From positions 3,658,001 to 3,722,000 of the forward strand of contig NZ_JAFBCN010000001.1 in the NCBI RefSeq assembly GCF_016907755.1: a stretch of 64,000 nucleotides of DNA. The letters run 5' to 3'. The notes below the pieces were generated by a model. That model did not search any database. It saw nothing but the letters and a program-made list of their open reading frames with translations, and was not told the DNA's origin. A program made the position numbers and the translations under genes. Shown in pieces: positions 1-64,000 of this stretch (position 1 is the first letter of the stretch; each line of letters begins with the position of its first letter). This stretch comes from Cellulosimicrobium cellulans (GTDB lineage: Bacteria; Actinomycetota; Actinomycetes; Actinomycetales; Cellulomonadaceae).

Positions 1-85
1 TGTTCGCCCGGACGGGAGGCCCTTCCTCGGGTCTCCACAACTTCCGACGACGTCCGTGTCGCCTTGGGAGGGGACAGTAGGGTAC

Positions 86-109
86 CTTTTGGCGATCGTC
101 AAGCAAAAG
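86..109. promoter_or_regulatory. possible operator upstream of the ROK regulator
   Basis: CTTTTG (86-91) and CAAAAG (104-109) form a 6-bp inverted repeat with a 12-nt spacer in the otherwise gene-free first 169 bases. A TAGGGT box lies just before it (78-83). A sugar-regulator site is plausible because a ROK repressor follows, but the arms are short and the gene to the left is outside the window. Confidence 0.25.
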
Positions 110-169
110 CCGATGACTCGTCCGGCACGTACGGACGACCGACGAGAGGCTCCGTGATTCACTGTGCCC

Positions 170-1351
170 ATGGAGGAACTGCTGAAGTTCGCGCCGCGCC
201 CGACCGGCGCCGGCGACATGTTCCAGCTGCTCCGGGACGGTCAGCCGCGCACGCGCGCGGACCTCGCAGCGATCACGGGGCAGGCGCGATCCACCATCGC
301 CGCCCGGATCGACCTCCTCATGGCGGCGGGCCTCATCGCCCCCGCGGGAGAGGCGAGCTCGACCGGCGGGCGGCCGCCCGTGACCTTCGCCTTCAGCCCT
401 GAGGCGCGCATCGTCCTCGCCGTCGACCTCGGCGCGACCCACGCCCGCCTGGCCGTGACGGACCTCGCGTCCAACGTGCTCGCCGAGACCGACGCCGCGC
501 TGGCGATCGCCGACGGCCCCGACGTCGTCCTGTCCTGGGTCGCGGACACGGGCGAGAAGCTCGTCGCGACGACCGGGCGCAGCCTCGACGACCTCGTGAG
601 CGTCGGCGTCGGCCTCCCCGGGCCTGTCGAGCACTCGTCGGGCCGCCCCATCAACCCGCCGATCATGCCCGCGTGGGACGACGTCGACGTCGCCGGCATC
701 CTGCAGAAGCGGTTCAACGCGTCGGTCCTCGTGGACAACGACGTGAACATCATGGCGCTCGGCGAGCACCGCACCGCCTGGCCCACCGTGACGGACATGC
801 TGTTCGTCAAGGTCGCCACCGGCATCGGGTCCGGCATCATCGCCGACGGCGAGCTGCGGCGCGGCGCGCAGGGTGCCGCCGGGGACATCGGCCACGTAGC
901 CGTCCCGAGCGCGGCCGACGTCCCCTGCCGCTGCGGGAACGTCGGGTGCCTCGAGGCCGTCGCGAGCGGCCAGGCGGTCGCCGCCGCGCTCGCCGCCGCG
1001 GGCCTCGACGCGACGAACAGCTCGGACGTCGTCACCCTCGTCCGCGGCGGGGACCTCACCGCGAGCCAGGCCGTCCGCCAGGCCGGGCGGGACATCGGCT
1101 CGGTGCTCGCGGCGTGCGTGAGCCTCCTCAACCCGTCGCTCATCGTCATCGGCGGCATCGTCGCCGAGGCGGGCGAGCACCTCATCGCGGGCATCCGCGA
1201 GATCGTGTACCAGCGGTCGCTCCCTCTCGCGACGCAGCACCTGCGCATCGTCACGTCGCAGGCGCGTGGCCAGGCTGGCGTGCTCGGTGCGAGCGCCATG
1301 GCCGTGGATCACGTACTCTCGCCCGCAGCGATCGACGCGCTCATCGCCTGA
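170..1351 (+). CDS. ROK family transcriptional regulator
   Basis: A 393-residue ROK (repressor/ORF/kinase) protein. The N-terminal ~60 residues form a winged helix-turn-helix. The rest is a sugar-kinase-like fold with the VDLGATH phosphate-binding segment, a VDNDVN segment holding the putative catalytic aspartate, and the ROK zinc site: a histidine in DIGHVAV and three cysteines in CRCGNVGCLE. Full-length NagC/XylR-type regulators have this layout and normally respond to a sugar or sugar phosphate. Because the HTH is present it is called a regulator and not a kinase. I take ATG 170, which has an extended -10-like TGATTCACT six bases before it; a GTG at 164 is the alternative. Targets may be the genes to its left, outside the window, or the following ThuA and DapA-like genes. 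Confidence 0.88.
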   Translation: MEELLKFAPRPTGAGDMFQLLRDGQPRTRADLAAITGQARSTIAARIDLLMAAGLIAPAGEASSTGGRPPVTFAFSPEARIVLAVDLGATHARLAVTDLASNVLAETDAALAIADGPDVVLSWVADTGEKLVATTGRSLDDLVSVGVGLPGPVEHSSGRPINPPIMPAWDDVDVAGILQKRFNASVLVDNDVNIMALGEHRTAWPTVTDMLFVKVATGIGSGIIADGELRRGAQGAAGDIGHVAVPSAADVPCRCGNVGCLEAVASGQAVAAALAAAGLDATNSSDVVTLVRGGDLTASQAVRQAGRDIGSVLAACVSLLNPSLIVIGGIVAEAGEHLIAGIREIVYQRSLPLATQHLRIVTSQARGQAGVLGASAMAVDHVLSPAAIDALIA

Positions 1352-1421
1352 GCGCGGTCGCCGGGGGCCGCTGTCCGCGACACGCGGACGTGACGAGTGT
1401 GACGAGGCACGAGGAGGAGTC

Positions 1422-2087
1422 ATGACCGAGCGGGACCGTCGAGCGCTCGTGGTCCGGGGCGGTTGGCCCGGGCACGCACCCGAGGAGGCGGCGGAGCTGT
1501 TCGTCCCGTTCCTGGAGGCGTCCGGATACGACGTGACGCTCGAGGGATCGTTGGAGTCGTACGCCGACGAGGAGTTCATGGCGAGCCTGGACCTCGTCGT
1601 CCAGTGCTGGACGATGGGCGAGATCCTCCCTGACGAGATGCGCGGGCTGCGCACGGCGATCGCGAACGGCACCGGCTTCGCGGGCTGGCACGGCGGGATC
1701 GTGGACTCGTTCCGCCTCGCGACCGACTACCTGCAGATGGTGGGCGGGCAGTTCGCCGCGCACGCGCACGACCTCATCGACCACACGATCGACATCGCGC
1801 CGGAGCACGCGGACCACCCGATCGTCGCGGGCATCGGCCCGATCGCGCTGCACTCCGAGCAGTACTGGGTGCTCGCCGACTCGTACAACGAGGTCCTCGC
1901 GACGACGACCATCGTCCCGCGCGACGGCGACCCGTGGCACGAGCCCGTGATCTCCCCCGCCGTGTGGACGCGCCGCTGGGGCGCCGGCCGCATCTTCGTG
2001 TGCGCGGCGGGCCACCAGCTCGCCGACCTCGAGGTCCCGCCCGTCCGCACGATCGTGGAGCGCGGGATCCTCTGGGCGAGCCGCTGA
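1422..2087 (+). CDS. ThuA-like domain protein
   Basis: A 221-residue protein of the ThuA (trehalose utilisation) family, a glutamine-amidotransferase-like fold. Visible family features are the N-terminal ALVVRGGWPGH segment, a GFAGWHGGI turn, and the C-terminal WTRRWGAGRIFVC strand followed by GHQ. The biochemical role of bacterial ThuA-like proteins is poorly defined; they tend to sit in sugar-catabolic loci. The start is fixed by a strong GAGGAGGAG ribosome site at 1411-1419. It lies 70 bp after the ROK regulator on the same strand, so co-regulation is likely but its substrate is unknown. The segment between the two genes shows no terminator. Confidence 0.8.
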   Translation: MTERDRRALVVRGGWPGHAPEEAAELFVPFLEASGYDVTLEGSLESYADEEFMASLDLVVQCWTMGEILPDEMRGLRTAIANGTGFAGWHGGIVDSFRLATDYLQMVGGQFAAHAHDLIDHTIDIAPEHADHPIVAGIGPIALHSEQYWVLADSYNEVLATTTIVPRDGDPWHEPVISPAVWTRRWGAGRIFVCAAGHQLADLEVPPVRTIVERGILWASR

Positions 2088-2115
2088 CCCTCGGCGCGCC
2101 CCGCACCCCGTTCCC

Positions 2116-2121
2116 TACACT
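2116..2121 (+). promoter_or_regulatory. -10 box of a probable leaderless promoter (DapA-family gene)
   Basis: TACACT, then six bases, then the GTG start at 2128. The spacing puts the transcription start at or beside the start codon. Confidence 0.5.
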
Positions 2122-2127
2122 CGGCGC

Positions 2128-3033
2128 GTGACCTCGTTCCACGGCCTCCTCGCCTACCCGATCACGCCGCTCACCCCCGCCGACGCACCTGACCTCGACG
2201 CGCTCGCCGCCGTCGTGGCCGACGCCGCACGCGCGGGGGTCGACGGCGTCGTCGTCCTCGCGTCGTCGGGCGCCGGGGTGACGTTCGCGCCCGACGAGCG
2301 CGACGCCGTCATACGCGCCGCCGTCGCGGCGGGCTCCTCGGCCGGTTCGCCGCGCGTCCCCGTGCACGTCGCCGTGAGCGGCGCGTCCACGCGCGAGGTC
2401 GTCGCCCGCGCCCGCGCGGCGCGGGACGGCGGGGCCGACGGGCTCGTGCTCGCGCCGTCCTCCTACCTCCCGCTCGACGAGGACGAGGTCGTGGCGGTGT
2501 TCGAGGCCGTGGCGGCGTCCGTCGACCTGCCGGTCTGCTACTACAACCGGAGCGTGCAGACGGCGTACGACGTCACGCCCGCCGCGCTCGCCCGGCTCGC
2601 GCGCACCGCGACCGTCGCGGCCGTCAAGGACCCGGCGTCCACGCCCGCGCGTCCGGCGGGCCGCGTCGCGGCGCTCCGGGCTGCGACCGAGGGGCTCGGC
2701 GTGAGCGTCGGGCTCAGCGGCGACGCGGCGATCGTCGGCGGCGCCGAGGCCGCGGACGCCTGGCACACGGGGCTCGCGGCGCTCGTGCCCGCCGAGTACA
2801 CGGCGCTCCGGCGCGCCCGGGCCGCGGGCACCGCGCCCGACGCCCAGGTCCTGGACTGGCTGCGCGCGCTCACGGACGTCCTGGCGTCGCTGCGCCCGGT
2901 GAGCGGGTTCCACGCGCTCGCGAACCTCCTCGGCGTGCCGACCGCTCCCCCGCGCGGCCCGTCCCTGCCCGTCCCGCCCGACGGCGTCGCGCGGCTGCGG
3001 GAGGTCATGGAGCGGCGCCCGTCGGCGCCCTGA
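2128..3033 (+). CDS. dihydrodipicolinate synthase / N-acetylneuraminate lyase family protein
   Basis: A 301-residue class I aldolase of the DapA superfamily, about the usual family length. The Schiff-base lysine is K167 (VAAVKDP) and the catalytic tyrosine lies in CYYNRS (Y138/Y139). The loop that reads GTTGE in true DapA reads SSGAG here, and the usual YNVP motif is altered. It is therefore unlikely to be the lysine-biosynthesis enzyme; a sugar-acid or keto-acid aldolase/dehydratase is more likely, in keeping with the ROK and ThuA neighbours. Start GTG 2128 fits a leaderless promoter. It is convergent with ligA with a gap of 34 bp. Substrate unassigned. Confidence 0.82.
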   Translation: MTSFHGLLAYPITPLTPADAPDLDALAAVVADAARAGVDGVVVLASSGAGVTFAPDERDAVIRAAVAAGSSAGSPRVPVHVAVSGASTREVVARARAARDGGADGLVLAPSSYLPLDEDEVVAVFEAVAASVDLPVCYYNRSVQTAYDVTPAALARLARTATVAAVKDPASTPARPAGRVAALRAATEGLGVSVGLSGDAAIVGGAEAADAWHTGLAALVPAEYTALRRARAAGTAPDAQVLDWLRALTDVLASLRPVSGFHALANLLGVPTAPPRGPSLPVPPDGVARLREVMERRPSAP

Positions 3034-3067
3034 CCCACCCGTGCGGCGCCGCGGAGCGTCGGACGAC

Positions 3068-5602
<2,535 letters not shown>

Positions 5603-6574
5603 TCAGGGCCGACGCCGGTGCGCGAGGTGGGCGCCGAGGCGCACGACGGCGTCCGCGAGGTCGTCGGGCTCGACCACGCGCACGGGGGCGCTGAGAGCCA
5701 ACCGTGCGACCGTCAGGGCCAGCCGCCCGACGTCCTCGCCACGGATCCGGACCCTCGCGGCCCCCGACGCGGCGTCGACCACGTCGTGGTCCACCCACCG
5801 GAGCACCTCGGCGAGGTCGTCGAGCCTGGCGTCCAGGAGGAGGGTGGCGACCCGCTCTCGGGGGACCGCGCCGACGGCGTGGGCGACGAACGCTGCCGCG
5901 CCACCACGGGGGATCTCGCGGGGTGCGAAGCGGCCCCCGGTCGCGGACGGACGTGCGAGCCGGTCGAGCCGGAAGGTCCGCCAGTCACCGCGGTCCCGGT
6001 CCCACGCGACGAGGTACCAGCGGCGGTCGGCGGCGACGAGCCGGTGCGGCTCGACCAGGCGCCGGGTGCGGGTGCCGTCACCGGCGCGGTAGGGGAAGCG
6101 CACGAGCTCGTGGTCGCGGCACGCGGCGGCGAGGACACTGAGCGACCCCGGGTCGACCAGGTCCTGGTCGGTCGGCGACGTCACAGGCCTCACGCTGGAG
6201 CGCAGCGCCGCCACCCGCCTGCGCAACCGGTGCGGCAGCAGGCTCTCGACCTTCGCGAAGGCACGCAGCGACGTCTCCTCCATACCCTCGACGGCGGCGA
6301 CCGCCGCACAGCCGAGCCCGACGGCGAGCGCGACGGCCTCGTCGTCGTCGACGACGAGCGGCGGCAGGTGCGCTCCGGACTCGAGGCGATAGCCCCCGTA
6401 CCTGCCCGAGGTCGCGGCGACGGGATAGCCGAGCCCCCGGAGCCGGTCCACGTCGCGACGCACCGTCCGCTCGGTCACGCCGAGTCTCCGGGCGAGCTCC
6501 GCACACGGCCAGAACCGGTGGGTCTGGAGCAGCGAGAGCAGCGTGAGCGCGCGGCCGGTGGGATCCGTCGACAT
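5603..6574 (-). CDS. WYL-domain transcriptional regulator (HTH_11 / WYL / WCX)
   Basis: A 323-residue regulator. The N-terminal winged HTH (about 1-60) includes LGVTERTVRRDVDRL. A middle WYL domain (about 140-220) carries RRWYLVAWD and DWRTFRLDR, and a WCX-type C-terminal extension follows. WYL domains sense ligands, often nucleotides or nucleic acids, and many such proteins regulate a divergent neighbour. Here that neighbour is the epoxide-hydrolase-like gene at 6688, and the roughly 110-bp divergent gap is the likely operator region. The start ATG 6574 has GGAGG eight bases upstream. Confidence 0.85.
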   Translation of the reverse strand: MSTDPTGRALTLLSLLQTHRFWPCAELARRLGVTERTVRRDVDRLRGLGYPVAATSGRYGGYRLESGAHLPPLVVDDDEAVALAVGLGCAAVAAVEGMEETSLRAFAKVESLLPHRLRRRVAALRSSVRPVTSPTDQDLVDPGSLSVLAAACRDHELVRFPYRAGDGTRTRRLVEPHRLVAADRRWYLVAWDRDRGDWRTFRLDRLARPSATGGRFAPREIPRGGAAAFVAHAVGAVPRERVATLLLDARLDDLAEVLRWVDHDVVDAASGAARVRIRGEDVGRLALTVARLALSAPVRVVEPDDLADAVVRLGAHLAHRRRP

Positions 6575-6687
6575 GTTCCCAGCCTCCCGCGCACCGCGGA
6601 CAGCTCCTGTCCGCGATGGTCTCTACGGTCGCGCCGATCGATCGCCGCACCGCGCGCATCGGCACGTCACCGGAAGGACAAGCACCC

Positions 6688-7641
6688 GTGTCGCACACCA
6701 TCGACTTTCCCGAACCGACCATGGTCACCGTCAACGGCATCGAGCTCGAGGTCTTCGGGGCGGGGCAGGAGAACGCCGGCAGACCCGTCGTCCTCTGCCA
6801 CGGCTGGCCGGAGCTGGCCTTCTCCTGGCGCCATCAGATGGCCGCGCTCGCCGACGCGGGCTACCACGTCATCGCCCCCAACCAGCGCGGCTTCGGCAGG
6901 TCGTCCCGCCCCGCCGAGGTCTCCGACTACGACGTCGTGCACCTGACCGGCGACCTCGTCGGACTCCTGGACCACTACGGGTACGAGGACGCCACGTTCG
7001 TGGGCCACGACTGGGGCGCGAACGTGGTGTGGAGCGCTGCCGTGCTGCACCCGACCCGCGTGAAGGACGTGGTCGCGCTCAGCGTGCCGTACATGGAGCG
7101 CGGCGACGTGCCGCCCCTGGCGTTCATCGAGGCGGTCGTCGGCAGCGACTCGTACTTCGTCCACTTCAACCGCCGGCCCGGGGTGGCGGACGCCGTGTTC
7201 GACGCGAACGCCCGCCAGTTCCTGCGCAACCTGTACCGCAAGAACGAGCCCGCGGCGGAGCCGCCGCCGGGCATGTGGCTCCTCGACCTCGCCCAGACCG
7301 AGACGCCGCGCGGCGAGCCCGTGATGAGCGACGCCGAGCTGACGGTGTTCGTCGACGCGTTCGAGGCGTCGGGCTTCACCCCGAGCGTGAACTGGTACCG
7401 CAACCTGGACCGCAACTGGGAGCTGATGAAGGAGGTCGACCCGATCGTCCGTCAGGACGCACTGATGGTCTACGGCGCACGGGACACGGTCATGAGAGCG
7501 CCGAACCTCGAGGCGTTCGTCCCGCGCGTCGAGGTGGTGGAGCTGGACTGCGGACACTGGATCCAGCAGGAGCTCTCGGAGGAGACCACCCGCCTGATCC
7601 TCGGATGGCTCCAGCGGCACGGCGCCGCGGAGAGGGCGTGA
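6688..7641 (+). CDS. alpha/beta hydrolase, epoxide hydrolase type
   Basis: A 317-residue alpha/beta hydrolase. It has the oxyanion HGWP motif near residue 37, the nucleophile elbow GHDWG with an aspartate in place of serine (as in soluble epoxide hydrolases and haloalkane dehalogenases), and the C-terminal catalytic histidine in DCGHWIQQE. HGWP with GHDWG favours an epoxide hydrolase. I start it at GTG 6688, which has GGAAGG at a workable distance upstream; an in-frame ATG at 6616 would add 24 residues that look unlike the family. Probably cytoplasmic and possibly controlled by the divergent WYL regulator. The physiological epoxide is unknown. Confidence 0.83.
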   Translation: MSHTIDFPEPTMVTVNGIELEVFGAGQENAGRPVVLCHGWPELAFSWRHQMAALADAGYHVIAPNQRGFGRSSRPAEVSDYDVVHLTGDLVGLLDHYGYEDATFVGHDWGANVVWSAAVLHPTRVKDVVALSVPYMERGDVPPLAFIEAVVGSDSYFVHFNRRPGVADAVFDANARQFLRNLYRKNEPAAEPPPGMWLLDLAQTETPRGEPVMSDAELTVFVDAFEASGFTPSVNWYRNLDRNWELMKEVDPIVRQDALMVYGARDTVMRAPNLEAFVPRVEVVELDCGHWIQQELSEETTRLILGWLQRHGAAERA

Positions 7642-7658
7642 CGCCGGCCGACGGGTGA

Positions 7659-8231
7659 TCAGCCCCACCCGTGGGACGCGTCGTCGTACATCGGGGGGCA
7701 CGTCCCGCCGGGCTCGACGGCGGCCTCGAAGTGCCACAGCTCGTTCGCGTACGTGCGGCACAGGCCGAACTCCGCGCCGTGCTGCTCGAGCCACAGGGCG
7801 CCGTCCGTCGGCCCGACGTCGATCGCGAGCCCCGCGACGTGCTCGGACGACTCGGGCGGGAGCACCCACCGGTGCGCCTCCTCGGGCGACCCGTAGCGCT
7901 CGAGCGCGGCGTCCACGAGCTCCTGCTGCTCGGCCGCGGTGCGCCACCCGGACGTGAGGGTGAGCTCGACGCCGTCGGCGTCCGCCGCCGCCCGTGCCAC
8001 GTCGAAGCGCCGCTCGAGCTCCGGGTCGAGGCCCGTCGCGGTCTGCGGGCGCAGCGTGGGCGACGGGTCGGCGACGGCGCCGCCGTCGGGCGTCGACACG
8101 GTGAGGTACGTGATCGCGCCCACCGCGCCGAGCGCCCCGACGACGAGGACGCCGGCCACGGCGCGAGCCGCGCGACGGGGACCGGGACGGCCAGGGACGT
8201 GGCGGGCGGGACGGAGGGGTGTCGTGGTCAT
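7659..8231 (-). CDS. M15 (VanY/DacB-type) D-Ala-D-Ala carboxypeptidase, membrane-anchored
   Basis: A 190-residue protein with an N-terminal transmembrane anchor (about 25-50) and an extracytoplasmic M15 peptidase domain. Zinc and catalytic motifs are present: SGWRT, SEHVAGLAID (the SxHxxGxAxD signature) and ELWHFE (WHxE). Such enzymes trim the terminal D-alanine from peptidoglycan stems. Start ATG 8231 overlaps the stop of the preceding HTTM-like gene by four bases, so translation is probably coupled. A longer in-frame start at 8267 is rejected because it would lie inside that gene. Convergent with the hydrolase gene with only 17 bp between them. Confidence 0.85.
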   Translation of the reverse strand: MTTTPLRPARHVPGRPGPRRAARAVAGVLVVGALGAVGAITYLTVSTPDGGAVADPSPTLRPQTATGLDPELERRFDVARAAADADGVELTLTSGWRTAAEQQELVDAALERYGSPEEAHRWVLPPESSEHVAGLAIDVGPTDGALWLEQHGAEFGLCRTYANELWHFEAAVEPGGTCPPMYDDASHGWG

Positions 8232-9301
8232 GCCTCGAGGCTCGCCCGCCGCGACCCCTCGCCACATCGACCCGACGGCGGCACCTGGCCCCCGCCGTCC
8301 GGCGCACCTCCCTCGGTCCGGTCCACCCGAGGTCCGACTCCCTCTCCGCCCGCGGGCGGGGTCCCGGCCCTACCGTCCGCGGGAGGTGTCACGCGCGAGG
8401 CGGCCCGCAGCCCGGTCGGCACCGCGACCGCGGCGACCGTGAGGACCCACGCGGAGTAGTCCAGGCCGAGGAACACCCAGATGCTCGCGTGCATGGCCGC
8501 CACCGCGGCCGCGAACGGGATCCTCGTGACGCGAACGGCGAGCCAGAGGGGCGCGGTGAGCTCGAGGACGAGCGCACCTGTCGCGAGCGCGCGCGTCAGG
8601 ACCGGCTGGTCGGCGACGACACGGGTGAGCCCTTCCCCGAGCGGGGACGTCCCCTGGCGCAGGACCCACGCCATGCTGTCGCCGAACGCCCAGGCCGGTC
8701 CGCTGTGGACGAGCTTCTGCACGCCCGTGAGGAGGTAGACGCAGCCCACGACCGCGAGCGCCCCGTGGACCGCCCACCCGGACCGCGCGACCGTACCGGG
8801 CCCGGGTCGCGCCGGCACGGTGGCCGCGAGCAGCACGACGCCCACCGTGATGGTGAGGACGTCGTTGTGCAGCACCTTGCCCGAGCTGCCCCACAGGGCC
8901 GTGAGCAGCACGTACGCGCCCCACGCGACGGCGAACCCGACGCGCGCGCGCACCCGTGCGAGCGCGAGCGCCACGCCGAGGAGACCCACGACCTGCAACC
9001 CGACGAGAGGGGCCACGGGCACGGCGAACGGGAGCCAGCCGAACGGCGTCGGGCCGCCGGTGAGGACTGCGGGCCGGGCGGCCACGAGGGTCCAGTCCCG
9101 GCCGAGCAGCCGCAGCCCGATCACGACGGCGACGAGGGAGTGGACGAGGACGAGCGTGCGTTCGGGCACGGGCCTCAGCAGTGCGGAGTCGATCACCCGC
9201 GCGCGCCGGACCACGGCGGCCACGAGATCGACCCGCGCGGTCGAGACCGGCCCTCGGAGGGTCGACCTCGCGACGGGCGGGTCGATCTGACGGGACCTCA
9301 C
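8228..9301 (-). CDS. HTTM-like multi-spanning membrane protein
   Basis: A 357-residue integral membrane protein with about eight hydrophobic helices. It resembles actinobacterial HTTM (horizontally transferred transmembrane, vitamin-K-carboxylase-like) proteins by the pattern of helices, the HND segment in KVLHNDVLT and the YLLTGVQKLVHSGPAW segment, which in this family faces the active pocket. Biochemical function is unproven. GTG 9301 overlaps the TGA of the preceding gene (GTGA), which decides the start. The soluble, glycine/proline-rich C-terminal ~45 residues follow the last helix. It is the middle gene of a three-gene overlapping unit ending in an M15 peptidase. Confidence 0.72.
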   Translation of the reverse strand: MRSRQIDPPVARSTLRGPVSTARVDLVAAVVRRARVIDSALLRPVPERTLVLVHSLVAVVIGLRLLGRDWTLVAARPAVLTGGPTPFGWLPFAVPVAPLVGLQVVGLLGVALALARVRARVGFAVAWGAYVLLTALWGSSGKVLHNDVLTITVGVVLLAATVPARPGPGTVARSGWAVHGALAVVGCVYLLTGVQKLVHSGPAWAFGDSMAWVLRQGTSPLGEGLTRVVADQPVLTRALATGALVLELTAPLWLAVRVTRIPFAAAVAAMHASIWVFLGLDYSAWVLTVAAVAVPTGLRAASRVTPPADGRAGTPPAGGEGVGPRVDRTEGGAPDGGGQVPPSGRCGEGSRRASLEA

Positions 9302-9723
9302 GGCCGTACCTCCACCACGACCTCGCGCGACACCTCGGTCCGCGACAGATCGGCGCCCACCGTCCGCGCGACGCGCTCGACGCGGACGACGTCGACGTCT
9401 CCGGGCGTCAGGTGCGCGGCGTCGAGCCAGGCGCGCACCATGGCGCGCTGCCGCTCCGGCTCCTGGTCGGCGACGTCGTCGAGGAGGTCGGCCGTCGTCG
9501 CGAGGACGGGGTTGCCCGCATCGAAGCGCACGAGGGACCGTGCCCCGTCGGGACGCACGGCGACGAGCTCGAGCCCGGTGGCCGTGCTCGTCCGTACCGT
9601 GCTGAACAGCCGGAACGACGTGAGCGGCCACGCCTCGGTGCCCGTGGCCGCGGTCGCCAGGAGCAGGCCGACGACGCCGTAGGTGACCACCCGTGCGCGG
9701 GCCGGTTCGGGGATTCTCCGCAT
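9298..9723 (-). CDS. small membrane-anchored protein of unknown function
   Basis: A 141-residue protein with one transmembrane helix near residues 12-30 and an otherwise soluble extracytoplasmic domain rich in charged residues. I do not recognise a named family. Position suggests it is the partner of the HTTM-like protein: it is first in the unit and its stop overlaps that gene's GTG start by four bases. Small soluble companions next to HTTM proteins are common in Actinobacteria, but I cannot prove homology from the sequence alone. Confidence 0.7.
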   Translation of the reverse strand: MRRIPEPARARVVTYGVVGLLLATAATGTEAWPLTSFRLFSTVRTSTATGLELVAVRPDGARSLVRFDAGNPVLATTADLLDDVADQEPERQRAMVRAWLDAAHLTPGDVDVVRVERVARTVGADLSRTEVSREVVVEVRP

Positions 9724-9791
9724 GGCGGCGAGCGTCCCGTGGTCTCGCGCGCCGCCGCATCGGCCCGGCGGCGGGGACGCGCCCCGCCCGA

Positions 9792-9858
9792 GGGCGGGCA
9801 GGTCGCACCGGGTGGCCTCCGCCCTGGGGCGGAGGCAGGCGCCCCGGCCTGCCCGCCC
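9792..9858. repeat. nested inverted repeats in a divergent promoter region
   Basis: An outer 11-bp pair (9792-9802 and 9848-9858) encloses a perfect 10-bp hairpin with a 2-nt loop (9815-9824 and 9827-9836). It lies between the divergent membrane-protein and histidine-kinase genes, about 32 bp before the kinase -10 box. It could be a regulator site or a cruciform; no binding protein is implied by the sequence itself. Confidence 0.55.
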
Positions 9859-9889
9859 GGGGACGGTCCCCCGGCACGGGACGTCCCGC

Positions 9890-9895
9890 TACCGT
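9890..9895 (+). promoter_or_regulatory. -10 box of a probable leaderless promoter (histidine kinase)
   Basis: TACCGT, six bases, then GTG 9902. Confidence 0.5.
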
Positions 9896-9901
9896 GGACG
9901 G

Positions 9902-11125
9902 GTGCCCCAGCTCACCCGTCTGCCCGTGTGGGCGCAGGACCTCGCGACCGCGCTCGCCGCGGGCTTCGTGTGGTTCGCGGTCATCACCGTGATGGAGAGC
10001 GGCGACTACTGGTACCCCCGCACCCCCGAGTCGTACCGCGTGGCGGGGCTGTGGATCGTCCTGACCCTCGCCCTGCGCCGGGTCCTGCCGGGCCCGCTCT
10101 TCTGGGCGACGGCGATGCTCTACCCCCTCGCCCTGCCGTGGACCATGCAGACGCCGTTCGAGCTCCTCCCGCTCCTGGTCGCGGGGTTCGCCGCGACCCG
10201 CTCGGGCGCCGTCCCGTGGGCGCTCGCCGGCCTCGCCGGCGGCCTCTCGGCGTTCGCGATGCAGCTCTGGTCCCGACCGCACCTGACGTTCCCCCCGACC
10301 CCGTTCTCCCCGCGGTGGATCGGGCTCGGCCGGTCGCCGTCGGACGTGCTCCTCGCCCTCGCGCTCGTCCTGGGCGCGGTCGCGGCCGGCTACTTCTTCC
10401 GCCGCCTCGCGGTGACCTCCGAGCGGCTGCGCGAGCGCAACGCCGAGCTCCAGGCCCTCCAGGCGGAGCTCGCCGAGCGCGCGGTGCTCGCCGAGCGCAC
10501 GCGCATCGCGCGCGAGCTGCACGACGTCGTCGCGCACCACATGTCCGCCATCGTCGTGCGGGCCCAGGCCGCGGACCGCGTCGCGGCGAACCGCCCCGAG
10601 GCTCCCGCCGAGGCGGTGCGCTGGATCAGCGACGAGGGCAAGCAGGCGCTGACCGCGATGCGGTCGGTCGTGCAGGTGCTGCGCCGCGGGAGCGAGGCCG
10701 ACGGCGGGACCGCAGCCCTCGCCCCGACACCGGACGGCACTCGTGCCCCCGACGAGCTGCGCGCGGCCGCACGCCGCCTGCGCGACGCGGGCCGCGCCGT
10801 CGACCTCTCGCTCCCCCGCCCCTGGCCGGCGACGGACGCCGAGTCCGGGCTGGCCGTCGTCCGCATCACCCAGGAGGCCCTGACCAACGTGCTGCTCCAC
10901 TCGCTCGCCCCCGACGTCACCGTGACCGTGACCGACGACGCCGCCGACCTGCGCCTGCGCGTCCACGACCCGGGCCCGCCCCTCCCGAGCGCCGGGGGGC
11001 GCCAGGGCCACGGCCTGACCTCCATGCGCGAGCGCGCGCTCGCCGCCGGGGGCGAGCTGTCCGCCGGGCCGGACGGGCGCGGCGGCTGGACCGTCGAGGC
11101 GCGCATCCCGCGGGAGACCGCGTGA
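9902..11125 (+). CDS. sensor histidine kinase, NarL-type two-component system
   Basis: A 407-residue HisKA_3 histidine kinase. Several hydrophobic helices fill the first ~180 residues as a membrane sensor with little extracellular loop. A short coiled coil leads into the dimerisation helix with phospho-accepting H207 in RELHDVVAHHM, then a HATPase_c domain with ITQEALTNVL and GHGLTSMRER. It phosphorylates the response regulator encoded by the overlapping next gene (GTGA, four bases). The in-frame opening extends upstream to 9683, but GTG 9902 is chosen for the -10 box six bases before it and because the membrane region begins right after it. The signal sensed cannot be told. Confidence 0.9.
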   Translation: MPQLTRLPVWAQDLATALAAGFVWFAVITVMESGDYWYPRTPESYRVAGLWIVLTLALRRVLPGPLFWATAMLYPLALPWTMQTPFELLPLLVAGFAATRSGAVPWALAGLAGGLSAFAMQLWSRPHLTFPPTPFSPRWIGLGRSPSDVLLALALVLGAVAAGYFFRRLAVTSERLRERNAELQALQAELAERAVLAERTRIARELHDVVAHHMSAIVVRAQAADRVAANRPEAPAEAVRWISDEGKQALTAMRSVVQVLRRGSEADGGTAALAPTPDGTRAPDELRAAARRLRDAGRAVDLSLPRPWPATDAESGLAVVRITQEALTNVLLHSLAPDVTVTVTDDAADLRLRVHDPGPPLPSAGGRQGHGLTSMRERALAAGGELSAGPDGRGGWTVEARIPRETA

Positions 11126-11880
11126 CCGGCACCGTGCCGGGCGCGGACGGGAGCGGCGCCGCGCTCCCCCCGGTCCGCGTCGTCGTCGTCGACGACCAGT
11201 CCACGATCCGCCTCGGCCTGCGCATGATCCTCGAGAACGAGCCGGACGTGACCGTCGTGGGCGAGGCCGGGGACGGAGAGACCGCGGTGACGATGGCGCG
11301 CGCGCTGCGCCCCGACGTCGTGCTCATGGACGTGCGCATGCCGCGCCTCGACGGCATCGAGGCGACCGCACGCATCGTCGCGGACCCCGACCTCGCCGCG
11401 GTGCGCACGCTCGTCCTCACGACCTTCGACGACGACGAGTACGTGTACGGCGCGCTGCGTGCCGGGGCGGCCGGGTTCCTGCTCAAGGACGCCGACCCGC
11501 AGACCCTCGTCGACGCGGTGCACCGCGTCCGCGCGGGCGACTCGCTGCTCGACCCGGCCGTCACCGGACGCATCATCTCGACCTACGTCGAGCTCGCGCG
11601 GCACGCGCCGCTCGGGCACCACGCCGACGGGAACGGCGCCGACGGGAGCGGCGACCCCCGGACCGGGCTGGACGCCGCCACCCCGCGCGAGCGCGAGGTG
11701 CTGCTCGCCGTCGCGCGCGGGCTGTCGAACCGCGAGATCGGCGCCGAGCTGCACCTCACCGAGGCGACCGTGAAGAGCCACGTGCGCTCGCTGCTCACGA
11801 AGGTCGGGCTGACCAACCGCGTGCAGCTCGTCATCCTCGCCTACGAGGCCGGGCTCGTGCGGCCCGGGGCGCACGGCTGA
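11122..11880 (+). CDS. response regulator, NarL/FixJ (LuxR HTH) family
   Basis: A 252-residue response regulator. The receiver domain (about 18-135) has the acidic pair in VVVDDQS, phospho-acceptor D70 in LMDVRMP and lysine K122 in FLLKDAD. A histidine/glycine-rich linker of ~25 residues is followed by a LuxR-type HTH (about 187-245) with TPREREVLL and LSNREIGAEL. Start GTG 11122 overlaps the kinase stop, so the pair is translationally coupled. The gene ends just before a strong bidirectional terminator. Target genes are unknown. Confidence 0.92.
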   Translation: MTGTVPGADGSGAALPPVRVVVVDDQSTIRLGLRMILENEPDVTVVGEAGDGETAVTMARALRPDVVLMDVRMPRLDGIEATARIVADPDLAAVRTLVLTTFDDDEYVYGALRAGAAGFLLKDADPQTLVDAVHRVRAGDSLLDPAVTGRIISTYVELARHAPLGHHADGNGADGSGDPRTGLDAATPREREVLLAVARGLSNREIGAELHLTEATVKSHVRSLLTKVGLTNRVQLVILAYEAGLVRPGAHG

Positions 11881-11895
11881 CGTCTCGGGAACGCA

Positions 11896-11937
11896 CGGAG
11901 CCCGACGGCGGAAGGGGACTCGCGCCGTCGGGCTCCG
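11896..11937. terminator. bidirectional intrinsic-type terminator
   Basis: A perfect 15-bp stem (11896-11910 with 11923-11937) around a 12-nt loop, located between the convergent response-regulator and adhE genes. There is no long T tract, as is usual for actinobacterial terminators. Confidence 0.8.
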
Positions 11938-11959
11938 GGTTTCGTGGGGCCGGGAAGGG

Positions 11960-14704
11960 TCAGCCGGCCGCCACGGTCTCGGCAGGCGGGGTCGCCGTCT
12001 GCCCGTCCTCGGCGCTCGCGGCCTCGTGGGCCGCGAGACGCTCCGCGCGCACGACCTCGCGGCTGCTGCCGCGGTAGGCCGCGACGAGGATGTCGCGCAT
12101 GTCCTCCAGGACCGGCATCCGCGGGTTCGCGGGGGCGCACTGGTCCTCGAACGACCGGAGCGCGAGGTCGTCGAGACGGCTCAGGAACGCCGTCTCGTCG
12201 ACGCCCTGCGCCGCGAACGTCGACTCGATGCCGACCTTGGCGCGCAGCTCCTCGACCGCCTTCGCGTACGACTCGACGCCCTCCTCCGGGGTGGAGGCCG
12301 GAAGGCCGAGGTGCTTCGCGATCTCCTGGAACCGCTCCGGGGCCACGTAGCGCTCGTACTTGGGCCAGCTCGTGAGCTTGGTGGGCACCTGGCCGTTGTA
12401 GCGGATCACGTGCGGCAGGAGCACCGCGTTAGTGCGCCCGTGCACGAGGTGGAAGGTCGAGCCCACGGTGTGCGCCATGGCGTGCACGATGCCGAGCATC
12501 GCCGAGCCGAACGCCATGCCCGCGATGGTCGCCGCGTTGTGCATCTTCTCGCGCGCCTTCGGGGCCGCCGCGCCCTGGGTGACCGAGTCCTCGATGTGCT
12601 CGAAGACCATCTTGATCGCCTGCAGGCACAGCCCGTCGGTGAAGTCGTTCGCGTAGACGGAGACGAACGCCTCGGTGGCGTGCGTGAGGGCGTCGAAGCC
12701 CGAGTCGGCCGCGAGCTTGGCGGGCATCGTGTCCGTGAGTACCGGGTCGACGATCGCGACGGTCGGGGTGAGCGCGTAGTCCGCGAGCGGGTACTTGAAG
12801 CCCGTCTCCGGGTCGGTGATGACCGCGAACGGCGTCACCTCCGCGCCGGTGCCCGACGACGTCGGGATGCACACGAGCTTGGCCTTGCCCCCGAGCTCCG
12901 GGAACTTGTACGCGCGCTTGCGCACGTCGAAGAACTTCTCGCGCATGTCGGAGAACTCGATCTCCGGGTGCTCGTAGCGCAGCCACATCACCTTGGCCGC
13001 GTCCATGGGCGAGCCGCCGCCGATCGCGATGATCGTGTCGGGCTCGAAGTCGCGCATCGACTCGGCGCCGCGGTTCACGGTGCCGACGCTCGGCTCCGGC
13101 TCGACCGCGTCGATGATCTGGATCGCGACCTTCTCCTCGCGGCGGGCGAGGACGTCGAGCACGCGGTCCACGACGCCGATGCGGCTCATGACCTTGTCGG
13201 TGACGATCGTGACACGGTGCACGTCGCGCATCTGCGCGAGGTACTGGATCGAGTTGGGCTCGAAGTACGTCTTGGCGGGCACCTTGAACCACTGCATGTT
13301 GTTGTTGCGCCGCCCGATCCGCTTGACGTTGATGAGGTTGACCGCCGACACGTTGTTCGACACCGAGTTCGCGCCGTAGCTGCCGCAACCGAGCGTGAGC
13401 GACGGGAGCAGCGCGTTGTAGATGTCGCCGATGCCGCCGAGCGACGTCGGGCTGTTCCACAGCACGCGCACGGCCTTGACCCGCGAGCCGTAGCGCTCCA
13501 CGAGGTCCGCGTCCGCCGTGTGGATGGCCGCCGAGTGGCCCAGGCCGTCGAGCTCGACCATGCGCTCCGCGAGGCGGACGCCGTGCTCGGTGTCGCGCGC
13601 GCGCAGCACCGCGAGGACCGGCGTGAGCTTCTCGCGGCTCAACGGCTCCTGCGGGCCGACGTCGTCGATCTCCGCGAGGATGATCGAGGTGTCGTCGGGA
13701 ACCTCGAAGCCGGCCTCGCGCGCGATCCACACGGGCGACTTGCCGACGACCTTCGGGTTGAGCTTGGCGCCGGCGCAGTTCGTGCCGCTCGCCTCGACGC
13801 CGAAGATGAGGCGCTCGAGCATCGCCTTCTCGGCGGGCGTCGTGCGGTAGGCGTGCAGCCGGGCCAGCTCGCGCATCGCGTCGTCGTAGATCACGTCGTC
13901 GAGGATGAGCGCCTGCTCCGACGCGCAGACCATGCCGTTGTCGAACGCCTTCGACATGACGACGTCGTTGATCGCGCGGCCGAGGTCGGCGCTCTTCTCG
14001 ACGTACGCGGGGACGTTGCCCGCCCCGACGCCGAGCGCCGGCTTCCCGGCCGAGTAGGCCGCGCGCACCATGCCGTTGCCGCCCGTGGCGAGGATGAGCG
14101 CGACGCCCGGGTGGTGCATGAGCGTGTTGGTCGCCTCGATCGACGGGTGCTCGACCCACTGGATGCAGTCGTCGGGCGCGCCCGCCGCCACCGCGGCGTC
14201 GCGCACGATGCGGGCCGCCTCGACCGACGAGCGCTGGGCGCTCGGGTGGAAGGCGAAGACGACGGGGTTGCGCGTCTTGAGCGCGATGAGGGACTTGAAG
14301 ATGGTGGTCGACGTCGGGTTGGTCACCGGCGTCACGGCGCACACCACGCCGACGGGCTCGGCGATCTCGACGACGCCCGTGAGCTCGTCGCGGCCGATGA
14401 CGCCGACCGTCTTGAGGTTCGCCATCGAGTTGGGCACGTGCTCGCACGCGAAGATGTTCTTGGTCGCCTTGTCCTCGAACACGCCGCGCCCGGTCTCCGC
14501 GACGGCCATCTGCGCGAGGTGGCCGTGCTGGTGCAGGCCCGCGACCGACGCCTTGAGGACGATCCGGTCGACGTCCTCCTGGGTGAGGCTCATGTACTGG
14601 TCGAGCGCCTTGCGGGCCCGCTCGACGAGGCCGTCGATCTCGTGCGTCGTGCGGGTGTCCTCGGTGCGGTTCTCGACCTTCGTGCTGGCGCTCTTCGCGC
14701 TCAT
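11960..14704 (-). CDS. adhE: bifunctional acetaldehyde-CoA / alcohol dehydrogenase AdhE
   Basis: A 914-residue fermentative enzyme that reduces acetyl-CoA to acetaldehyde and then to ethanol, reoxidising two NADH; AdhE assembles into spirosomes. The N-terminal half is an aldehyde dehydrogenase domain with nucleophile C260 in NGMVCASEQ. The C-terminal half is an iron-dependent alcohol dehydrogenase with GGGSPMDAAK and a histidine-rich metal site (HAMAHTVGSTFH). Length matches AdhE (about 870-910). Start ATG 14704 has GGAGGGG upstream. A perfect Rex operator lies about 90-110 bp before the start, so transcription should rise when NADH/NAD+ is high. The gene suggests the organism can live by fermentation. 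Confidence 0.97.
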   Translation of the reverse strand: MSAKSASTKVENRTEDTRTTHEIDGLVERARKALDQYMSLTQEDVDRIVLKASVAGLHQHGHLAQMAVAETGRGVFEDKATKNIFACEHVPNSMANLKTVGVIGRDELTGVVEIAEPVGVVCAVTPVTNPTSTTIFKSLIALKTRNPVVFAFHPSAQRSSVEAARIVRDAAVAAGAPDDCIQWVEHPSIEATNTLMHHPGVALILATGGNGMVRAAYSAGKPALGVGAGNVPAYVEKSADLGRAINDVVMSKAFDNGMVCASEQALILDDVIYDDAMRELARLHAYRTTPAEKAMLERLIFGVEASGTNCAGAKLNPKVVGKSPVWIAREAGFEVPDDTSIILAEIDDVGPQEPLSREKLTPVLAVLRARDTEHGVRLAERMVELDGLGHSAAIHTADADLVERYGSRVKAVRVLWNSPTSLGGIGDIYNALLPSLTLGCGSYGANSVSNNVSAVNLINVKRIGRRNNNMQWFKVPAKTYFEPNSIQYLAQMRDVHRVTIVTDKVMSRIGVVDRVLDVLARREEKVAIQIIDAVEPEPSVGTVNRGAESMRDFEPDTIIAIGGGSPMDAAKVMWLRYEHPEIEFSDMREKFFDVRKRAYKFPELGGKAKLVCIPTSSGTGAEVTPFAVITDPETGFKYPLADYALTPTVAIVDPVLTDTMPAKLAADSGFDALTHATEAFVSVYANDFTDGLCLQAIKMVFEHIEDSVTQGAAAPKAREKMHNAATIAGMAFGSAMLGIVHAMAHTVGSTFHLVHGRTNAVLLPHVIRYNGQVPTKLTSWPKYERYVAPERFQEIAKHLGLPASTPEEGVESYAKAVEELRAKVGIESTFAAQGVDETAFLSRLDDLALRSFEDQCAPANPRMPVLEDMRDILVAAYRGSSREVVRAERLAAHEAASAEDGQTATPPAETVAAG

Positions 14705-14794
14705 GCGTCCCCTCCGGTGCCCGGCCGAGGCCGGGCGTCGGGCCGTGGGTGCTGCCAGGGCCGGATTGCCCCGGCTCCTTCAGCGGTCTCTCTA

Positions 14795-14814
14795 CTTGTG
14801 AATGTTTTCACAAG
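14795..14814. promoter_or_regulatory. Rex (redox-sensing repressor) operator of adhE
   Basis: CTTGTGAATGTTTTCACAAG: perfect 8-bp arms around TGTT, an exact match to the known Rex consensus TTGTGAA-N4-TTCACAA. It sits between adhE (minus) and the S9 peptidase (plus), about 91 bp from the adhE start. AT-rich DNA in a GC-rich region makes a chance match unlikely. Confidence 0.9.
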
Positions 14815-14900
14815 CCTCGCGCTCCCACAAGGCCGGGAGCCCCTCCGGGGCCCAAGGTCCCGGCCGACTCGTGACCTCCGCACCACCGGTCCCACCGCCG

Positions 14901-14906
14901 TAGGGT
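14901..14906 (+). promoter_or_regulatory. -10 box of a probable leaderless promoter (S9 peptidase)
   Basis: TAGGGT, eight bases, then ATG 14915. The Rex operator lies about 90 bp upstream. Confidence 0.5.
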
Positions 14907-14914
14907 GGGGGACC

Positions 14915-17101
14915 ATGACCGCCGAGCAGACGACGAGCCCCTCGCTCTCGCCCGAGAGCCCCACCGAGACCACGCTCCCCGACGACGGCGCGCCCCACGA
15001 CCCGTACCTCTGGCTCGAGGACGTCGAGGGGGACGAGGCCCTGACCTGGGTCCGCGCACGCAACGCCGAGGTCGCCGACACGCTCGAGGTCGCCGAGGAG
15101 TTCACGACCACCGAGCGCGCGATCCGCGAGGTGCTCGACTCCGACGCCAAGATCCCCGAGGTCTCCAAGATCGGGGACCGCTACTACAACTTCTGGCGCG
15201 ACGCGCAGCACGAGCGCGGCCTCTGGCGCCGCACGACGCTCGAGTCCTACCGCACGGACGACCCCGAGTGGGAGACCGTGCTCGACCTCGACGCGCTCGC
15301 CGCCTCGGAGGGCGAGTCCTGGGTCTGGCACGGCGCGAGCGTGCTGCGCCCGACGCCGGAGCAGCTCGCCGCGGGGGACCCCTGGCGCCACGCGCTCGTC
15401 GAGCTCTCCCCCGGAGGCTCCGACGCCGACGTCACGCGCGAGTTCGACCTCGTCGAGAAGCGGTTCGTCGCCCCCGGCGACGGCGGGTTCCTCCGCGCCG
15501 AGGCCAAGGGCTCGCTCGGCTGGGTCGACGCCGACACCGTCTACGTCTTCACCGACTTCGGCGCGGGCACGCTCACGCCGTCCGGGTACCCGCGCGTGGT
15601 CAAGCGCTGGACGCGCGGCACCCCGCTCGAGGACGCGGCGACCGTCTACGAGGGCACCGACGAGGACATGTACATTTCCGCCTGGCGGTCGCACACGCCC
15701 GGGTTCGAGCGCGACTTCGTGCACCGCTCCAAGGCGTTCTACGCCGACGAGCTCTACCTCGCCGAGCGCACCGGCACGCCCGAGCAGCGCCTGACGAAGA
15801 TCGACGTGCCCGACTCCGCCGAGGTCGGCGTGCGGCGCGAGTGGATGCTCGTCGAGCTGCGCGACGACTGGACCGTCGGCGGCGCGACGTACCGCGCGGG
15901 CTCGCTGCTCGTCGCCCGGTTCGACGACTTCCTCGCGGGCGACCGCGGCTTCACCGTGCTGTTCGAGCCCACGGCGACGACGTCGCTCGCCGGCGCGACG
16001 TGGACACGCCACCACCTCGTGGTCAACGTGCTCGACGACGTGAAGAACCGCCTGCACGTGCTGACGCCGCCGGAGGCCGACGACGCGCCGTGGGTGCGCT
16101 CGGAGCTGCCGGGCCTGCCCGCGCTCGGCACCGTCGCCGTCGGCGCGGTCGACCCCGTCGACACCGACGACCTCTGGCTCGTCACGACCGACTACCTCAC
16201 CCCGACGACGCTCTCGCTCCTGACGCTCGGCGAGCACCCGGGCGACGCGAGCGCGCCCGAGGTCGTCAAGTCCAACCCGGCGTTCTTCGACGCCGCAGGC
16301 ATGACGGTCGCCCAGCACTTCGCCACGTCCGACGACGGCACGCGCGTGCCGTACTTCGTCGTCGGCCGCGCGGACCTCGTCGCCGGTGCGAGCGACGGCG
16401 GCACGGGCACCGCGCCGACGCTGCTGTACGGGTACGGCGGCTTCGAGATCTCGCTGACCCCCGCCTACTCGGGCGCGCTGGGACGGGCGTGGCTCTCGCG
16501 CGGCGGCGTGTACGTCGTCGCGAACATCCGCGGCGGTGGCGAGTACGGCCCGGCCTGGCACCAGGCCGCGCTCAAGGCGAACCGGCACCGCGCCTACGAG
16601 GACTTCGCCGCCGTCGCGCGCGACCTCGTGGCCCGCGGGATCACGACGCACGAGCACCTCGGCATGGAGGGCCGCTCCAACGGCGGCCTGCTCGCCGGCA
16701 ACATGCTCACGCAGTACCCCGAGCTCTTCGGCGCCGTGATCGTGGGCGTCCCGCTGCTCGACATGCGCCGCTACACGAAGCTCCTCGCCGGGGCGTCGTG
16801 GGCCGCGGAGTACGGCGACCCGGACGACCCCGAGCAGTGGGAGTTCATCCGCACCTTCTCGCCGTACCACCTGTTCGACGCCGAGCGCGAGTACCCGCCC
16901 GTGCTGTTCACGACGTCGACCAAGGACGACCGCGTCCACCCCGGCCACGCGCGCAAGCTCGCCGCGAAGATGCTCGGCGAGGGCAAGGACGTCACCTACT
17001 ACGAGAACATCGAGGGCGGCCACGGCGGCGCCGCGAACAACGCCCAGGCGGCGCACATGGCCGCCGTGCACTACCGCTTCCTCGCGGAGCGCCTCGGCTG
17101 A
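14915..17101 (+). CDS. S9A prolyl oligopeptidase family peptidase (oligopeptidase B-like)
   Basis: A 728-residue serine peptidase with an N-terminal beta-propeller (roughly 70-440) and a C-terminal alpha/beta hydrolase domain. The catalytic serine is S588 in GRSNGG; the aspartate is in TKDDRVHP and the histidine in GGHGGAANN. These enzymes cleave short peptides inside the cell. No signal peptide is seen; the first ~25 residues are a low-complexity acidic/serine-threonine tail. The gene is divergent from adhE and ends seven bases from the convergent lipoprotein gene. Preference for proline versus basic residues cannot be settled by eye. Confidence 0.9.
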   Translation: MTAEQTTSPSLSPESPTETTLPDDGAPHDPYLWLEDVEGDEALTWVRARNAEVADTLEVAEEFTTTERAIREVLDSDAKIPEVSKIGDRYYNFWRDAQHERGLWRRTTLESYRTDDPEWETVLDLDALAASEGESWVWHGASVLRPTPEQLAAGDPWRHALVELSPGGSDADVTREFDLVEKRFVAPGDGGFLRAEAKGSLGWVDADTVYVFTDFGAGTLTPSGYPRVVKRWTRGTPLEDAATVYEGTDEDMYISAWRSHTPGFERDFVHRSKAFYADELYLAERTGTPEQRLTKIDVPDSAEVGVRREWMLVELRDDWTVGGATYRAGSLLVARFDDFLAGDRGFTVLFEPTATTSLAGATWTRHHLVVNVLDDVKNRLHVLTPPEADDAPWVRSELPGLPALGTVAVGAVDPVDTDDLWLVTTDYLTPTTLSLLTLGEHPGDASAPEVVKSNPAFFDAAGMTVAQHFATSDDGTRVPYFVVGRADLVAGASDGGTGTAPTLLYGYGGFEISLTPAYSGALGRAWLSRGGVYVVANIRGGGEYGPAWHQAALKANRHRAYEDFAAVARDLVARGITTHEHLGMEGRSNGGLLAGNMLTQYPELFGAVIVGVPLLDMRRYTKLLAGASWAAEYGDPDDPEQWEFIRTFSPYHLFDAEREYPPVLFTTSTKDDRVHPGHARKLAAKMLGEGKDVTYYENIEGGHGGAANNAQAAHMAAVHYRFLAERLG

Positions 17102-17108
17102 CGTCCGC

Positions 17109-17444
17109 TCAGGAGTCGTCGTCCGCGACGACGGGGACCAGCACCACCTCGTCGTCGCGGACCACGATCTTCTCGTCCGGGCACACCGGCCCGTCCACGA
17201 CCTCCTCGGCGCCCGACGCCCGCACGACCGTCACGGCACCCGGCGTACAGCCGTAGTCGAGAAGCACGACGCCGCCGTCGGCGGTCACCTCGGCCTCCTC
17301 GTCCCCCGTACGGACGATCACGTCACCCCCGCTGTCGTTGGCGACCTCCAGGTCCCCGCCGCCGTCGCACGCCGACAGCACCGCCCCCACGCAGACGACC
17401 GCGACTGCGACGGCCCACGCGCGCCCGTACCGACGACCATTCAT
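17109..17444 (-). CDS. small secreted lipoprotein of unknown function
   Basis: A 111-residue protein with a lipoprotein signal peptide: basic start, hydrophobic stretch and lipobox VLSAC with the lipidated cysteine near residue 26. The mature part of about 85 residues is acidic and contains two further cysteines (GCTPG and PVCPDE) that could form a disulfide. No family recognised. ATG 17444 is preferred over the longer start at 17483 because the signal peptide begins right after it and GGAAGAG lies upstream. Confidence 0.72.
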   Translation of the reverse strand: MNGRRYGRAWAVAVAVVCVGAVLSACDGGGDLEVANDSGGDVIVRTGDEEAEVTADGGVVLLDYGCTPGAVTVVRASGAEEVVDGPVCPDEKIVVRDDEVVLVPVVADDDS

Positions 17445-17730
17445 CTCTTCCCCCGCGCTCGACCGACCCACTCTCGTCGGCAACCTACCGCCGTCGGCGC
17501 ATCGCGACCGGGGACGACGCGAGGAGGTTCCTGGCAGTTCCCGCGAGCGCGTCCCCGGCGTGGGGCCAGGTCCCGTGCCGGCGTGGCCGGGTCCACGACG
17601 CGTGGTTGGGTCTCGGGCCGCGGGGCCGGGTCCGCGGCGGAGACCGCATGCGGCAGTGGGAAGGTGAAGGCGAACCCGACAGGCGGGCGGTCGCCCGGCT
17701 CAGCGCCGACCGGGGTGAGACGACGCCGGG

Positions 17731-17823
17731 CGGGGTGGGTGGTGGTGCCGCGTCGTGGCGGGCCTGGCGGGAGCCGCGAGGAACGAGCGGCGGATGGTAG
17801 ACGCGGCACCACCACCCACCCCG
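17731..17823. repeat. perfect 24-bp inverted repeat with 45-nt spacer
   Basis: Arms 17731-17754 and 17800-17823 are exact reverse complements (ends CGGGG and CCCCG). The spacer contains a smaller possible hairpin. The right arm is about 80 bp past the stop of the GH65 gene, so an mRNA 3' structure or terminator for that operon is possible; it could also be a remnant of a mobile element. Confidence 0.75.
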
Positions 17824-17858
17824 ACCACCCGACCCGACCACGCGCCGTCGAGCACAAG

Positions 17859-17896
17859 AACCACGGTTCTACCTCACGCAACCACGGTTCTACCTC
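17859..17896. repeat. tandem 21-bp repeat related to the palindromes at 37 and 38 kb
   Basis: The 17-mer AACCACGGTTCTACCTC occurs at 17859-17875 and again at 17880-17896. Read on the minus strand each unit begins GAGGTAGAACC, the same box found in the 69-bp elements at 37039 and 38209. It starts about 10 bp after the stop codon of the GH65 gene. Confidence 0.75.
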
Positions 17897-17905
17897 GGCG
17901 TGAGG

Positions 17906-20383
17906 TCAGGAGTGCGGGACCGTCGCCGTGATGAGGGTGCCGTCGTCGCGGCGGTTGCCGGAGAGCGCGCGCAGGCTCGGGCGGCCGGGCTTCACGGGGC
18001 CCTGACCGTCGAGCGCGACGCGCGTGACCTCACCCGGCACGACCTTCACCCGCTCGCCGCGCACGGTGACCTGCGCGCCGTCGCCGGTCTCGGCGTCGAG
18101 CTCGATCGCGTCGGGGAGCACGGTGACGCGCAGGCGCGAGCCGTGCCACTGGACGCGGAACGTCAGGGACTCCCACTCCTGCGGCAACCGCGGGTCGAAG
18201 GTCAGGTCGCCCTCGGAGTCGCGCATGCCGCCGAACCCGCACGCGAGCGCGGACCACGTGCCGCCCGCGGAGGCGACGTGCACGCCGTCGGCCGCGTTGG
18301 CGTGGAGGTTCGCGAGGTCGACGAACAGCGACGACACGAAGTACTCGAGCGCGAGCTCGTGGTACCCGACCTCGGCCGCGACGATCGACTGCACGACGCC
18401 GGACAGCGTCGAGTCGCCCGTGGTCAACGGGTCGTAGTACTCGAAGTCGGCGAGCTTCTCCTCCGCCGTGAAGTGCTGGCCCTGGAGGAACAGTGCGAGC
18501 ACGACGTCGGCCTGCTTGAGCACCTGGTAGCGGTAGATGACGAGCGGGTGGTAGTGCAGCAGGAGGGGCCGCTTGTCGGCGGGGGTGTGCGCGAGGTCCC
18601 AGATCTCGCGCTCGAGGAAGTGCGAGTCCTGCGGGTGGATGCCGATGCTCTCGGCGTACGGGATCGACATGTGGTCGGCCGCGCGGACCCACTCGGCGGC
18701 CTCGTAGGCGCCGAGCCCGAGCCGGTCCACGAGGAGCGCGTAGTCCTCGGGGTGCTCGGCCTTCATGCGCTCGACGACGATCGCCGCCGCACGCAGGTTG
18801 AACCGCGCCATGACGTTGGTGAAGAGGTTGTCGTTGACGACGGTCGTGTACTCGTCGGGGCCGGTGACGCCGTGGATGTGGAAGTTGTCGTCGCCGTTGG
18901 CGCGCCAGAACCCGAGGTCCTCCCACATGCGCGCGGTCTCGACGAGGACGTCGACGCCCTCGCGGCGCAGGAAGTCGACGTCGCCCGTGGCGCGCACGTA
19001 CTGCACGAGCGCGTAGCTGACGTCGGCGTCGATGTGGTACTGCGCGGTGCCCGCGGCGTAGTAGGCGGACGCCTCCTCGCCGTTGATGGTGCGCCAGGGG
19101 AAGAGCGCGCCCTTCTGCGACAGCTCGCCTGCACGGCGGCGGGCGGCGTCGAGCATCTGGTAGCGGAATCGCAGCGCGTTGCGCGCGTACCGGGGGCTCG
19201 TGTAGGTGAGGAACGGCAGGACGTAGATCTCGGTGTCCCAGAAGTAGTGCCCGCTGTACCCGGAGCCCGTGAGGCCCTTGGCGGGGACGCCGTTGCCCTC
19301 GGCGCGCGCCGTGGCCTGGGCGAGCTGGAACAGGTTCCACCGCACGGCCTGCTGGACGCCGGGCTGGCCGGGGATCTCGACGTCGGAGCGCGCCCAGAAG
19401 TCGTCGAGCCACGCGCGCTGGAGCGCGATCTGGGCGTCGACACCGGTCTCCTGCGCCCGGTCGAGCGTGCGGCGGCAACGGTCGACGAGCTCGCGCGACG
19501 GCACGCCGCGCGACGTGTGGTACGCGACGAGCTTGGTGAGCCGGATGGGCCGACCCGGCTCCGCGTGGATGCGGAACACGTGCTTGGCGAGGTCCTCGTC
19601 GACCTGCGTGCGCACGTCCCACTCGTTCTCGGTCTCGAGCAGGTCGTCCGCCGCGACGGCGAGCGTCATGCCCGAGTTGGTGGCGCGGTAGGAGAGGACG
19701 AGGCGCTCGTCGTCGCCCCACTGTGACTGCGGCTGCAGCACGCGCCCGGCGAACTGGTCGGACTTGCGCGGGTCGAACCCCTCGCCGAGCGACGCAGAGC
19801 GCACGTGGTACTCGTCCTGCCCGTCCTGGCGGTTGAGGATCTGCGACGAGATCGCGACGGGCGCCGCGGCGTCGAGCAGCGTGACCTCGAACGTCATGAT
19901 CGCCAGGTGCCGCTCGACGAACGACACCATGCGCTCGGAGCGGATCTGCACGCGCTTGCCGGACGGCGTGCGCCACAGCAGCTCGCGGCGCAGGACGCCG
20001 TCGCGCAGGTCGAGCGACCGCTCGTAGTCGACGAGGTCCGCGACGGGGAGCAGGAGCGGCTCGTCGTCGACGTACAGCCGGATGACCTTCGCGTCGGGGA
20101 CGTTGACGATCGTCTGCCCGACGCGGGCGAACCCGTACGCCTCCTCGGCGTGCCGGATCGACCAGGTCTCGTGGAACCCGTTGACGAACGTGCCGTGCGA
20201 GTGGGACTCGCGCCCCTCCTCGACGTTGCCGCGCATGCCGAGGTAGCCGTTCGCGACGGCGAAGAGCGTCTCGGTCACGCCGAGGTCCTCGGCGGAGAAC
20301 TGCGACTCGACGAGCCGCCACGGCTCGGCCGGGAAGCGCAGGCGGTCCACGGTGCTCTGCTCGTCAGCGGTCTTGCGGATCAC
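17906..20383 (-). CDS. GH65 glycosyl hydrolase / phosphorylase (maltose, trehalose or kojibiose type)
   Basis: An 825-residue GH65 enzyme: N-terminal super-sandwich domain (about 15-290), (alpha/alpha)6 barrel catalytic domain (about 340-720) and a C-terminal beta cap. The general acid is E511 in TGPDEYTT; GYSGHYFWDTE and the HYHPLVIYR segment are typical. Phosphorylases of this family split an alpha-linked disaccharide with phosphate, releasing beta-glucose 1-phosphate. The overlapping upstream gene encodes a beta-phosphoglucomutase, which supports phosphorolysis. Maltose, trehalose or kojibiose cannot be told apart by eye. GTG 20383 overlaps the previous stop (GTGA). Confidence 0.92.
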   Translation of the reverse strand: MIRKTADEQSTVDRLRFPAEPWRLVESQFSAEDLGVTETLFAVANGYLGMRGNVEEGRESHSHGTFVNGFHETWSIRHAEEAYGFARVGQTIVNVPDAKVIRLYVDDEPLLLPVADLVDYERSLDLRDGVLRRELLWRTPSGKRVQIRSERMVSFVERHLAIMTFEVTLLDAAAPVAISSQILNRQDGQDEYHVRSASLGEGFDPRKSDQFAGRVLQPQSQWGDDERLVLSYRATNSGMTLAVAADDLLETENEWDVRTQVDEDLAKHVFRIHAEPGRPIRLTKLVAYHTSRGVPSRELVDRCRRTLDRAQETGVDAQIALQRAWLDDFWARSDVEIPGQPGVQQAVRWNLFQLAQATARAEGNGVPAKGLTGSGYSGHYFWDTEIYVLPFLTYTSPRYARNALRFRYQMLDAARRRAGELSQKGALFPWRTINGEEASAYYAAGTAQYHIDADVSYALVQYVRATGDVDFLRREGVDVLVETARMWEDLGFWRANGDDNFHIHGVTGPDEYTTVVNDNLFTNVMARFNLRAAAIVVERMKAEHPEDYALLVDRLGLGAYEAAEWVRAADHMSIPYAESIGIHPQDSHFLEREIWDLAHTPADKRPLLLHYHPLVIYRYQVLKQADVVLALFLQGQHFTAEEKLADFEYYDPLTTGDSTLSGVVQSIVAAEVGYHELALEYFVSSLFVDLANLHANAADGVHVASAGGTWSALACGFGGMRDSEGDLTFDPRLPQEWESLTFRVQWHGSRLRVTVLPDAIELDAETGDGAQVTVRGERVKVVPGEVTRVALDGQGPVKPGRPSLRALSGNRRDDGTLITATVPHS

Positions 20384-21153
20384 GCGCTCTCCTCGTCAGG
20401 TCGTGCGGTCGTGGTCGACGCCGCGGCGGCGCGCGGGCGGTCGAGGACCGTCGCGTCCAGGTCGCCCAGGTCGGCGACGACGACGTCGGCCCCGTGCGCG
20501 CGCAGCGCGTCGGCGCCCACGCCGCGGTCGACGCCGAGCACGAGCCCGAACCCGCCTGCGGCGCCCGCCTGGACGCCCGAGAGCGCGTCCTCCACGACGA
20601 TCGCTGCCGCGGCCGGGACGCCGAGGAGCTCGGCCGCCCGCAGGTAGGTGTCGGGGGCCGGCTTGCCGGCGATGTGCTCGCGCGCGGCGACGTTCCCGTC
20701 GACGACGACCTCGAACCGGTCCGCGAGCCCCGCCGCGGCGAGGACCGCGGGCGTGTTGCGCGACGACGACACGACCGCGACCGCGGCCCCCGCGTCGGTC
20801 ACGGCGTCGAGGAAGCGCACCGAGCCCGGGTAGGGCGCGATGCCCTCTTCGGCGAACATGCGGTTGACGATCTCGTCCTTGCGGTTGCCGAGCGCCGTCA
20901 CCGTGCCGTCGCCGGGGGCGTCGGACGCGTCCCCGCGGGGCAGCTCGACGCCGCGCGACGCGAGGAAGGTCGCGACGCCGTCGTACCGAGGCTTGCCGTC
21001 GATCGACGCGAAGTAGTCTGCGGCGGTGTAGGGGGCGAGCCCGTGCGCCGCGCAGTAGGGCGCGAACAGGCGTTCCCAGGCGCGCATGTGGATCTCGGCG
21101 GTCGGCGTGAGGACGCCGTCGAGGTCGAACAGCACGGCTCGCAGCAAGGGCAT
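20380..21153 (-). CDS. HAD-family beta-phosphoglucomutase
   Basis: A 257-residue HAD hydrolase-fold enzyme. Motif I is FDLDGVLTPT with nucleophile D10 and acid/base D12. The cap domain lies at about 18-110, motif II is VVSSSRNT, the lysine is in GKPAPD and motif IV is VVEDALSG. Together with the coupled GH65 gene it most likely converts beta-glucose 1-phosphate to glucose 6-phosphate. Start ATG 21153 has AAGGA upstream, so an in-frame 41-residue extension to 21276 is not needed. It is the first gene of the two-gene unit. Confidence 0.9.
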   Translation of the reverse strand: MPLLRAVLFDLDGVLTPTAEIHMRAWERLFAPYCAAHGLAPYTAADYFASIDGKPRYDGVATFLASRGVELPRGDASDAPGDGTVTALGNRKDEIVNRMFAEEGIAPYPGSVRFLDAVTDAGAAVAVVSSSRNTPAVLAAAGLADRFEVVVDGNVAAREHIAGKPAPDTYLRAAELLGVPAAAAIVVEDALSGVQAGAAGGFGLVLGVDRGVGADALRAHGADVVVADLGDLDATVLDRPRAAAASTTTARPDEESA

Positions 21154-21322
21154 GGGGGTCCTTCGCGGTGAGGGGACGGGATCGGCGCCGGGCCACGTCC
21201 GTGCCGTCCGGAGAGCCGGGGCGCGGCCGTCCGCACGTCGCCGTCGTGACCGCCGCGCGAGGTCAAGCGTACGCACGACGAGCGGTGCGCGGGAAGCCGC
21301 CGAGCCGACGCCCAGGTAGCGC

Positions 21323-22372
21323 TCAGGCGTGGGCGCGCTCGGCCAGGACGTCGGCGACGCGGCCGAGGTTCGCGAGCAGCGCGCGGTGCTCGTCGGGGGT
21401 GCCCACGACGCCGCGGCCCGGCCCTCCCCCGGCCGCGCGCGAGGCGCCCAGGAGCGTCACGTCGTCGAGCGCGGCGAGCGGGAGCCCGATGCGGCGCCAC
21501 GGCACGCTGACCGCGTCGGCGAGCTCGCCCAGCGCGGGGCCGGCACACTGCGACACCTTCGCGGGCGGGAGCGCGGCCCAGAGGCCGACGCCCCGCTCGA
21601 CCGCACGGGCGACGGTCTCCCACAGCCGCTCGTCCCACGCGCCGACCGCGAGGCCGACGGCGTCCGCGCCCGCGAGCACGACGGGCGCCACCCCCACCCG
21701 GGCGGGCCCCACGTGGACGACGGTCGACGCCGACGCGGCGCGCGCGGCGTCGAGCACGGGCCGCAGCCCCTCCACGAGGTCCGGGCCCGGTACCGCCCGC
21801 AGGCGCGAGTAGCCCGAGAACGACGGGAGCACGCCCGCCCCGACCTGGGCGAGCAGCGGCTCGTCGACCTGCACGACGACGTCCGCCCCGGGGACCTGCC
21901 GGCGCACCTGCGCGACGTGGTCACCCACGGCCACGGCGAGCGCCTGCACCACCTCGCGCACCGCTCCCCGGTCGGACAGCACGCGGTCGCCGCGCGCGAG
22001 GTAGAGGTCGGCGGCGAGCGTCCACGGCCCGGTGACGGTCACGGCGAGCGGACCGGAGTACCCGGCGCCCGCGATGGCGAGCGCCTCGAGGTCCTCGCGC
22101 AGGTACGCGTCGGCCCGGCGCAGGTCCGCACCCCCGTGGTCCGCGAGCTTCCAGCCGTGCGGCCCCAGCTCGACCGGGAGGCCGGGCAGCAGCGCGGCCG
22201 TCCGCCCGGTCGCGTCCGCGCCGGGGCCGCGCCCCGCGAGCTGGACGAGGAACGGCACCCCGCGCACGCCCGTCGGGACCTCGGCGAGGTCGCCGAGCAC
22301 GGTGAGCTGCGCCTCCAGCACGTCCGCGCCCTCGCCGCCGGGCCACGGGCCGAGCCCGCTCACCGCGGTCAC
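21323..22372 (-). CDS. MetE-like (cobalamin-independent methionine synthase C-terminal domain) protein
   Basis: A 349-residue single-barrel protein resembling the C-terminal half of MetE, as found in many Actinobacteria between mnmA and ligA and often annotated methionine synthase. Family features include the N-terminal GLGPWPG, GPWTLA, VQVDEPLLAQVG and a GLAVGAW strand. In MetE a zinc ligand pair reads HxC; here the matching strand appears to read VVHVGPA with no cysteine. Full-length MetE is ~750 residues, so the folate-binding N-terminal half is missing as in its relatives. Methyl transfer to homocysteine is therefore doubtful. GTG 22372 (GGGGG six bases upstream) is chosen; GTG 22387 is possible. 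Confidence 0.75.
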   Translation of the reverse strand: MTAVSGLGPWPGGEGADVLEAQLTVLGDLAEVPTGVRGVPFLVQLAGRGPGADATGRTAALLPGLPVELGPHGWKLADHGGADLRRADAYLREDLEALAIAGAGYSGPLAVTVTGPWTLAADLYLARGDRVLSDRGAVREVVQALAVAVGDHVAQVRRQVPGADVVVQVDEPLLAQVGAGVLPSFSGYSRLRAVPGPDLVEGLRPVLDAARAASASTVVHVGPARVGVAPVVLAGADAVGLAVGAWDERLWETVARAVERGVGLWAALPPAKVSQCAGPALGELADAVSVPWRRIGLPLAALDDVTLLGASRAAGGGPGRGVVGTPDEHRALLANLGRVADVLAERAHA

Positions 22373-22545
22373 GCCGCGCCCCCGCACGAGCCCTCGGCCC
22401 GGGCGCCGCCCGACCTCTCGTCACGAACCACGTGCCGTCCACCTCTCTTCAGGAGCACACTAGGAAACCGAGCCGTGCCGCGACCCCGCCGGGGTCCGGG
22501 GGCCGCGCGGCCGCCTAGCACGAGGGTGTGCGGAAGGGCCACGAC

Positions 22546-22974
22546 ATGGGCACGCACGAGAACAAGGCCACGGCGGTCGCCGTGCACACGCGCGCGATCC
22601 CCGGCAACCACGGCGACGCGCTCGCGACGCTGCTCGCACCCGGGTTTCGCAACCACGACACGTCGCCCGGCTGCGAGGGCGGCGCCGACGCGCTCCTCGC
22701 GATGATGCACTGGTACGACGAGGCGTTCGAGGACCAGCGCGTCGAGATCCTGCACGCGGTCGCCGAGGGCGACCTCGTCGCGCTGCACGTCGAGCTCAGC
22801 GCGCGGCACACCGGGTTCTTCCGCGGCGTCGCCCCGACGGGCCGTCGCTTCCAGGTGCGCGAGATGCACGTGCTGCGCTTCGCCGAGGGCCAGGAGGTCG
22901 AGCACTGGTGCGTGCGCGACGAGTCCGCGCTCGTGCGCGCGCTCGCTCACCCCGCGCCCGTCGGCGTCGGCTGA
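22546..22974 (+). CDS. SnoaL-like ester cyclase / nuclear-transport-factor-2-fold protein
   Basis: A 142-residue SnoaL/NTF2-like protein. Family-type segments are [10 protein letters not shown] near the N-terminus, [12 protein letters not shown] in the middle and [20 protein letters not shown] near the end. Such proteins range from polyketide cyclases to non-catalytic small-molecule binders; no pathway partner is nearby, so function is open. ATG 22546 has GGAAGGG seven bases upstream; GTG 22528 is an alternative. The only plus-strand gene inside this minus-strand block; its 3' end overlaps the end of mnmA by 28 bp. Confidence 0.78.
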
Positions 22975-24125
22975 CCGGCTGACCGACCTGCCGACCGTGC
23001 CGCCGAGCGGTAGGCGCGGTCCACGGTGGCCTGGCCGAGCACGCGCGCGCCGGCGTAGACGACGAGCGACTGCCCGGCCGCGACGCCCCGGAGCGGCGTG
23101 CCCGTGAGCTCGACCTCCATCGCGTCGCCGACGGCCCGGACCCGGGCCGCGACCGGGGCACCGTGCGCGCGGACCTGCACCTCGACGTCGGCCTGCTCCC
23201 CCGCCGCCGGGCGCGCGTCGTCGAACCAGACCGCCGCGCCGGCCTCGACGCGGTCGACGCTCAGCAGCTCGGTCGGCCCGACGACCACGCGGTTGCTCGC
23301 GGGCTGCACGTCGAGCACGTACCGCGGACGGCCGTCCGGTGCGGGGCGGTCGATGCCCAGGCCCTTGCGCTGGCCGACGGTGTAGGCGTAGGCGCCGTCG
23401 TGCTCGCCGAGCACCGTCCCCTCGGCGTCGACGATCTCGCCCGGGCGCGCGCCCAGCCGGTCGCGGAGGAAGCCCTGGGTGTCGCCGTCGGCGACGAAGC
23501 AGATGTCGTACGAGTCGGGCTTCGCGGACACCGACAGCCCACGGCGCGCGGCCTCGGCGCGCACCTCGTCCTTCGACGCGAAGTCCCCGAGCGGGAACAT
23601 CGCGCGTGCCAGGCGCTCGGGGCCCATGACCGCGAGCACGTAGGACTGGTCCTTCGCCGAGTTCGGGGAGCGGTGCAGCTCCTGCACGGGGCGCACCCCG
23701 CCCGGCGCGGACGCGTCGGCCGCCTCGCGCGTCACGACGCGCGCGTAGTGGCCCGTCGCGACGGCGTCGAAGCCGAGCGCGGTCGCCTTGTCGAGCAGCG
23801 CCTCGAACTTGATGTGCTCGTTGCAGCGCACGCACGGGTTGGGCGTGCGACCCGCCTCGTACTCCGCGAGGAAGTCGGCGACGACCGTGTCCTCGAACCG
23901 CTCCGAGAGGTCCCACACGTAGTACGGGATGCCCAGCACGTCGGCCGCGCGCCGCGCGTCCCCCGCGTCCTCGATCGAGCAGCACCCGCGCGAGCCGGTC
24001 CGGAACTGGTCGCGGTTGCGCGACAGCGCCATGTGGACGCCCACGACCTCGTGCCCCGCCTCGACGGCGAGCGCCGCGGCGACGGCCGAGTCGACACCGC
24101 CCGACATGGCGGCCAGGACCCTCAC
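22947..24125 (-). CDS. mnmA: tRNA-specific 2-thiouridylase MnmA
   Basis: A 392-residue enzyme that puts the 2-thio group on wobble U34 of Lys, Glu and Gln tRNAs. It has the PP-loop AMSGGVDSA at the N-terminus, the first catalytic cysteine in TPNPCVRCN, the second in YDICFV, and the C-terminal OB-like domain. GTG 24125 overlaps the stop of the cysteine desulfurase gene (GTGA), which fits since that enzyme supplies the sulfur. The C-terminal tail of ~15 residues is repetitive (SAG/RSA) and runs into the convergent SnoaL-like gene. Confidence 0.96.
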
Positions 24126-25405
24126 GCGGCACCTCCCGCGCGGGTCGGGACCGCGGTGCGGGTCGGGACCGCGGCGCGCGTCGGTCCGGACGCGAGCCCC
24201 GCGGCCCGCGCACGCTCGACGGCGGGGGGCAGGGCGTCGAGGAGGCGCGCGACGTCGTCGGGCGTGGACGTGGCGCCGAGCGTGAACCGGAGCGCGCCGC
24301 GCGCGTCCTGCTCGGGCATGCCCATCGCGAGCAGCACGTGGGACGGCTGCGGCACGCCGGCCTGGCACGCGGAGCCGGTCGAGGCCTGCACGCCGGCGGA
24401 GTCGAGCAGGTAGAGGAGCGAGTCGCCCTCGGCGCCGCGGAACGTGAAGTGCGCGTTGCCGGGCAGGCGGACGGCGGCGGGGCCCCCGGACCCGGGCTCG
24501 GGCCCGCTGAGGAGCGCGTCGGGGACGCGCTCGCGGACGCCCGCGACGAGCTCGTCGCGCAGCGCCCTCAGGTGGGCCGCGCGCTCCTCGCGGTGCGCGA
24601 CGGCCTCGGCGACCGCGACGCCGAACGCGCGGATCGCGGGCGCGTCGAGCGTGCCGGAGCGCACGCCGCGCTCCTGGCCCCCGCCGTGCAGGACGGGGGT
24701 GAGGGGCGCGTCGCGCCGGGCGACGAGCGCGCCGACGCCGACGGGGCCGCCGAGCTTGTGGCCGGACACGGTCATCGCGTCGAGGCCGCTCGCCGCGAAG
24801 TCGACCGGGACCTGGCCGACCGCCTGGACCGCGTCGGAGTGCACGGGGATGCCGTGCGGGCGCGCGAGCTGCACGACCTCCTGGACGGGCTGGAGCGTCC
24901 CGACCTCGTTGTTCGCCCACATGACGGAGATCAGCGCGATCTCGTCGGCGTGCTCCGCGACCTCGGCCCGCAGCGCCGCGAGGTCCACGCGGCCGTCGCC
25001 GTCGACGGGCAGGAGCACGATCTCGGCGCCGGCGTGCTCGGCCATCCAGAACGCGGGGTCGAGCACCGCGTGGTGCTCGACCGCCGAGACGACGATCCGC
25101 CGGCGGCGCGGGTCGGTCGTGCGCCGGCCCCAGAACAGGCCCTTGATCGCGAGGTTGTCCGCCTCGGTGCCCCCCGCGGTGAACACGACCTCGCTCGGGC
25201 GCGCGCCGAGCGCCGCGGCGATCGACTCGCGCGCCTCCTCGACCGTGCGACGGGCGGCACGCCCCGCGGCGTGCAGCGAGGACGGGTTGCCGGTGCGCGA
25301 CAGCTCGTCGACGAAGGCCTCGCGCGCCGCCGCGGACAGCGGCGTCGTGGCGGCGTGGTCGAGGTAGGCCGCCGTCGCAGGGACGGGGCCGGAGGCGTGG
25401 GTCAC
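24122..25405 (-). CDS. cysteine desulfurase (NifS/IscS family)
   Basis: A 427-residue PLP enzyme that takes sulfur from cysteine, giving alanine and a persulfide for thiolation or Fe-S assembly. Landmarks: [10 protein letters not shown] at the start, AVEHHAV, the PLP lysine in VSGHKLGGP and the active cysteine in STGSACQAG. Position directly before mnmA points to tRNA thiolation. The last ~25 residues are a non-conserved tail with an in-frame 18-bp tandem duplication (AVPTRT / AVPTRA). GTG 25405 is taken because TAGACT lies eight bases upstream; GTG 25411 and 25435 are in frame as alternatives. Confidence 0.95.
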
Positions 25406-25413
25406 GGTCACCC

Positions 25414-25419
25414 AGTCTA
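25414..25419 (-). promoter_or_regulatory. -10 box of a probable leaderless promoter (cysteine desulfurase)
   Basis: TAGACT on the minus strand, eight bases before GTG 25405. Confidence 0.45.
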
Positions 25420-25482
25420 CGAACCATCGCGGCACCCTCGTTCCGAGGGGTGGGCGGCGCTGGACATCCCGGCAAGAAGCGC

Positions 25483-25488
25483 TAGGTT
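25483..25488 (+). promoter_or_regulatory. possible -10 box of the phosphotransferase gene
   Basis: TAGGTT on the plus strand, about 138 bases before ATG 25626, implying an untranslated leader of about 130 nt. No -35 box is obvious. Confidence 0.3.
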
Positions 25489-25625
25489 GTCAGAGGTCTG
25501 CGCCCGGCCGTCGCCGGGCGCTCGTCCTGGTCGCAGGACCGCCGTCGCGCGCCACACGTCGCCGCGGGACGGAAACGTGCCGAGGACGAGACCGTCCAGC
25601 CACCGACAGGGGAAGTGGCATCTCG

Positions 25626-26672
25626 ATGCCCGACGACGCCGCACGGCCCGCCGTCGAGGCCGCCGGAGACGTCCCGGTCGCCTCGGGCGGCGGTCGCCTG
25701 CTCTGGGGAGACCTGCCGCTCGCGCTGCGCGACGAGCTCGAGGCCGTCGCCGGCGGGCGGGTCGTGCAGGAGCGCTCGATCTCGTCCGGGTTCAGCCCCG
25801 GACTCGCCTCCGTCCTCACGTTCGACGACGGTGCCCGCCTCTTCGTCAAGGCGGCGCGGACCGCGGACGAGCCCGTGGCGGCCAACCTCCACCGCGCCGA
25901 GGCGAAGGTCGCGACCCGGCTGCCCCGCGACGTCCCGGCCCCGCGCTTCGCGTGGGGTCACGGGGACGGCGACTGGATCGCGCTCGCCTTCGAGGTCGTG
26001 GACGGGCACGTGCCCGCCACGCCCTGGGACCCCGACGAGCTCGACCGGGTCCTGACCACCCTCGTCCGCGTCGCGTCCGTCCCGGGGGCCCGTGCCATGC
26101 GCCTGCCGCCGACCGGGCCCGACTTCGCCGACATGGCGACCGGGTGGCGAGCGCTGCGCGAGGACCCCGACCCGCGCCTGGCCGCGGTCTCGCCGTGGGC
26201 CGCCGCGCACCTCGACGCGCTCGCGGAGGCCGAGCGCGGGGCGCTCGTGGCGTGCGAGGGCGAGTCGTTCGTGCACGGCGACCTGCGCGCCGACAACGTC
26301 CTCCTCACCCCGGAGAAGGTCTACCTCGTCGACTGGCCGCACGCGTCGCGCGGCGCCGCCTGGCTCGACCTCGCGATGTTCCTGCCCAGCGTCGTCATGC
26401 AGGGCGTCGTGGACGTCTGCGAGCCGGTCACGGTGAGCGCCGACACGACCCGACGCGCGCGCGGCGGCGCGTGGGCGGCGTCGACCTTCGCCGCGCACCC
26501 CCTCGGGAGTGACGTGCACCCCGCCGACCTGCGGTCGGTCGTCGCCGGGATCGCGGGATACTTCCTGCACTCCGCGCGCAAGCCCGCCGTCCCGACGATC
26601 CCCCGCCTGCGCGCGTTCCAGCGCGCCCAGGGTGTCGCCGCCGTCGCGTGGCTGGAGCACCTGGGTCTCTGA
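25626..26672 (+). CDS. aminoglycoside phosphotransferase (APH) family kinase
   Basis: A 348-residue protein-kinase-like phosphotransferase. The catalytic loop is SFVHGDLRADN and the metal-binding aspartate follows in YLVDWPHAS; the ATP lysine lies in ARLFVKAAR. Members phosphorylate small molecules such as sugars, choline or, rarely, antibiotics; nothing here shows drug resistance. The start has a GGGGAAG ribosome site. It stands alone, divergent from the cysteine desulfurase gene, and ends at a strong terminator. Confidence 0.85.
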   Translation: MPDDAARPAVEAAGDVPVASGGGRLLWGDLPLALRDELEAVAGGRVVQERSISSGFSPGLASVLTFDDGARLFVKAARTADEPVAANLHRAEAKVATRLPRDVPAPRFAWGHGDGDWIALAFEVVDGHVPATPWDPDELDRVLTTLVRVASVPGARAMRLPPTGPDFADMATGWRALREDPDPRLAAVSPWAAAHLDALAEAERGALVACEGESFVHGDLRADNVLLTPEKVYLVDWPHASRGAAWLDLAMFLPSVVMQGVVDVCEPVTVSADTTRRARGGAWAASTFAAHPLGSDVHPADLRSVVAGIAGYFLHSARKPAVPTIPRLRAFQRAQGVAAVAWLEHLGL

Positions 26673-26689
26673 GCGGGCCTCCGAGCGGA

Positions 26690-26734
26690 CGACGGAGGGG
26701 CCCCGCGCCGTCGCGACGCCGGGCCCCTCGGTCG
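26690..26734. terminator. bidirectional terminator
   Basis: A 14-bp stem with one mismatch (26690-26703 with 26721-26734) around a 17-nt loop, between the convergent phosphotransferase and PhoX genes. Confidence 0.75.
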
Positions 26735-26747
26735 TGCGGGAGTCGCG

Positions 26748-28883
26748 TCAGTCGCGCCACACCTGGACGACGGACGGCCGCGGGCCGGCGAAGGCGCCCG
26801 TCGGGACCGGGGTGCCCGGCGTCAGGTAGTCGGGGAAGTACGACGCCTGGGCGTCGAACGTGCCGTCCTCGCCCGGGTGCTGGACCGCGACGTAGACCAT
26901 GCGGTCCGTGGAGTCCACGAGGGGCCCGCACGTCTCGGCGCCCCGCGGCACGGAGAGGAACTGCTCGACGCGGCCGCGCTCGCGGCCGTCGAGCGTGACC
27001 TTGAACAGCCCGTCGCACTTCTGGATCGTGCTCGGCTGCCCGTCGGTCGAGATCCAGAGGTTGCCCTCGGCGTCGAACGCGAGGTTGTCCGGGCAGGAGA
27101 TCGGGGAGACCTTCTCCTTCGGGTAGCCCGAGAAGTAGGTCGAGGCGTTCGTGGCCGGGTCGCCCGCGACGAGCAGCAGGTTCCACCGGAACGTCAGGGC
27201 GGCGGCGTCGTCGCCGTCCTCGACGATCTCCACGACGTGCCCGTCGCGGTTGGTGTTGCGGGGGTTCGGCTCGGTCGCGGCCTCGACCGCCGCGGGCCCG
27301 CGCGAGGTGTTGTTGGTGCACGCGACGTAGACGCGGCCCGTGACCGGGTTGGGCTCGACGTCCTCCGGGCGGTCCATCTTCGTGGCCCCGACCTGGTCGG
27401 CAGCGACGCGCGTGTAGACGAGCACCTCCTCGAGGCTCATGCCGGCGACCTGGCTCCGCCCGTCCAGGACGAGCGGGACCCACTCGCCCCGGCCGTCGAA
27501 CGCGCCGTCCGACGGGACCGCGCCCGAGCCGTCGATCTCGGCCACCGGGGAGTCGCCCGTGAAGCGCGCGACGTACAGCGAGCCCTCGGTGAGCAGCGTC
27601 TTGTTGTGGCGCCGGGCGCCCTCGCTGTTGCCCGGGCGCATCGTGCGCGAGGAGACGAACTTGTACACGTAGTCGAAGCGCTCGTCGTCGCCCATGTACG
27701 CGACCGCGTTGCCGCGCCGCGAGAGGATCACGTTGGCGCCCTCGTGCTTGAAGCGGCCGAGCGCGGTGTGCTTCACCGGCGGCTCGTCCGGCGCGTACGG
27801 GTCGATCTCGACGATCCAGCCGAAGCGGTGGGGCTCGTTCTCGTACCCGGGGTTGCGGGCGTCGAAGCGCGGGTCGTCGAGCTCCCAGCCGTACCCCGTC
27901 GCGGCGTCGCGCAGGCCGTAGCGCGCGTCGTGGCCCGTGCCCGACGTGCGGAAGTAGCCGTTGAAGTTCTCCTCGCCCGAGAGCACGGTCCCCCACGGGG
28001 TCGTGCCGCCCGCGCAGTTGTTGAGCGTGCCGAGCACACGCGTCCCCGACGGGTCCGCGACGGTCTTGACGAGGTCCGTGCCCGCGACCGGGCCCGTCAG
28101 GCGGAACTCGGTCGAGAGGTGCACCCGGCGGTTGTACCGGCTGTCCGCGACGTAGTCCCACGGGGTGCCCGTGCGGCGGCGGCCCACCTCGACGACGGAC
28201 ATGCCGTGCGCGGCGCGCTCGATGGCGCGACGCGTCGGGGCGTCGTACGAGGCGTCGAACATGATCGCCGGGTTGGTGTACTCGTGGTTCGCGACCAGCA
28301 GGCCGCGCGTGCCCCGGCCGGGGCCCTTGCCCTTGCCCTGAGCGCCCGCGAGGGCGTGCTGGCGCTCGAACGGCAGGATGTCGAGGTAGTCGTTGTTGTA
28401 GCCGAACTGCTGGGCCTGGGCCTCAGGCGTCTGGCGCGCGACGTCGAACGGCCGGGCGCCGCGCAGGATCGGGTCGCCCCAGCGGATCACGGGCCGCCAC
28501 CGGTAGCCGTCGGGGACGACGAACGCGTCGCGCGCCGCCGGCTGGGGCGAGATCGCGCCGAAGGCCAGGCCCTTCTGCGGGCGGCCTCCGCCGTGGCCGC
28601 CACCGTGGGCGGGCAACGCCTGGGCGGCAGCGGCCGGGGCGCCGACGGTCTGCGCGCCGAGCACGACGGCCGCCGCGCCGACCGCGAGCCCGCCCAGCAG
28701 CGCGCGCCGCGACATCGCTCCCGCGACGACGTCGCGGAACGTCTCGTTGGCGCTCTCGTTGGGGACCGGGTGCGAGCACGCGTCCGCGCACTTCAGCCGG
28801 CAGGTGACGGGGCTGCGCTTGCCGCGCGCGTGCGGCGCGACGGAGAGCAGGGGGCGATGCTCGGGGGCAGGCGTGATCGTCAT
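26748..28883 (-). CDS. PhoX family alkaline phosphatase, Tat-exported
   Basis: A 711-residue DUF839/PhoX protein. PhoX enzymes are calcium/iron phosphatases that release phosphate from organic phosphoesters outside the cell. As in other actinobacterial PhoX proteins a ~55-residue N-terminal extension with paired cysteines (CRLKCADAC) precedes the twin-arginine signal MSRRALLGG and a hydrophobic stretch. Family segments include GLLVANHEYTNP, NNCAGGTTPWGT and LSGEENFNGYF. Start ATG 28883 follows GGAG by a few bases. A TAGCGT box (28936-28941, minus strand) may be the -10. Phosphate control is expected, but I saw no clear Pho box. Confidence 0.93.
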   Translation of the reverse strand: MTITPAPEHRPLLSVAPHARGKRSPVTCRLKCADACSHPVPNESANETFRDVVAGAMSRRALLGGLAVGAAAVVLGAQTVGAPAAAAQALPAHGGGHGGGRPQKGLAFGAISPQPAARDAFVVPDGYRWRPVIRWGDPILRGARPFDVARQTPEAQAQQFGYNNDYLDILPFERQHALAGAQGKGKGPGRGTRGLLVANHEYTNPAIMFDASYDAPTRRAIERAAHGMSVVEVGRRRTGTPWDYVADSRYNRRVHLSTEFRLTGPVAGTDLVKTVADPSGTRVLGTLNNCAGGTTPWGTVLSGEENFNGYFRTSGTGHDARYGLRDAATGYGWELDDPRFDARNPGYENEPHRFGWIVEIDPYAPDEPPVKHTALGRFKHEGANVILSRRGNAVAYMGDDERFDYVYKFVSSRTMRPGNSEGARRHNKTLLTEGSLYVARFTGDSPVAEIDGSGAVPSDGAFDGRGEWVPLVLDGRSQVAGMSLEEVLVYTRVAADQVGATKMDRPEDVEPNPVTGRVYVACTNNTSRGPAAVEAATEPNPRNTNRDGHVVEIVEDGDDAAALTFRWNLLLVAGDPATNASTYFSGYPKEKVSPISCPDNLAFDAEGNLWISTDGQPSTIQKCDGLFKVTLDGRERGRVEQFLSVPRGAETCGPLVDSTDRMVYVAVQHPGEDGTFDAQASYFPDYLTPGTPVPTGAFAGPRPSVVQVWRD

Positions 28884-28935
28884 CGGTCGTCTCCACAGGT
28901 CGGGGGGCTTCCCCGTCACCGGGGAGTCGGCCCCG

Positions 28936-28941
28936 ACGCTA
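28936..28941 (-). promoter_or_regulatory. possible -10 box of phoX
   Basis: TAGCGT on the minus strand about 53 bases before the phoX start. A small inverted repeat (TCCCCG / CGGGGA, about 28914-28928) lies in the leader. Confidence 0.35.
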
Positions 28942-29058
28942 GGAACGGTCGATGACCGGCCGGCCACCGCCCGGAGGACACCGGGTGAATTCTCGGCACC
29001 GGCTGTCCGCCCGCCGAGCGGCCGGCCCTCGGGGGCGCCGGGTCGGTGGGTGGCGCTG

Positions 29059-29598
29059 TCAGGCGCGCGCCAGCGTCCCGGCGACGACCGTCAGGACGGC
29101 GCCCGCGACGAAGACCCCGGTGCACGCGCCACCGACCACCCGCGCGACGCGCAGGGCCGTCGGCGCCGGCCCCTCGCCGGGGTCGAGCAGCCCCAGGAAC
29201 GCGGAGCCCGTGGACGAGCGGCGGAACGGTACGTGGAACTGCCGCACGTCGTGGTCGGTCAGGGGCGGCGGGGGCTCGTGCGCGAGCGCCGCCGCGGCAC
29301 GCCGGTCGCGCAGACGGCCGACCTGGAGCACGTAGAAGGCGAGGGTCCCGTACTGGCTGAGGTAGAAGAGTCCCAGCGCGAGCACGGTCGTCCCGAGGCA
29401 GGCCACCGCGAACGTCCCGGAGAACCGGAGCACGGCGATCCCGGCCGCGGTGACGGCGGCTCCGAGCAGCAGCCACCACGGCAGGGCCGCCCACGCGCCC
29501 GAGTGGTCACCCTCGTACGGCGACACCGGCCGCACCGGCCGGCTCGAGTCCGCGAGCTGGTCGGCGAGGGGCGACCTGTCCTCCTCCCACCAGGCCAT
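29059..29598 (-). CDS. three-helix membrane protein of unknown function
   Basis: A 179-residue membrane protein with three clear hydrophobic helices (about 32-54, 60-82 and 153-177) and a charged loop between the second and third. No family recognised. ATG 29598 lies nine bases after the etfA stop, so it is probably the last gene of the etfB-etfA unit, though nothing in its sequence ties it to electron transfer. An upstream extension would run into etfA and is rejected. Confidence 0.68.
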   Translation of the reverse strand: MAWWEEDRSPLADQLADSSRPVRPVSPYEGDHSGAWAALPWWLLLGAAVTAAGIAVLRFSGTFAVACLGTTVLALGLFYLSQYGTLAFYVLQVGRLRDRRAAAALAHEPPPPLTDHDVRQFHVPFRRSSTGSAFLGLLDPGEGPAPTALRVARVVGGACTGVFVAGAVLTVVAGTLARA

Positions 29599-29606
29599 CA
29601 GAGCGG

Positions 29607-30614
29607 TCAGCCCTGCGACGACCGGTGCTCGCGCAGCACCTCGGCCGCCTGCGGCAGCACGTCCGCGAGGTCGCCGACGACCGCGAAGTCCGAGATCTCG
29701 AACAGCGGGCACTCCGGGTCGTTGTTCACCGCGACGATGACCTGAGACGCCTGCATGCCGCCGCGGTGGTGCGGGGCGCCGGAGATGCCCGCGCCGATGT
29801 ACAGGCGCGGGGCGACGGTGACGCCCGTCTGTCCGACGAACTGGTCGTGCCAGCCCTCGTAGACGGCGTCGCGCGTCGCGCCCACGGCCGCGCCGAGCGC
29901 GTCGGCGAGCTCGGTGACGGGACCGAAGTCGCCGTTCGTGCCTCGGCCCCCCGCGACGACGATCGCGGCCTCGCCGAGCGCGGGGCGACCCGCGCCGGCC
30001 GACTCGTCGACCGTGCGGGACACGACGCGCGCCGCGGTCGCGGCGGGCGAGAGCTCGAGGCGCAGCGCACCGACCTCGGTCGCCACGGCGACCTCCGCGG
30101 GCTGCGGGACGACGGAGTTCGCCCGCAGCGTGAGCACGGCGGGGTCGGTGACGATCTCGCTCCGCACGTCCCAGGACCCCGCGAAGACGCGCTTGTCCGC
30201 GACGAGGTGCGTGCCGCCGTCGGTCAGCGCGGACGCGTCGACGACGAGGCCCGCCTCGGTGAGGAACGCGAGGCGCGCGGCCGCCTCCTTGTTCGGGAAG
30301 GACGACGTGAGCAGGACGGCGTCCGCGTCGGACGCGCGCGTCGCGGCGGCGAGGACCTCGGCCACGACGGGCGTCAGGTGCAGCGCGTCGCCGGTCACGA
30401 CCTCCCCGCCCGACGACGGCTCGGCCTGGCGCACGAGCGCGACGCCGTAGGCGCCGAGCTGGGCGAGCACGTCGACGCTCGGCGCCTCCAGCGCGACGGC
30501 CTCGACACGCCCGAGCGAGCGGCCGACGGTGATGAGCTCCAGCACGGGCGAGCGCAGCTCGGTGCCGGCGGAGTCGAGGAGGACGAGGACGGTACGGGTC
30601 CCGGGGGTGCTCAT
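29607..30614 (-). CDS. etfA: electron transfer flavoprotein alpha subunit
   Basis: A 335-residue ETF alpha (FixB) subunit that binds FAD. The N-terminal domain is followed by the conserved C-terminal FAD domain: VVAGGRGTN, the GATRDAVYEGW region, GQTGVTVAPRLYIGAGISGAPHH and VAVNNDPECPLF. ETF carries electrons from acyl-CoA and other dehydrogenases to the respiratory chain. It lies 13 bp after etfB and is followed at once by a small membrane-protein gene. Confidence 0.96.
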   Translation of the reverse strand: MSTPGTRTVLVLLDSAGTELRSPVLELITVGRSLGRVEAVALEAPSVDVLAQLGAYGVALVRQAEPSSGGEVVTGDALHLTPVVAEVLAAATRASDADAVLLTSSFPNKEAAARLAFLTEAGLVVDASALTDGGTHLVADKRVFAGSWDVRSEIVTDPAVLTLRANSVVPQPAEVAVATEVGALRLELSPAATAARVVSRTVDESAGAGRPALGEAAIVVAGGRGTNGDFGPVTELADALGAAVGATRDAVYEGWHDQFVGQTGVTVAPRLYIGAGISGAPHHRGGMQASQVIVAVNNDPECPLFEISDFAVVGDLADVLPQAAEVLREHRSSQG

Positions 30615-30627
30615 GTGCGGACGCCTC

Positions 30628-31443
30628 TCAGACCAGGTCGTTGCGGATGAGGAACTCGGCCAGGGCGCGCCCGCCCTCGCCCTTGTCGACGACGATCTCG
30701 GCGTCGGGGCGCGGCGGGCGGGGCGACGCGTCGGTCACGCGCGAGCGCGCGCCGGCGTCGCCGACGAGCGCCGGGTCGACGCCGAGGTCGGCGAGGCTCC
30801 ACGCCTCCACCGGGCGCGTGCGCGCCGCCATGATGAGCTTGAAGTTGGGCATGCGCGGGTCGTTCGCGTGGTCCGTCACGGACACCACGGCGGGCAGCGG
30901 CGCCTCGAGGACCTCCTCGACGCCGTCGAGCTCGCGCGTGACGCGAGCCGTCCGAGCGCCGGGCTCTCCCTCGACCTCGAGCTTCCCCGCGAGCGTGAGC
31001 TGCGGGAGCCCGAGCTCCGCCGACAGGAGCGCGGGGACGACCGAGCCGAGCCCGTCGAGCGCGGCCATGCCCGTCACGACGACGTCCACCGGGGCCTCGT
31101 CCGCGAGGCGGCGCACCGCGGCGGCGAGCACGCGCGCGGTGCCGAAGTAGTCGGAGCCCGCCACGGCGTCGTCGCTCACGCGCACCCCACGGTCCGCGCC
31201 GAGCTGGTACGCGCGGCGCACCGCGCCGCCGGCGTCGGGACCGGCCACCGTGAGGACGATCACCTCGCTGGTCTCGCGCTCCGCCTCCGGCAGCGCCTCC
31301 TTGAGGCGCAGCGCGGCCTCGACCGCGTTCTCGTCGAGCTCGTTGAGCGTCCCCTCGTCGGCCCGGCGCACGACGCGCCCGCCCTCGAAGCCCCGGTCCG
31401 CGTGGATGTCCGGGACGTACTTCACGGCGACGACGATCCGCAT
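30628..31443 (-). CDS. etfB: electron transfer flavoprotein beta subunit
   Basis: A 271-residue ETF beta (FixA) subunit, partner of EtfA. It shows the N-terminal IVVAVKYVPD, the LNELDENAVEAALRLKE segment, GMAALDGLGSVVPALL and the DPRMPNFKLIMAAR signature near residue 210. A ribosome site GGGAGAG precedes ATG 31443. First gene of the etfB-etfA unit; a minus-strand TAGGCT (31503-31508) could be its -10 box. Confidence 0.96.
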   Translation of the reverse strand: MRIVVAVKYVPDIHADRGFEGGRVVRRADEGTLNELDENAVEAALRLKEALPEAERETSEVIVLTVAGPDAGGAVRRAYQLGADRGVRVSDDAVAGSDYFGTARVLAAAVRRLADEAPVDVVVTGMAALDGLGSVVPALLSAELGLPQLTLAGKLEVEGEPGARTARVTRELDGVEEVLEAPLPAVVSVTDHANDPRMPNFKLIMAARTRPVEAWSLADLGVDPALVGDAGARSRVTDASPRPPRPDAEIVVDKGEGGRALAEFLIRNDLV

Positions 31444-31542
31444 CGGCTGCTCTCCCTGTGCGCTGGGCGATCGGCCGGAGAGGTTCCCGGCCCGCTCGGG
31501 GAAGCCTACCGGCGGGCGGCGGGACGAGCCGGTGACACCCGC

Positions 31543-31548
31543 CACAAT
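31543..31548 (+). promoter_or_regulatory. -10-like box of a probable leaderless promoter (glgX)
   Basis: CACAAT, six bases, then GTG 31555. Confidence 0.4.
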
Positions 31549-31554
31549 GGACGG

Positions 31555-33906
31555 GTGCACGTGCCCCCCGACCCGAGCCCCGTCCCCCCGGCCAGCGGCG
31601 ATCCCGCGCTCCCGGTCGCGCCGGGACGCGTCGACCGGCACGCTCTCGTGCCGCCGCTCGGCGTCCGCGTCGCGGGCGGCGGCGTCGACGTCGCCGTCCT
31701 CGCCTCGCACGCGACCGCCGTCGAGCTGTGCCTCGTCGACGTCGTCGACGCGGCGCTGCCCGCCCACGACCCCGCCCGCTACCGCGAGCGCCGCGTCCCC
31801 CTCGCCGGGCCGGCGTACGGCGTCTGGCGCGCCCACGTCCCGGGCGTCCGCCCCGGGCAGCGCTACGGGTTCCGCGTCCACGGCCCGTGGGACCCCGCCG
31901 CCGGGCTGCGGCACAACCCCGCGAAGCTCCTCGTCGACCCGTACGCGCGCGGCCTCGTGGGCGAGCTGGTCGCCGACCCGGCGATCCACGGCCAGGTCGG
32001 GAGCGACCCGTACGGCCCGGCGGACGCTCGCGACTCGCTGCCGTTCGTGCCGCACGCGGTGGTCGTGGCCGAGCCGACGGGGAACCTGGCACCCCGGCCG
32101 CGCGTCCCGTGGCGCGACACCGTGGTCTACGAGGCGCACGTGCGCGGCCTCACGCAGCGGCTCGAGGCGCTGCCGGAGCACCTGCGCGGCACGTACGCGG
32201 GCGTCGCGCACCCCGTGACGATCGAGCACCTCCGGTCGCTGGGAGTGACGACGGTCGAGCTCCTGCCCGTGCACGCGAACGTGCCCGAGCCGCACCTGCT
32301 CGCGAGCGGCCGCACCAACTACTGGGGCTACTCGACGCTCGGCTTCTTCGCGCCCCACGCCGCGTACGCGACGCGCGCCGCCCAGGACGCCGGCCCCGGG
32401 GCGGTCCTGGACGAGGTGCGGGGGATGGTGCACCTGCTGCACGAGGCAGGGATCGAGGTGCTGCTCGACGTCGTGCACAACCACACGTGCGAGGGCGGTG
32501 CAGACGGCTACCACCTGTCGTGGCGCGGCCTCGACAACGCCGGGTACTACCTGCACGACGGCGGCGCGCCCGCGCGTCTCGCGGACGTCACCGGGACGGG
32601 CAACTCCCTCGACTTCCGGCGCCCGGCGGTCGTGCGCGCGGCGCTCGACTCGCTGCGGTACTGGGCGGACGTCGTGGGCGTCGACGGGTTCCGGTTCGAC
32701 CTCGCGGTCACGCTCGGGCGCGGCTCGGCCGGGTTCGACCCCGACCATCCGTTCCTCGTCGCGCTCCAGACCGACCCGGTGCTGTGCGGGCTCAAGTTCG
32801 TCGCCGAGCCGTGGGACGTGGGGCCGGGCGGCTGGCGGACCGGGCAGTTCCCGCCCCCGCTCGCCGAGTGGAACGACCGGTTCCGCGACGCGGCGCGCCA
32901 GTTCTGGCTCGCCGACGCGCGCGAGGCGTCCCACGGGCGGCCCGGCCACGGCGTGCGCGACCTCGCGACCCGGCTCGCGGGCTCCGCGGACCTGTTCGGC
33001 CACTCCGACCCGCCGCTCCTGCGCGGGCCCGTCGCGTCGGTGAGCTACGTGACCGCGCACGACGGCTTCACGCTCGCCGACCTCGTCGCGTACGACCACA
33101 AGCACAACCTCGCGAACGGCGAGGACAACCGTGACGGGACGGACGACAACCGGTCGTGGAACCACGGTCTCGAGGGCCCGGTCGTGGCCCCCGACGCGCG
33201 GGCGGGCGGCGGCGCCGGGCTCGACGCGCTCGGGCTGGGAGTGGAGATCGCGCCCCTGCGCCGCCGGTCGATCCGCAACCTCCTCGCGACGCTCGTCCTC
33301 GCCGCCGGCACCCCGATGCTCACCGCGGGCGACGAGATGGGTCGCACCCAGCGCGGCAACAACAACGCCTACGTGCAGGACGACGCGACGTCGTGGGTGT
33401 CGTGGGACCTGTCACCATGGCGCCAGGACCTGCTCGCGACCACGCGGTACCTGCTCGGCCTGCGCCGCACGCACCCCGCGCTGCGCCCCGACACGTTCTT
33501 CACCGGCCGGCCCCGCCCGACGGACGCAGCGACGCAGCGGGGGACGGACGGTGCCGGCGTGCCCGACCTGGTCTGGTTCGACGCCGACGGCGAGCTGCTG
33601 GACCACGCGGCGTGGCACGACCCCGCCGTCCGGACCCTGCAGATGCTGCGGACCGCGCCCGAGCCCGGCGACGCCGACGTCCTCGTGGTCGTCGTCGGCG
33701 CCCTCGACCCGGTCGACGTCACGCTCCCCGGCGTGCGCGCGGCCTCGCGCGGCGACGCCGAGCGGTGGGACCTCGCGTGGGACTCCGACTGGGAGCACCC
33801 CGACGACCGGGACCGCACGAACGGCGACGGTACCGCCCGCGCGGGCGACGTCGTCGGGCTCGAGGCCCTGAGCCTGCGCGTCTACGTCTCCACCCCGCCG
33901 AGGTAG
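31555..33906 (+). CDS. glgX: glycogen debranching enzyme GlgX (isoamylase type, GH13)
   Basis: A 783-residue GH13_11 enzyme that cuts alpha-1,6 branches of phosphorylase-trimmed glycogen. An N-terminal beta-sandwich (about 33-165) precedes the barrel. Region I reads DVVHNHT, the nucleophile is D382 in GVDGFRFDLA, the acid is E418 in KFVAEPWDV and the last conserved histidine/aspartate pair is in TAHDGFTLAD. GYSTLGFFAPH and NHGLEGP are GlgX-like. Start GTG 31555 is set by its -10-like box and the beginning of homology. It works with the phosphorylase encoded about 4 kb downstream on the other strand. Confidence 0.94.
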   Translation: MHVPPDPSPVPPASGDPALPVAPGRVDRHALVPPLGVRVAGGGVDVAVLASHATAVELCLVDVVDAALPAHDPARYRERRVPLAGPAYGVWRAHVPGVRPGQRYGFRVHGPWDPAAGLRHNPAKLLVDPYARGLVGELVADPAIHGQVGSDPYGPADARDSLPFVPHAVVVAEPTGNLAPRPRVPWRDTVVYEAHVRGLTQRLEALPEHLRGTYAGVAHPVTIEHLRSLGVTTVELLPVHANVPEPHLLASGRTNYWGYSTLGFFAPHAAYATRAAQDAGPGAVLDEVRGMVHLLHEAGIEVLLDVVHNHTCEGGADGYHLSWRGLDNAGYYLHDGGAPARLADVTGTGNSLDFRRPAVVRAALDSLRYWADVVGVDGFRFDLAVTLGRGSAGFDPDHPFLVALQTDPVLCGLKFVAEPWDVGPGGWRTGQFPPPLAEWNDRFRDAARQFWLADAREASHGRPGHGVRDLATRLAGSADLFGHSDPPLLRGPVASVSYVTAHDGFTLADLVAYDHKHNLANGEDNRDGTDDNRSWNHGLEGPVVAPDARAGGGAGLDALGLGVEIAPLRRRSIRNLLATLVLAAGTPMLTAGDEMGRTQRGNNNAYVQDDATSWVSWDLSPWRQDLLATTRYLLGLRRTHPALRPDTFFTGRPRPTDAATQRGTDGAGVPDLVWFDADGELLDHAAWHDPAVRTLQMLRTAPEPGDADVLVVVVGALDPVDVTLPGVRAASRGDAERWDLAWDSDWEHPDDRDRTNGDGTARAGDVVGLEALSLRVYVSTPPR

Positions 33907-33957
33907 GCGCGTGGTCGCACGCGCCCGCCGGGGCCGCACGGGTCTGGACACGTGCTC

Positions 33958-33963
33958 TACTCT
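33958..33963 (+). promoter_or_regulatory. -10 box of a probable leaderless promoter (flavoprotein)
   Basis: TACTCT, six bases, then ATG 33970. Confidence 0.5.
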
Positions 33964-33969
33964 TCCCGC

Positions 33970-35724
33970 ATGAGTGACAGCGCGGTCGACTCCCCTCTCA
34001 GCTCTCCCTCGATCGAGGATCCCGAGGTCGTCGTCGTGGGGGCCGGCCTCGCCGGGCTCGTCGCGGCGACCGAGCTCACCGCGGCCGGGCGGCGCGTCGT
34101 CCTGCTCGACCAGGAGCCGGCCGCGAGCCTCGGCGGCCAGGCGTGGTGGTCGTTCGGCGGCCTGTTCCTCGTGGGCTCGCCCGAACAACGGCGCATGGGG
34201 GTCACCGACTCCGCCGAGCTCGCGTTCGACGACTGGCTCGGGTCCGCGCGGTTCGCGCCCGGCGCCGACCGCGGCGAGGGACCCGACCGCCACGGGTACG
34301 CGTGGGCGCGCGGGTTCGTCGACTTCGCCGCGGGCGAGATGCGCGGCTGGCTGCACGACAAGGGCGTGCGCTGGTTCCCGCTCGTGCAGTGGGCGGAGCG
34401 CGGCGGGTACCCCGTGACCTCGGGCGCCGACGGGACGGCGGCCGGGGCGCACGGCAACTCCGTCCCGCGCTTCCACGTCACGTGGGGCACCGGGCCGGGC
34501 ATCCTCGAGCCGTTCGTCCGCGCCGCGCTCGACGCCCGGGCGGCCGGGCTGCTCGACCTGCGGTTCCGGCACCGCGTCACGTCGCTCGTCGTCACGGACG
34601 GCGCCGTGACGGGCGTGCGTGCGGAGGTCCTCGCACCGTCGGACGTCGAGCGCGGCGCACCGTCGTCGCGCGACGTGGTCGGCGAGGTCGAGATCGCGGC
34701 GAGCGCGGTCGTCGTGACGTCGGGCGGGATCGGCGCGAACCACGAGCTCGTGCGGTCCCGGTGGCCCCAGTCGGCGGGCCGCCTGCCCGCCCGGATGCTC
34801 TCCGGCGTCCCGGACTCGACCGACGGGCTCATGATCGGCGTCGCCGCCGACGCGGGCGGCGCGCTCGTCCACGAGGACCGCATGTGGCACTACCCCGAGG
34901 GCATCGCGAACCACTCCCCCGTGTGGACGGACCACGGCATCCGCATCCTGCCCGGCCCGAGCTCGCTGTGGCTCGACGCCGACGGCAACCGCCTGCCCGC
35001 GCCCCTCTTCCCCGGGTTCGACGCGCTCGGCGCGCTCCAGCACGTGACCGAGCGCGGCGACGACCACTCCTGGTTCGTGCTCAACAAGGCGATCATGGAG
35101 ACCGAGTTCGCGCTGTCGGGCTCCGAGCAGAACCCCGACCTCACCGGCAAGGACGTCAGGCTGCTCGCACAGCGCGTGCTGCCCGGCGCCGTCGGGCCCG
35201 TCGCGCGGTTCGCCGAGCAGTCGCCCGAGTTCGTCTGGGCCGACACGCCCGAGGAGCTCGCCGCGGGGATGAACGCGCTCGTCGACGCGACGCCGGGCTC
35301 GCGCGGTCACGTCGACGGCGAGGCCCTCGCCCGCATCGTCCACCTTCGTGACGAGCAGGTGCGCACCGGCCTCGGCAAGGACCCCCAGGTCGTCGCGACG
35401 GCGATGGCGCGGCGCTACCGCGTCGACCGGCTCATCCGCGTCTCGCCCCCGCGCCCGCTCACCACGCCCAAGGACGGACCGCTGCTCGCCGTCCGCCTCT
35501 CGGTGCTCACGCGCAAGACGCTCGGCGGGCTGTGGACCGACACGTCCGCGCGCGTGCTGCGCCAGGACGGCACCGTGCTGCCGGGCCTCTGGGCCGCGGG
35601 CGAGGCCGCCGGGTTCGGCGGCGGCGGCGTGCACGGCCACCGCGCGCTCGAGGGCACGTTCCTCGGCGGCTGCCTCTACTCGGGCCGCGTCGCGGGCCGC
35701 TCGCTCGCGGCGGAGCTCGGCTGA
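33970..35724 (+). CDS. FAD-binding dehydrogenase (fumarate reductase / ketosteroid dehydrogenase flavoprotein superfamily)
   Basis: A 584-residue flavoprotein of the FAD_binding_2 superfamily. The dinucleotide-binding motif VVVGAGLAGLVAA begins near residue 20 and the C-terminal flavin contact is LWAAGEAAGFGGGGVHGHRALEG. GGQAWWSFGGL and the long middle capping domain match proteins annotated simply as FAD-binding dehydrogenase in Actinobacteria; the substrate is unknown. There is no signal peptide. It has its own promoter and is followed 85 bp later by a membrane-protein gene with another promoter, so no operon is implied. Confidence 0.88.
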   Translation: MSDSAVDSPLSSPSIEDPEVVVVGAGLAGLVAATELTAAGRRVVLLDQEPAASLGGQAWWSFGGLFLVGSPEQRRMGVTDSAELAFDDWLGSARFAPGADRGEGPDRHGYAWARGFVDFAAGEMRGWLHDKGVRWFPLVQWAERGGYPVTSGADGTAAGAHGNSVPRFHVTWGTGPGILEPFVRAALDARAAGLLDLRFRHRVTSLVVTDGAVTGVRAEVLAPSDVERGAPSSRDVVGEVEIAASAVVVTSGGIGANHELVRSRWPQSAGRLPARMLSGVPDSTDGLMIGVAADAGGALVHEDRMWHYPEGIANHSPVWTDHGIRILPGPSSLWLDADGNRLPAPLFPGFDALGALQHVTERGDDHSWFVLNKAIMETEFALSGSEQNPDLTGKDVRLLAQRVLPGAVGPVARFAEQSPEFVWADTPEELAAGMNALVDATPGSRGHVDGEALARIVHLRDEQVRTGLGKDPQVVATAMARRYRVDRLIRVSPPRPLTTPKDGPLLAVRLSVLTRKTLGGLWTDTSARVLRQDGTVLPGLWAAGEAAGFGGGGVHGHRALEGTFLGGCLYSGRVAGRSLAAELG

Positions 35725-35795
35725 ACCCACGCGAGACAGCACCTGGTCGCTGGGAGCGGGCTGTCGTCGTCCGTCGCGCGAGGTGCGACGGCCGG

Positions 35796-35801
35796 TAGGG
35801 T
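35796..35801 (+). promoter_or_regulatory. -10 box of a probable leaderless promoter (membrane protein)
   Basis: TAGGGT, eight bases, then ATG 35810. Confidence 0.5.
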
Positions 35802-35809
35802 CACCGAGC

Positions 35810-37066
35810 ATGAGCGTGCACGACGACGCGTCCCGACCCGGACGACCCGCCCTCACCTCGGGTACGGGACCGGTCGGGCACGGCGAGCCGGCCGGGCCGG
35901 GCGTCGTCCAGGAGCCCGGCCCGGAGCCGGAGACCGGCCCGTCCGACGTCGCTGCGTGCGAACGCGTCTTCCGCCGCAACGGGCTCCCGCTCCTCGTCGA
36001 GGGTCACTCCGTGGACCGTGACGTCTTCGGTCGGTCGGCACCGTTCCTGCTCGTCGTGCTGCTCGCCGAGCTCACCGGCGCCCTCCGCTCCGGCTGGCCC
36101 GCCTGGGCGAACGCGCTCGCGCTCCTCGGCGGCGCCGCGATCGTCGCCGGCGCCTACGCGGGACTCAACGTGCTGCGCGGGCGCGCGTGGTCGACCCTCC
36201 CCCAGTCGGTCGGCGTGCCCGAGCTCGCGTTCTTCGTGCTCGTCCCGGCGCTCCTGCCGCTCGTGTTCGGCGGGCAGTGGGACGAGGCGCTGCTCACCGT
36301 CGTGGGGAACCTGGTGCTGCTCGGGGTGTTGCGCGTCGTCGTGGGGTACGGCGTGCTGTCGTCGCTGTGGTGGGGCCTCGCGCGCGTCACGGACGAGCTC
36401 GGCGCCGCCCTCCTACGGCTCGTGCGGCTGCTCCCGCTGTTGCTGGTGTTCTCCCTCGTCCTCTTCTACAACGCCGAGGTCTGGCAGGTGTTCGACCGCA
36501 CGCACGGGGTCGCAGACCTCGTGCTGGGCGCGTTCTTCGCGCTGCTCGTCGTGCTGTTCGTCGCGCTGCGCTCCCCGGGCGAGGCGCGCGAGGCCCTCGC
36601 CGAGACGGCTGCGCGGCTGCCCGGGCACGAGCGCGCGACGCGCTTCAGCCGCGGCCAGACGGCGAACCTCGCGACGATGATCGCGAGCAGCCAGCTCCTG
36701 CAGGTCCTCGTCGTGAGCCTCGGCATGGGCGTGTTCTTCATGGCGCTGGGGACCCTCACCGTGACGCCGGAGGTCATGGCGCTGTGGGACGTCGACGGCG
36801 GCACCTGGCAGCAGACGCTCTCGCTCGCAGGCGGCGGCGGGGTGGGCGGTGCGGACCTCGTCGTCACCCAGACGCTCCTGCGCGTCTCCGTCGCCATCGC
36901 GACCTTCACCGGCCTCTACTACGCGATCTCCGTGCAGGTCGACGCGGTCTACCGCGAGGAGTTCGTCGACGGCATCGAGACCCAGCTCGCCGACGTCGTC
37001 CGCACCCGCACTCGCTACCTCGCCCTCCTCGACACCCGCGAGATAGAGCCTCCGGTCGTGAGATAG
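35810..37066 (+). CDS. polytopic membrane protein of unknown function
   Basis: A 418-residue protein: a proline/glycine-rich N-terminal ~50 residues, then about seven or eight transmembrane helices, with a conserved-looking cytoplasmic segment RFSRGQTANLATMIASSQLLQ before the last helices. I do not recognise the family. The last eight codons and the TAG stop lie inside the 69-bp palindromic element at 37039-37107, so the native C-terminus may have been changed by insertion of that element. Confidence 0.75.
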   Translation: MSVHDDASRPGRPALTSGTGPVGHGEPAGPGVVQEPGPEPETGPSDVAACERVFRRNGLPLLVEGHSVDRDVFGRSAPFLLVVLLAELTGALRSGWPAWANALALLGGAAIVAGAYAGLNVLRGRAWSTLPQSVGVPELAFFVLVPALLPLVFGGQWDEALLTVVGNLVLLGVLRVVVGYGVLSSLWWGLARVTDELGAALLRLVRLLPLLLVFSLVLFYNAEVWQVFDRTHGVADLVLGAFFALLVVLFVALRSPGEAREALAETAARLPGHERATRFSRGQTANLATMIASSQLLQVLVVSLGMGVFFMALGTLTVTPEVMALWDVDGGTWQQTLSLAGGGGVGGADLVVTQTLLRVSVAIATFTGLYYAISVQVDAVYREEFVDGIETQLADVVRTRTRYLALLDTREIEPPVVR

Positions 37067-37107
37067 AGCTCCGCGAGCCCTACCTCGCTGCGGGAGCCTC
37101 TATCTCG
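37039..37107. repeat. 69-bp imperfect palindromic element, left copy
   Basis: Two GAGATAGAG boxes 20 bp apart (from 37040 and 37060) face two inverted boxes of the same kind on the right (37080-37088 and 37099-37107). Length and box positions match the element at 38209-38277; I count about 53 of 69 identical bases. It supplies stop codons to both convergent flanking genes. Arms are imperfect (about 7 mismatches in 30 bp). Confidence 0.8.
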
Positions 37108-38104
37108 TGGAACGTCGCGCGAGCGCGGCCCGGATCCGGCGAACGAGGACGTCGGGTTCCGCGAGGTCGTTCCACGTCACCCGCAGGACGAACCACCCGG
37201 CCTCCGTCAGGGCGTCGTGCCTGGTCTTCTCCGCGAGCAGGCGGCCCCGCGGGTCGCCGTACTCGCCGCCGGAGTACTTGACGGCTCCGTCGAACTCGAC
37301 CGCGACGCGGTACGTCGCCCACGCGACGTCCAGCCGGTACGTGCCTCGCCAGGTCGTCACCGCGAGGTTCGGCTCGGGGTGCGGGAGGCCCGCGTCGACC
37401 ACCAACCAGCGCACCACGCTCTCGCCCGGCGACTCCGACCGGGGATCGGCCTCGGCGACGACCCGACGTGCGCGCCGGACGCCACGCCCACCGGCGGCCG
37501 CGTCCAGGACGGCCGTGACCTTCCGGACGTCAGCCCCGGCACGGAGCCCCGAGTCCGCGACCACGACGCCTGCCGTCGGGTCGAGCGAACGAGCGCAGTC
37601 GACGATCGTGCGCTCCAGCGAGGTGATCGGCAGACCGTCGAGCTCGCAGCGGTCGCTCTCGGGCAGCGCCGTCCAGTGCCTGCGGAACCCCGAGTCGGTC
37701 CGGCGCACGGACGGGTTCCCGAGCTGCGTCACGTGGACCTCGTCCTCGAGCCGCCAGGTCCACAGCCCGTGCAGGACTGCGGCGGTCGAGTGGCTGAACC
37801 AGTAGTCCGTCGTCAACCGTCCCGCGAGCGCTACCGCACGCGCGACGACGGCGTCGCGCCGACGCTGCGCCGGCGGAGCCCCCGAAGCCGGCGGGGCCGC
37901 GTAGACACCCCGACGCACCCGGACGAGCGTGCCGCGGCAGACCCCGGCCGCGATCTCGGCGCGCCGCTCTGCCGAGAACCGGACCACCGACGGCAACGGC
38001 ACGGAAGCACGCGCATCGTCGTCTCGCCCGGGCGGGCGCCGCGTGTCCCGGGGACGACTCGCCGTCCGACGTGTCTGCACGACCTCGTGCTCGTCCGTGC
38101 TCAT
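37100..38104 (-). CDS. AbiEi-like HTH plus DUF559-type endonuclease-fold protein
   Basis: A 334-residue protein. Near residues 40-75 lies a short winged-helix-like segment (GTLVRVRRGVYAAP) like the antitoxin domain of AbiEi family proteins. The C-terminal ~100 residues look like a DUF559/Vsr-type PD-(D/E)xK nuclease: RLDVAWATYRVAVEFDG followed by KTRHDALTEAGWFVLRVTW. Such proteins are common and often multi-copy in Actinobacteria; their role is unknown. ATG 38104 is chosen at the start of the MSTDEHEV segment; the frame is open to 38209. The gene lies between two 69-bp palindromic elements, and its TAG stop is inside the left one. Confidence 0.78.
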   Translation of the reverse strand: MSTDEHEVVQTRRTASRPRDTRRPPGRDDDARASVPLPSVVRFSAERRAEIAAGVCRGTLVRVRRGVYAAPPASGAPPAQRRRDAVVARAVALAGRLTTDYWFSHSTAAVLHGLWTWRLEDEVHVTQLGNPSVRRTDSGFRRHWTALPESDRCELDGLPITSLERTIVDCARSLDPTAGVVVADSGLRAGADVRKVTAVLDAAAGGRGVRRARRVVAEADPRSESPGESVVRWLVVDAGLPHPEPNLAVTTWRGTYRLDVAWATYRVAVEFDGAVKYSGGEYGDPRGRLLAEKTRHDALTEAGWFVLRVTWNDLAEPDVLVRRIRAALARRSTR

Positions 38105-38208
38105 GGGCACAGACTGGCCGAGCACGCCGGCCGCAGCCAGGGCCGGCCACGAACCTGTGGACAACCGTCGACCGCGTGCGGCGGGCTCGTCCCGGCCACC
38201 GGCTCCCA

Positions 38209-38277
38209 CGAGGTAGAGCCTCCGGTCGCGACGTAGAACACCGGGTGTTCTACGTCGCGACCGGAGGCTCTACCTCG
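38209..38277. repeat. 69-bp perfect palindromic element, right copy
   Basis: Arms 38209-38241 and 38245-38277 are perfect 33-bp reverse complements around a 3-nt loop (CGG). The boxes GAGGTAGAG and GACGTAGAA repeat at 20-bp spacing in each arm. It lies 11 bp past the glgP stop and upstream of the nuclease gene. As RNA it would form a very stable hairpin and may end glgP transcription. Confidence 0.9.
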
Positions 38278-38288
38278 GCGGGGGTGCG

Positions 38289-40889
38289 TCAGGCGTTGGC
38301 GACGAGGCCGAGCTCGGCGACGCTGGGGAGGCCGGCGTGCGTCGGGACGACGCGCACCGTGTAGCCGAACGGGCCGGACGCGTCGAGCACGACGTCGCCG
38401 GCGAACGCGTAGCGGCCGGCCTCGTACGTCTCGGCGAGCGCGAGCGGCTCGGCGGTGAACTCCTCGATGACGTCGGCCTCGCTGACGCGGCCGTGCACGA
38501 CCTGCACCTGCACGTCCTCCGGGCGCAGGTCGCCCAGCGAGACGTACGCGCGCACCGTGAGCCGGTCGCCGACCTGCGGCACCTCGCCGATGCCGGACGA
38601 GTCGACGTGGTCGACGCGCACGCGCGACCACCCGGTCCGCACGGACTCCTTCCAGTGCGCGAGCTCGCGCGCGGGGGCGAGGCCGTCCGCGGCGAGCGCC
38701 CGACCGGCCGCCGCGGCGGGCGCGTACAGGCGCGTGACGTACTCGCCGACCATGCGCGTCGCCTGGACCTTGGGGCCGAGCGTGGAGAGCGTGTGCCGCA
38801 CCATCTCGAGCCACCGGTCGGGGACGCCGTCGGCGGTGCGGTCGTAGAAGCGCGGCGCGACCTGCTGCTCGACGAGGTCGTAGAGCGCCGACGCCTCGAG
38901 GTCGTCGCGGCGGTCGGGGTCCTCGACGCCGTCGGCGGTGGGGATGGCCCAGCCGTTCTCGCCGTCGAACCACTCGTCCCACCACCCGTCGAGGATGGAC
39001 AGGTTGAGGCCGCCATTGAGCGCCGACTTCATGCCGGACGTCCCCGACGCCTCCAGGGGCCGCAGCGGGTTGTTGAGCCAGACGTCGCAGCCCGGGTAGA
39101 GCGACTGCGCCATGGCGATGTCGTAGTTGGGCAGGAAGACGATGCGGTGGCGCACCTCGGGGTCGTCGGTGAAGCGGACGAGCTGCTGGATGAGGCGCTT
39201 GCCCTGGTCGTCCGCGGGGTGCGACTTGCCCGCCACGACGAGCTGCACGGGGCGCTCGGGGTGGAGCAGCAGCGCCTTGAGGCGCGCGGGGTCGCGGAGC
39301 ATCAGCGTGAGCCGCTTGTACGTGGGCACGCGCCGCGCGAACCCGATGGTGAGGACGTCGGGCGAGAGCACGTCGTCGACCCAGCCGAGCTCGGCCGGGG
39401 TCGCGCCGCGCTCGCGCCAGGACTTGCGCACGCGGCGGCGCGCCTCGTCGACGAGCCGGCCGCGCATCTCGCGGCGGATCGCCCACAGCTCGCCGTCGCT
39501 CACGCCGCCGTCCCCGGCACCGCGCAGCCAGCCCGACGACGCGTCGGCGGCGGTGAGCTCGTCGAGCCCGAGCCGCTCGGACTCGAGGGCCGCGAAGGCG
39601 GGGTCCACCCACGTGGGCGAGTGCACGCCGTTCGTCACGGACGTGATGGGGACCTCGCGCGCGTCGAACCCGGGCCACAGGCCCTCGAACATGCCGCGCG
39701 ACACCTCGCCGTGCAGCAGCGAGACGCCGTTGGCGCGGCCGCCCAGGCGCAGGCCCATGACGGCCATGTTGAAGACGGTCGGGTCGCCGCCGTCGTAGTC
39801 CTCGGCGCCGAGCGCGAGGACCCGCTCCACGGGCAGTCCGTCCACGGCCATGTCGCCGCCGAAGTACTGCGTGACGAGGTCGCGCCCGAACCGGTCGATG
39901 CCGGCCGGGACGGGCGTGTGCGTCGTGAAGACGGTCGCGGCGCGCACGGCCTCCAGGGCTTCGTCGAACGTGAGGCCCTGCTCGACGAGCTCACGGATGC
40001 GCTCCACGCCGAGGAAGCCGGCGTGCCCCTCGTTGGTGTGGTAGACCTCCGGTGCCGGGGCGCCCGTGAGGCGCGACCACAGGCGCAGCGCGCGCACGCC
40101 GCCCACGCCCAGCAGGAGCTCCTGCTGGAGGCGGTGCTCCCCGCCGCCGCCGTAGAGGCGGTCGGTGACCTTGCGCGCGGCCTCGTCGTTGCCGGGCACG
40201 TTCGAGTCGAGCAGCAGCAGGGGGACGCGACCCACGGCTGCGACCCACACGTGCGCGTGCAGCGTCCGACCGCCCGGGAGGGCGAGGGAGACGCGCGCGG
40301 GCGTGCCGTCGTCGTCGCGCAGCAGGGTCAGCGGGAGCCCGTCCGGGTCGAGCAGCGGGTAGGTCTCGACCTGCCAGCCGTCGCGCGTGAGGGACTGCTT
40401 GAAGTACCCGGCGCCGTACAGGAGCCCGACGCCGACGATCGGCACGCCGAGGTCGCTCGCGCTCTTGAGGTGGTCGCCCGCGAGGATGCCGAGGCCGCCG
40501 GAGTACTGCGGCAGCACGGACGTGATGCCGAACTCGGGCGAGAAGTACGCGATCGCGGCGGGGAGCGGGTCGCTCTCGTCCTGCGAGGCCGCCTGCTGCT
40601 GGTACCACAGCGCGTCGTCGAGGTAGTGGCGCAGGTCGGCCGCCGCCGCGCGCACGCGCTCGACGAACGCGCCGTCGGCCGCGAGCTCGGCGAGGCGCTC
40701 CGGGCCGAGCGCGCCCAGCAGGGCGACCGGGTCGCCGTGGACGGACGCCCACGCCTCGGGGTCGATGCCGGCGAACAGGTCGCGCGTCGGGGCGTGCCAG
40801 GACCAGCGCAGGTTGTGGGCCAGCTCGTCCAGGTCGCGCAGCTCGGCGGGCAGCAGGGTGCGGACGGTGAACCGTCGGATCGCTCTCAC
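38289..40889 (-). CDS. glgP: alpha-glucan (glycogen) phosphorylase
   Basis: An 866-residue GT35 phosphorylase of the short actinobacterial/archaeal type with an N-terminal DUF3417 domain (LAHNLRWSWH). It releases glucose 1-phosphate from alpha-1,4-glucan. PLP is bound by K621 in EASGTSGMKSALNGG; EVYHTNEGHAGF and FTTHTPVPAG line the active site. GTG 40889 has TAGTCT seven bases upstream. It diverges from the glgE operon, so breakdown and synthesis genes share one ~170-bp control region. A perfect hairpin element follows its stop. Confidence 0.96.
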   Translation of the reverse strand: MRAIRRFTVRTLLPAELRDLDELAHNLRWSWHAPTRDLFAGIDPEAWASVHGDPVALLGALGPERLAELAADGAFVERVRAAAADLRHYLDDALWYQQQAASQDESDPLPAAIAYFSPEFGITSVLPQYSGGLGILAGDHLKSASDLGVPIVGVGLLYGAGYFKQSLTRDGWQVETYPLLDPDGLPLTLLRDDDGTPARVSLALPGGRTLHAHVWVAAVGRVPLLLLDSNVPGNDEAARKVTDRLYGGGGEHRLQQELLLGVGGVRALRLWSRLTGAPAPEVYHTNEGHAGFLGVERIRELVEQGLTFDEALEAVRAATVFTTHTPVPAGIDRFGRDLVTQYFGGDMAVDGLPVERVLALGAEDYDGGDPTVFNMAVMGLRLGGRANGVSLLHGEVSRGMFEGLWPGFDAREVPITSVTNGVHSPTWVDPAFAALESERLGLDELTAADASSGWLRGAGDGGVSDGELWAIRREMRGRLVDEARRRVRKSWRERGATPAELGWVDDVLSPDVLTIGFARRVPTYKRLTLMLRDPARLKALLLHPERPVQLVVAGKSHPADDQGKRLIQQLVRFTDDPEVRHRIVFLPNYDIAMAQSLYPGCDVWLNNPLRPLEASGTSGMKSALNGGLNLSILDGWWDEWFDGENGWAIPTADGVEDPDRRDDLEASALYDLVEQQVAPRFYDRTADGVPDRWLEMVRHTLSTLGPKVQATRMVGEYVTRLYAPAAAAGRALAADGLAPARELAHWKESVRTGWSRVRVDHVDSSGIGEVPQVGDRLTVRAYVSLGDLRPEDVQVQVVHGRVSEADVIEEFTAEPLALAETYEAGRYAFAGDVVLDASGPFGYTVRVVPTHAGLPSVAELGLVANA

Positions 40890-40896
40890 GGGGACG

Positions 40897-40902
40897 AGAC
40901 TA
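40897..40902 (-). promoter_or_regulatory. -10 box of a probable leaderless promoter (glgP)
   Basis: TAGTCT on the minus strand, seven bases before GTG 40889. Confidence 0.5.
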
Positions 40903-40946
40903 CGCAGGCCGAGGCCGGTGCACACCCTCGCGGTGTCACGCGCACG

Positions 40947-40968
40947 TCACGCTTGCGTGAACTTTCAC
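40947..40968. promoter_or_regulatory. overlapping palindromes between glgP and glgE
   Basis: TCACGCTTGCGTGA (40947-40960, 6-bp arms) overlaps GTGAACTTTCAC (40957-40968, 5-bp arms). The pair lies near the middle of the divergent glgP/glgE region, about 45 bp from the glgP -10 box, and is a candidate regulator site. The binding protein is not known. Confidence 0.4.
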
Positions 40969-41046
40969 CCCGGCGTCACCTCCGCCGCACGCCCCTCCTC
41001 GCGACGCGCCGACCGCTCCCAGGTGCCCGCCCCCCGCGGGCCTCGA

Positions 41047-41052
41047 TACGTT
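41047..41052 (+). promoter_or_regulatory. -10 box of a probable leaderless promoter (glgE)
   Basis: TACGTT, six bases, then GTG 41059. Confidence 0.5.
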
Positions 41053-41058
41053 GTGCGT

Positions 41059-43160
41059 GTGACGTCGACCCCTCCGGCCCCCGCGCCGCACCGCGCCCCC
41101 GCGACCACCCCCCGTCCTGCGCCGTCAGCCCCGATCGGCCGCATCCCCGTGCTGGACGTGTCCCCCGTCGTCGAGGGTGGCCGGTGGCCCTCGAAGGCCG
41201 TCGTCGGCGAGATGGTGCCGGTCGAGGCGACCGTGTTCCGCGAGGGGCACGACGCCGTCGCCGCGACCGCCGTGCTCGTCGCCCCCGACGGGACCGAGCG
41301 CACCGCGCCGATGATCGACGTCGCGCCCGGCCTCGACCGGTTCCGCGCCACGCTGCACCCCGACGCCCTCGGGGACTGGTCGCTGCGCGTCGAGGCGTGG
41401 AGCGACCCGTACGGCACGTGGTCCCACGACGCGACGATCAAGATCGACGCGGGCGTCGACGTCGACCTCATGCTGGCCGAGGGCGTCCGGCTCTTCGAGC
41501 GCGTCCTGGCCGACGCCGTCCCTCTCCCGGGCGCGGACGGCACCCCGGGCACCCGCTCCCCCGAGGACGCGCGCACGCTCGCCGACGCGGCCGCCGCCCT
41601 CGCCGACGCGAGCCGCCCCGCGCAGGCCCGCCTCGCCGCGGCGACGTCGCCCGAGGTGCGCGACGTCCTGCGTCGCGCGCCCCTGCGCGACCACGTGACG
41701 GCGTCGGCCACGTACGACCTGCGCGTCGAGCGCCCGCTGGCGCTCGCGGGCGCGTGGTACGAGATGTTCCCGCGCTCGGAGGGCGCGCGCCGGCTCAAGG
41801 ACGGGCGCTGGCGCTCGGGCACGTTCACAGCCGCCGCCCGCCGCCTGCCGGCGATCGCCGCGATGGGCTTCGACGTCGTCTACCTCACGCCCGTCCACCC
41901 CATCGGCACGACCCACCGCAAGGGCCGCAACAACTCGCTCACCGCGCTCCCGGGCGACCCGGGCAGCCCGTACGCCATCGGCTCGAAGGACGGCGGCCAC
42001 GACGCGATCCACCCCGAGCTCGGGAGCGACCGCACCTTCCGCGCGTTCGTCAAGGAGGCGCGGCGCAACGGCCTCGAGGTCGCGATCGACCTCGCGCTCC
42101 AGTGCTCGCCCGACCACCCGTGGGTCACCGAGCACCCCGAGTGGTTCACGACGCGCGCCGACGGTTCGATCGCGTACGCCGAGAACCCGCCGAAGAAGTA
42201 CCAGGACATCTACCCGCTGAACTTCGACAACGACCCCGAGGGCATCTACGCCGAGGTCCTGCGCGTCGTCCGGGTGTGGATCGACCGGGGCGTCACGGCG
42301 TTCCGCGTCGACAACCCGCACACCAAGCCGCTCGACTTCTGGGAGTGGCTGCTCGCCGAGGTGCGCGCGACGAACCCCGAGGTGGTGTTCCTCTCGGAGG
42401 CGTTCACCAAGCCCGCGATGATGCACACGCTCGCGCGCATCGGGTTCCACCAGTCGTACACGTACTTCACGTGGCGCAACACCCGCGACGAGCTCGCCGA
42501 GTACCTCGAGGAGGTCTCGGGCGAGGCGGGCGCGTACATGCGGCCGAGCTTCTGGCCGACGACGCACGACATCCTCCCCCCGTACCTCCAGCACGGCGGG
42601 GTGGCCGGGTTCGCGGTGCGCGCGGTGCTCGCCGCGACCGGGTCGCCCACGTGGGGGATCTACTCCGGGTACGAGCTCGTGGAGAACGTGCCCCGCCCGG
42701 GCGTCGAGGAGCAGATCGACAACGAGAAGTACGAGTACAAGCCGCGCGACTGGGCGCTCGCCGAGGAGATCGGGATCTCGACGCTGCTCGCGCGGCTCAA
42801 CGAGGTCCGCCGCGACCACCCCGCCCTGCGCCAACTCCGCAACCTCACCGTGCACCCGACGACGAACGACCAGGTGCTCGCGTTCTCGCGCCACCTGCCC
42901 GCCGAGCACTCGCCGACCGGCGAGGCGGACACGGTCGTCGTCGTGGTGAACCTCGACCCGCACTCCCCGCAGGAGTCGAACGTGCACCTCGACCTCGCGG
43001 CCCTCGGGCTGCCCCCGCTCGCCGACGGGCAGGACCCGTGGGCGCCGTCGTTCGTCGCGCACGACGAGCTGTCCGGAGAGAGCTACGGCTGGGGCCAGGA
43101 CGTGTACGTGCGGCTCGAGCCGATGCGCCAGGTCGCGCACGTCGTGCACGTGAGGCCTGC

Positions 43161-43164
<4 letters not shown>
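41059..43164 (+). CDS. glgE: alpha-1,4-glucan:maltose-1-phosphate maltosyltransferase GlgE
   Basis: A 701-residue GH13_3 enzyme that adds maltosyl units from maltose 1-phosphate to alpha-1,4-glucan. After a proline-rich ~25-residue tail come the N-terminal beta and helical bundle domains (to ~225) and the catalytic barrel: DVVYLTPVHPIG, nucleophile D418 in FRVDNPHTKP and acid/base E447 in FLSEAFTKP. The NPHTKP and YAENPPKKYQDIYPL segments separate GlgE from amylases. Its stop overlaps the treS start (ATGA), and treS and mak supply its substrate. The window lacks glgB, needed to branch the product. Confidence 0.96.
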
Positions 43165-44954
<1,790 letters not shown>

Positions 44955-45034
44955 GCGCGGCCCCTCCCGGTCCTCGTGCGGCGGGCGCGACGGGCGCGTG
45001 ATGGCATGAAGGCGACCTGACGGAGGAGGCACGC

Positions 45035-46588
45035 GTGACGGTACGGCGGACGGCCCCGCCCTCGGCGGAGCTCATGGCGCTCCTGGACGCCTGGCTGCCC
45101 GCGCGGCGGTGGTACCCCGTGAAGGGGGTCGCCGTGCGGCACGTGCCGTGGCTGTCCTTCGCGCTCGACGTCCCGGCGTCCGCCGCGGCAGCCGGCCGGC
45201 CCGACGCCGCGTCGGCGGGCGTACGGGTCGAGCTCCACCTCCTGCGGCTCGTCGGGGACGGCGTCGACCTCGTCGTGCAGGTGCCCCTCGTGCTCGAACC
45301 CGCGGGCACGGCGGCCGGGGGCGTGGATCCCGGTGGTGCGGCGACGCACGGGAGCGCGACGTCGATCGGGATCCTCGGCGCGGACGCCCCGGGTGGCCCG
45401 GGATGGGTCGTGCACGACGGCGCCGCGCACCCCGCCTGCTGGGCGGCCCTCCTGGCCGAGGTCGCGTGGGAGGAACCGGGCTCGGCGCCCCGTGCCGCGG
45501 GGTCCGGCGACGCCGCGGCCCCCGACCGCGAGCTCGCCGGGGGCCGTGCGCTGAGCGTCGAGCAGTCCAACAGCTCGGTGCTGCTCCCGGGCGTCGCCGG
45601 CGGGAGCATGCTCAAGGTGCTGCGGGCCATCGCGATCGGGCCGAACCCCGACGTGACGATCCCGCGCGCGCTCGCGGCGCAGGGCTGGACGGGCGTGCCG
45701 CGCCCGCTCGCGTGGCTCGAGGTGACCTGGGACGCGGCGGACGACCCGGCCCGCGTCGGTCCGGGCACGGCCCACCGACCGGGCGACGCGGACGCACCGG
45801 CCGGGGCACCGCCGTCGGGCAGCACCCCGGACGAGGCTCCGCGCTCCGCGCACCTGGCGATCCTCAGCGAGTTCGTGGAGGGCGCGCGCGACGGGTTCGA
45901 CCTCGCGTGCGCCTTCGCGGGCCAGGGTGCGTCGTTCGCCGACCTCGCGGCCGACCTGGGCCGCGTGCTCGCCGACCTGCACGCCGCGCTCCGGCGCGCG
46001 TTCGACGTCGGCTCGCCCGTCGACGCGCGCTGGCTCGTCGCGGACCTGCGACGACGCGGAGACGAGGCCGTCGCCTCGTCGCGCGCGCTCGGGCGGCGCG
46101 CGCACGACGTCACCGCCTTCTGGGACCGCACGTCCGCGCGCCTCGCGAACGTCACGCGCGTCCCCGACGCGCTCCCCCGGCTCCAGACGGTCCACGGCGA
46201 CCTGCACCTCGGCCAGGTGCTGCACGCCCGCCGGTTCGGCTGGAAGGTGCTCGACTTCGAGGGCGAACCGCTGCGCCCCGTCGCCGAGCGCACGCGGCCC
46301 GACCTCGCGCTGCGCGACGTCGCCGGGATCGTGCGCTCGTTCGACTACGCCGCCGCCGTCGGGCGCGCCCGCGACGCCACGTGGGCGGTCCAGGCGCGCA
46401 CCGCCTTCCTCGACGCGTACGACCGGGCCGACACGGCCGGCGTCGACCGCGCGACGTCCGAGGCGCTCGTGCGGGCGCTCACGCTCGACAAGGCGCTCTA
46501 CGAGGTCGTGTACGAGTCCCGCAACCGCCCGGACTGGGAGCCCATCCCCCTCGCCGCGGTGGACCGCCTGCTCGCGGGGAACGCCTGA
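45035..46588 (+). CDS. mak: maltokinase (Mak/Pep2 family)
   Basis: A 517-residue ATP-dependent kinase that makes maltose 1-phosphate for GlgE. The N-terminal cap (WLPARRWYPVKG) is typical; the catalytic loop is TVHGDLHLGQVLH and the metal site is KVLDFEGEP. RPDLALRDVAGIVRSFDYAA is a strong family match. It is somewhat longer than the ~450-residue mycobacterial enzyme, owing to alanine/glycine-rich insertions near 125-180 and 240-280. GTG 45035 follows GGAGGAGG. Last gene of the glgE-treS-mak unit, ending at a strong terminator. Confidence 0.94.
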   Translation: MTVRRTAPPSAELMALLDAWLPARRWYPVKGVAVRHVPWLSFALDVPASAAAAGRPDAASAGVRVELHLLRLVGDGVDLVVQVPLVLEPAGTAAGGVDPGGAATHGSATSIGILGADAPGGPGWVVHDGAAHPACWAALLAEVAWEEPGSAPRAAGSGDAAAPDRELAGGRALSVEQSNSSVLLPGVAGGSMLKVLRAIAIGPNPDVTIPRALAAQGWTGVPRPLAWLEVTWDAADDPARVGPGTAHRPGDADAPAGAPPSGSTPDEAPRSAHLAILSEFVEGARDGFDLACAFAGQGASFADLAADLGRVLADLHAALRRAFDVGSPVDARWLVADLRRRGDEAVASSRALGRRAHDVTAFWDRTSARLANVTRVPDALPRLQTVHGDLHLGQVLHARRFGWKVLDFEGEPLRPVAERTRPDLALRDVAGIVRSFDYAAAVGRARDATWAVQARTAFLDAYDRADTAGVDRATSEALVRALTLDKALYEVVYESRNRPDWEPIPLAAVDRLLAGNA

Positions 46589-46600
46589 CCCGGGGCCCTG

Positions 46601-46637
46601 GAGGGAGGGACCCGGTCGCTCACCGGGCCCCTCCCTC
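46601..46637. terminator. bidirectional terminator
   Basis: A 16-bp stem with one mismatch (46601-46616 with 46622-46637) and a 5-nt loop between the convergent maltokinase and beta-mannosidase genes. Confidence 0.8.
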
Positions 46638-46647
46638 GAGGACGGGG

Positions 46648-49296
46648 TCAGCGCCGACCGCGGCCGGTGACGAGCTGGTTCGTCGAGCGCAGCACGCGCG
46701 GCGCGACGAGCGCGCCGGGCTCGACGCCCGCGAGCGCCGCCTCGGGCCCCGCGACGTGGAACGTCACGGACTCGCCGGGCAGGAGCGTGACGAGCATGTC
46801 GTCCGCGCGCAGGTCCGGGTGGACCTTGTCGGCGAGCAGCGCGAGGTCGCGCACGAGGTTCTCGGCCGTGACGCGCACGGCCCACGCGCCGGGCTCACGG
46901 TGCACCTCGGTGACGAGCCGCGGCGGGGCGAACGACGCGTCGCGCGGCTCCGCGAACCACCACACGGCTCGCCCGGTGCCGAGCGTCGCGACGAGCACCT
47001 CGCTCGCCGCGTCGCCCGGAGCCGCGACGTCCTGCGGCACCTCGACGCTCGTCGAGGTGCGCGTGCCGAGCGCGACGGGCACCTTCGCGACCGCGAGCTC
47101 CGTGCCCTCGAACGACAGCCGTCGCACGACGACGTCGCCCGACCACCCCTCGTCCGTGTCGTTGGACACCACGACCACGAGCCGGTCGGAACGGTCGCCC
47201 GACGCGACGCCGCCGTCGGCCGACCGGGGCTGGATGGTGAGCAGCCGGTCGGCGTGCGCGTGCGCGAGGGCGTGCAGGAGCGGCTTCGCGCGCCCGTCGC
47301 CGTCGACCGCGGCCCACGACGTCACGGGCCAGCAGTCGTTGAGCTGCCACACGACCGACCCCATCGTCCGGGGCGCCCACGAGCGCAGGTGCTCGACCGC
47401 GACCCGCACGGCGACCGCCTGGTTCCACGACATCGCCCAGTGCCAGTCGTCCATGTCGTCCGGCAGCGGCACGTGCCGCACCAGGCCGTCGGTGAGCTTG
47501 TCGTTGCCCTGCGCGGCCTTCTGGTGCACGAGCATGCCGGGCGACTCGGGCGTGAGCGGGTCGTCGCTGATCGCGCGCGTGAGCGTCGACCACGTGGGCG
47601 GGCCCTGCCAGCCGAACTCCGCCATGAAGCGCGGCACGTCGTCGCGGTAGCGCGGCCAGTCCTGCCGGTTCCACAGCTCCCACGAGTGCATCGACCCGTG
47701 GTCGGGGTCGTTGGGGTGCACGTCGAGGCTCCCCGACCACGGGCTCGACGGCGTGTACGGGCGCGTCCCGTCGAGCTCGGCGAGCACGCCCGGGAGCAGC
47801 TCGGTGTAGTACCCCAGTCCCCACGACTTGCCCTCGAGCCGCAGCTCCCAGCCCCACGCGCCGAAGCCCCAGATGTTCTCGTTGCTCCCGTTCCACACGA
47901 CGAGGCTCGGGTGCGGTGCCAGGCGCGTGACGTTGTCGCGCGCCTCGGCCTCGACCTCCGAGCGCAGCGGCTCGTCCTCGGAGTACGCGGCGCACGCGAA
48001 CGCGAAGTCCTGCCACGTGAGGATGCCGCGCTCGTCGCACAGGTCGTAGAAGTCGTCGGCCTCGTAGATGCCGCCGCCCCACACGCGCAGGAGGTTCATG
48101 TTCGCGAGCTCCGCCTGGTCGAGCCGGGCGGCGTACCGCTCGCGCGTCACGCGGTGCACGAACACGTCGTCGGGGATCCAGTTCGCACCCTTGACCCACA
48201 CCGCGCGCCCGTTGACCACGACCGTGAACGACGTCCCGTGCTCGTCCGGCGTGAGGTCGAGCCGCGCGTCGCGGAACCCCGTGCGCCCGGTCCACCCGTC
48301 GATCGCGGCGTCGCCCGCGGCGAGCTCCACCTCGACGTCGTACAGCGGCTGCTCCCCGTACCCGCGCGGCCACCACAGCGCGGCGTCCGGGATCTCCACC
48401 GGCACGACGGCGGTCGTCGCGCCCGCAGGGAGCACCACCTCCGCGTCGTGGCGGCCCGAGGGGCCGCGCAGCGCGACGCGCACGGCGAGCGGTCCGTCGC
48501 CCGCGGTGCCGGCGCCGCTCGGGTCGAGCGGCGCGCGCTCGACGTCGACGTGCACCGCGACCCTGCCCGGCGCCGTGGCGAGGTGACCCGCGCGGGAGGA
48601 CGCGTCGTGCGGCAGGTCCACCGAGACGAGCGGGCGCACGGACGCGACCCGCGCGGTGGACCACGACTCGAGGCGCACCGGCTTCCACAGCCCCACCGAC
48701 GGCGCGTCGATCCCCCAGTCCCACCCGAAGCTGCACGCGGACTTGCGGATCGCGTTGTACGGGTGCTTGTTGACCTGCGGGCGGTAGCCGAGCGCGAGGG
48801 ACTCGCGGTCGGCGTACCGCACGGGGGACGCGAACCGGACGACGAGCTCGTTCTCGCCCTCGCGCAGCAGGTCCGCCACGGCGACGCGGAACGTGCGGAA
48901 CTGGTTGCGCGTGCTCAGGATGCGCGTGCCGTTGAGCGACACCGTCGCGACGGTGTCGAGCCCGTCGAAGGCGAGGTCGTGCCGGTCCAGACCGGGTGCG
49001 TCGGACGCGGACCACGCGAACGTCGTCCGGTACTCCCAGTCGCAGCGCCCCACCCAGGCGACGAGGTTCTCGTGGTCGTCGAGGTAGGGGTCGGGGATCA
49101 GCCCCGCAGCGAGCAGGTCGGTGTGGGCGCTGCCGGGGACCGTGGCCGGGAACTCCACGCCCGCGACGTGCGCGGGAACGGTCCCCGCGACGGCGCGCGC
49201 CGTCCAGCCCGCGTGGAGCTCACGCCGGACCAGGTGCGCGGGGTCGGGCGCCGGCACGGCGGGTGCGGTCGGCGTCGGGGCGGTCGTGCTCGTCAC
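46648..49296 (-). CDS. GH2 beta-mannosidase
   Basis: An 882-residue GH2 enzyme that releases mannose from the non-reducing end of manno-oligosaccharides. N-terminal jelly-roll domain (about 25-215), immunoglobulin-like domain, barrel with acid/base E473 in WNGSNENIWG and nucleophile E560 in RFMAEFGWQGPP, then C-terminal beta domains. WKPVRLESW and NLLRVWGGGIYE are typical of beta-mannosidases. No signal peptide, so it should act in the cytoplasm on sugars brought in by the adjacent ABC transporter. GTG 49296 overlaps the stop of the upstream permease gene (GTGA), making it the last gene of that operon. Confidence 0.94.
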   Translation of the reverse strand: MTSTTAPTPTAPAVPAPDPAHLVRRELHAGWTARAVAGTVPAHVAGVEFPATVPGSAHTDLLAAGLIPDPYLDDHENLVAWVGRCDWEYRTTFAWSASDAPGLDRHDLAFDGLDTVATVSLNGTRILSTRNQFRTFRVAVADLLREGENELVVRFASPVRYADRESLALGYRPQVNKHPYNAIRKSACSFGWDWGIDAPSVGLWKPVRLESWSTARVASVRPLVSVDLPHDASSRAGHLATAPGRVAVHVDVERAPLDPSGAGTAGDGPLAVRVALRGPSGRHDAEVVLPAGATTAVVPVEIPDAALWWPRGYGEQPLYDVEVELAAGDAAIDGWTGRTGFRDARLDLTPDEHGTSFTVVVNGRAVWVKGANWIPDDVFVHRVTRERYAARLDQAELANMNLLRVWGGGIYEADDFYDLCDERGILTWQDFAFACAAYSEDEPLRSEVEAEARDNVTRLAPHPSLVVWNGSNENIWGFGAWGWELRLEGKSWGLGYYTELLPGVLAELDGTRPYTPSSPWSGSLDVHPNDPDHGSMHSWELWNRQDWPRYRDDVPRFMAEFGWQGPPTWSTLTRAISDDPLTPESPGMLVHQKAAQGNDKLTDGLVRHVPLPDDMDDWHWAMSWNQAVAVRVAVEHLRSWAPRTMGSVVWQLNDCWPVTSWAAVDGDGRAKPLLHALAHAHADRLLTIQPRSADGGVASGDRSDRLVVVVSNDTDEGWSGDVVVRRLSFEGTELAVAKVPVALGTRTSTSVEVPQDVAAPGDAASEVLVATLGTGRAVWWFAEPRDASFAPPRLVTEVHREPGAWAVRVTAENLVRDLALLADKVHPDLRADDMLVTLLPGESVTFHVAGPEAALAGVEPGALVAPRVLRSTNQLVTGRGRR

Positions 49297-50291
49297 TTGG
49301 TGGCTCCTGAGGTCAGTCCGTTGTAGATGTAGCGCTGCAGCAGCAGGAACGCGACCAGCGTCGGGACGATGACGAGCACCGTCCCGGCGGAGATCACCTC
49401 CCACTGTGCGCCGAAGGGTCCCTTGAAGCGGAACAGCGACGTCGAGATGACGCCGAGGTCCCGCTTCGGCATGTAGAGCCAGGGCAGGTAGAACTCGTTG
49501 TAGATCGCGATCCCCTTGATGATGATCACGGTCGCGATCGCGGGCTTGAGCAGCGGGAAGACGATGCGCGCGTAGATCGTCAGACGGTTGGCGCCGTCGA
49601 GCATGGCCGCCTCGTCGAGCGACCGCGGGATCGACTTCATGAACTGCAGGAAGATGTAGATCGAGATGATGTCGGTGCCCATGAACAGGACGATCGCGGC
49701 CCACCGGGTGTTGAACAGGCCCAGGCCGCTGACGATCTGGAACGTCGCGACCTGCGTCGTGACCCCGGGCACGAGCGTCGCGAGCAGGAACGCCCCGACG
49801 ACGAGCCGCTGGCCCCGGAACGTGAAGCGGTCGATCGCGTAGGCGGCCATCGTGCCGATGAGGATCGTCCCGGTGAGAGCCACCACGAGGATGATCGTCG
49901 TGTTGACGAACCCCTGGAGCATGCCCCCGCGCGTGAAGGCCGTGACGAAGTTGTCGAGGTTCGTCCAGCTCGACGGCGGGTCGAGCGGGCCGGTCTCCCG
50001 GAACTCGGCCTGCGTCTTGAACGACGCCATGAAGACCGTCACGAGCGGCACGACCGCGACCAGGCACGCCGCGACCAGCGAGGCGTACTTGAGCGTCGTG
50101 CCGAGGGGGCCGAGGACCGGGCTCGCCCCGCGCGTCCAGCGCGCCCACCCGGCGCGGACGCGATCGGTGGCCGACGGCGCGGGGAGCGGCCGGGCCGGCG
50201 CGTCGCCGACGTCGCGACGCGGCAGGGGCGCGTCCGGCGTCCGGGCGCCGTCGTCCGTCGCGGCGGACGTGCGCAGCGGTGCGGCGCTCAT
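49293..50291 (-). CDS. sugar ABC transporter permease, MalG type
   Basis: A 332-residue permease with six transmembrane helices after an unusually long (~65 residue) proline/arginine-rich cytoplasmic N-terminus. The EAA loop that contacts the ATPase reads IPRSLDEAAMLDGANRL at about residue 228. CUT1 family, taking up oligosaccharides with the neighbouring MalF-type permease and binding protein. Starts and ends both overlap neighbours by four bases, so the operon is translationally coupled. Mannobiose or longer beta-mannosides are the likely substrate because beta-mannosidase follows. Confidence 0.94.
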   Translation of the reverse strand: MSAAPLRTSAATDDGARTPDAPLPRRDVGDAPARPLPAPSATDRVRAGWARWTRGASPVLGPLGTTLKYASLVAACLVAVVPLVTVFMASFKTQAEFRETGPLDPPSSWTNLDNFVTAFTRGGMLQGFVNTTIILVVALTGTILIGTMAAYAIDRFTFRGQRLVVGAFLLATLVPGVTTQVATFQIVSGLGLFNTRWAAIVLFMGTDIISIYIFLQFMKSIPRSLDEAAMLDGANRLTIYARIVFPLLKPAIATVIIIKGIAIYNEFYLPWLYMPKRDLGVISTSLFRFKGPFGAQWEVISAGTVLVIVPTLVAFLLLQRYIYNGLTSGATK

Positions 50292-51247
50292 ACGAGGTCA
50301 CCTCTCTCGTCGGGGACGATGCGTCGCTGCACCCACGAGATGAGCAGGACGATGATCAGCAGGACGACCGCCATCGCGGACGCGAGACCCACCTTCGAGA
50401 ACGTGAAGGCCGTGTTGACGGTCTGGATGACGAACGTCTCCGACCCGTTCGCGCCGCCCGTCATGATGAAGGGCATCTCGAACACCGACAGCGCGCCCGA
50501 CACCGCGAGGATCACCGACAGCCCGATGATCTGGCGGATCCCGGGGGCGATGATGAAGCGGAACTTCTGCCACGCGTTCGCGCCGTCGAGGTCGGCCGCC
50601 TCGTAGAGCTCGTTCGGGATCGACTGGATCGCCCCGAGGAAGAGCACGAAGTTCAAGCCCATGTAGCGCCACACGCTCGTCGCGGCGAGCGAGACGTTGA
50701 CGAGCGACGGGTCGCCCAGCCACAGCGGTGGCTCCGTGAGGCCGAACGCGGCGAGGAACGCGTCGAGCGTCCCGCCGGGCCGGAAGAAGTAGAGGAAGAC
50801 GAGCCCGATCGCGACCCCGTTGATGAGGTAGGGGAAGAAGAGGATCCCCTTGAACCAGTTCCGGAACCGCGTGCTGAAGCTGAGGATCGTCGCGAAGTAC
50901 AGCGCGAGGACGAGCTGAACGGCGGCGCCCACGAGGTAGTACAGGCTCACGAGGAACACGCGGAAGATCTCGGGGCGCGTGAAGATCTCGACGTAGTTCT
51001 TCCAGCCGACGGGCTCCTTGACAGGGTCGAGCCCGTCCCAGGACGTGAAGCTGTACCACACCATGTTCGCCACGGGGACGTAGGTGAAGAGCAGCAGCAT
51101 GCCCACGGGGACGAGCAGGAAGAGCCAGGGCGTGACCCGCCACCCGCCCTTGGTCGCTCCCCCGCCCGGGGCGGGACGACGTCGTCCCCTCAGGCGTGCC
51201 GGGCGCGTCGCTCGGAGCGCACCGGCCGGTCCGGTGACCGCGGCCAT
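50288..51247 (-). CDS. sugar ABC transporter permease, MalF type
   Basis: A 319-residue CUT1 permease with six transmembrane helices. The EAA loop reads IPNELYEAADLDGANAW near residue 217. The start ATG 51247 follows AAGGAGG. It pairs with the MalG-type permease gene, whose ATG overlaps its stop. A G/C-rich hairpin in the 127-bp gap to the binding-protein gene probably lowers permease expression relative to the binding protein. Confidence 0.94.
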   Translation of the reverse strand: MAAVTGPAGALRATRPARLRGRRRPAPGGGATKGGWRVTPWLFLLVPVGMLLLFTYVPVANMVWYSFTSWDGLDPVKEPVGWKNYVEIFTRPEIFRVFLVSLYYLVGAAVQLVLALYFATILSFSTRFRNWFKGILFFPYLINGVAIGLVFLYFFRPGGTLDAFLAAFGLTEPPLWLGDPSLVNVSLAATSVWRYMGLNFVLFLGAIQSIPNELYEAADLDGANAWQKFRFIIAPGIRQIIGLSVILAVSGALSVFEMPFIMTGGANGSETFVIQTVNTAFTFSKVGLASAMAVVLLIIVLLISWVQRRIVPDERGDLV

Positions 51248-51330
51248 CGCAGTCGCCTCCTTCGTTCGTGCTTGCTGGGTCGTCGCTCGCCGGGGGCCGG
51301 CGAGGCTTTGCCGGGGGCGGTCGCGCCCCG

Positions 51331-51371
51331 GGCGGGGCGGCCGCGCACCGTCGGGCGCGCGGCCCCCCGCC
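51331..51371 (-). terminator. hairpin between binding-protein and permease genes (attenuator-like)
   Basis: An imperfect G/C stem (about 51331-51346 with 51355-51371) in the intercistronic gap. Such structures commonly stop part of the transcripts or protect the upstream message, giving more binding protein than permease. Confidence 0.5.
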
Positions 51372-51374
51372 TCG

Positions 51375-52685
51375 TCAGCCGACGACCTCGGCGCGGGCCG
51401 TCGCCCAGCGGTCGTTGAGGTCGGCGAAGAACGACGCCTTGTCGCCGTCCGCCGCGCCGCGCGCGACGTCGATGTACTGGCGCCGGAACTGGTCGCCGTT
51501 CAGGTCGATCTCTGCGGCGTTGTAGATGTCGGCCAGGAGGTTCTCCTCACCCTCCGGCGCCGGGGCGATCTCGACCTCCTCGACGCCGAACGTCTCGAAG
51601 TCGGCGAGGATCTCCGGCGACTCCCCGCCCACCTGCGGCGCGAGCCCGCCCTGGCTCGCGGCGAAGCCCGACTCGTCGAGGAACCAGTACAGCCACGCCT
51701 CGGCGGCCTCCTTGTTCTCCGAGTGCTTCGAGATCGCGAGCTTGTAGTCCGCCCCGACCGTCGAGTGGAACGCGCCGTCCGTCTGCCACGGCATCGGCCA
51801 GAACCCGATGTCCTCGCGCGGGTTGCCCGCCGCCTCCGCGGCGTCCTGCATCTGCGTCACGGCCCACGAACCGAGCACCATGCTCGCGACCTGGCCGGTG
51901 CCGACGAGGTTCTTGGACTCCTCCCAGTTCGTCGTGGTCGGGTCGGGCTCGGAGAGGCCGGCCTCGACGACGTCGTAGAGGAGGGAGTCGATCGCGTACT
52001 GCTCCTCGCCCTCGGTCCACGGCGCGTCCTGCTCGGTGCGCAGGTTCACGGCCTCGGGGCCGTCGATCGAGCCCTGGTTGGACTGCCACTGCGTGAGCGG
52101 CCAGCCGTCCGCGTAGTTCGTGTAGTACGGGACGGTGTCGGGCGAGCTGTCCTTGATCGCCTGCAGCGCGTCGAGGAACTCCTCGGGCGTCGCCGGCGGC
52201 TCGGTGATGCCCGCCTTCTCCCACACCGGCTTGTTGAGCACGTAGCCCATCGCGGTCCCGAACGTCGCGAGCCCGTAGACCTGGCCCTCGTACGCCTTGT
52301 CGTGGATGAAGCGGTACTCCTCGCCGAGCTCGTCGACCGTCCCGAGGGGCTCGAAGAAGGTCGAGAGCTGGTCCGCGTCGACGGTGTTCGGGATGAGCAG
52401 GACGTCGCCGTAGTCGCCGGAGTTGAGGCGGATCGAGACGTCGCCCTCGTAGTCCGTCACCGCCTCGAACTCGACGTCGACGTCCGGGTAGGTCTTCTGG
52501 AACTCGGTCACGTAGTCCTGGAGCACGGTGTCGACGATGTCCGTGCGGTTCGTCAGGACGGTGATCGTCCCCGACGGACCGTCGCCGTCCCCGTCGCCCC
52601 CGCCGGTGGAGCCGCCGGAGCATGCTCCCAGCACGAGCACCACGGCCGCGGCCGTGCTCGCGGCAAGGATGCGCCTCTTCGCCAT
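51375..52685 (-). CDS. sugar ABC transporter substrate-binding lipoprotein
   Basis: A 436-residue extracellular binding protein of the CUT1 family. It has a signal peptide with lipobox VLGAC (cysteine near residue 22) and a glycine/aspartate-rich linker before the first domain. The mature domain contains LATFGTAMGYVLNKPVWEKAG and LGSWAVTQM, usual for oligosaccharide binders. First gene of the transporter/beta-mannosidase operon; no ATPase gene is present, so a shared (MsiK-like) ATPase encoded elsewhere is inferred. Two TGAAGCG-type palindromes upstream suggest LacI control. GAGGG precedes the ATG. Confidence 0.94.
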   Translation of the reverse strand: MAKRRILAASTAAAVVLVLGACSGGSTGGGDGDGDGPSGTITVLTNRTDIVDTVLQDYVTEFQKTYPDVDVEFEAVTDYEGDVSIRLNSGDYGDVLLIPNTVDADQLSTFFEPLGTVDELGEEYRFIHDKAYEGQVYGLATFGTAMGYVLNKPVWEKAGITEPPATPEEFLDALQAIKDSSPDTVPYYTNYADGWPLTQWQSNQGSIDGPEAVNLRTEQDAPWTEGEEQYAIDSLLYDVVEAGLSEPDPTTTNWEESKNLVGTGQVASMVLGSWAVTQMQDAAEAAGNPREDIGFWPMPWQTDGAFHSTVGADYKLAISKHSENKEAAEAWLYWFLDESGFAASQGGLAPQVGGESPEILADFETFGVEEVEIAPAPEGEENLLADIYNAAEIDLNGDQFRRQYIDVARGAADGDKASFFADLNDRWATARAEVVG

Positions 52686-52738
52686 CTCGATCCCTCATTC
52701 TCGTCGTCGTTGACAGTGCGCGCCGCCCCGATGCGGAT

Positions 52739-52750
52739 ACAGCGCTTAAG
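52739..52750. promoter_or_regulatory. LacI-type operator candidate upstream of the transporter operon
   Basis: ACAGCGCTTAAG, about 54-65 bp before the binding-protein start. It is related to TGAAGCGCTTCA at 54010 and overlaps a second weak match on its right (TTAAGCCGTTCG). Confidence 0.5.
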
Positions 52751-52804
52751 CCGTTCGGCTGTCCGGTGCACCGGATGATCAGTTCCGATGTCGATGAGGA
52801 CGAG

Positions 52805-52816
52805 TGAAGCGGTTAA
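52805..52816. promoter_or_regulatory. second LacI-type operator candidate of the transporter operon
   Basis: TGAAGCGGTTAA, about 120-131 bp before the binding-protein start. It is the reverse-order relative of TTAAGCGGTTCA at 63355. Two sites ~66 bp apart could allow looping. Confidence 0.55.
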
Positions 52817-52934
52817 GTTGCCGTAAGTCAACGACACGCGGTCACGGTTCGGTCACGACGACGAGAGCGTGCACCCCGGCGCGCCGGACCCCTCGGACGG
52901 CCCCGTCCGCGCGGGCCTGGCGCCCGGCCCGGTG

Positions 52935-53954
52935 TCAGCTCTCGACGCGACGCGCGGTCGTGCCCCGGGGGCGCAGCGTCGGCGTGGAGTCCAGGAAGCT
53001 CCCGCCCGTCCTGCCGTCGATGCGGTCGAACAACCGCCTCGCGACGTGGGCGCCGAAGCTCGTCACGTCGTGGCTCAGTGCCGACAGCCGGGGGTACGTC
53101 GCCTGGCAGAGCGGGGAGTCGTCCCAGGCGATGATCGACAGGTCCGACGGCACACGGACGCCGAGCTCGCTCGCCACGCCGAGACCCGCGAGGGCCATGA
53201 CGTCGTTGTCGTAGATGATCGCCGTCGGCCGTTCCGGTCCCGTGAGGAGCGTGCGCGTGGCGCTCGCCCCCTGGTCGGCCGTGTAGTCGGTCCGCCCGAT
53301 CTCCCCGTGCACGCCGAGCCGCGCCACCTCCTCGCGGAACGCCTCGTCGCGGATGTGCGTGTGCCCGAAGCTCGTGACCCCCGCGACGCGCGCGATGCGC
53401 CGGTGACCCACGGCGTGCAGGTAGCGGACCGACTCGCGCATGGCCGAGGCGTCGTCGGTCCACACGTTCGTGAGGTCGCCGGCGAGCGCCGGGTCGCCCA
53501 CGACGACGGCCGGGATCGTGTCCGGCTCGGACAGCCAGGCCACGCGCGGGTCGTCGAGGCGGAGGTCCACGGTCACGACGCCGTCGACCCGGCGCGCGGC
53601 CCGCCACTTGCGGTAGGCGCGCAGCTCCGCGTCGAGATCGGGGACCACCTGGAGGAGCAGGCCGTACGACCGCGCCGCGAGCTCGGACTCGATGCCCGCG
53701 ATGAACTGCATGTAGAAGGACTCGAAGCCGAGCGTGCTCGGGTCGCGCGCGAGCACCAGGCCCACGGTCTCCGTGCGTGCCCCCGAGAGCGAGCGCGCGG
53801 CCGAGCTCGGCTCCCAGCCCAGCTCCGCGGCGACACCGAGGATCCGCGACCGGGTCTCGGCCGACACCCCCGGCCGGTTGTTCAACGCGTACGACACCGC
53901 ACCCGTGGACACGCCTGCCCGCCGGGCGATGTCCGCGATCGTGATCCGGGCCAT
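52935..53954 (-). CDS. LacI family transcriptional regulator (first of two)
   Basis: A 339-residue LacI/GalR repressor. The HTH with hinge is at residues 4-58 (ITIADIARRAGVSTGAVSYALNN), followed by a periplasmic-binding-type effector domain. ATG 53954 starts exactly at the HTH and has GGAG upstream. It lies directly upstream of and on the same strand as the transporter/beta-mannosidase operon, and the perfect palindrome TGAAGCGCTTCA sits 56 bp before its start. It therefore most likely binds the TGAAGCG-type sites and represses itself and the transporter, responding to a manno-oligosaccharide. Confidence 0.92.
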   Translation of the reverse strand: MARITIADIARRAGVSTGAVSYALNNRPGVSAETRSRILGVAAELGWEPSSAARSLSGARTETVGLVLARDPSTLGFESFYMQFIAGIESELAARSYGLLLQVVPDLDAELRAYRKWRAARRVDGVVTVDLRLDDPRVAWLSEPDTIPAVVVGDPALAGDLTNVWTDDASAMRESVRYLHAVGHRRIARVAGVTSFGHTHIRDEAFREEVARLGVHGEIGRTDYTADQGASATRTLLTGPERPTAIIYDNDVMALAGLGVASELGVRVPSDLSIIAWDDSPLCQATYPRLSALSHDVTSFGAHVARRLFDRIDGRTGGSFLDSTPTLRPRGTTARRVES

Positions 53955-54009
53955 GGTGCGCTCTCCTCGTCGTCGAGACGGCCCCCGTGCCGTCGCCCAC
54001 ACGCTGCAC

Positions 54010-54021
54010 TGAAGCGCTTCA
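54010..54021. promoter_or_regulatory. perfect LacI-type palindrome between the two divergent regulators
   Basis: TGAAGCGCTTCA, a perfect 12-bp palindrome with the central CG step typical of LacI sites, 56 bp before the minus-strand regulator and 97 bp before the plus-strand one. Probable autoregulatory operator. Confidence 0.7.
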
Positions 54022-54105
54022 CCTGTCAACTGCCGAACCTCGGCACGCCTCCGCGGCGACCGACCGGACACCGCAGCGCCCGGCCACCGTCCCCGTCGCC
54101 GCTGC

Positions 54106-54111
54106 TAGGGT
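54106..54111 (+). promoter_or_regulatory. -10 box of a probable leaderless promoter (second LacI regulator)
   Basis: TAGGGT, six bases, then GTG 54118. Confidence 0.5.
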
Positions 54112-54117
54112 CGGCCC

Positions 54118-55125
54118 GTGCAGAAGCCGCAGCAACGAGCCACTCTGGCCGACGTCGCGCGGCTCGCCGGGGTGAGCGCCAAGACCGTCTCTCGCGTCTA
54201 CGACGGCAGCACCAACGTCTCCCCCGACACCCGGCGCCGTATCGAGGAGGCCGCCGCGCGCCTGAGCTTCCGGCCCAACCTTCTTGCGCGCGACCTCCGC
54301 CACGGCGGGGTCTCGTCCGCCGTGGGGTTCGTGCTCGGCGACCTCACCAACCCGTTCTACTTCCAGGTCGCCGCCGGCATGGAGCGCGAGCTCGCGCAGC
54401 ACGGTCTGACCATGGTGCTCACCGCGACCGAGGACGACCCCGCCGAGGAGGAGCGCGTCGCCGGCACGCTGCTCGCCCAGCGCGTGCGCGCGCTCGTGCT
54501 CGTCCCCATCGCGCGGGACCAGTCCTACCTCGAGAGCGAGCGGCGGCTCGGCACACCCGTCGTGACGATCGACCGTCCGGCGCACAACCTCCTCGCCGAC
54601 TCGGTCGTCCTCGACAACCGGGAGGGCACGGCGGAGGCGGTCCGGGCGCTCACGCGGCTCGGCCACCGCCGCGTCGCGTTCGTGTGCAGCCCGGCGAATC
54701 TGTACACGCACGCCGAACGCCTCGCCGGCTACCGGGAGGCGCTCGGCGAGGTCGGCGTCACGGACACGTCCGCGTGGGAACGACTCGACGACGCCGGCGG
54801 ACGCAGCACCGAGGCCGCGGTGCTGGACGTGCTCGCCCAGCCTGACCCCCCGACCGCGATCGTCACCGGCAACAACCGCGCGAGCGCGGCGCTCGTCCGC
54901 GCGCTCGGCCCCGCGCGCGACGACCTGGCGTACGTCGGGTTCGACGACTTCGACCTCGCCGACGCGCTCGGTTTCAGCGTCGTCGCCTACGACACCCGCG
55001 AGATCGGTCGCGCCGCCGCACGCCGCGTCCTCGAACGGCTCGACGACCCGCAGGGCGCGCCGGTCCACGTCCGCATCCCCACCCACCTCGTCCCCCGCGG
55101 CTCCGGCGAGCGCCCCCCGCGGTAG
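54118..55125 (+). CDS. LacI family transcriptional regulator (second of two)
   Basis: A 335-residue LacI/GalR regulator with the HTH at residues 8-62 (TLADVARLAGVSAKTVSRVYDG). The effector domain contains GFVLGDLTNPFYF and VGFDDFDLADALGFSVVAYD. It is divergent from the first LacI gene and immediately upstream of the GH26 mannanase gene. The recognition helix (SAKTVSR) differs from that of its neighbour (STGAVSY), consistent with two different operators in the locus. By position I assign it to the TGTCAACGTTGACA sites of the mannanase promoters; this is inference. Confidence 0.92.
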   Translation: MQKPQQRATLADVARLAGVSAKTVSRVYDGSTNVSPDTRRRIEEAAARLSFRPNLLARDLRHGGVSSAVGFVLGDLTNPFYFQVAAGMERELAQHGLTMVLTATEDDPAEEERVAGTLLAQRVRALVLVPIARDQSYLESERRLGTPVVTIDRPAHNLLADSVVLDNREGTAEAVRALTRLGHRRVAFVCSPANLYTHAERLAGYREALGEVGVTDTSAWERLDDAGGRSTEAAVLDVLAQPDPPTAIVTGNNRASAALVRALGPARDDLAYVGFDDFDLADALGFSVVAYDTREIGRAAARRVLERLDDPQGAPVHVRIPTHLVPRGSGERPPR

Positions 55126-55187
55126 CGCCCCGCCCGCGCGAGGGAGAGCCGTGGTCGCGTGGCCGGGGTTCTCGCTCGCAACAGTCA

Positions 55188-55203
55188 TTGTCGACGTTGT
55201 CAA
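55188..55203. promoter_or_regulatory. secondary TGTCAACG-type site upstream of the GH26 gene
   Basis: TTGTCGACGTTGTCAA; its 14-bp core differs from TGTCAACGTTGACA at two positions. It lies about 80 bp before the main operator, a spacing that would allow cooperative binding. Confidence 0.5.
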
Positions 55204-55265
55204 GCGGAAGGCTCGACGCCGCCGGTCCTACCTCTCCGCCAAATGTCCTCGGTCGACGAAAGAGC

Positions 55266-55305
55266 CATGTCAACGTTGACATGTGCAGCGAGCAAGCCCT
55301 AGCGT
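55266..55305 (+). promoter_or_regulatory. operator-promoter of the GH26-esterase gene
   Basis: An 18-bp perfect palindrome CATGTCAACGTTGACATG (55266-55283) contains the -35 box TTGACA (55276-55281). An 18-bp spacer leads to the -10 box TAGCGT (55300-55305). A repressor on the palindrome would block the -35 box directly. The start codon is 43 bases after the -10 box. Confidence 0.8.
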
Positions 55306-55348
55306 CCGCTGGGTCAGCGCATCTCTCACCGGACGAAGGAGTCCTCCC

Positions 55349-58300
55349 ATGTCCCGACGACACATACGTCGGAGCACCACAGCCGCGGCCGCGGTGCTGT
55401 CGCTCCTCGCGACGTTGGCGCTCGCGGCGACGCCCGCGTGGTCCTCTCCCGGTCCGGCAGCGGGGTCCACCGCCGCCGACCCGCCCGACGACGAGCCCGT
55501 CGTGGTGAGTCTCGACGACTTCGACGGCTATGCGGGCGATTCCGCGCTGTCGTCGCTGTACCCCCGCAACACGAACGGCGGGACGAACACGGCGACGCTC
55601 GTCGACTCGCCGTTCGACGCCGAGGGCGAGGACCTCGGGACGGCGATGCGGTTCGACTACGCGTTCACCAACGGCTACTCCGGTCGCTCGCGCGCGGTCG
55701 ACGGCTACTGGCCGGGACTGCGGGCGGTCGAGCTGTGGATCGCGAACGGCACGCCCGGGCAGGACGTGCTGCTGCAGCTCTCCGACGGCGCGTCGTTCGA
55801 GGCGCACCTGAACGACGTCGCGGGCTTCGACGCGGCGTCCACCGCGCCGCAGCGCGTGCACGTCCCGGTCGAGGACTTCCGCCCCAAGTCCGGCACCGGG
55901 ACCCTGCGCACGAGCGGGATCGCCTCGTTCGCGCTCTACGTCAACCAGGTCGGGGCGGGGACAGGAGGCACCATCGTGGTCGACGAGATCGACCTGCTGT
56001 TCGACGTCGCACCACCGGTCCCGGAGGTGACGTTCCCCGTCACCGAGCTCCGCACGGACGGCGCCGGGAACCTCCTCTCGCTGCTCGCCGAGCACGCCGT
56101 CGTGCCCGACGGCGCACGGGTCGTCCAGGCGACGTGGACCTCCGACGACCAGACGGTCCTGCGCGACGCGACCCGCCCCGAGCCCAAGGGCGACTTCCGC
56201 GGCGAGGGTGCGGTCGGCGTCGACGTCCACCAGGTGCGCCTCTTCGTCCCGGCCGAGGACGGCGGCGCGGGCACGACGTTCGCCGTCGACGTCGGCACGC
56301 ACCTCGAGATCGAGGTGACCGACCTGCCCGCGCCGGTCGACGTCGTCGACTACCTCGACGCGATCACCGGCACCGGGATGCTCTCCGCGATGCACCACGA
56401 CCAGTCGTACGCCAACCCCGCGGCGAACGACGTGCTGCACCAGCGTGTCGCGAACGAGTTCGGCGTCTACCCGGCGCTGTACAGCGCGGACTTCCTCACC
56501 GGCCAGACGGTCCCGTACCGGCAGAACATGATCGACGAGGTCCGCCGTCAGTGGGACGCCGGCAACCTCGTGCAGATCATGTTCCACGTCTCGCCCCCGC
56601 AGTACACCGTGGCCCAGGAGGCGCAAGGCAACTGGGGCGGCGACCAGGCGCACGAGACGCTCCCGAGCCCCAACCGGATCTACTCGTTCCTCTACGAGGA
56701 CCAGTGGGACGAGCTGCTCAGGGACGGCTCGCCGCTCAACGAGAACTGGAAGCTGCGCCTGGACGAGTACGCGCGCCTGCTCCAGCCGCTCGAGGACGCG
56801 GGCGTGACGGTCATGCTGCGTCCGTTCCACGAGATGAACCAGCACGTGTTCTGGTGGGGCGGGCGGCCGGGGCTCGACGGCAGCGCCGGCCTGTACCGGA
56901 TGGTCCACGACTACCTGGAGCAGGAGAAGGGGTTGTCGAACATCGTGTGGGTCTGGAACGTCCAGGACCTGCCCGACGACTACGGCTTCGCCGACGGCGA
57001 CCCCAAGTTCGACCGCTACGAGGGTCTCGAGGGCGGACTGCCCGAGTACGACGCCAACGACTGGTCGAGCTTCAGCCCCGGTGCGGACTACTACGACGTG
57101 CTGTCCGTCGACTTCTACGACGTCGAGGGCTACGCGCCTCGGCACTACGAACAGGCGCAGCGCGTCGCGCAGCGCGACGACAAGCCGATGATCGTCGGCG
57201 AGACGTTCGTCTTCCCGACGCAGGACGAGATCGCGGCGCAGCCCGACTGGTCGCTCGCCATGCCGTGGGGCGTGCGGACGTGGAACTACAACACGCCGCA
57301 GGCCATGGCGACGTTCTACGAGCACAGCATCGGCGCCGCGGGGCTGCCGCGGTTCGCGACGCGCGACAACACGGCGACGCCCACGGCCACGGACGCCCGC
57401 GTCGTCGGCGTCGTGAACCCGCACGGGTACGAGGTGGCCGCGCTCGCGGTGCGCTACTCCACGCCGCTGCCCGCGGGCGAGCTCGACCCGGCGGCGTTCG
57501 CCGTCCGGGCGGACCTCGACGGCCCGACGCCGGACACGTCGTCGGACGGCCCGCGCACCGTGGTCCGGGCTCACACGGCAGCAGGGCCCGACGGCGCCGG
57601 CTCACCCGGGCAGGAGTCCGCGCCGGGCGAGTGGGTCGTCCTGGAGCTCGACACGTCCGACGCCAACGCGGCCGGGACGTTCTACTCCGGGACGACGCAG
57701 ACCTACGACCTGGCCGCCGCGTACTCGGTGACGCAGGTCGCCGACGTGCGCGTCGGCGGGACGACCGTGCCCGCGTCCGACGGCCCGGTCGCGTCGACGG
57801 CGGTCGACACGCCCGTCGTCGACGAGTACGAGGCCGGGGTGTGGGACGGGCCGGGCGACGCGTTCCGGTACCGGCTCTTCACACCGCGCGCGTACCGCGA
57901 GGCTCCGGACGACGACACGCTCTACCCGCTCGTGCTCACGCTCCACGGCACGGGCGAGACCGGCACCGACAACGCCGTCCAGCTCCTCGGCAACCAGCTC
58001 TCGGTCGCGTTCGCCGCGCCCGAGCGGCAGGCGAGCGACCCGGCGTTCGTCCTGTCCCCGCAGCGCGCCCCCGACCAGGACTGGCTCACGCCCTCCGGGC
58101 GCGAGGCGCTCGTCGGGATGGTCGAGGACATGGTCGGCCGCTACCCGGTCGACCCCGACCGCGTGTACCTCACCGGGCTCTCGCGCGGCTCGCGCGCGAG
58201 CTGGCCGCTGCTCGCCGAGGACGGCGGCCTGTTCGCGGGAGCGCTGCTCGTCGCGGGTGGCGAGTCGGCCGAGCTCACGGCGCGGATCACCGACCTGCCG

Positions 58301-58897
58301 GTCTGGGTACATCACGCGATCGACGACCCGACGGCGCCGTACGCCCTCACGCTCACGGCCCTCGACGGCCTCGAGCGCGCGGGCGCCGTCGTGACGCGCG
58401 GCGAGTGGGCGGGCAACCTCCCGCGCGACGCTGCGGCGGCGCGGGCGCAGGCACTGTGGGACGAGGCGCGCGCCACGGGCAGCGAGGTGCTCCACACCGC
58501 GTACACCCCGGGCACGACGGGCACCCCGGACCGGCTCGCGTACCCGCACTCGTCGTGGATCCCGACCTACGCGAACCCGGTCGTCCTGGACTGGCTCTTC
58601 GCGCAGTCGCGCGACGGCGGCCCGGCGGTCTCGGTCGAGGCGTCGGCGCGCTGTCTCGCCGGGAAGGCGTACGTCGCGGTCCGGGCGACGAACGCCGGCG
58701 GCAAACCGGTCGGCATCTCCCTCACCACGCCGTACGGCAGCAGGACGTATTCGGCCGTGGCGCCCGGCGTGAGCGCCTACCAGTCGTTCGCGTCGCGGGC
58801 GACGGCGTTACCGGCGGGAACCGCGACCGTCACCGTCACCGCGGGCGACGGCACCACGACGCTCGACGCGCCGTACGACGCCACGACCTGCGGGTAG
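55349..58897 (+). CDS. secreted GH26 beta-mannanase fused to an alpha/beta-hydrolase esterase
   Basis: A 1182-residue multidomain secreted enzyme. Signal peptide ~1-33; CBM11/CIA30-like sandwich ~50-218; Ig-like segment ~219-330; GH26 endo-mannanase ~331-670 with acid/base E495 (RPFHEMNQH) and nucleophile E618 (IVGETFVFP); Ig-like domain ~681-825; esterase domain ~826-1090 with S945 in GLSRGS, D992 or D993 and H1067 in AYPHSSW; and an ~89-residue C-terminal domain (1094-1182) shared with the GH5 enzyme in this locus. The esterase looks like PHB-depolymerase/CE1-type proteins and may remove acetyl groups from mannan. ATG 55349 follows GAAGGAG. Its promoter overlaps a LacI-type operator. Confidence 0.92.
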   Translation: MSRRHIRRSTTAAAAVLSLLATLALAATPAWSSPGPAAGSTAADPPDDEPVVVSLDDFDGYAGDSALSSLYPRNTNGGTNTATLVDSPFDAEGEDLGTAMRFDYAFTNGYSGRSRAVDGYWPGLRAVELWIANGTPGQDVLLQLSDGASFEAHLNDVAGFDAASTAPQRVHVPVEDFRPKSGTGTLRTSGIASFALYVNQVGAGTGGTIVVDEIDLLFDVAPPVPEVTFPVTELRTDGAGNLLSLLAEHAVVPDGARVVQATWTSDDQTVLRDATRPEPKGDFRGEGAVGVDVHQVRLFVPAEDGGAGTTFAVDVGTHLEIEVTDLPAPVDVVDYLDAITGTGMLSAMHHDQSYANPAANDVLHQRVANEFGVYPALYSADFLTGQTVPYRQNMIDEVRRQWDAGNLVQIMFHVSPPQYTVAQEAQGNWGGDQAHETLPSPNRIYSFLYEDQWDELLRDGSPLNENWKLRLDEYARLLQPLEDAGVTVMLRPFHEMNQHVFWWGGRPGLDGSAGLYRMVHDYLEQEKGLSNIVWVWNVQDLPDDYGFADGDPKFDRYEGLEGGLPEYDANDWSSFSPGADYYDVLSVDFYDVEGYAPRHYEQAQRVAQRDDKPMIVGETFVFPTQDEIAAQPDWSLAMPWGVRTWNYNTPQAMATFYEHSIGAAGLPRFATRDNTATPTATDARVVGVVNPHGYEVAALAVRYSTPLPAGELDPAAFAVRADLDGPTPDTSSDGPRTVVRAHTAAGPDGAGSPGQESAPGEWVVLELDTSDANAAGTFYSGTTQTYDLAAAYSVTQVADVRVGGTTVPASDGPVASTAVDTPVVDEYEAGVWDGPGDAFRYRLFTPRAYREAPDDDTLYPLVLTLHGTGETGTDNAVQLLGNQLSVAFAAPERQASDPAFVLSPQRAPDQDWLTPSGREALVGMVEDMVGRYPVDPDRVYLTGLSRGSRASWPLLAEDGGLFAGALLVAGGESAELTARITDLPVWVHHAIDDPTAPYALTLTALDGLERAGAVVTRGEWAGNLPRDAAAARAQALWDEARATGSEVLHTAYTPGTTGTPDRLAYPHSSWIPTYANPVVLDWLFAQSRDGGPAVSVEASARCLAGKAYVAVRATNAGGKPVGISLTTPYGSRTYSAVAPGVSAYQSFASRATALPAGTATVTVTAGDGTTTLDAPYDATTCG

Positions 58898-58931
58898 CGT
58901 CCGACCTTCCCGCACGTCGTCACCGACGAAC

Positions 58932-58967
58932 GACGCCCCCGCCGCCCGTCCGGGCGGCGGGGGCGTC
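58932..58967. terminator. bidirectional terminator
   Basis: A perfect 17-bp stem (58932-58948 with 58951-58967) around a 2-nt loop, followed by CCTT. It separates the convergent GH26 and LysE genes. Confidence 0.85.
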
Positions 58968-58991
58968 CTTCTGCCCCTGTCCGAGCCGCGC

Positions 58992-59615
58992 TCAGTGGAC
59001 GGCGGCGAGCAGGACGCCGACCCCGACGAAGAGGCCGCCGAAGAGCCGGTTGGCGGTGCGCTGCCCGCGCGGGCTGCGGGTCAGTCGCCGCAGCCCCGTG
59101 GCCGCGGTCGCGAAGAAGAACCACATGACGAGCACGTCGATCACGACGACCGTCACCCCGAGCACGACGTACTGCGGCAGCAGCGGCCGGTCCGGCCGGA
59201 CGAACTGCGGGATGAACGCGAGGAAGAAGACGATCGCCTTCGGGTTCGTGAGGTTGACGAGGAGCCCGCGCCGGACCATGGACCACCGCGACTCCGGTCC
59301 GCGCGCGACGGCCTCGCCGTCGTCGCCGCTCGGACGCGACCGCCACTGCCGGATCCCGAGGTAGACGAGGTAGGCGGCGCCGCCGTACCTGACGACGTCG
59401 AACAGGACGGGCGAGCCCGCGACGAGCACGCCGACGCCGGCCGCCACGATCGCGACGTGCGCGACGAGGGCCAGCTGCTGGCCGAGGATCCCCCAGATGG
59501 AGCGCGCCCACCCGACGCCGATCGAGTTGGCCATCGTGTTGACCGCTCCCGCGCCCGGCGTGAGCGAGATGAGCACCCCGGCGGCCGCCAGGGTCGTCCA
59601 GACCGACCACGCCAT
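58992..59615 (-). CDS. LysE/RhtB family amino-acid exporter
   Basis: A 207-residue inner-membrane exporter with six hydrophobic helices. The N-terminal LISLTPGAGAVNTMANSIGVG and the middle GLLVNLTNPKAIVFFLAFIPQFV are hallmarks of the RhtB/LeuE group, which exports amino acids or homoserine lactone-like compounds. The substrate is unknown. ATG 59615 has TATCCT seven bases upstream. It sits in the mannan locus without an obvious functional link. Confidence 0.9.
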   Translation of the reverse strand: MAWSVWTTLAAAGVLISLTPGAGAVNTMANSIGVGWARSIWGILGQQLALVAHVAIVAAGVGVLVAGSPVLFDVVRYGGAAYLVYLGIRQWRSRPSGDDGEAVARGPESRWSMVRRGLLVNLTNPKAIVFFLAFIPQFVRPDRPLLPQYVVLGVTVVVIDVLVMWFFFATAATGLRRLTRSPRGQRTANRLFGGLFVGVGVLLAAVH

Positions 59616-59622
59616 GGCGGAC

Positions 59623-59628
59623 AGGATA
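59623..59628 (-). promoter_or_regulatory. -10 box of a probable leaderless promoter (LysE family gene)
   Basis: TATCCT on the minus strand, seven bases before ATG 59615. Confidence 0.5.
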
Positions 59629-59725
59629 GGCGCCAGCCGGCGGGCGCCGAGCACCCGAGCGCACCGCGTACCTGAAGCAGCGTGCACCCAGAGCGCCGTG
59701 CACCCTGAGCGGAGCGCCCCGGGCA

Positions 59726-59771
59726 CGACGACGGCCCGCACGGCCCTTCCGGGTCGCGCGGGCCGTCGTCG
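59726..59771 (-). terminator. terminator of the GH5 mannanase gene
   Basis: A perfect 14-bp stem (59726-59739 with 59758-59771) with an 18-nt loop, 10 bp past the GH5 stop. A GTGCACCC-A/T-GAGCG direct repeat lies just beyond it. Confidence 0.75.
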
Positions 59772-59781
59772 GGCTTTGTCC

Positions 59782-62700
59782 TCAGCCGCAGGCGACCGCC
59801 GCGTACGGGGCGTCGAGCTCGACCGCGTCGTCGCCCGAGCCCACGGTGACGACCGCCGACCCGCCGGGCACCGACGTCGCGCGGACCGCGAACGACTGGT
59901 ACGCGTTGGCCCCCGGCGCGACGGCCGCGAAGGCCCTGCTCCCGTACGGCGTGCCGAGCGTCACGGCGATCGGCACGTCACCGTCGTTCGTCGCCCGGAC
60001 GGCGACGTACGCCTTCCCCGCGAGGCACCGCGACGACGCCTCGACGGTCACGGGCACGTCCCGCGCAGCGACGGCGGTCCGCACGTCGTCGACGACGAGC
60101 GCCGCCGGACCGTTGCCTCCGAGGTAGAACGAGATCTCGGTGACCGCCTGGAGGTCCGGGCGACCGCCGCCGCCCGCCCACGGCGGGAGGGCCAGGTCCG
60201 CGAACGGCACGTGCACGACCCCCGCGGGCTGCGGGCCCGCGTCGGGCAGCACCGTCTCCCAGAACTGGCCGCCCGCGACGACCTGCACGGTCAGGTTCTG
60301 CCCCGCGCCGAGGCCGGAGCGGTCGAGCCACAGGTCGAGGCCCTCGTAGCCCCACCACGACTGCGGCGCGTCGAACGTACGGGTCACGCCCGCGTACCCC
60401 GACGACGCGAGCGTCGTCGCGAGCCGCATCGCATGACCGCCGCCGGCGCCGGGGACGAGCGTCGACGTGATCGGGTCGCCTCCCGTGTTCGCGCGGTGCG
60501 CGGCGGTGAGCGCGGCGTCGTCGGCGAAGCCCTCGTAGTCCTCGACGACGAGCGGCTCGGTCGGCAGCGCGTCGGTCGCGAAGGTCCGCGGCCCGCCCGT
60601 CATGCCCGTGCCCCCGGCGCCGTTCACCGCCTCGACGTGCCACGTGTACGACGTCGCGGCGTCGAGCTCCACGGCAGGTGCGAGGCTCGTGCCGCGCACC
60701 TCGGCGGACACGAGCGGCGTACCGGGCGCGTCGGTCCGGGCGAGCGTCACGCGGTAGGTCGCGGCCTGCGCCGCCGGCTCCCACCGCAGGGTCGGCGTGC
60801 CGCGCAGTGCGGACGCGCCGTCGTCGGGCGCGAGCGCCGCGAACGCGCTCGGAGCGGCGAGCTCCCCGCCCGTGCCGAACAGTTGCACGTGGCCGAGCTG
60901 CTGCGCCCACTCCGGCGTCGCGTCGGCGGGCCAGACCGCGCGCACCGCGTCGGTCCCCGCGGGCAGGGGCGCGGTGTACGCGAAGCGACCCCACGCGCCG
61001 CCCACGGTCCCCGGAGCGCCGGCGACCGCGGCGTCGAGGCCCTGCCACGCGCCGTCGACCCGCGCCTCGAACGCGAGGTGGGCCGGCTCGGCGTCGGGCC
61101 AGTACCACCCCGTCGCCTCGAGGCGCGTGAGTCCGTCCGCCTCCCATGCGAGCGACGCCGCGCCGGGCGTGTCGCGCTTCGCCCGCCCGGCATCACCGCC
61201 GAACAGGTCCGGGTTGCCGGTGTCGATGCCGACCGACCCCTCGACGTTCGCCCCCGCCAGGTCGTCCAGAGCGTCGTCGAGCACGGGCAGGTCGGCGGCG
61301 CCGCGCAGCGTGACGCGCTCGAGCCGCGCCGACGAGCCCGCCGGCCACGTGACGCGGAGCCGCTCGCCCTGCGCCGCCGAGACCGCGACGCGGAAGCGCC
61401 CGTCCTCGTCGGGCCCGACGGCGGTGCTCGCCGCGGCCCACGTCTCGCCGTCGGTGCTGGTCTCCACGACGAGCGCCGCGACGTCGGCGGCGGTCGCCGC
61501 CCGCACGCGCAGCTCCGCGCCCGTGAGGCCGTCAAGCGCCCACGTCGCGTGCGCGGCGCCGTCGCCGGCCGGGCCGAGCAGCGCGGCGTCGCCGTCGGGC
61601 GTGACGCGGAGCCCGGCGTGGTCGACGAGCGGACGCTGCGTCTCGAGCGGGTCGACGAGGACCTGCTCGCCCGCCGCGACGACGACCGACTCCGAGACGG
61701 GCCCGTCCGTGCCGTCGGTGCCGACCGGCACCACGCGGTAGGCCGCGTCCCCGCCTGCGGACGTGTCGAGGTACGGCTCGCCCGTGTCCGTCAGACCCTC
61801 GGCGACGACCTCGAACGGCCCGCTCGGGACGCCGTCCGACACCGCCGCGCGCTCGACCCGGTACGTGGCCGCGCCCGCGGCGCCGCGCCACGACACCTCG
61901 TGGAAGCCGTACGTGCTACCGACCGACGTCACGAGCGGCTGCTTCATCTCGACGGCGACCGGGGCGCCCGCGAGCGCCGCCGAGAAGTCGCGGATCGCCG
62001 CGACGTTGCCGCGCATCCGGTCGTCTGCGCCCGGGTCGTGCAGCGTGAAGCCGTCGTCGTGCGGCACGAGGCCGGACGCGTCGTCGTGCCCGAAGAGGGA
62101 CCAGAACATCATGCCCGTGACGTCGGGCTCGGCCGCGAGCGGCTCGAGCAGCTCGGGCGTCGCGGCGGTCGAGGCGTACTCGCCCGCGATGTACACCTTC
62201 CCGGCGTCGGTGATGCGGGCCGCGTCCGCGCGGACGCCGCTCGCCGTCGGCGGGTAGTAGTGCACGTCGACGATGTCGACGAGCGGGGAGGCGAGCGTGT
62301 CGTCGTCGATGCCGAACCGCTTGCCCGCCGCGACGAGCTGGCGCGGCGCGCGCTCGGAGATCTCGGTGGCGACGTGCCCGATCCACTCCGGCGTCATGCC
62401 CTCGAGCTCGTTGCCGAGCTCCCACGCGAGGACCGTCGGGTCGTCCTTGAGCGCGAGCCCGGTGTACGGGTTCACGTGGTCCATGACGTGGTGCACGTAG
62501 TCCGTGAAGTCCGCGACGACGCGCGGGTCGGAGTAGAACTCCGCGCACGGCGTGAGCGGCGTCGTCGGCGCGCACAGCCCGTACGGGGCCCCGAAGTCGC
62601 GGTGCCCGCCGTGGTAGTACGCCCACTCGTCGGTGAGCGGCAGGACGAGGCGGATGCCCTTCGAGCCGGCGTAGGCGACGGCGTAGTCGATGCTCGCGAA

Positions 62701-63225
62701 CGCGTCGGCGTTGTACCCCGCCTCCTTCGACGGGAGGATCGCGAGCGGCGTACCCGTCGACGCGAGCATGTGCGAGCGCACGACCGTCACGCCGAGGTTC
62801 GAGGCCGTGTCGAGCGCGTCGCGGATGCGGAACGCCGTCGGGTAGTCGACCGTGCCGGGCGGGACGTTCTCGTCGAGGCCGAGCCAGTAGATGTTCGTCC
62901 CGCTGAAGCGGAACGTCTCGCCGTCGAGGACGAGGCGCGCGCCGTCGCGCTCGACGAACGAGGTGTTGCGGCTCTCGCCGAGGGGTGCGCTCACGGCGGG
63001 GGTCTCCTTCGTCGGGGCGGCGGCGGTGCTGGTCGGGCTGCCGTCCGCGCTGCCCGCGGCGGCGCCGACGGGGACGACCGTACCCGCGAGCGCCAGCACG
63101 ACGGCGGTGGCCAGGCCGAGCGGTCGGCGCCCGGCGGGGGGTCGACGCCCGGCGTGCGGTCGGCCTCGGTGGGTGTCGGCGTTGCCTGCGCGGGGCCTCG
63201 CCGCACGCAGTCGTCGTGGGGTCAT
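59782..63225 (-). CDS. secreted multidomain GH5 beta-mannanase
   Basis: A 1147-residue secreted enzyme. A basic N-terminus with RRPLG and a hydrophobic stretch (~36-57) forms the signal peptide. The GH5 domain (about 88-430) resembles family-7 mannanases: FSGTNIYWLG, acid/base E273 in WELGNELEG, HYYP and nucleophile E349 in IAGEY. Then come fibronectin-like and beta-rich segments (about 435-890), a CBM11/CIA30-like sandwich (891-1052) related to the N-terminal module of the GH26 enzyme, and the same ~90-residue C-terminal domain (1058-1147). ATG 63225 follows AAGGAG. It diverges from the GH26 gene at the window edge and has the shared LacI-type promoter element. Confidence 0.92.
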   Translation of the reverse strand: MTPRRLRAARPRAGNADTHRGRPHAGRRPPAGRRPLGLATAVVLALAGTVVPVGAAAGSADGSPTSTAAAPTKETPAVSAPLGESRNTSFVERDGARLVLDGETFRFSGTNIYWLGLDENVPPGTVDYPTAFRIRDALDTASNLGVTVVRSHMLASTGTPLAILPSKEAGYNADAFASIDYAVAYAGSKGIRLVLPLTDEWAYYHGGHRDFGAPYGLCAPTTPLTPCAEFYSDPRVVADFTDYVHHVMDHVNPYTGLALKDDPTVLAWELGNELEGMTPEWIGHVATEISERAPRQLVAAGKRFGIDDDTLASPLVDIVDVHYYPPTASGVRADAARITDAGKVYIAGEYASTAATPELLEPLAAEPDVTGMMFWSLFGHDDASGLVPHDDGFTLHDPGADDRMRGNVAAIRDFSAALAGAPVAVEMKQPLVTSVGSTYGFHEVSWRGAAGAATYRVERAAVSDGVPSGPFEVVAEGLTDTGEPYLDTSAGGDAAYRVVPVGTDGTDGPVSESVVVAAGEQVLVDPLETQRPLVDHAGLRVTPDGDAALLGPAGDGAAHATWALDGLTGAELRVRAATAADVAALVVETSTDGETWAAASTAVGPDEDGRFRVAVSAAQGERLRVTWPAGSSARLERVTLRGAADLPVLDDALDDLAGANVEGSVGIDTGNPDLFGGDAGRAKRDTPGAASLAWEADGLTRLEATGWYWPDAEPAHLAFEARVDGAWQGLDAAVAGAPGTVGGAWGRFAYTAPLPAGTDAVRAVWPADATPEWAQQLGHVQLFGTGGELAAPSAFAALAPDDGASALRGTPTLRWEPAAQAATYRVTLARTDAPGTPLVSAEVRGTSLAPAVELDAATSYTWHVEAVNGAGGTGMTGGPRTFATDALPTEPLVVEDYEGFADDAALTAAHRANTGGDPITSTLVPGAGGGHAMRLATTLASSGYAGVTRTFDAPQSWWGYEGLDLWLDRSGLGAGQNLTVQVVAGGQFWETVLPDAGPQPAGVVHVPFADLALPPWAGGGGRPDLQAVTEISFYLGGNGPAALVVDDVRTAVAARDVPVTVEASSRCLAGKAYVAVRATNDGDVPIAVTLGTPYGSRAFAAVAPGANAYQSFAVRATSVPGGSAVVTVGSGDDAVELDAPYAAVACG

Positions 63226-63273
63226 CGTCCGCTCCTTCGCGTCGGTGGCGCGCCGGCCGCCCGACGCAGGGCG

Positions 63274-63311
63274 ACCGTAGAGCGTGGTCCACCCTCGTGT
63301 CAACGCTGTCA
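63274..63311 (-). promoter_or_regulatory. operator-promoter of the GH5 mannanase gene
   Basis: On the minus strand: operator-like TGACAGCGTTGACA (63311-63298) whose 3' half is the -35 TTGACA, an 18-bp spacer, then the -10 TACGGT (63279-63274). Confidence 0.75.
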
Positions 63312-63354
63312 CCGTGACATCGCTTCCACGGCCGATCCAAGTGTTATCAACACA

Positions 63355-63366
63355 TTAAGCGGTTCA
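63355..63366. promoter_or_regulatory. TGAAGCG-type operator between the GH5 and GH26 genes
   Basis: TTAAGCGGTTCA, matching TGAAGCGGTTAA at 52805 when read in reverse halves. It directly abuts the TGACAACGCTAGACA site, so both regulators could act on these genes. Confidence 0.5.
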
Positions 63367-63405
63367 TGACAACGCTAGACAGCAGCATCGGCTCGGTACT
63401 ACCGT
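63367..63405 (+). promoter_or_regulatory. operator-promoter of the right-edge GH26 gene
   Basis: TGACAACGCTAGACA (63367-63381) ends in the -35 TAGACA (63376-63381); an 18-bp spacer leads to the -10 TACCGT (63400-63405). The operator is one base longer than the others. Confidence 0.65.
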
Positions 63406-63448
63406 GGCCGCTCGTCAGGCACCACTCACGCAACGGCGCGGAGGACGC

Positions 63449-64000
63449 ATGCGACACCTCATCCCCACCCAGCCCAGACCCGGGCACGCTCCCGAACCGG
63501 CACCCGGCGCGACGACGATCGCCCGCCGGAGCACCCCGCGACGCGCCCTCACGGCGCTCGCAGCGGGTCTCGCAGCGCTGCTCGTGGCCACGCTCGTCCC
63601 GACCACCCCCGTCGCGCACGCCTTCCCGGCGCGCGACAAGCAGGCGGTGATCGACTACCTGCGGTCGATCACCGGGACGTCGATCGTCTCGGGCCAGCAC
63701 AACAAGGAACCGGCCTCGGCACCCGGTCAGTACACCCAGCAGGTGCGCGACATCACCGGCCAGTACCCGGGCCTGTGGGGCGGCGACATGATGTTCCGCG
63801 GTCAGGACCAGGCGAACCGGCAGCGCGTCGTCGACCAGGCGAAGACGGAGTGGGCCAACGGATCGCTCGTCGCCCTCACGTGGCACGTCTGCTCCCCGAC
63901 CGGACCGTCGACGTGCGAGTTCGAGGGCGGTGTCAAGACGCAGATCAGCCAGAGCCAGTTCGAGCAGATCGTCACCGGCGGCACCGCGCTCAACCAGACC
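63449..64000 (+). CDS. secreted GH26 mannanase-like protein, cut by the window edge
   Basis: The first 184 codons of a secreted protein, open to the last base of the window. ATG 63449 follows GGAGG. A long basic N-terminus with TPRRALTALAAGL and a hydrophobic stretch end in PVAHA, a likely signal-peptidase site near residue 59. The mature part begins DKQAVIDYLRSITGT, then SGQHNKEP, GLWGGDMMF and LTWHVCSP, all typical of the N-terminal half of GH26 beta-mannanases. The catalytic glutamates would lie beyond the edge. It diverges from the GH5 gene, and its promoter has the same layout as the other mannanase genes. Confidence 0.85.
   Translation, partial: MRHLIPTQPRPGHAPEPAPGATTIARRSTPRRALTALAAGLAALLVATLVPTTPVAHAFPARDKQAVIDYLRSITGTSIVSGQHNKEPASAPGQYTQQVRDITGQYPGLWGGDMMFRGQDQANRQRVVDQAKTEWANGSLVALTWHVCSPTGPSTCEFEGGVKTQISQSQFEQIVTGGTALNQT

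What the first reader, a model, noticed from the sequence alone, without database searches (positions are those of the whole stretch)
37039..38277. A nuclease-fold gene bracketed by two 69-bp palindromic elements of identical design
Elements at 37039-37107 and 38209-38277 are both exactly 69 bp, share about 53 of 69 bases, and both place GAGRTAGAG-like boxes at the same positions (two direct, 20 bp apart, then two inverted). Between them lies one gene, for a protein with an AbiEi-like HTH and a DUF559/Vsr-like nuclease fold. AbiEi proteins are known to bind inverted repeats. The layout recalls REP elements with their RAYT transposases, but with a nuclease-type protein. The unit could be a small selfish or defence element; that is inference.
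Basis: partly seen in the sequence, partly recalled or inferred. Interest (0 to 1): 0.75.

Follow-up and report, generated by a model that had tools for sequence, protein, structure and literature searches.

The report
Nuclease gene with its own palindromes
A bacterial gene for a DNA-cutting type of protein is bracketed on both sides by copies of its own short palindrome, the palindrome is scattered through the genome, and many sister genes across actinobacteria have a palindrome of their own, which suggests a new kind of small mobile DNA system.

Summary
Observation confirmed exactly: two 69-bp palindromes (53/69 identical) bracket one gene for an AbiEi-like part fused to a Vsr/DUF559-like nuclease part (genus Cellulosimicrobium). 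The pairing is general: in 117 family loci of actinobacteria the two flanks of one gene resemble each other (median score 65; cross-locus 24), with different palindromes for different genes. Elements are dispersed: 15 full copies in the window's genome. A prediction of box type from flanks held in 3 of 3 genomes, with one unpredicted extra. At this locus two gene alleles (52% identical) are scattered over the glgP tree; in three species pairs, flanks 85-98% identical diverge within the outer boxes, so gene plus brackets seem exchanged as a cassette. Two genomes inferred to have changed or lost the gene keep arrays of the other spacing. Y1 transposases (RAYTs) are absent in 17 of 17 genomes. 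Best reading: a REP/RAYT-like system built on an unrelated nuclease. Pairing about 0.95; analogy about 0.7; cutting of boxes and driven spread is inference, about 0.5. Against: orphan boxes in five genomes; 20 of 77 and 13 of 40 tested loci not above the strict control; no biochemistry.

The parts
37039..37107 (.). Bracketing palindromic element 1 (69 bp, four boxes), overlapping the 3' ends of two convergent genes
38209..38277 (.). Bracketing palindromic element 2 (69 bp, perfect 34-bp inverted repeat), about 105 bp upstream of the nuclease gene's start
37040..37048 (+). box GAGATAGAG
37060..37068 (+). box GAGATAGAG; contains the TAG stop (37064-37066) of the convergent ORF
37078..37086 (-). 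degenerate box (GAGGTAGGG on the minus strand)
37098..37106 (-). box GAGATAGAG; contains the TAG stop (37100-37102) of the nuclease gene
38210..38218 (+). box GAGGTAGAG
38230..38238 (+). variant box GACGTAGAA
38248..38256 (-). variant box GACGTAGAA
38268..38276 (-). box GAGGTAGAG
37100..38104 (-). Gene for a 334-aa protein: AbiEi-like N-terminal part (PADLOC match, residues 48-177) and Vsr/DUF559-like C-terminal part (weak Pfam match at about residues 254-327, converted from the longer ORF scanned; D259, E270, K276 invariant in 53 relatives)
35810..37066 (+). Neighbour: ORF that looks like a membrane protein by eye, no Pfam match, convergent with the nuclease gene
38289..40925 (-). Neighbour: alpha-glucan phosphorylase type gene (DUF3417 + Phosphorylase), called glgP here

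Best explanation
The unit is one member of an actinobacterial class of nuclease-palindrome pairs. Seen in the sequences: (1) genes joining an AbiEi-like part to a Vsr/DUF559-like nuclease part are mostly bracketed by two copies of a palindrome made of ~19-21-bp units, each with a ~9-12-bp box; (2) different gene types have different palindromes; (3) where it was searched, the same palindrome is scattered through the genome, mostly near gene ends; (4) at the glgP locus gene and brackets differ between close species as a cassette whose limits lie in the outer boxes. Inferred: the AbiEi-like part binds the box, units about two helical turns apart line proteins up on one face of the helix or on a hairpin, the nuclease cuts or nicks at the palindrome, and repair from another copy (or from a foreign cassette with homologous flanks) spreads solo elements and replaces cassettes, as in homing. 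This is how REP/RAYT systems look, but the enzyme is unrelated to RAYTs.
For: Bracketing: 57 of 77 genome-contig loci (80 fetched, 3 with short flanks dropped; 19 of the 77 are loci I had already read by eye, so 43 of 58 on fresh loci) and 27 of 40 class-wide loci exceed the 99th percentile of same-locus control window pairs; over 117 loci the own 3' flank is the best match of 117 in 73. Specificity: gene pairs under 50% protein identity share elements (score >53) in at most 0.3% of pairs per identity bin. Box tracks gene: CGAGGTAGTAC, predicted from glgP-locus flanks of G001, G011, G016, counts 35, 71, 50 there and 4-13 in 13 other genomes. Dispersal: 15 full-length places at E 5e-9 or better in the own genome, 246 boxes against 72 for the reversed pattern; 22 and 13 distinct places in two genomes of another family, none in three genomes of other genera. 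Cassette exchange. Arrays of the other spacing in G007 and G012. Presence/absence and unit number differ at intergenic sites. No Y1 transposase in 17 genomes, control positive in 5 of 14. Invariant D259, E270, K276 in 53 relatives.
Against: No biochemical evidence of binding or cutting. Orphan boxes without a matching gene: A boxes in G006 and G007 (311, 328), TAC boxes in G015 (128), D boxes in G004 and G014 (44, 28); a profile search of G004, G006, G007, G015 found no family gene flanked by them. The relic explanation fits the spacing in G007 and G012 but is post hoc. 20 of 77 and 13 of 40 loci are not above the 99% control, and single control pairs score as high as 130 and 318. Box B and box D follow their genes only loosely. 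No target-site duplication was shown; the apparent cassette limits are also where two alleles would begin to differ if ordinary recombination in the flanks moved them.
Confidence: 0.7

Rival explanations
1. Regulator and regulon: the protein is mainly an AbiEi-type DNA-binding regulator, the upstream palindrome is its own operator and the dispersed boxes are sites of a regulon; the nuclease part is secondary.
For: AbiEi similarity in 53 of 53 members of A2; element 2 lies ~105 bp upstream of the start. That AbiEi proteins bind inverted repeats is recalled knowledge.
Against: A second copy lies at the gene's 3' end; 13 of the 15 full copies in G000 have a predicted gene 3' end within about 100 bp, by my ORF heuristic; copies and unit numbers differ between close species; the catalytic-type residues are invariant.
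Confidence: 0.13
2. Classical transposon: the two elements are terminal inverted repeats and the gene is a transposase-like nuclease that moves the whole unit; solo elements are MITEs.
For: Bracketing on both sides; gene-less dispersed copies; cassette limits in the outer boxes.
Against: The gene sits at the glgP locus in 14 of 17 congeners, with a remnant in a 15th; no congener has two hits above 61% identity to the window protein; many elements are tandem arrays of variable unit number rather than fixed ends.
Confidence: 0.1
3. Defence or immunity-type cassette: alleles with different box specificity are exchanged because they act on foreign DNA; dispersed boxes mark self or are sites of action.
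For: Replacement of diverged alleles resembles swapping of restriction specificities (the resemblance is from general knowledge); PADLOC label AbiEi.
Against: Neither neighbour matches a PADLOC model, and no methylase domain was found in them by Pfam; boxes of a type without resident gene persist.
Confidence: 0.04
4. The palindromes are ordinary terminators or structural repeats of high-GC genomes, made by slippage and recombination, and their match on both sides of the gene is incidental.
For: Position near gene ends; strong hairpins.
Against: Same-contig control windows rarely show such matches; flank repeats are specific to the gene and box type followed gene type in a prediction; no T-run follows either window element.
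Confidence: 0.03

Closest known systems
REP elements and RAYT / TnpA-REP transposases (REPtrons, REPINs)
   Same: Gene flanked by two copies of a palindrome; cognate palindromes scattered in the genome; orthologous genes keep their place while flanking palindromes change (passages of PMC2817692); protein and palindrome co-evolve (abstract of PMC8266576).
   Different: The protein is AbiEi-like plus Vsr/DUF559-like, not Y1/HUH; PF01797 absent in 17 of 17 genomes; the element is four ~19-21-bp units or a tandem array, longer than the 20-40-bp REPs described in the start of the abstract of PMC3733652.
AbiE (type IV toxin-antitoxin) antitoxin AbiEi
   Same: N-terminal part matches PADLOC AbiEi models in 53 of 53 members.
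   Different: Carries a nuclease-like part; neither neighbour matches a PADLOC model.
Vsr-like / DUF559 / MTES_1575 REase domain proteins
   Same: Pfam matches to MTES_1575 in 8 and DUF559 in 5 of 53 members at E 0.001; below cut-off for the window protein.
   Different: I know of no dispersed palindromes for them; MTES_1575 REase was described as a domain of a HEPN multidomain protein (two passages of PMC3710099).
Homing endonucleases, including the EDxHD group
   Same: Nuclease genes at boundaries of genetic exchange (title and start of abstract of PMC10448857); EDxHD named among homing families (start of abstract of PMC6083498). That EDxHD is Vsr-like is recalled.
   Different: Here the gene has its own palindromic brackets and a scattered element population; no intron or intein was seen.

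Membership tests
REP/RAYT (REPtron) | Y1 (HUH) transposase domain PF01797 | tested here: not met
   No such hit in the window protein; 0 of 17 congeners, control positive in 5 of 14 named genomes
REP/RAYT (REPtron) | gene flanked on both sides by cognate palindromes | tested here: met
   for this locus; for the family
REP/RAYT (REPtron) | cognate palindromes dispersed in many copies | tested here: met
   gene context by my ORF heuristic
REP/RAYT (REPtron) | GTAG or CGTC head tetranucleotide | tested here: inconclusive
   By reading only: GTAG occurs inside clade-A boxes and CGTC inside box D, neither in box B (GAGATCGACC) or several others; position as a 'head' not tested
REP/RAYT (REPtron) | cleavage of single-stranded palindrome by the protein | not testable with these tools
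   needs purified protein
AbiE toxin-antitoxin system | AbiEi-type antitoxin domain | tested here: met
   (PADLOC); Pfam AbiEi_4 below cut-off
AbiE toxin-antitoxin system | adjacent AbiEii nucleotidyltransferase toxin | tested here: not met
   the two neighbours in the window are a phosphorylase and an ORF without Pfam or PADLOC match; other loci not scanned
Vsr/DUF559-type nuclease | PD-(D/E)XK-like fold with conserved acidic residues | tested here: inconclusive
   weak Pfam matches; confident model (pLDDT 89.6) and invariant D259, E270, K276; fold comparison switched off; no solved relative by sequence
Homing endonuclease | cuts an allele that lacks the gene and copies itself in | not testable with these tools
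   cassette replacement pattern in three species pairs; no cutting assay

The most novel reading that the evidence does not exclude
A class of bacterial miniature mobile DNA, widespread in actinobacteria and independent of RAYTs, in which an AbiEi-Vsr type nuclease cuts palindromic boxes and so homes: it spreads its own palindrome into intergenic sites, replaces rival cassettes at fixed chromosomal addresses, and leaves populations of relic boxes behind when it is replaced. REP-like biology would then have arisen at least twice from unrelated enzymes.
Probability: 0.5. Interest if true: 0.95.

Novelty: categorically new. Interest (0 to 1): 0.88.

Why it matters
REP elements are known with one enzyme family, RAYTs. 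A second, unrelated gene family with the same habits, present in at least 107 of 148 sampled genomes of the class at E 1e-12, would show that pairing a nuclease with a palindrome is a general way for small DNA to persist in bacterial genomes. It would give a role to a large group of genes now named only by DUF559 or as orphan AbiEi antitoxins, could explain many intergenic palindromes of actinobacteria, and offers many natural protein-box pairs with which recognition, cutting and spread can be tested directly.

Tried and rejected
Rejected: chance repeat; purely local duplication; a RAYT elsewhere in the genome; simple terminators. A first glgP tree was wrong because several fragments were read in a wrong frame; one search replaces it. 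Box B: the reversed-pattern control is useless (0 or 1), so only ranks count: the five genomes with a clade-B gene have 125, 121, 119, 92 and 72, the other twelve 39-78. Box D: genomes with a clade-D gene 59, 52, 36, 24, 14 and 6 (the last, G011, shows a different box in its flanks), without it 44 (G004), 28 (G014) and 6-19 in nine others; reversed-pattern controls are 10-31, so only G000, G002, G003, G004 and G014 stand clearly above. An apparent strand bias in the place list is a listing artefact: minus-strand boxes known from L014 are missing from it. Rfam gave nothing at the elements. Solved structures by sequence: only ribosomal S20 at E 0.016 or worse, taken as spurious. Literature: ten searches; no listed title or abstract start concerns repeats beside DUF559 or AbiEi nucleases. 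The library is open-access PMC only, so this is weak evidence of novelty.

Full report
Observation. The two elements are as described: 69 bp each, 53 of 69 shared, first and second of the window in ungapped self-complementarity, four boxes each. They lie at gene ends: the nuclease gene and the convergent ORF both take their TAG stop from a box of element 1.

The gene. It encodes 334 aa. Pfam matches to DUF559, MTES_1575 and AbiEi_4 are below cut-off, but a PADLOC AbiEi model matches residues 48-177 at 1.3e-14, and all 53 members of alignment A2 match AbiEi models. AlphaFold gives a confident model (pLDDT 89.6, pTM 0.85). In the 53 relatives D259, E270 and K276 are invariant, as expected of a PD-(D/E)XK-type site; that reading is from general knowledge. 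Fold comparison was not available.

Own genome. The window lies in a 4.79-Mb chromosome. A search with element 2 finds 15 distinct full-length places at E 5e-9 or better, the window's two included, and weaker or partial ones. GAGRTAGAG occurs 246 times against 72 for the reversed pattern. By a simple ORF heuristic of mine, 13 of the 15 copies have a predicted gene 3' end within about 100 bp; several ORF calls run up to about 40 bases into an element, and one (L017) overlaps the 5' part of an ORF call.

Gene family and brackets. All 17 congeners searched have homologues. Reading the flanks of 30 loci showed that paralogues at other loci are bracketed too, by other palindromes: GAGATCGACC, GAGYGCTGCGTC, GAGATCGGYA and others. 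This was then measured. Of 80 loci from genome contigs, 77 had usable flanks; the best alignment score between the two 350-bp flanks had median 63 against 26 in 1329 control pairs from the same contigs; 57 of 77 exceed the control 99th percentile. For 40 loci of 20 families, chosen by me from the list of a class-wide profile search before seeing their flanks (107 of 148 genomes positive), the median was 67 against 25 in 740 controls, with 27 of 40 above the 99th and 33 of 40 above the 95th percentile. Single control pairs reached 130 and 318. Together (117 loci) the within-locus median is 65 and the cross-locus median 24; the own 3' flank is the best of 117 in 73 cases; pairs under 50% protein identity share an element (score >53) in at most 0.3% per bin, pairs above 75% in 44%. 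Of 15 further paralogue loci in five congeners, several of them partial and two pairs of them orthologous, 9 score 53 or more and 7 above 53; no control was run there.

Architecture. In most of the 27 loci printed the shared repeat is a palindrome of about 70 bp with two direct and two inverted units. Unit spacing is typical of a family: 20 bp in type-1 and 21 bp in type-2 arrays, 19 bp for box D (positions).

Box follows gene. From the glgP-locus flanks of G001, G011 and G016 I predicted that CGAGGTAGTAC would be frequent in these genomes: counts are 35, 71 and 50, against 4-13 in 13 others; G015 with 128 was not predicted. Boxes B and D follow their genes less cleanly (numbers in Tried and rejected).

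Dispersal outside the family. An element beside a relative in another family (L211) gave 49 matches in its genome G028 and 26 in G047 of the same genus, which I count as 22 and 13 distinct places, brackets included; 3 matches in G075 of that genus; none in G062, G088 and G070 of other genera (at most 40 candidates per genome were scored).

Exchange of cassettes. glgP was found in 17 of 17 congeners. The nuclease gene lies beside it in 14, a remnant in G016, nothing in G006 and G007. Thirteen of the 14 genes have no internal stop (in one, G013, the match is split over two frames); all thirteen have at least two boxes on each side within 450 bp, while the gene with a stop (G011) has boxes on one side only. 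The genes form two types, 0.79 and 0.80 identical within and 0.52 between, while glgP fragments are 0.78, 0.75 and 0.77; on the glgP tree the types need 6 changes against 5.7-5.9 for shuffled labels, and G008 (type 1) and G010 (type 2) are sisters with 99/97 support, though much of the tree is weak. In G008/G010 the glgP side is 97.1% identical up to base 1362 of L033 and the other side 96.7% from base 2555, both within the bracketing elements; between them only part of the gene aligns, at 67%. G012/G002 and G004/G014 break at 1358 and 2566, with flanks of 85-98%. Ordinary recombination in the flanks could give the same picture, so the limits suggest but do not prove action at the boxes.

Relics and turnover. 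In 400-kb samples, same-strand box spacing is mostly 21 bp in G007 without the gene (11 against 2 at 20 bp) and in G012, which has a type-1 gene (16 against 3, these three in its two brackets), but 20 bp in G000 (7 against 3). This fits replacement of a type-2 by a type-1 cassette in G012 and loss in G007. It may also explain the unpredicted TAC boxes of G015, whose glgP groups, weakly (75/90), with G016 and G001. Between G000 and G012 (90.5% identical over the aligned chain) a six-box array of G012 is missing at the matching site of G000, another site has three units against one degenerate unit, and at both dispersed type-1 elements of G000 in the sample G012 has type-2-like boxes. Between G002, G009 and G010 one site has 3, 0 and 4 units.

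Comparison with known systems. In layout this is the REP/RAYT arrangement: RAYT genes are always flanked by two inverted REPs and keep their place while REPs change (passages of PMC2817692), and protein and REP co-evolve (abstract of PMC8266576). But the enzyme is unrelated, and Y1 transposases were found in none of the 17 congeners. A term search of the paper on GTAG and CGTC REPs (PMC3733652) found no mention of Actinobacteria, Cellulomonas, Sanguibacter or Isoptericola. I therefore call the unit REP/RAYT-like in working, not a member. The label 'categorically new' refers to this enzyme-palindrome pairing; if any enzyme with dispersed palindromes counts as one kind, 'new variant of a known kind' would be the label.

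Against. No biochemistry; orphan boxes in G004, G006, G007, G014 and G015, with no partner found in the four of these that were profiled; a quarter to a third of loci not above the strict control; no target-site duplications shown; the literature search covers open-access papers only.

Noticed in passing
L071 / G011:C13:61949-62881 and L073 / G016:C8:64319-64543: Decaying copies of the nuclease gene at the glgP locus: one with an internal stop, one reduced to fragments, each keeping a few boxes on one side.
   Followed up: partly
L164 (G002:C9:148517-149609): A 1.1-kb stretch, absent from G009 and G010 at the same place, that holds a direct box array and, about 0.5 kb further on, an opposed degenerate array.
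   Followed up: partly
G004, G006, G007, G014, G015 (counts): Many boxes of a type for which no partner gene was found in the genome.
   Followed up: partly
window 15752-15760 and 21998-22006: Two single GAGGTAGAG boxes away from the unit; chance or decayed elements.
   Followed up: no
L061 (G006) and L062 (G007), downstream of glgP: glgP is followed by another gene (by eye like a zinc-type dehydrogenase, not scanned) instead of the nuclease cassette and the convergent ORF.
   Followed up: no
L135 (contig QAPD01000044.1, same length as G008:C74): A contig named Sphaerisporangium cinnabarinum ATCC 31213 belongs by length and grouping to the Cellulosimicrobium genomes; the name looks wrong.
   Followed up: no
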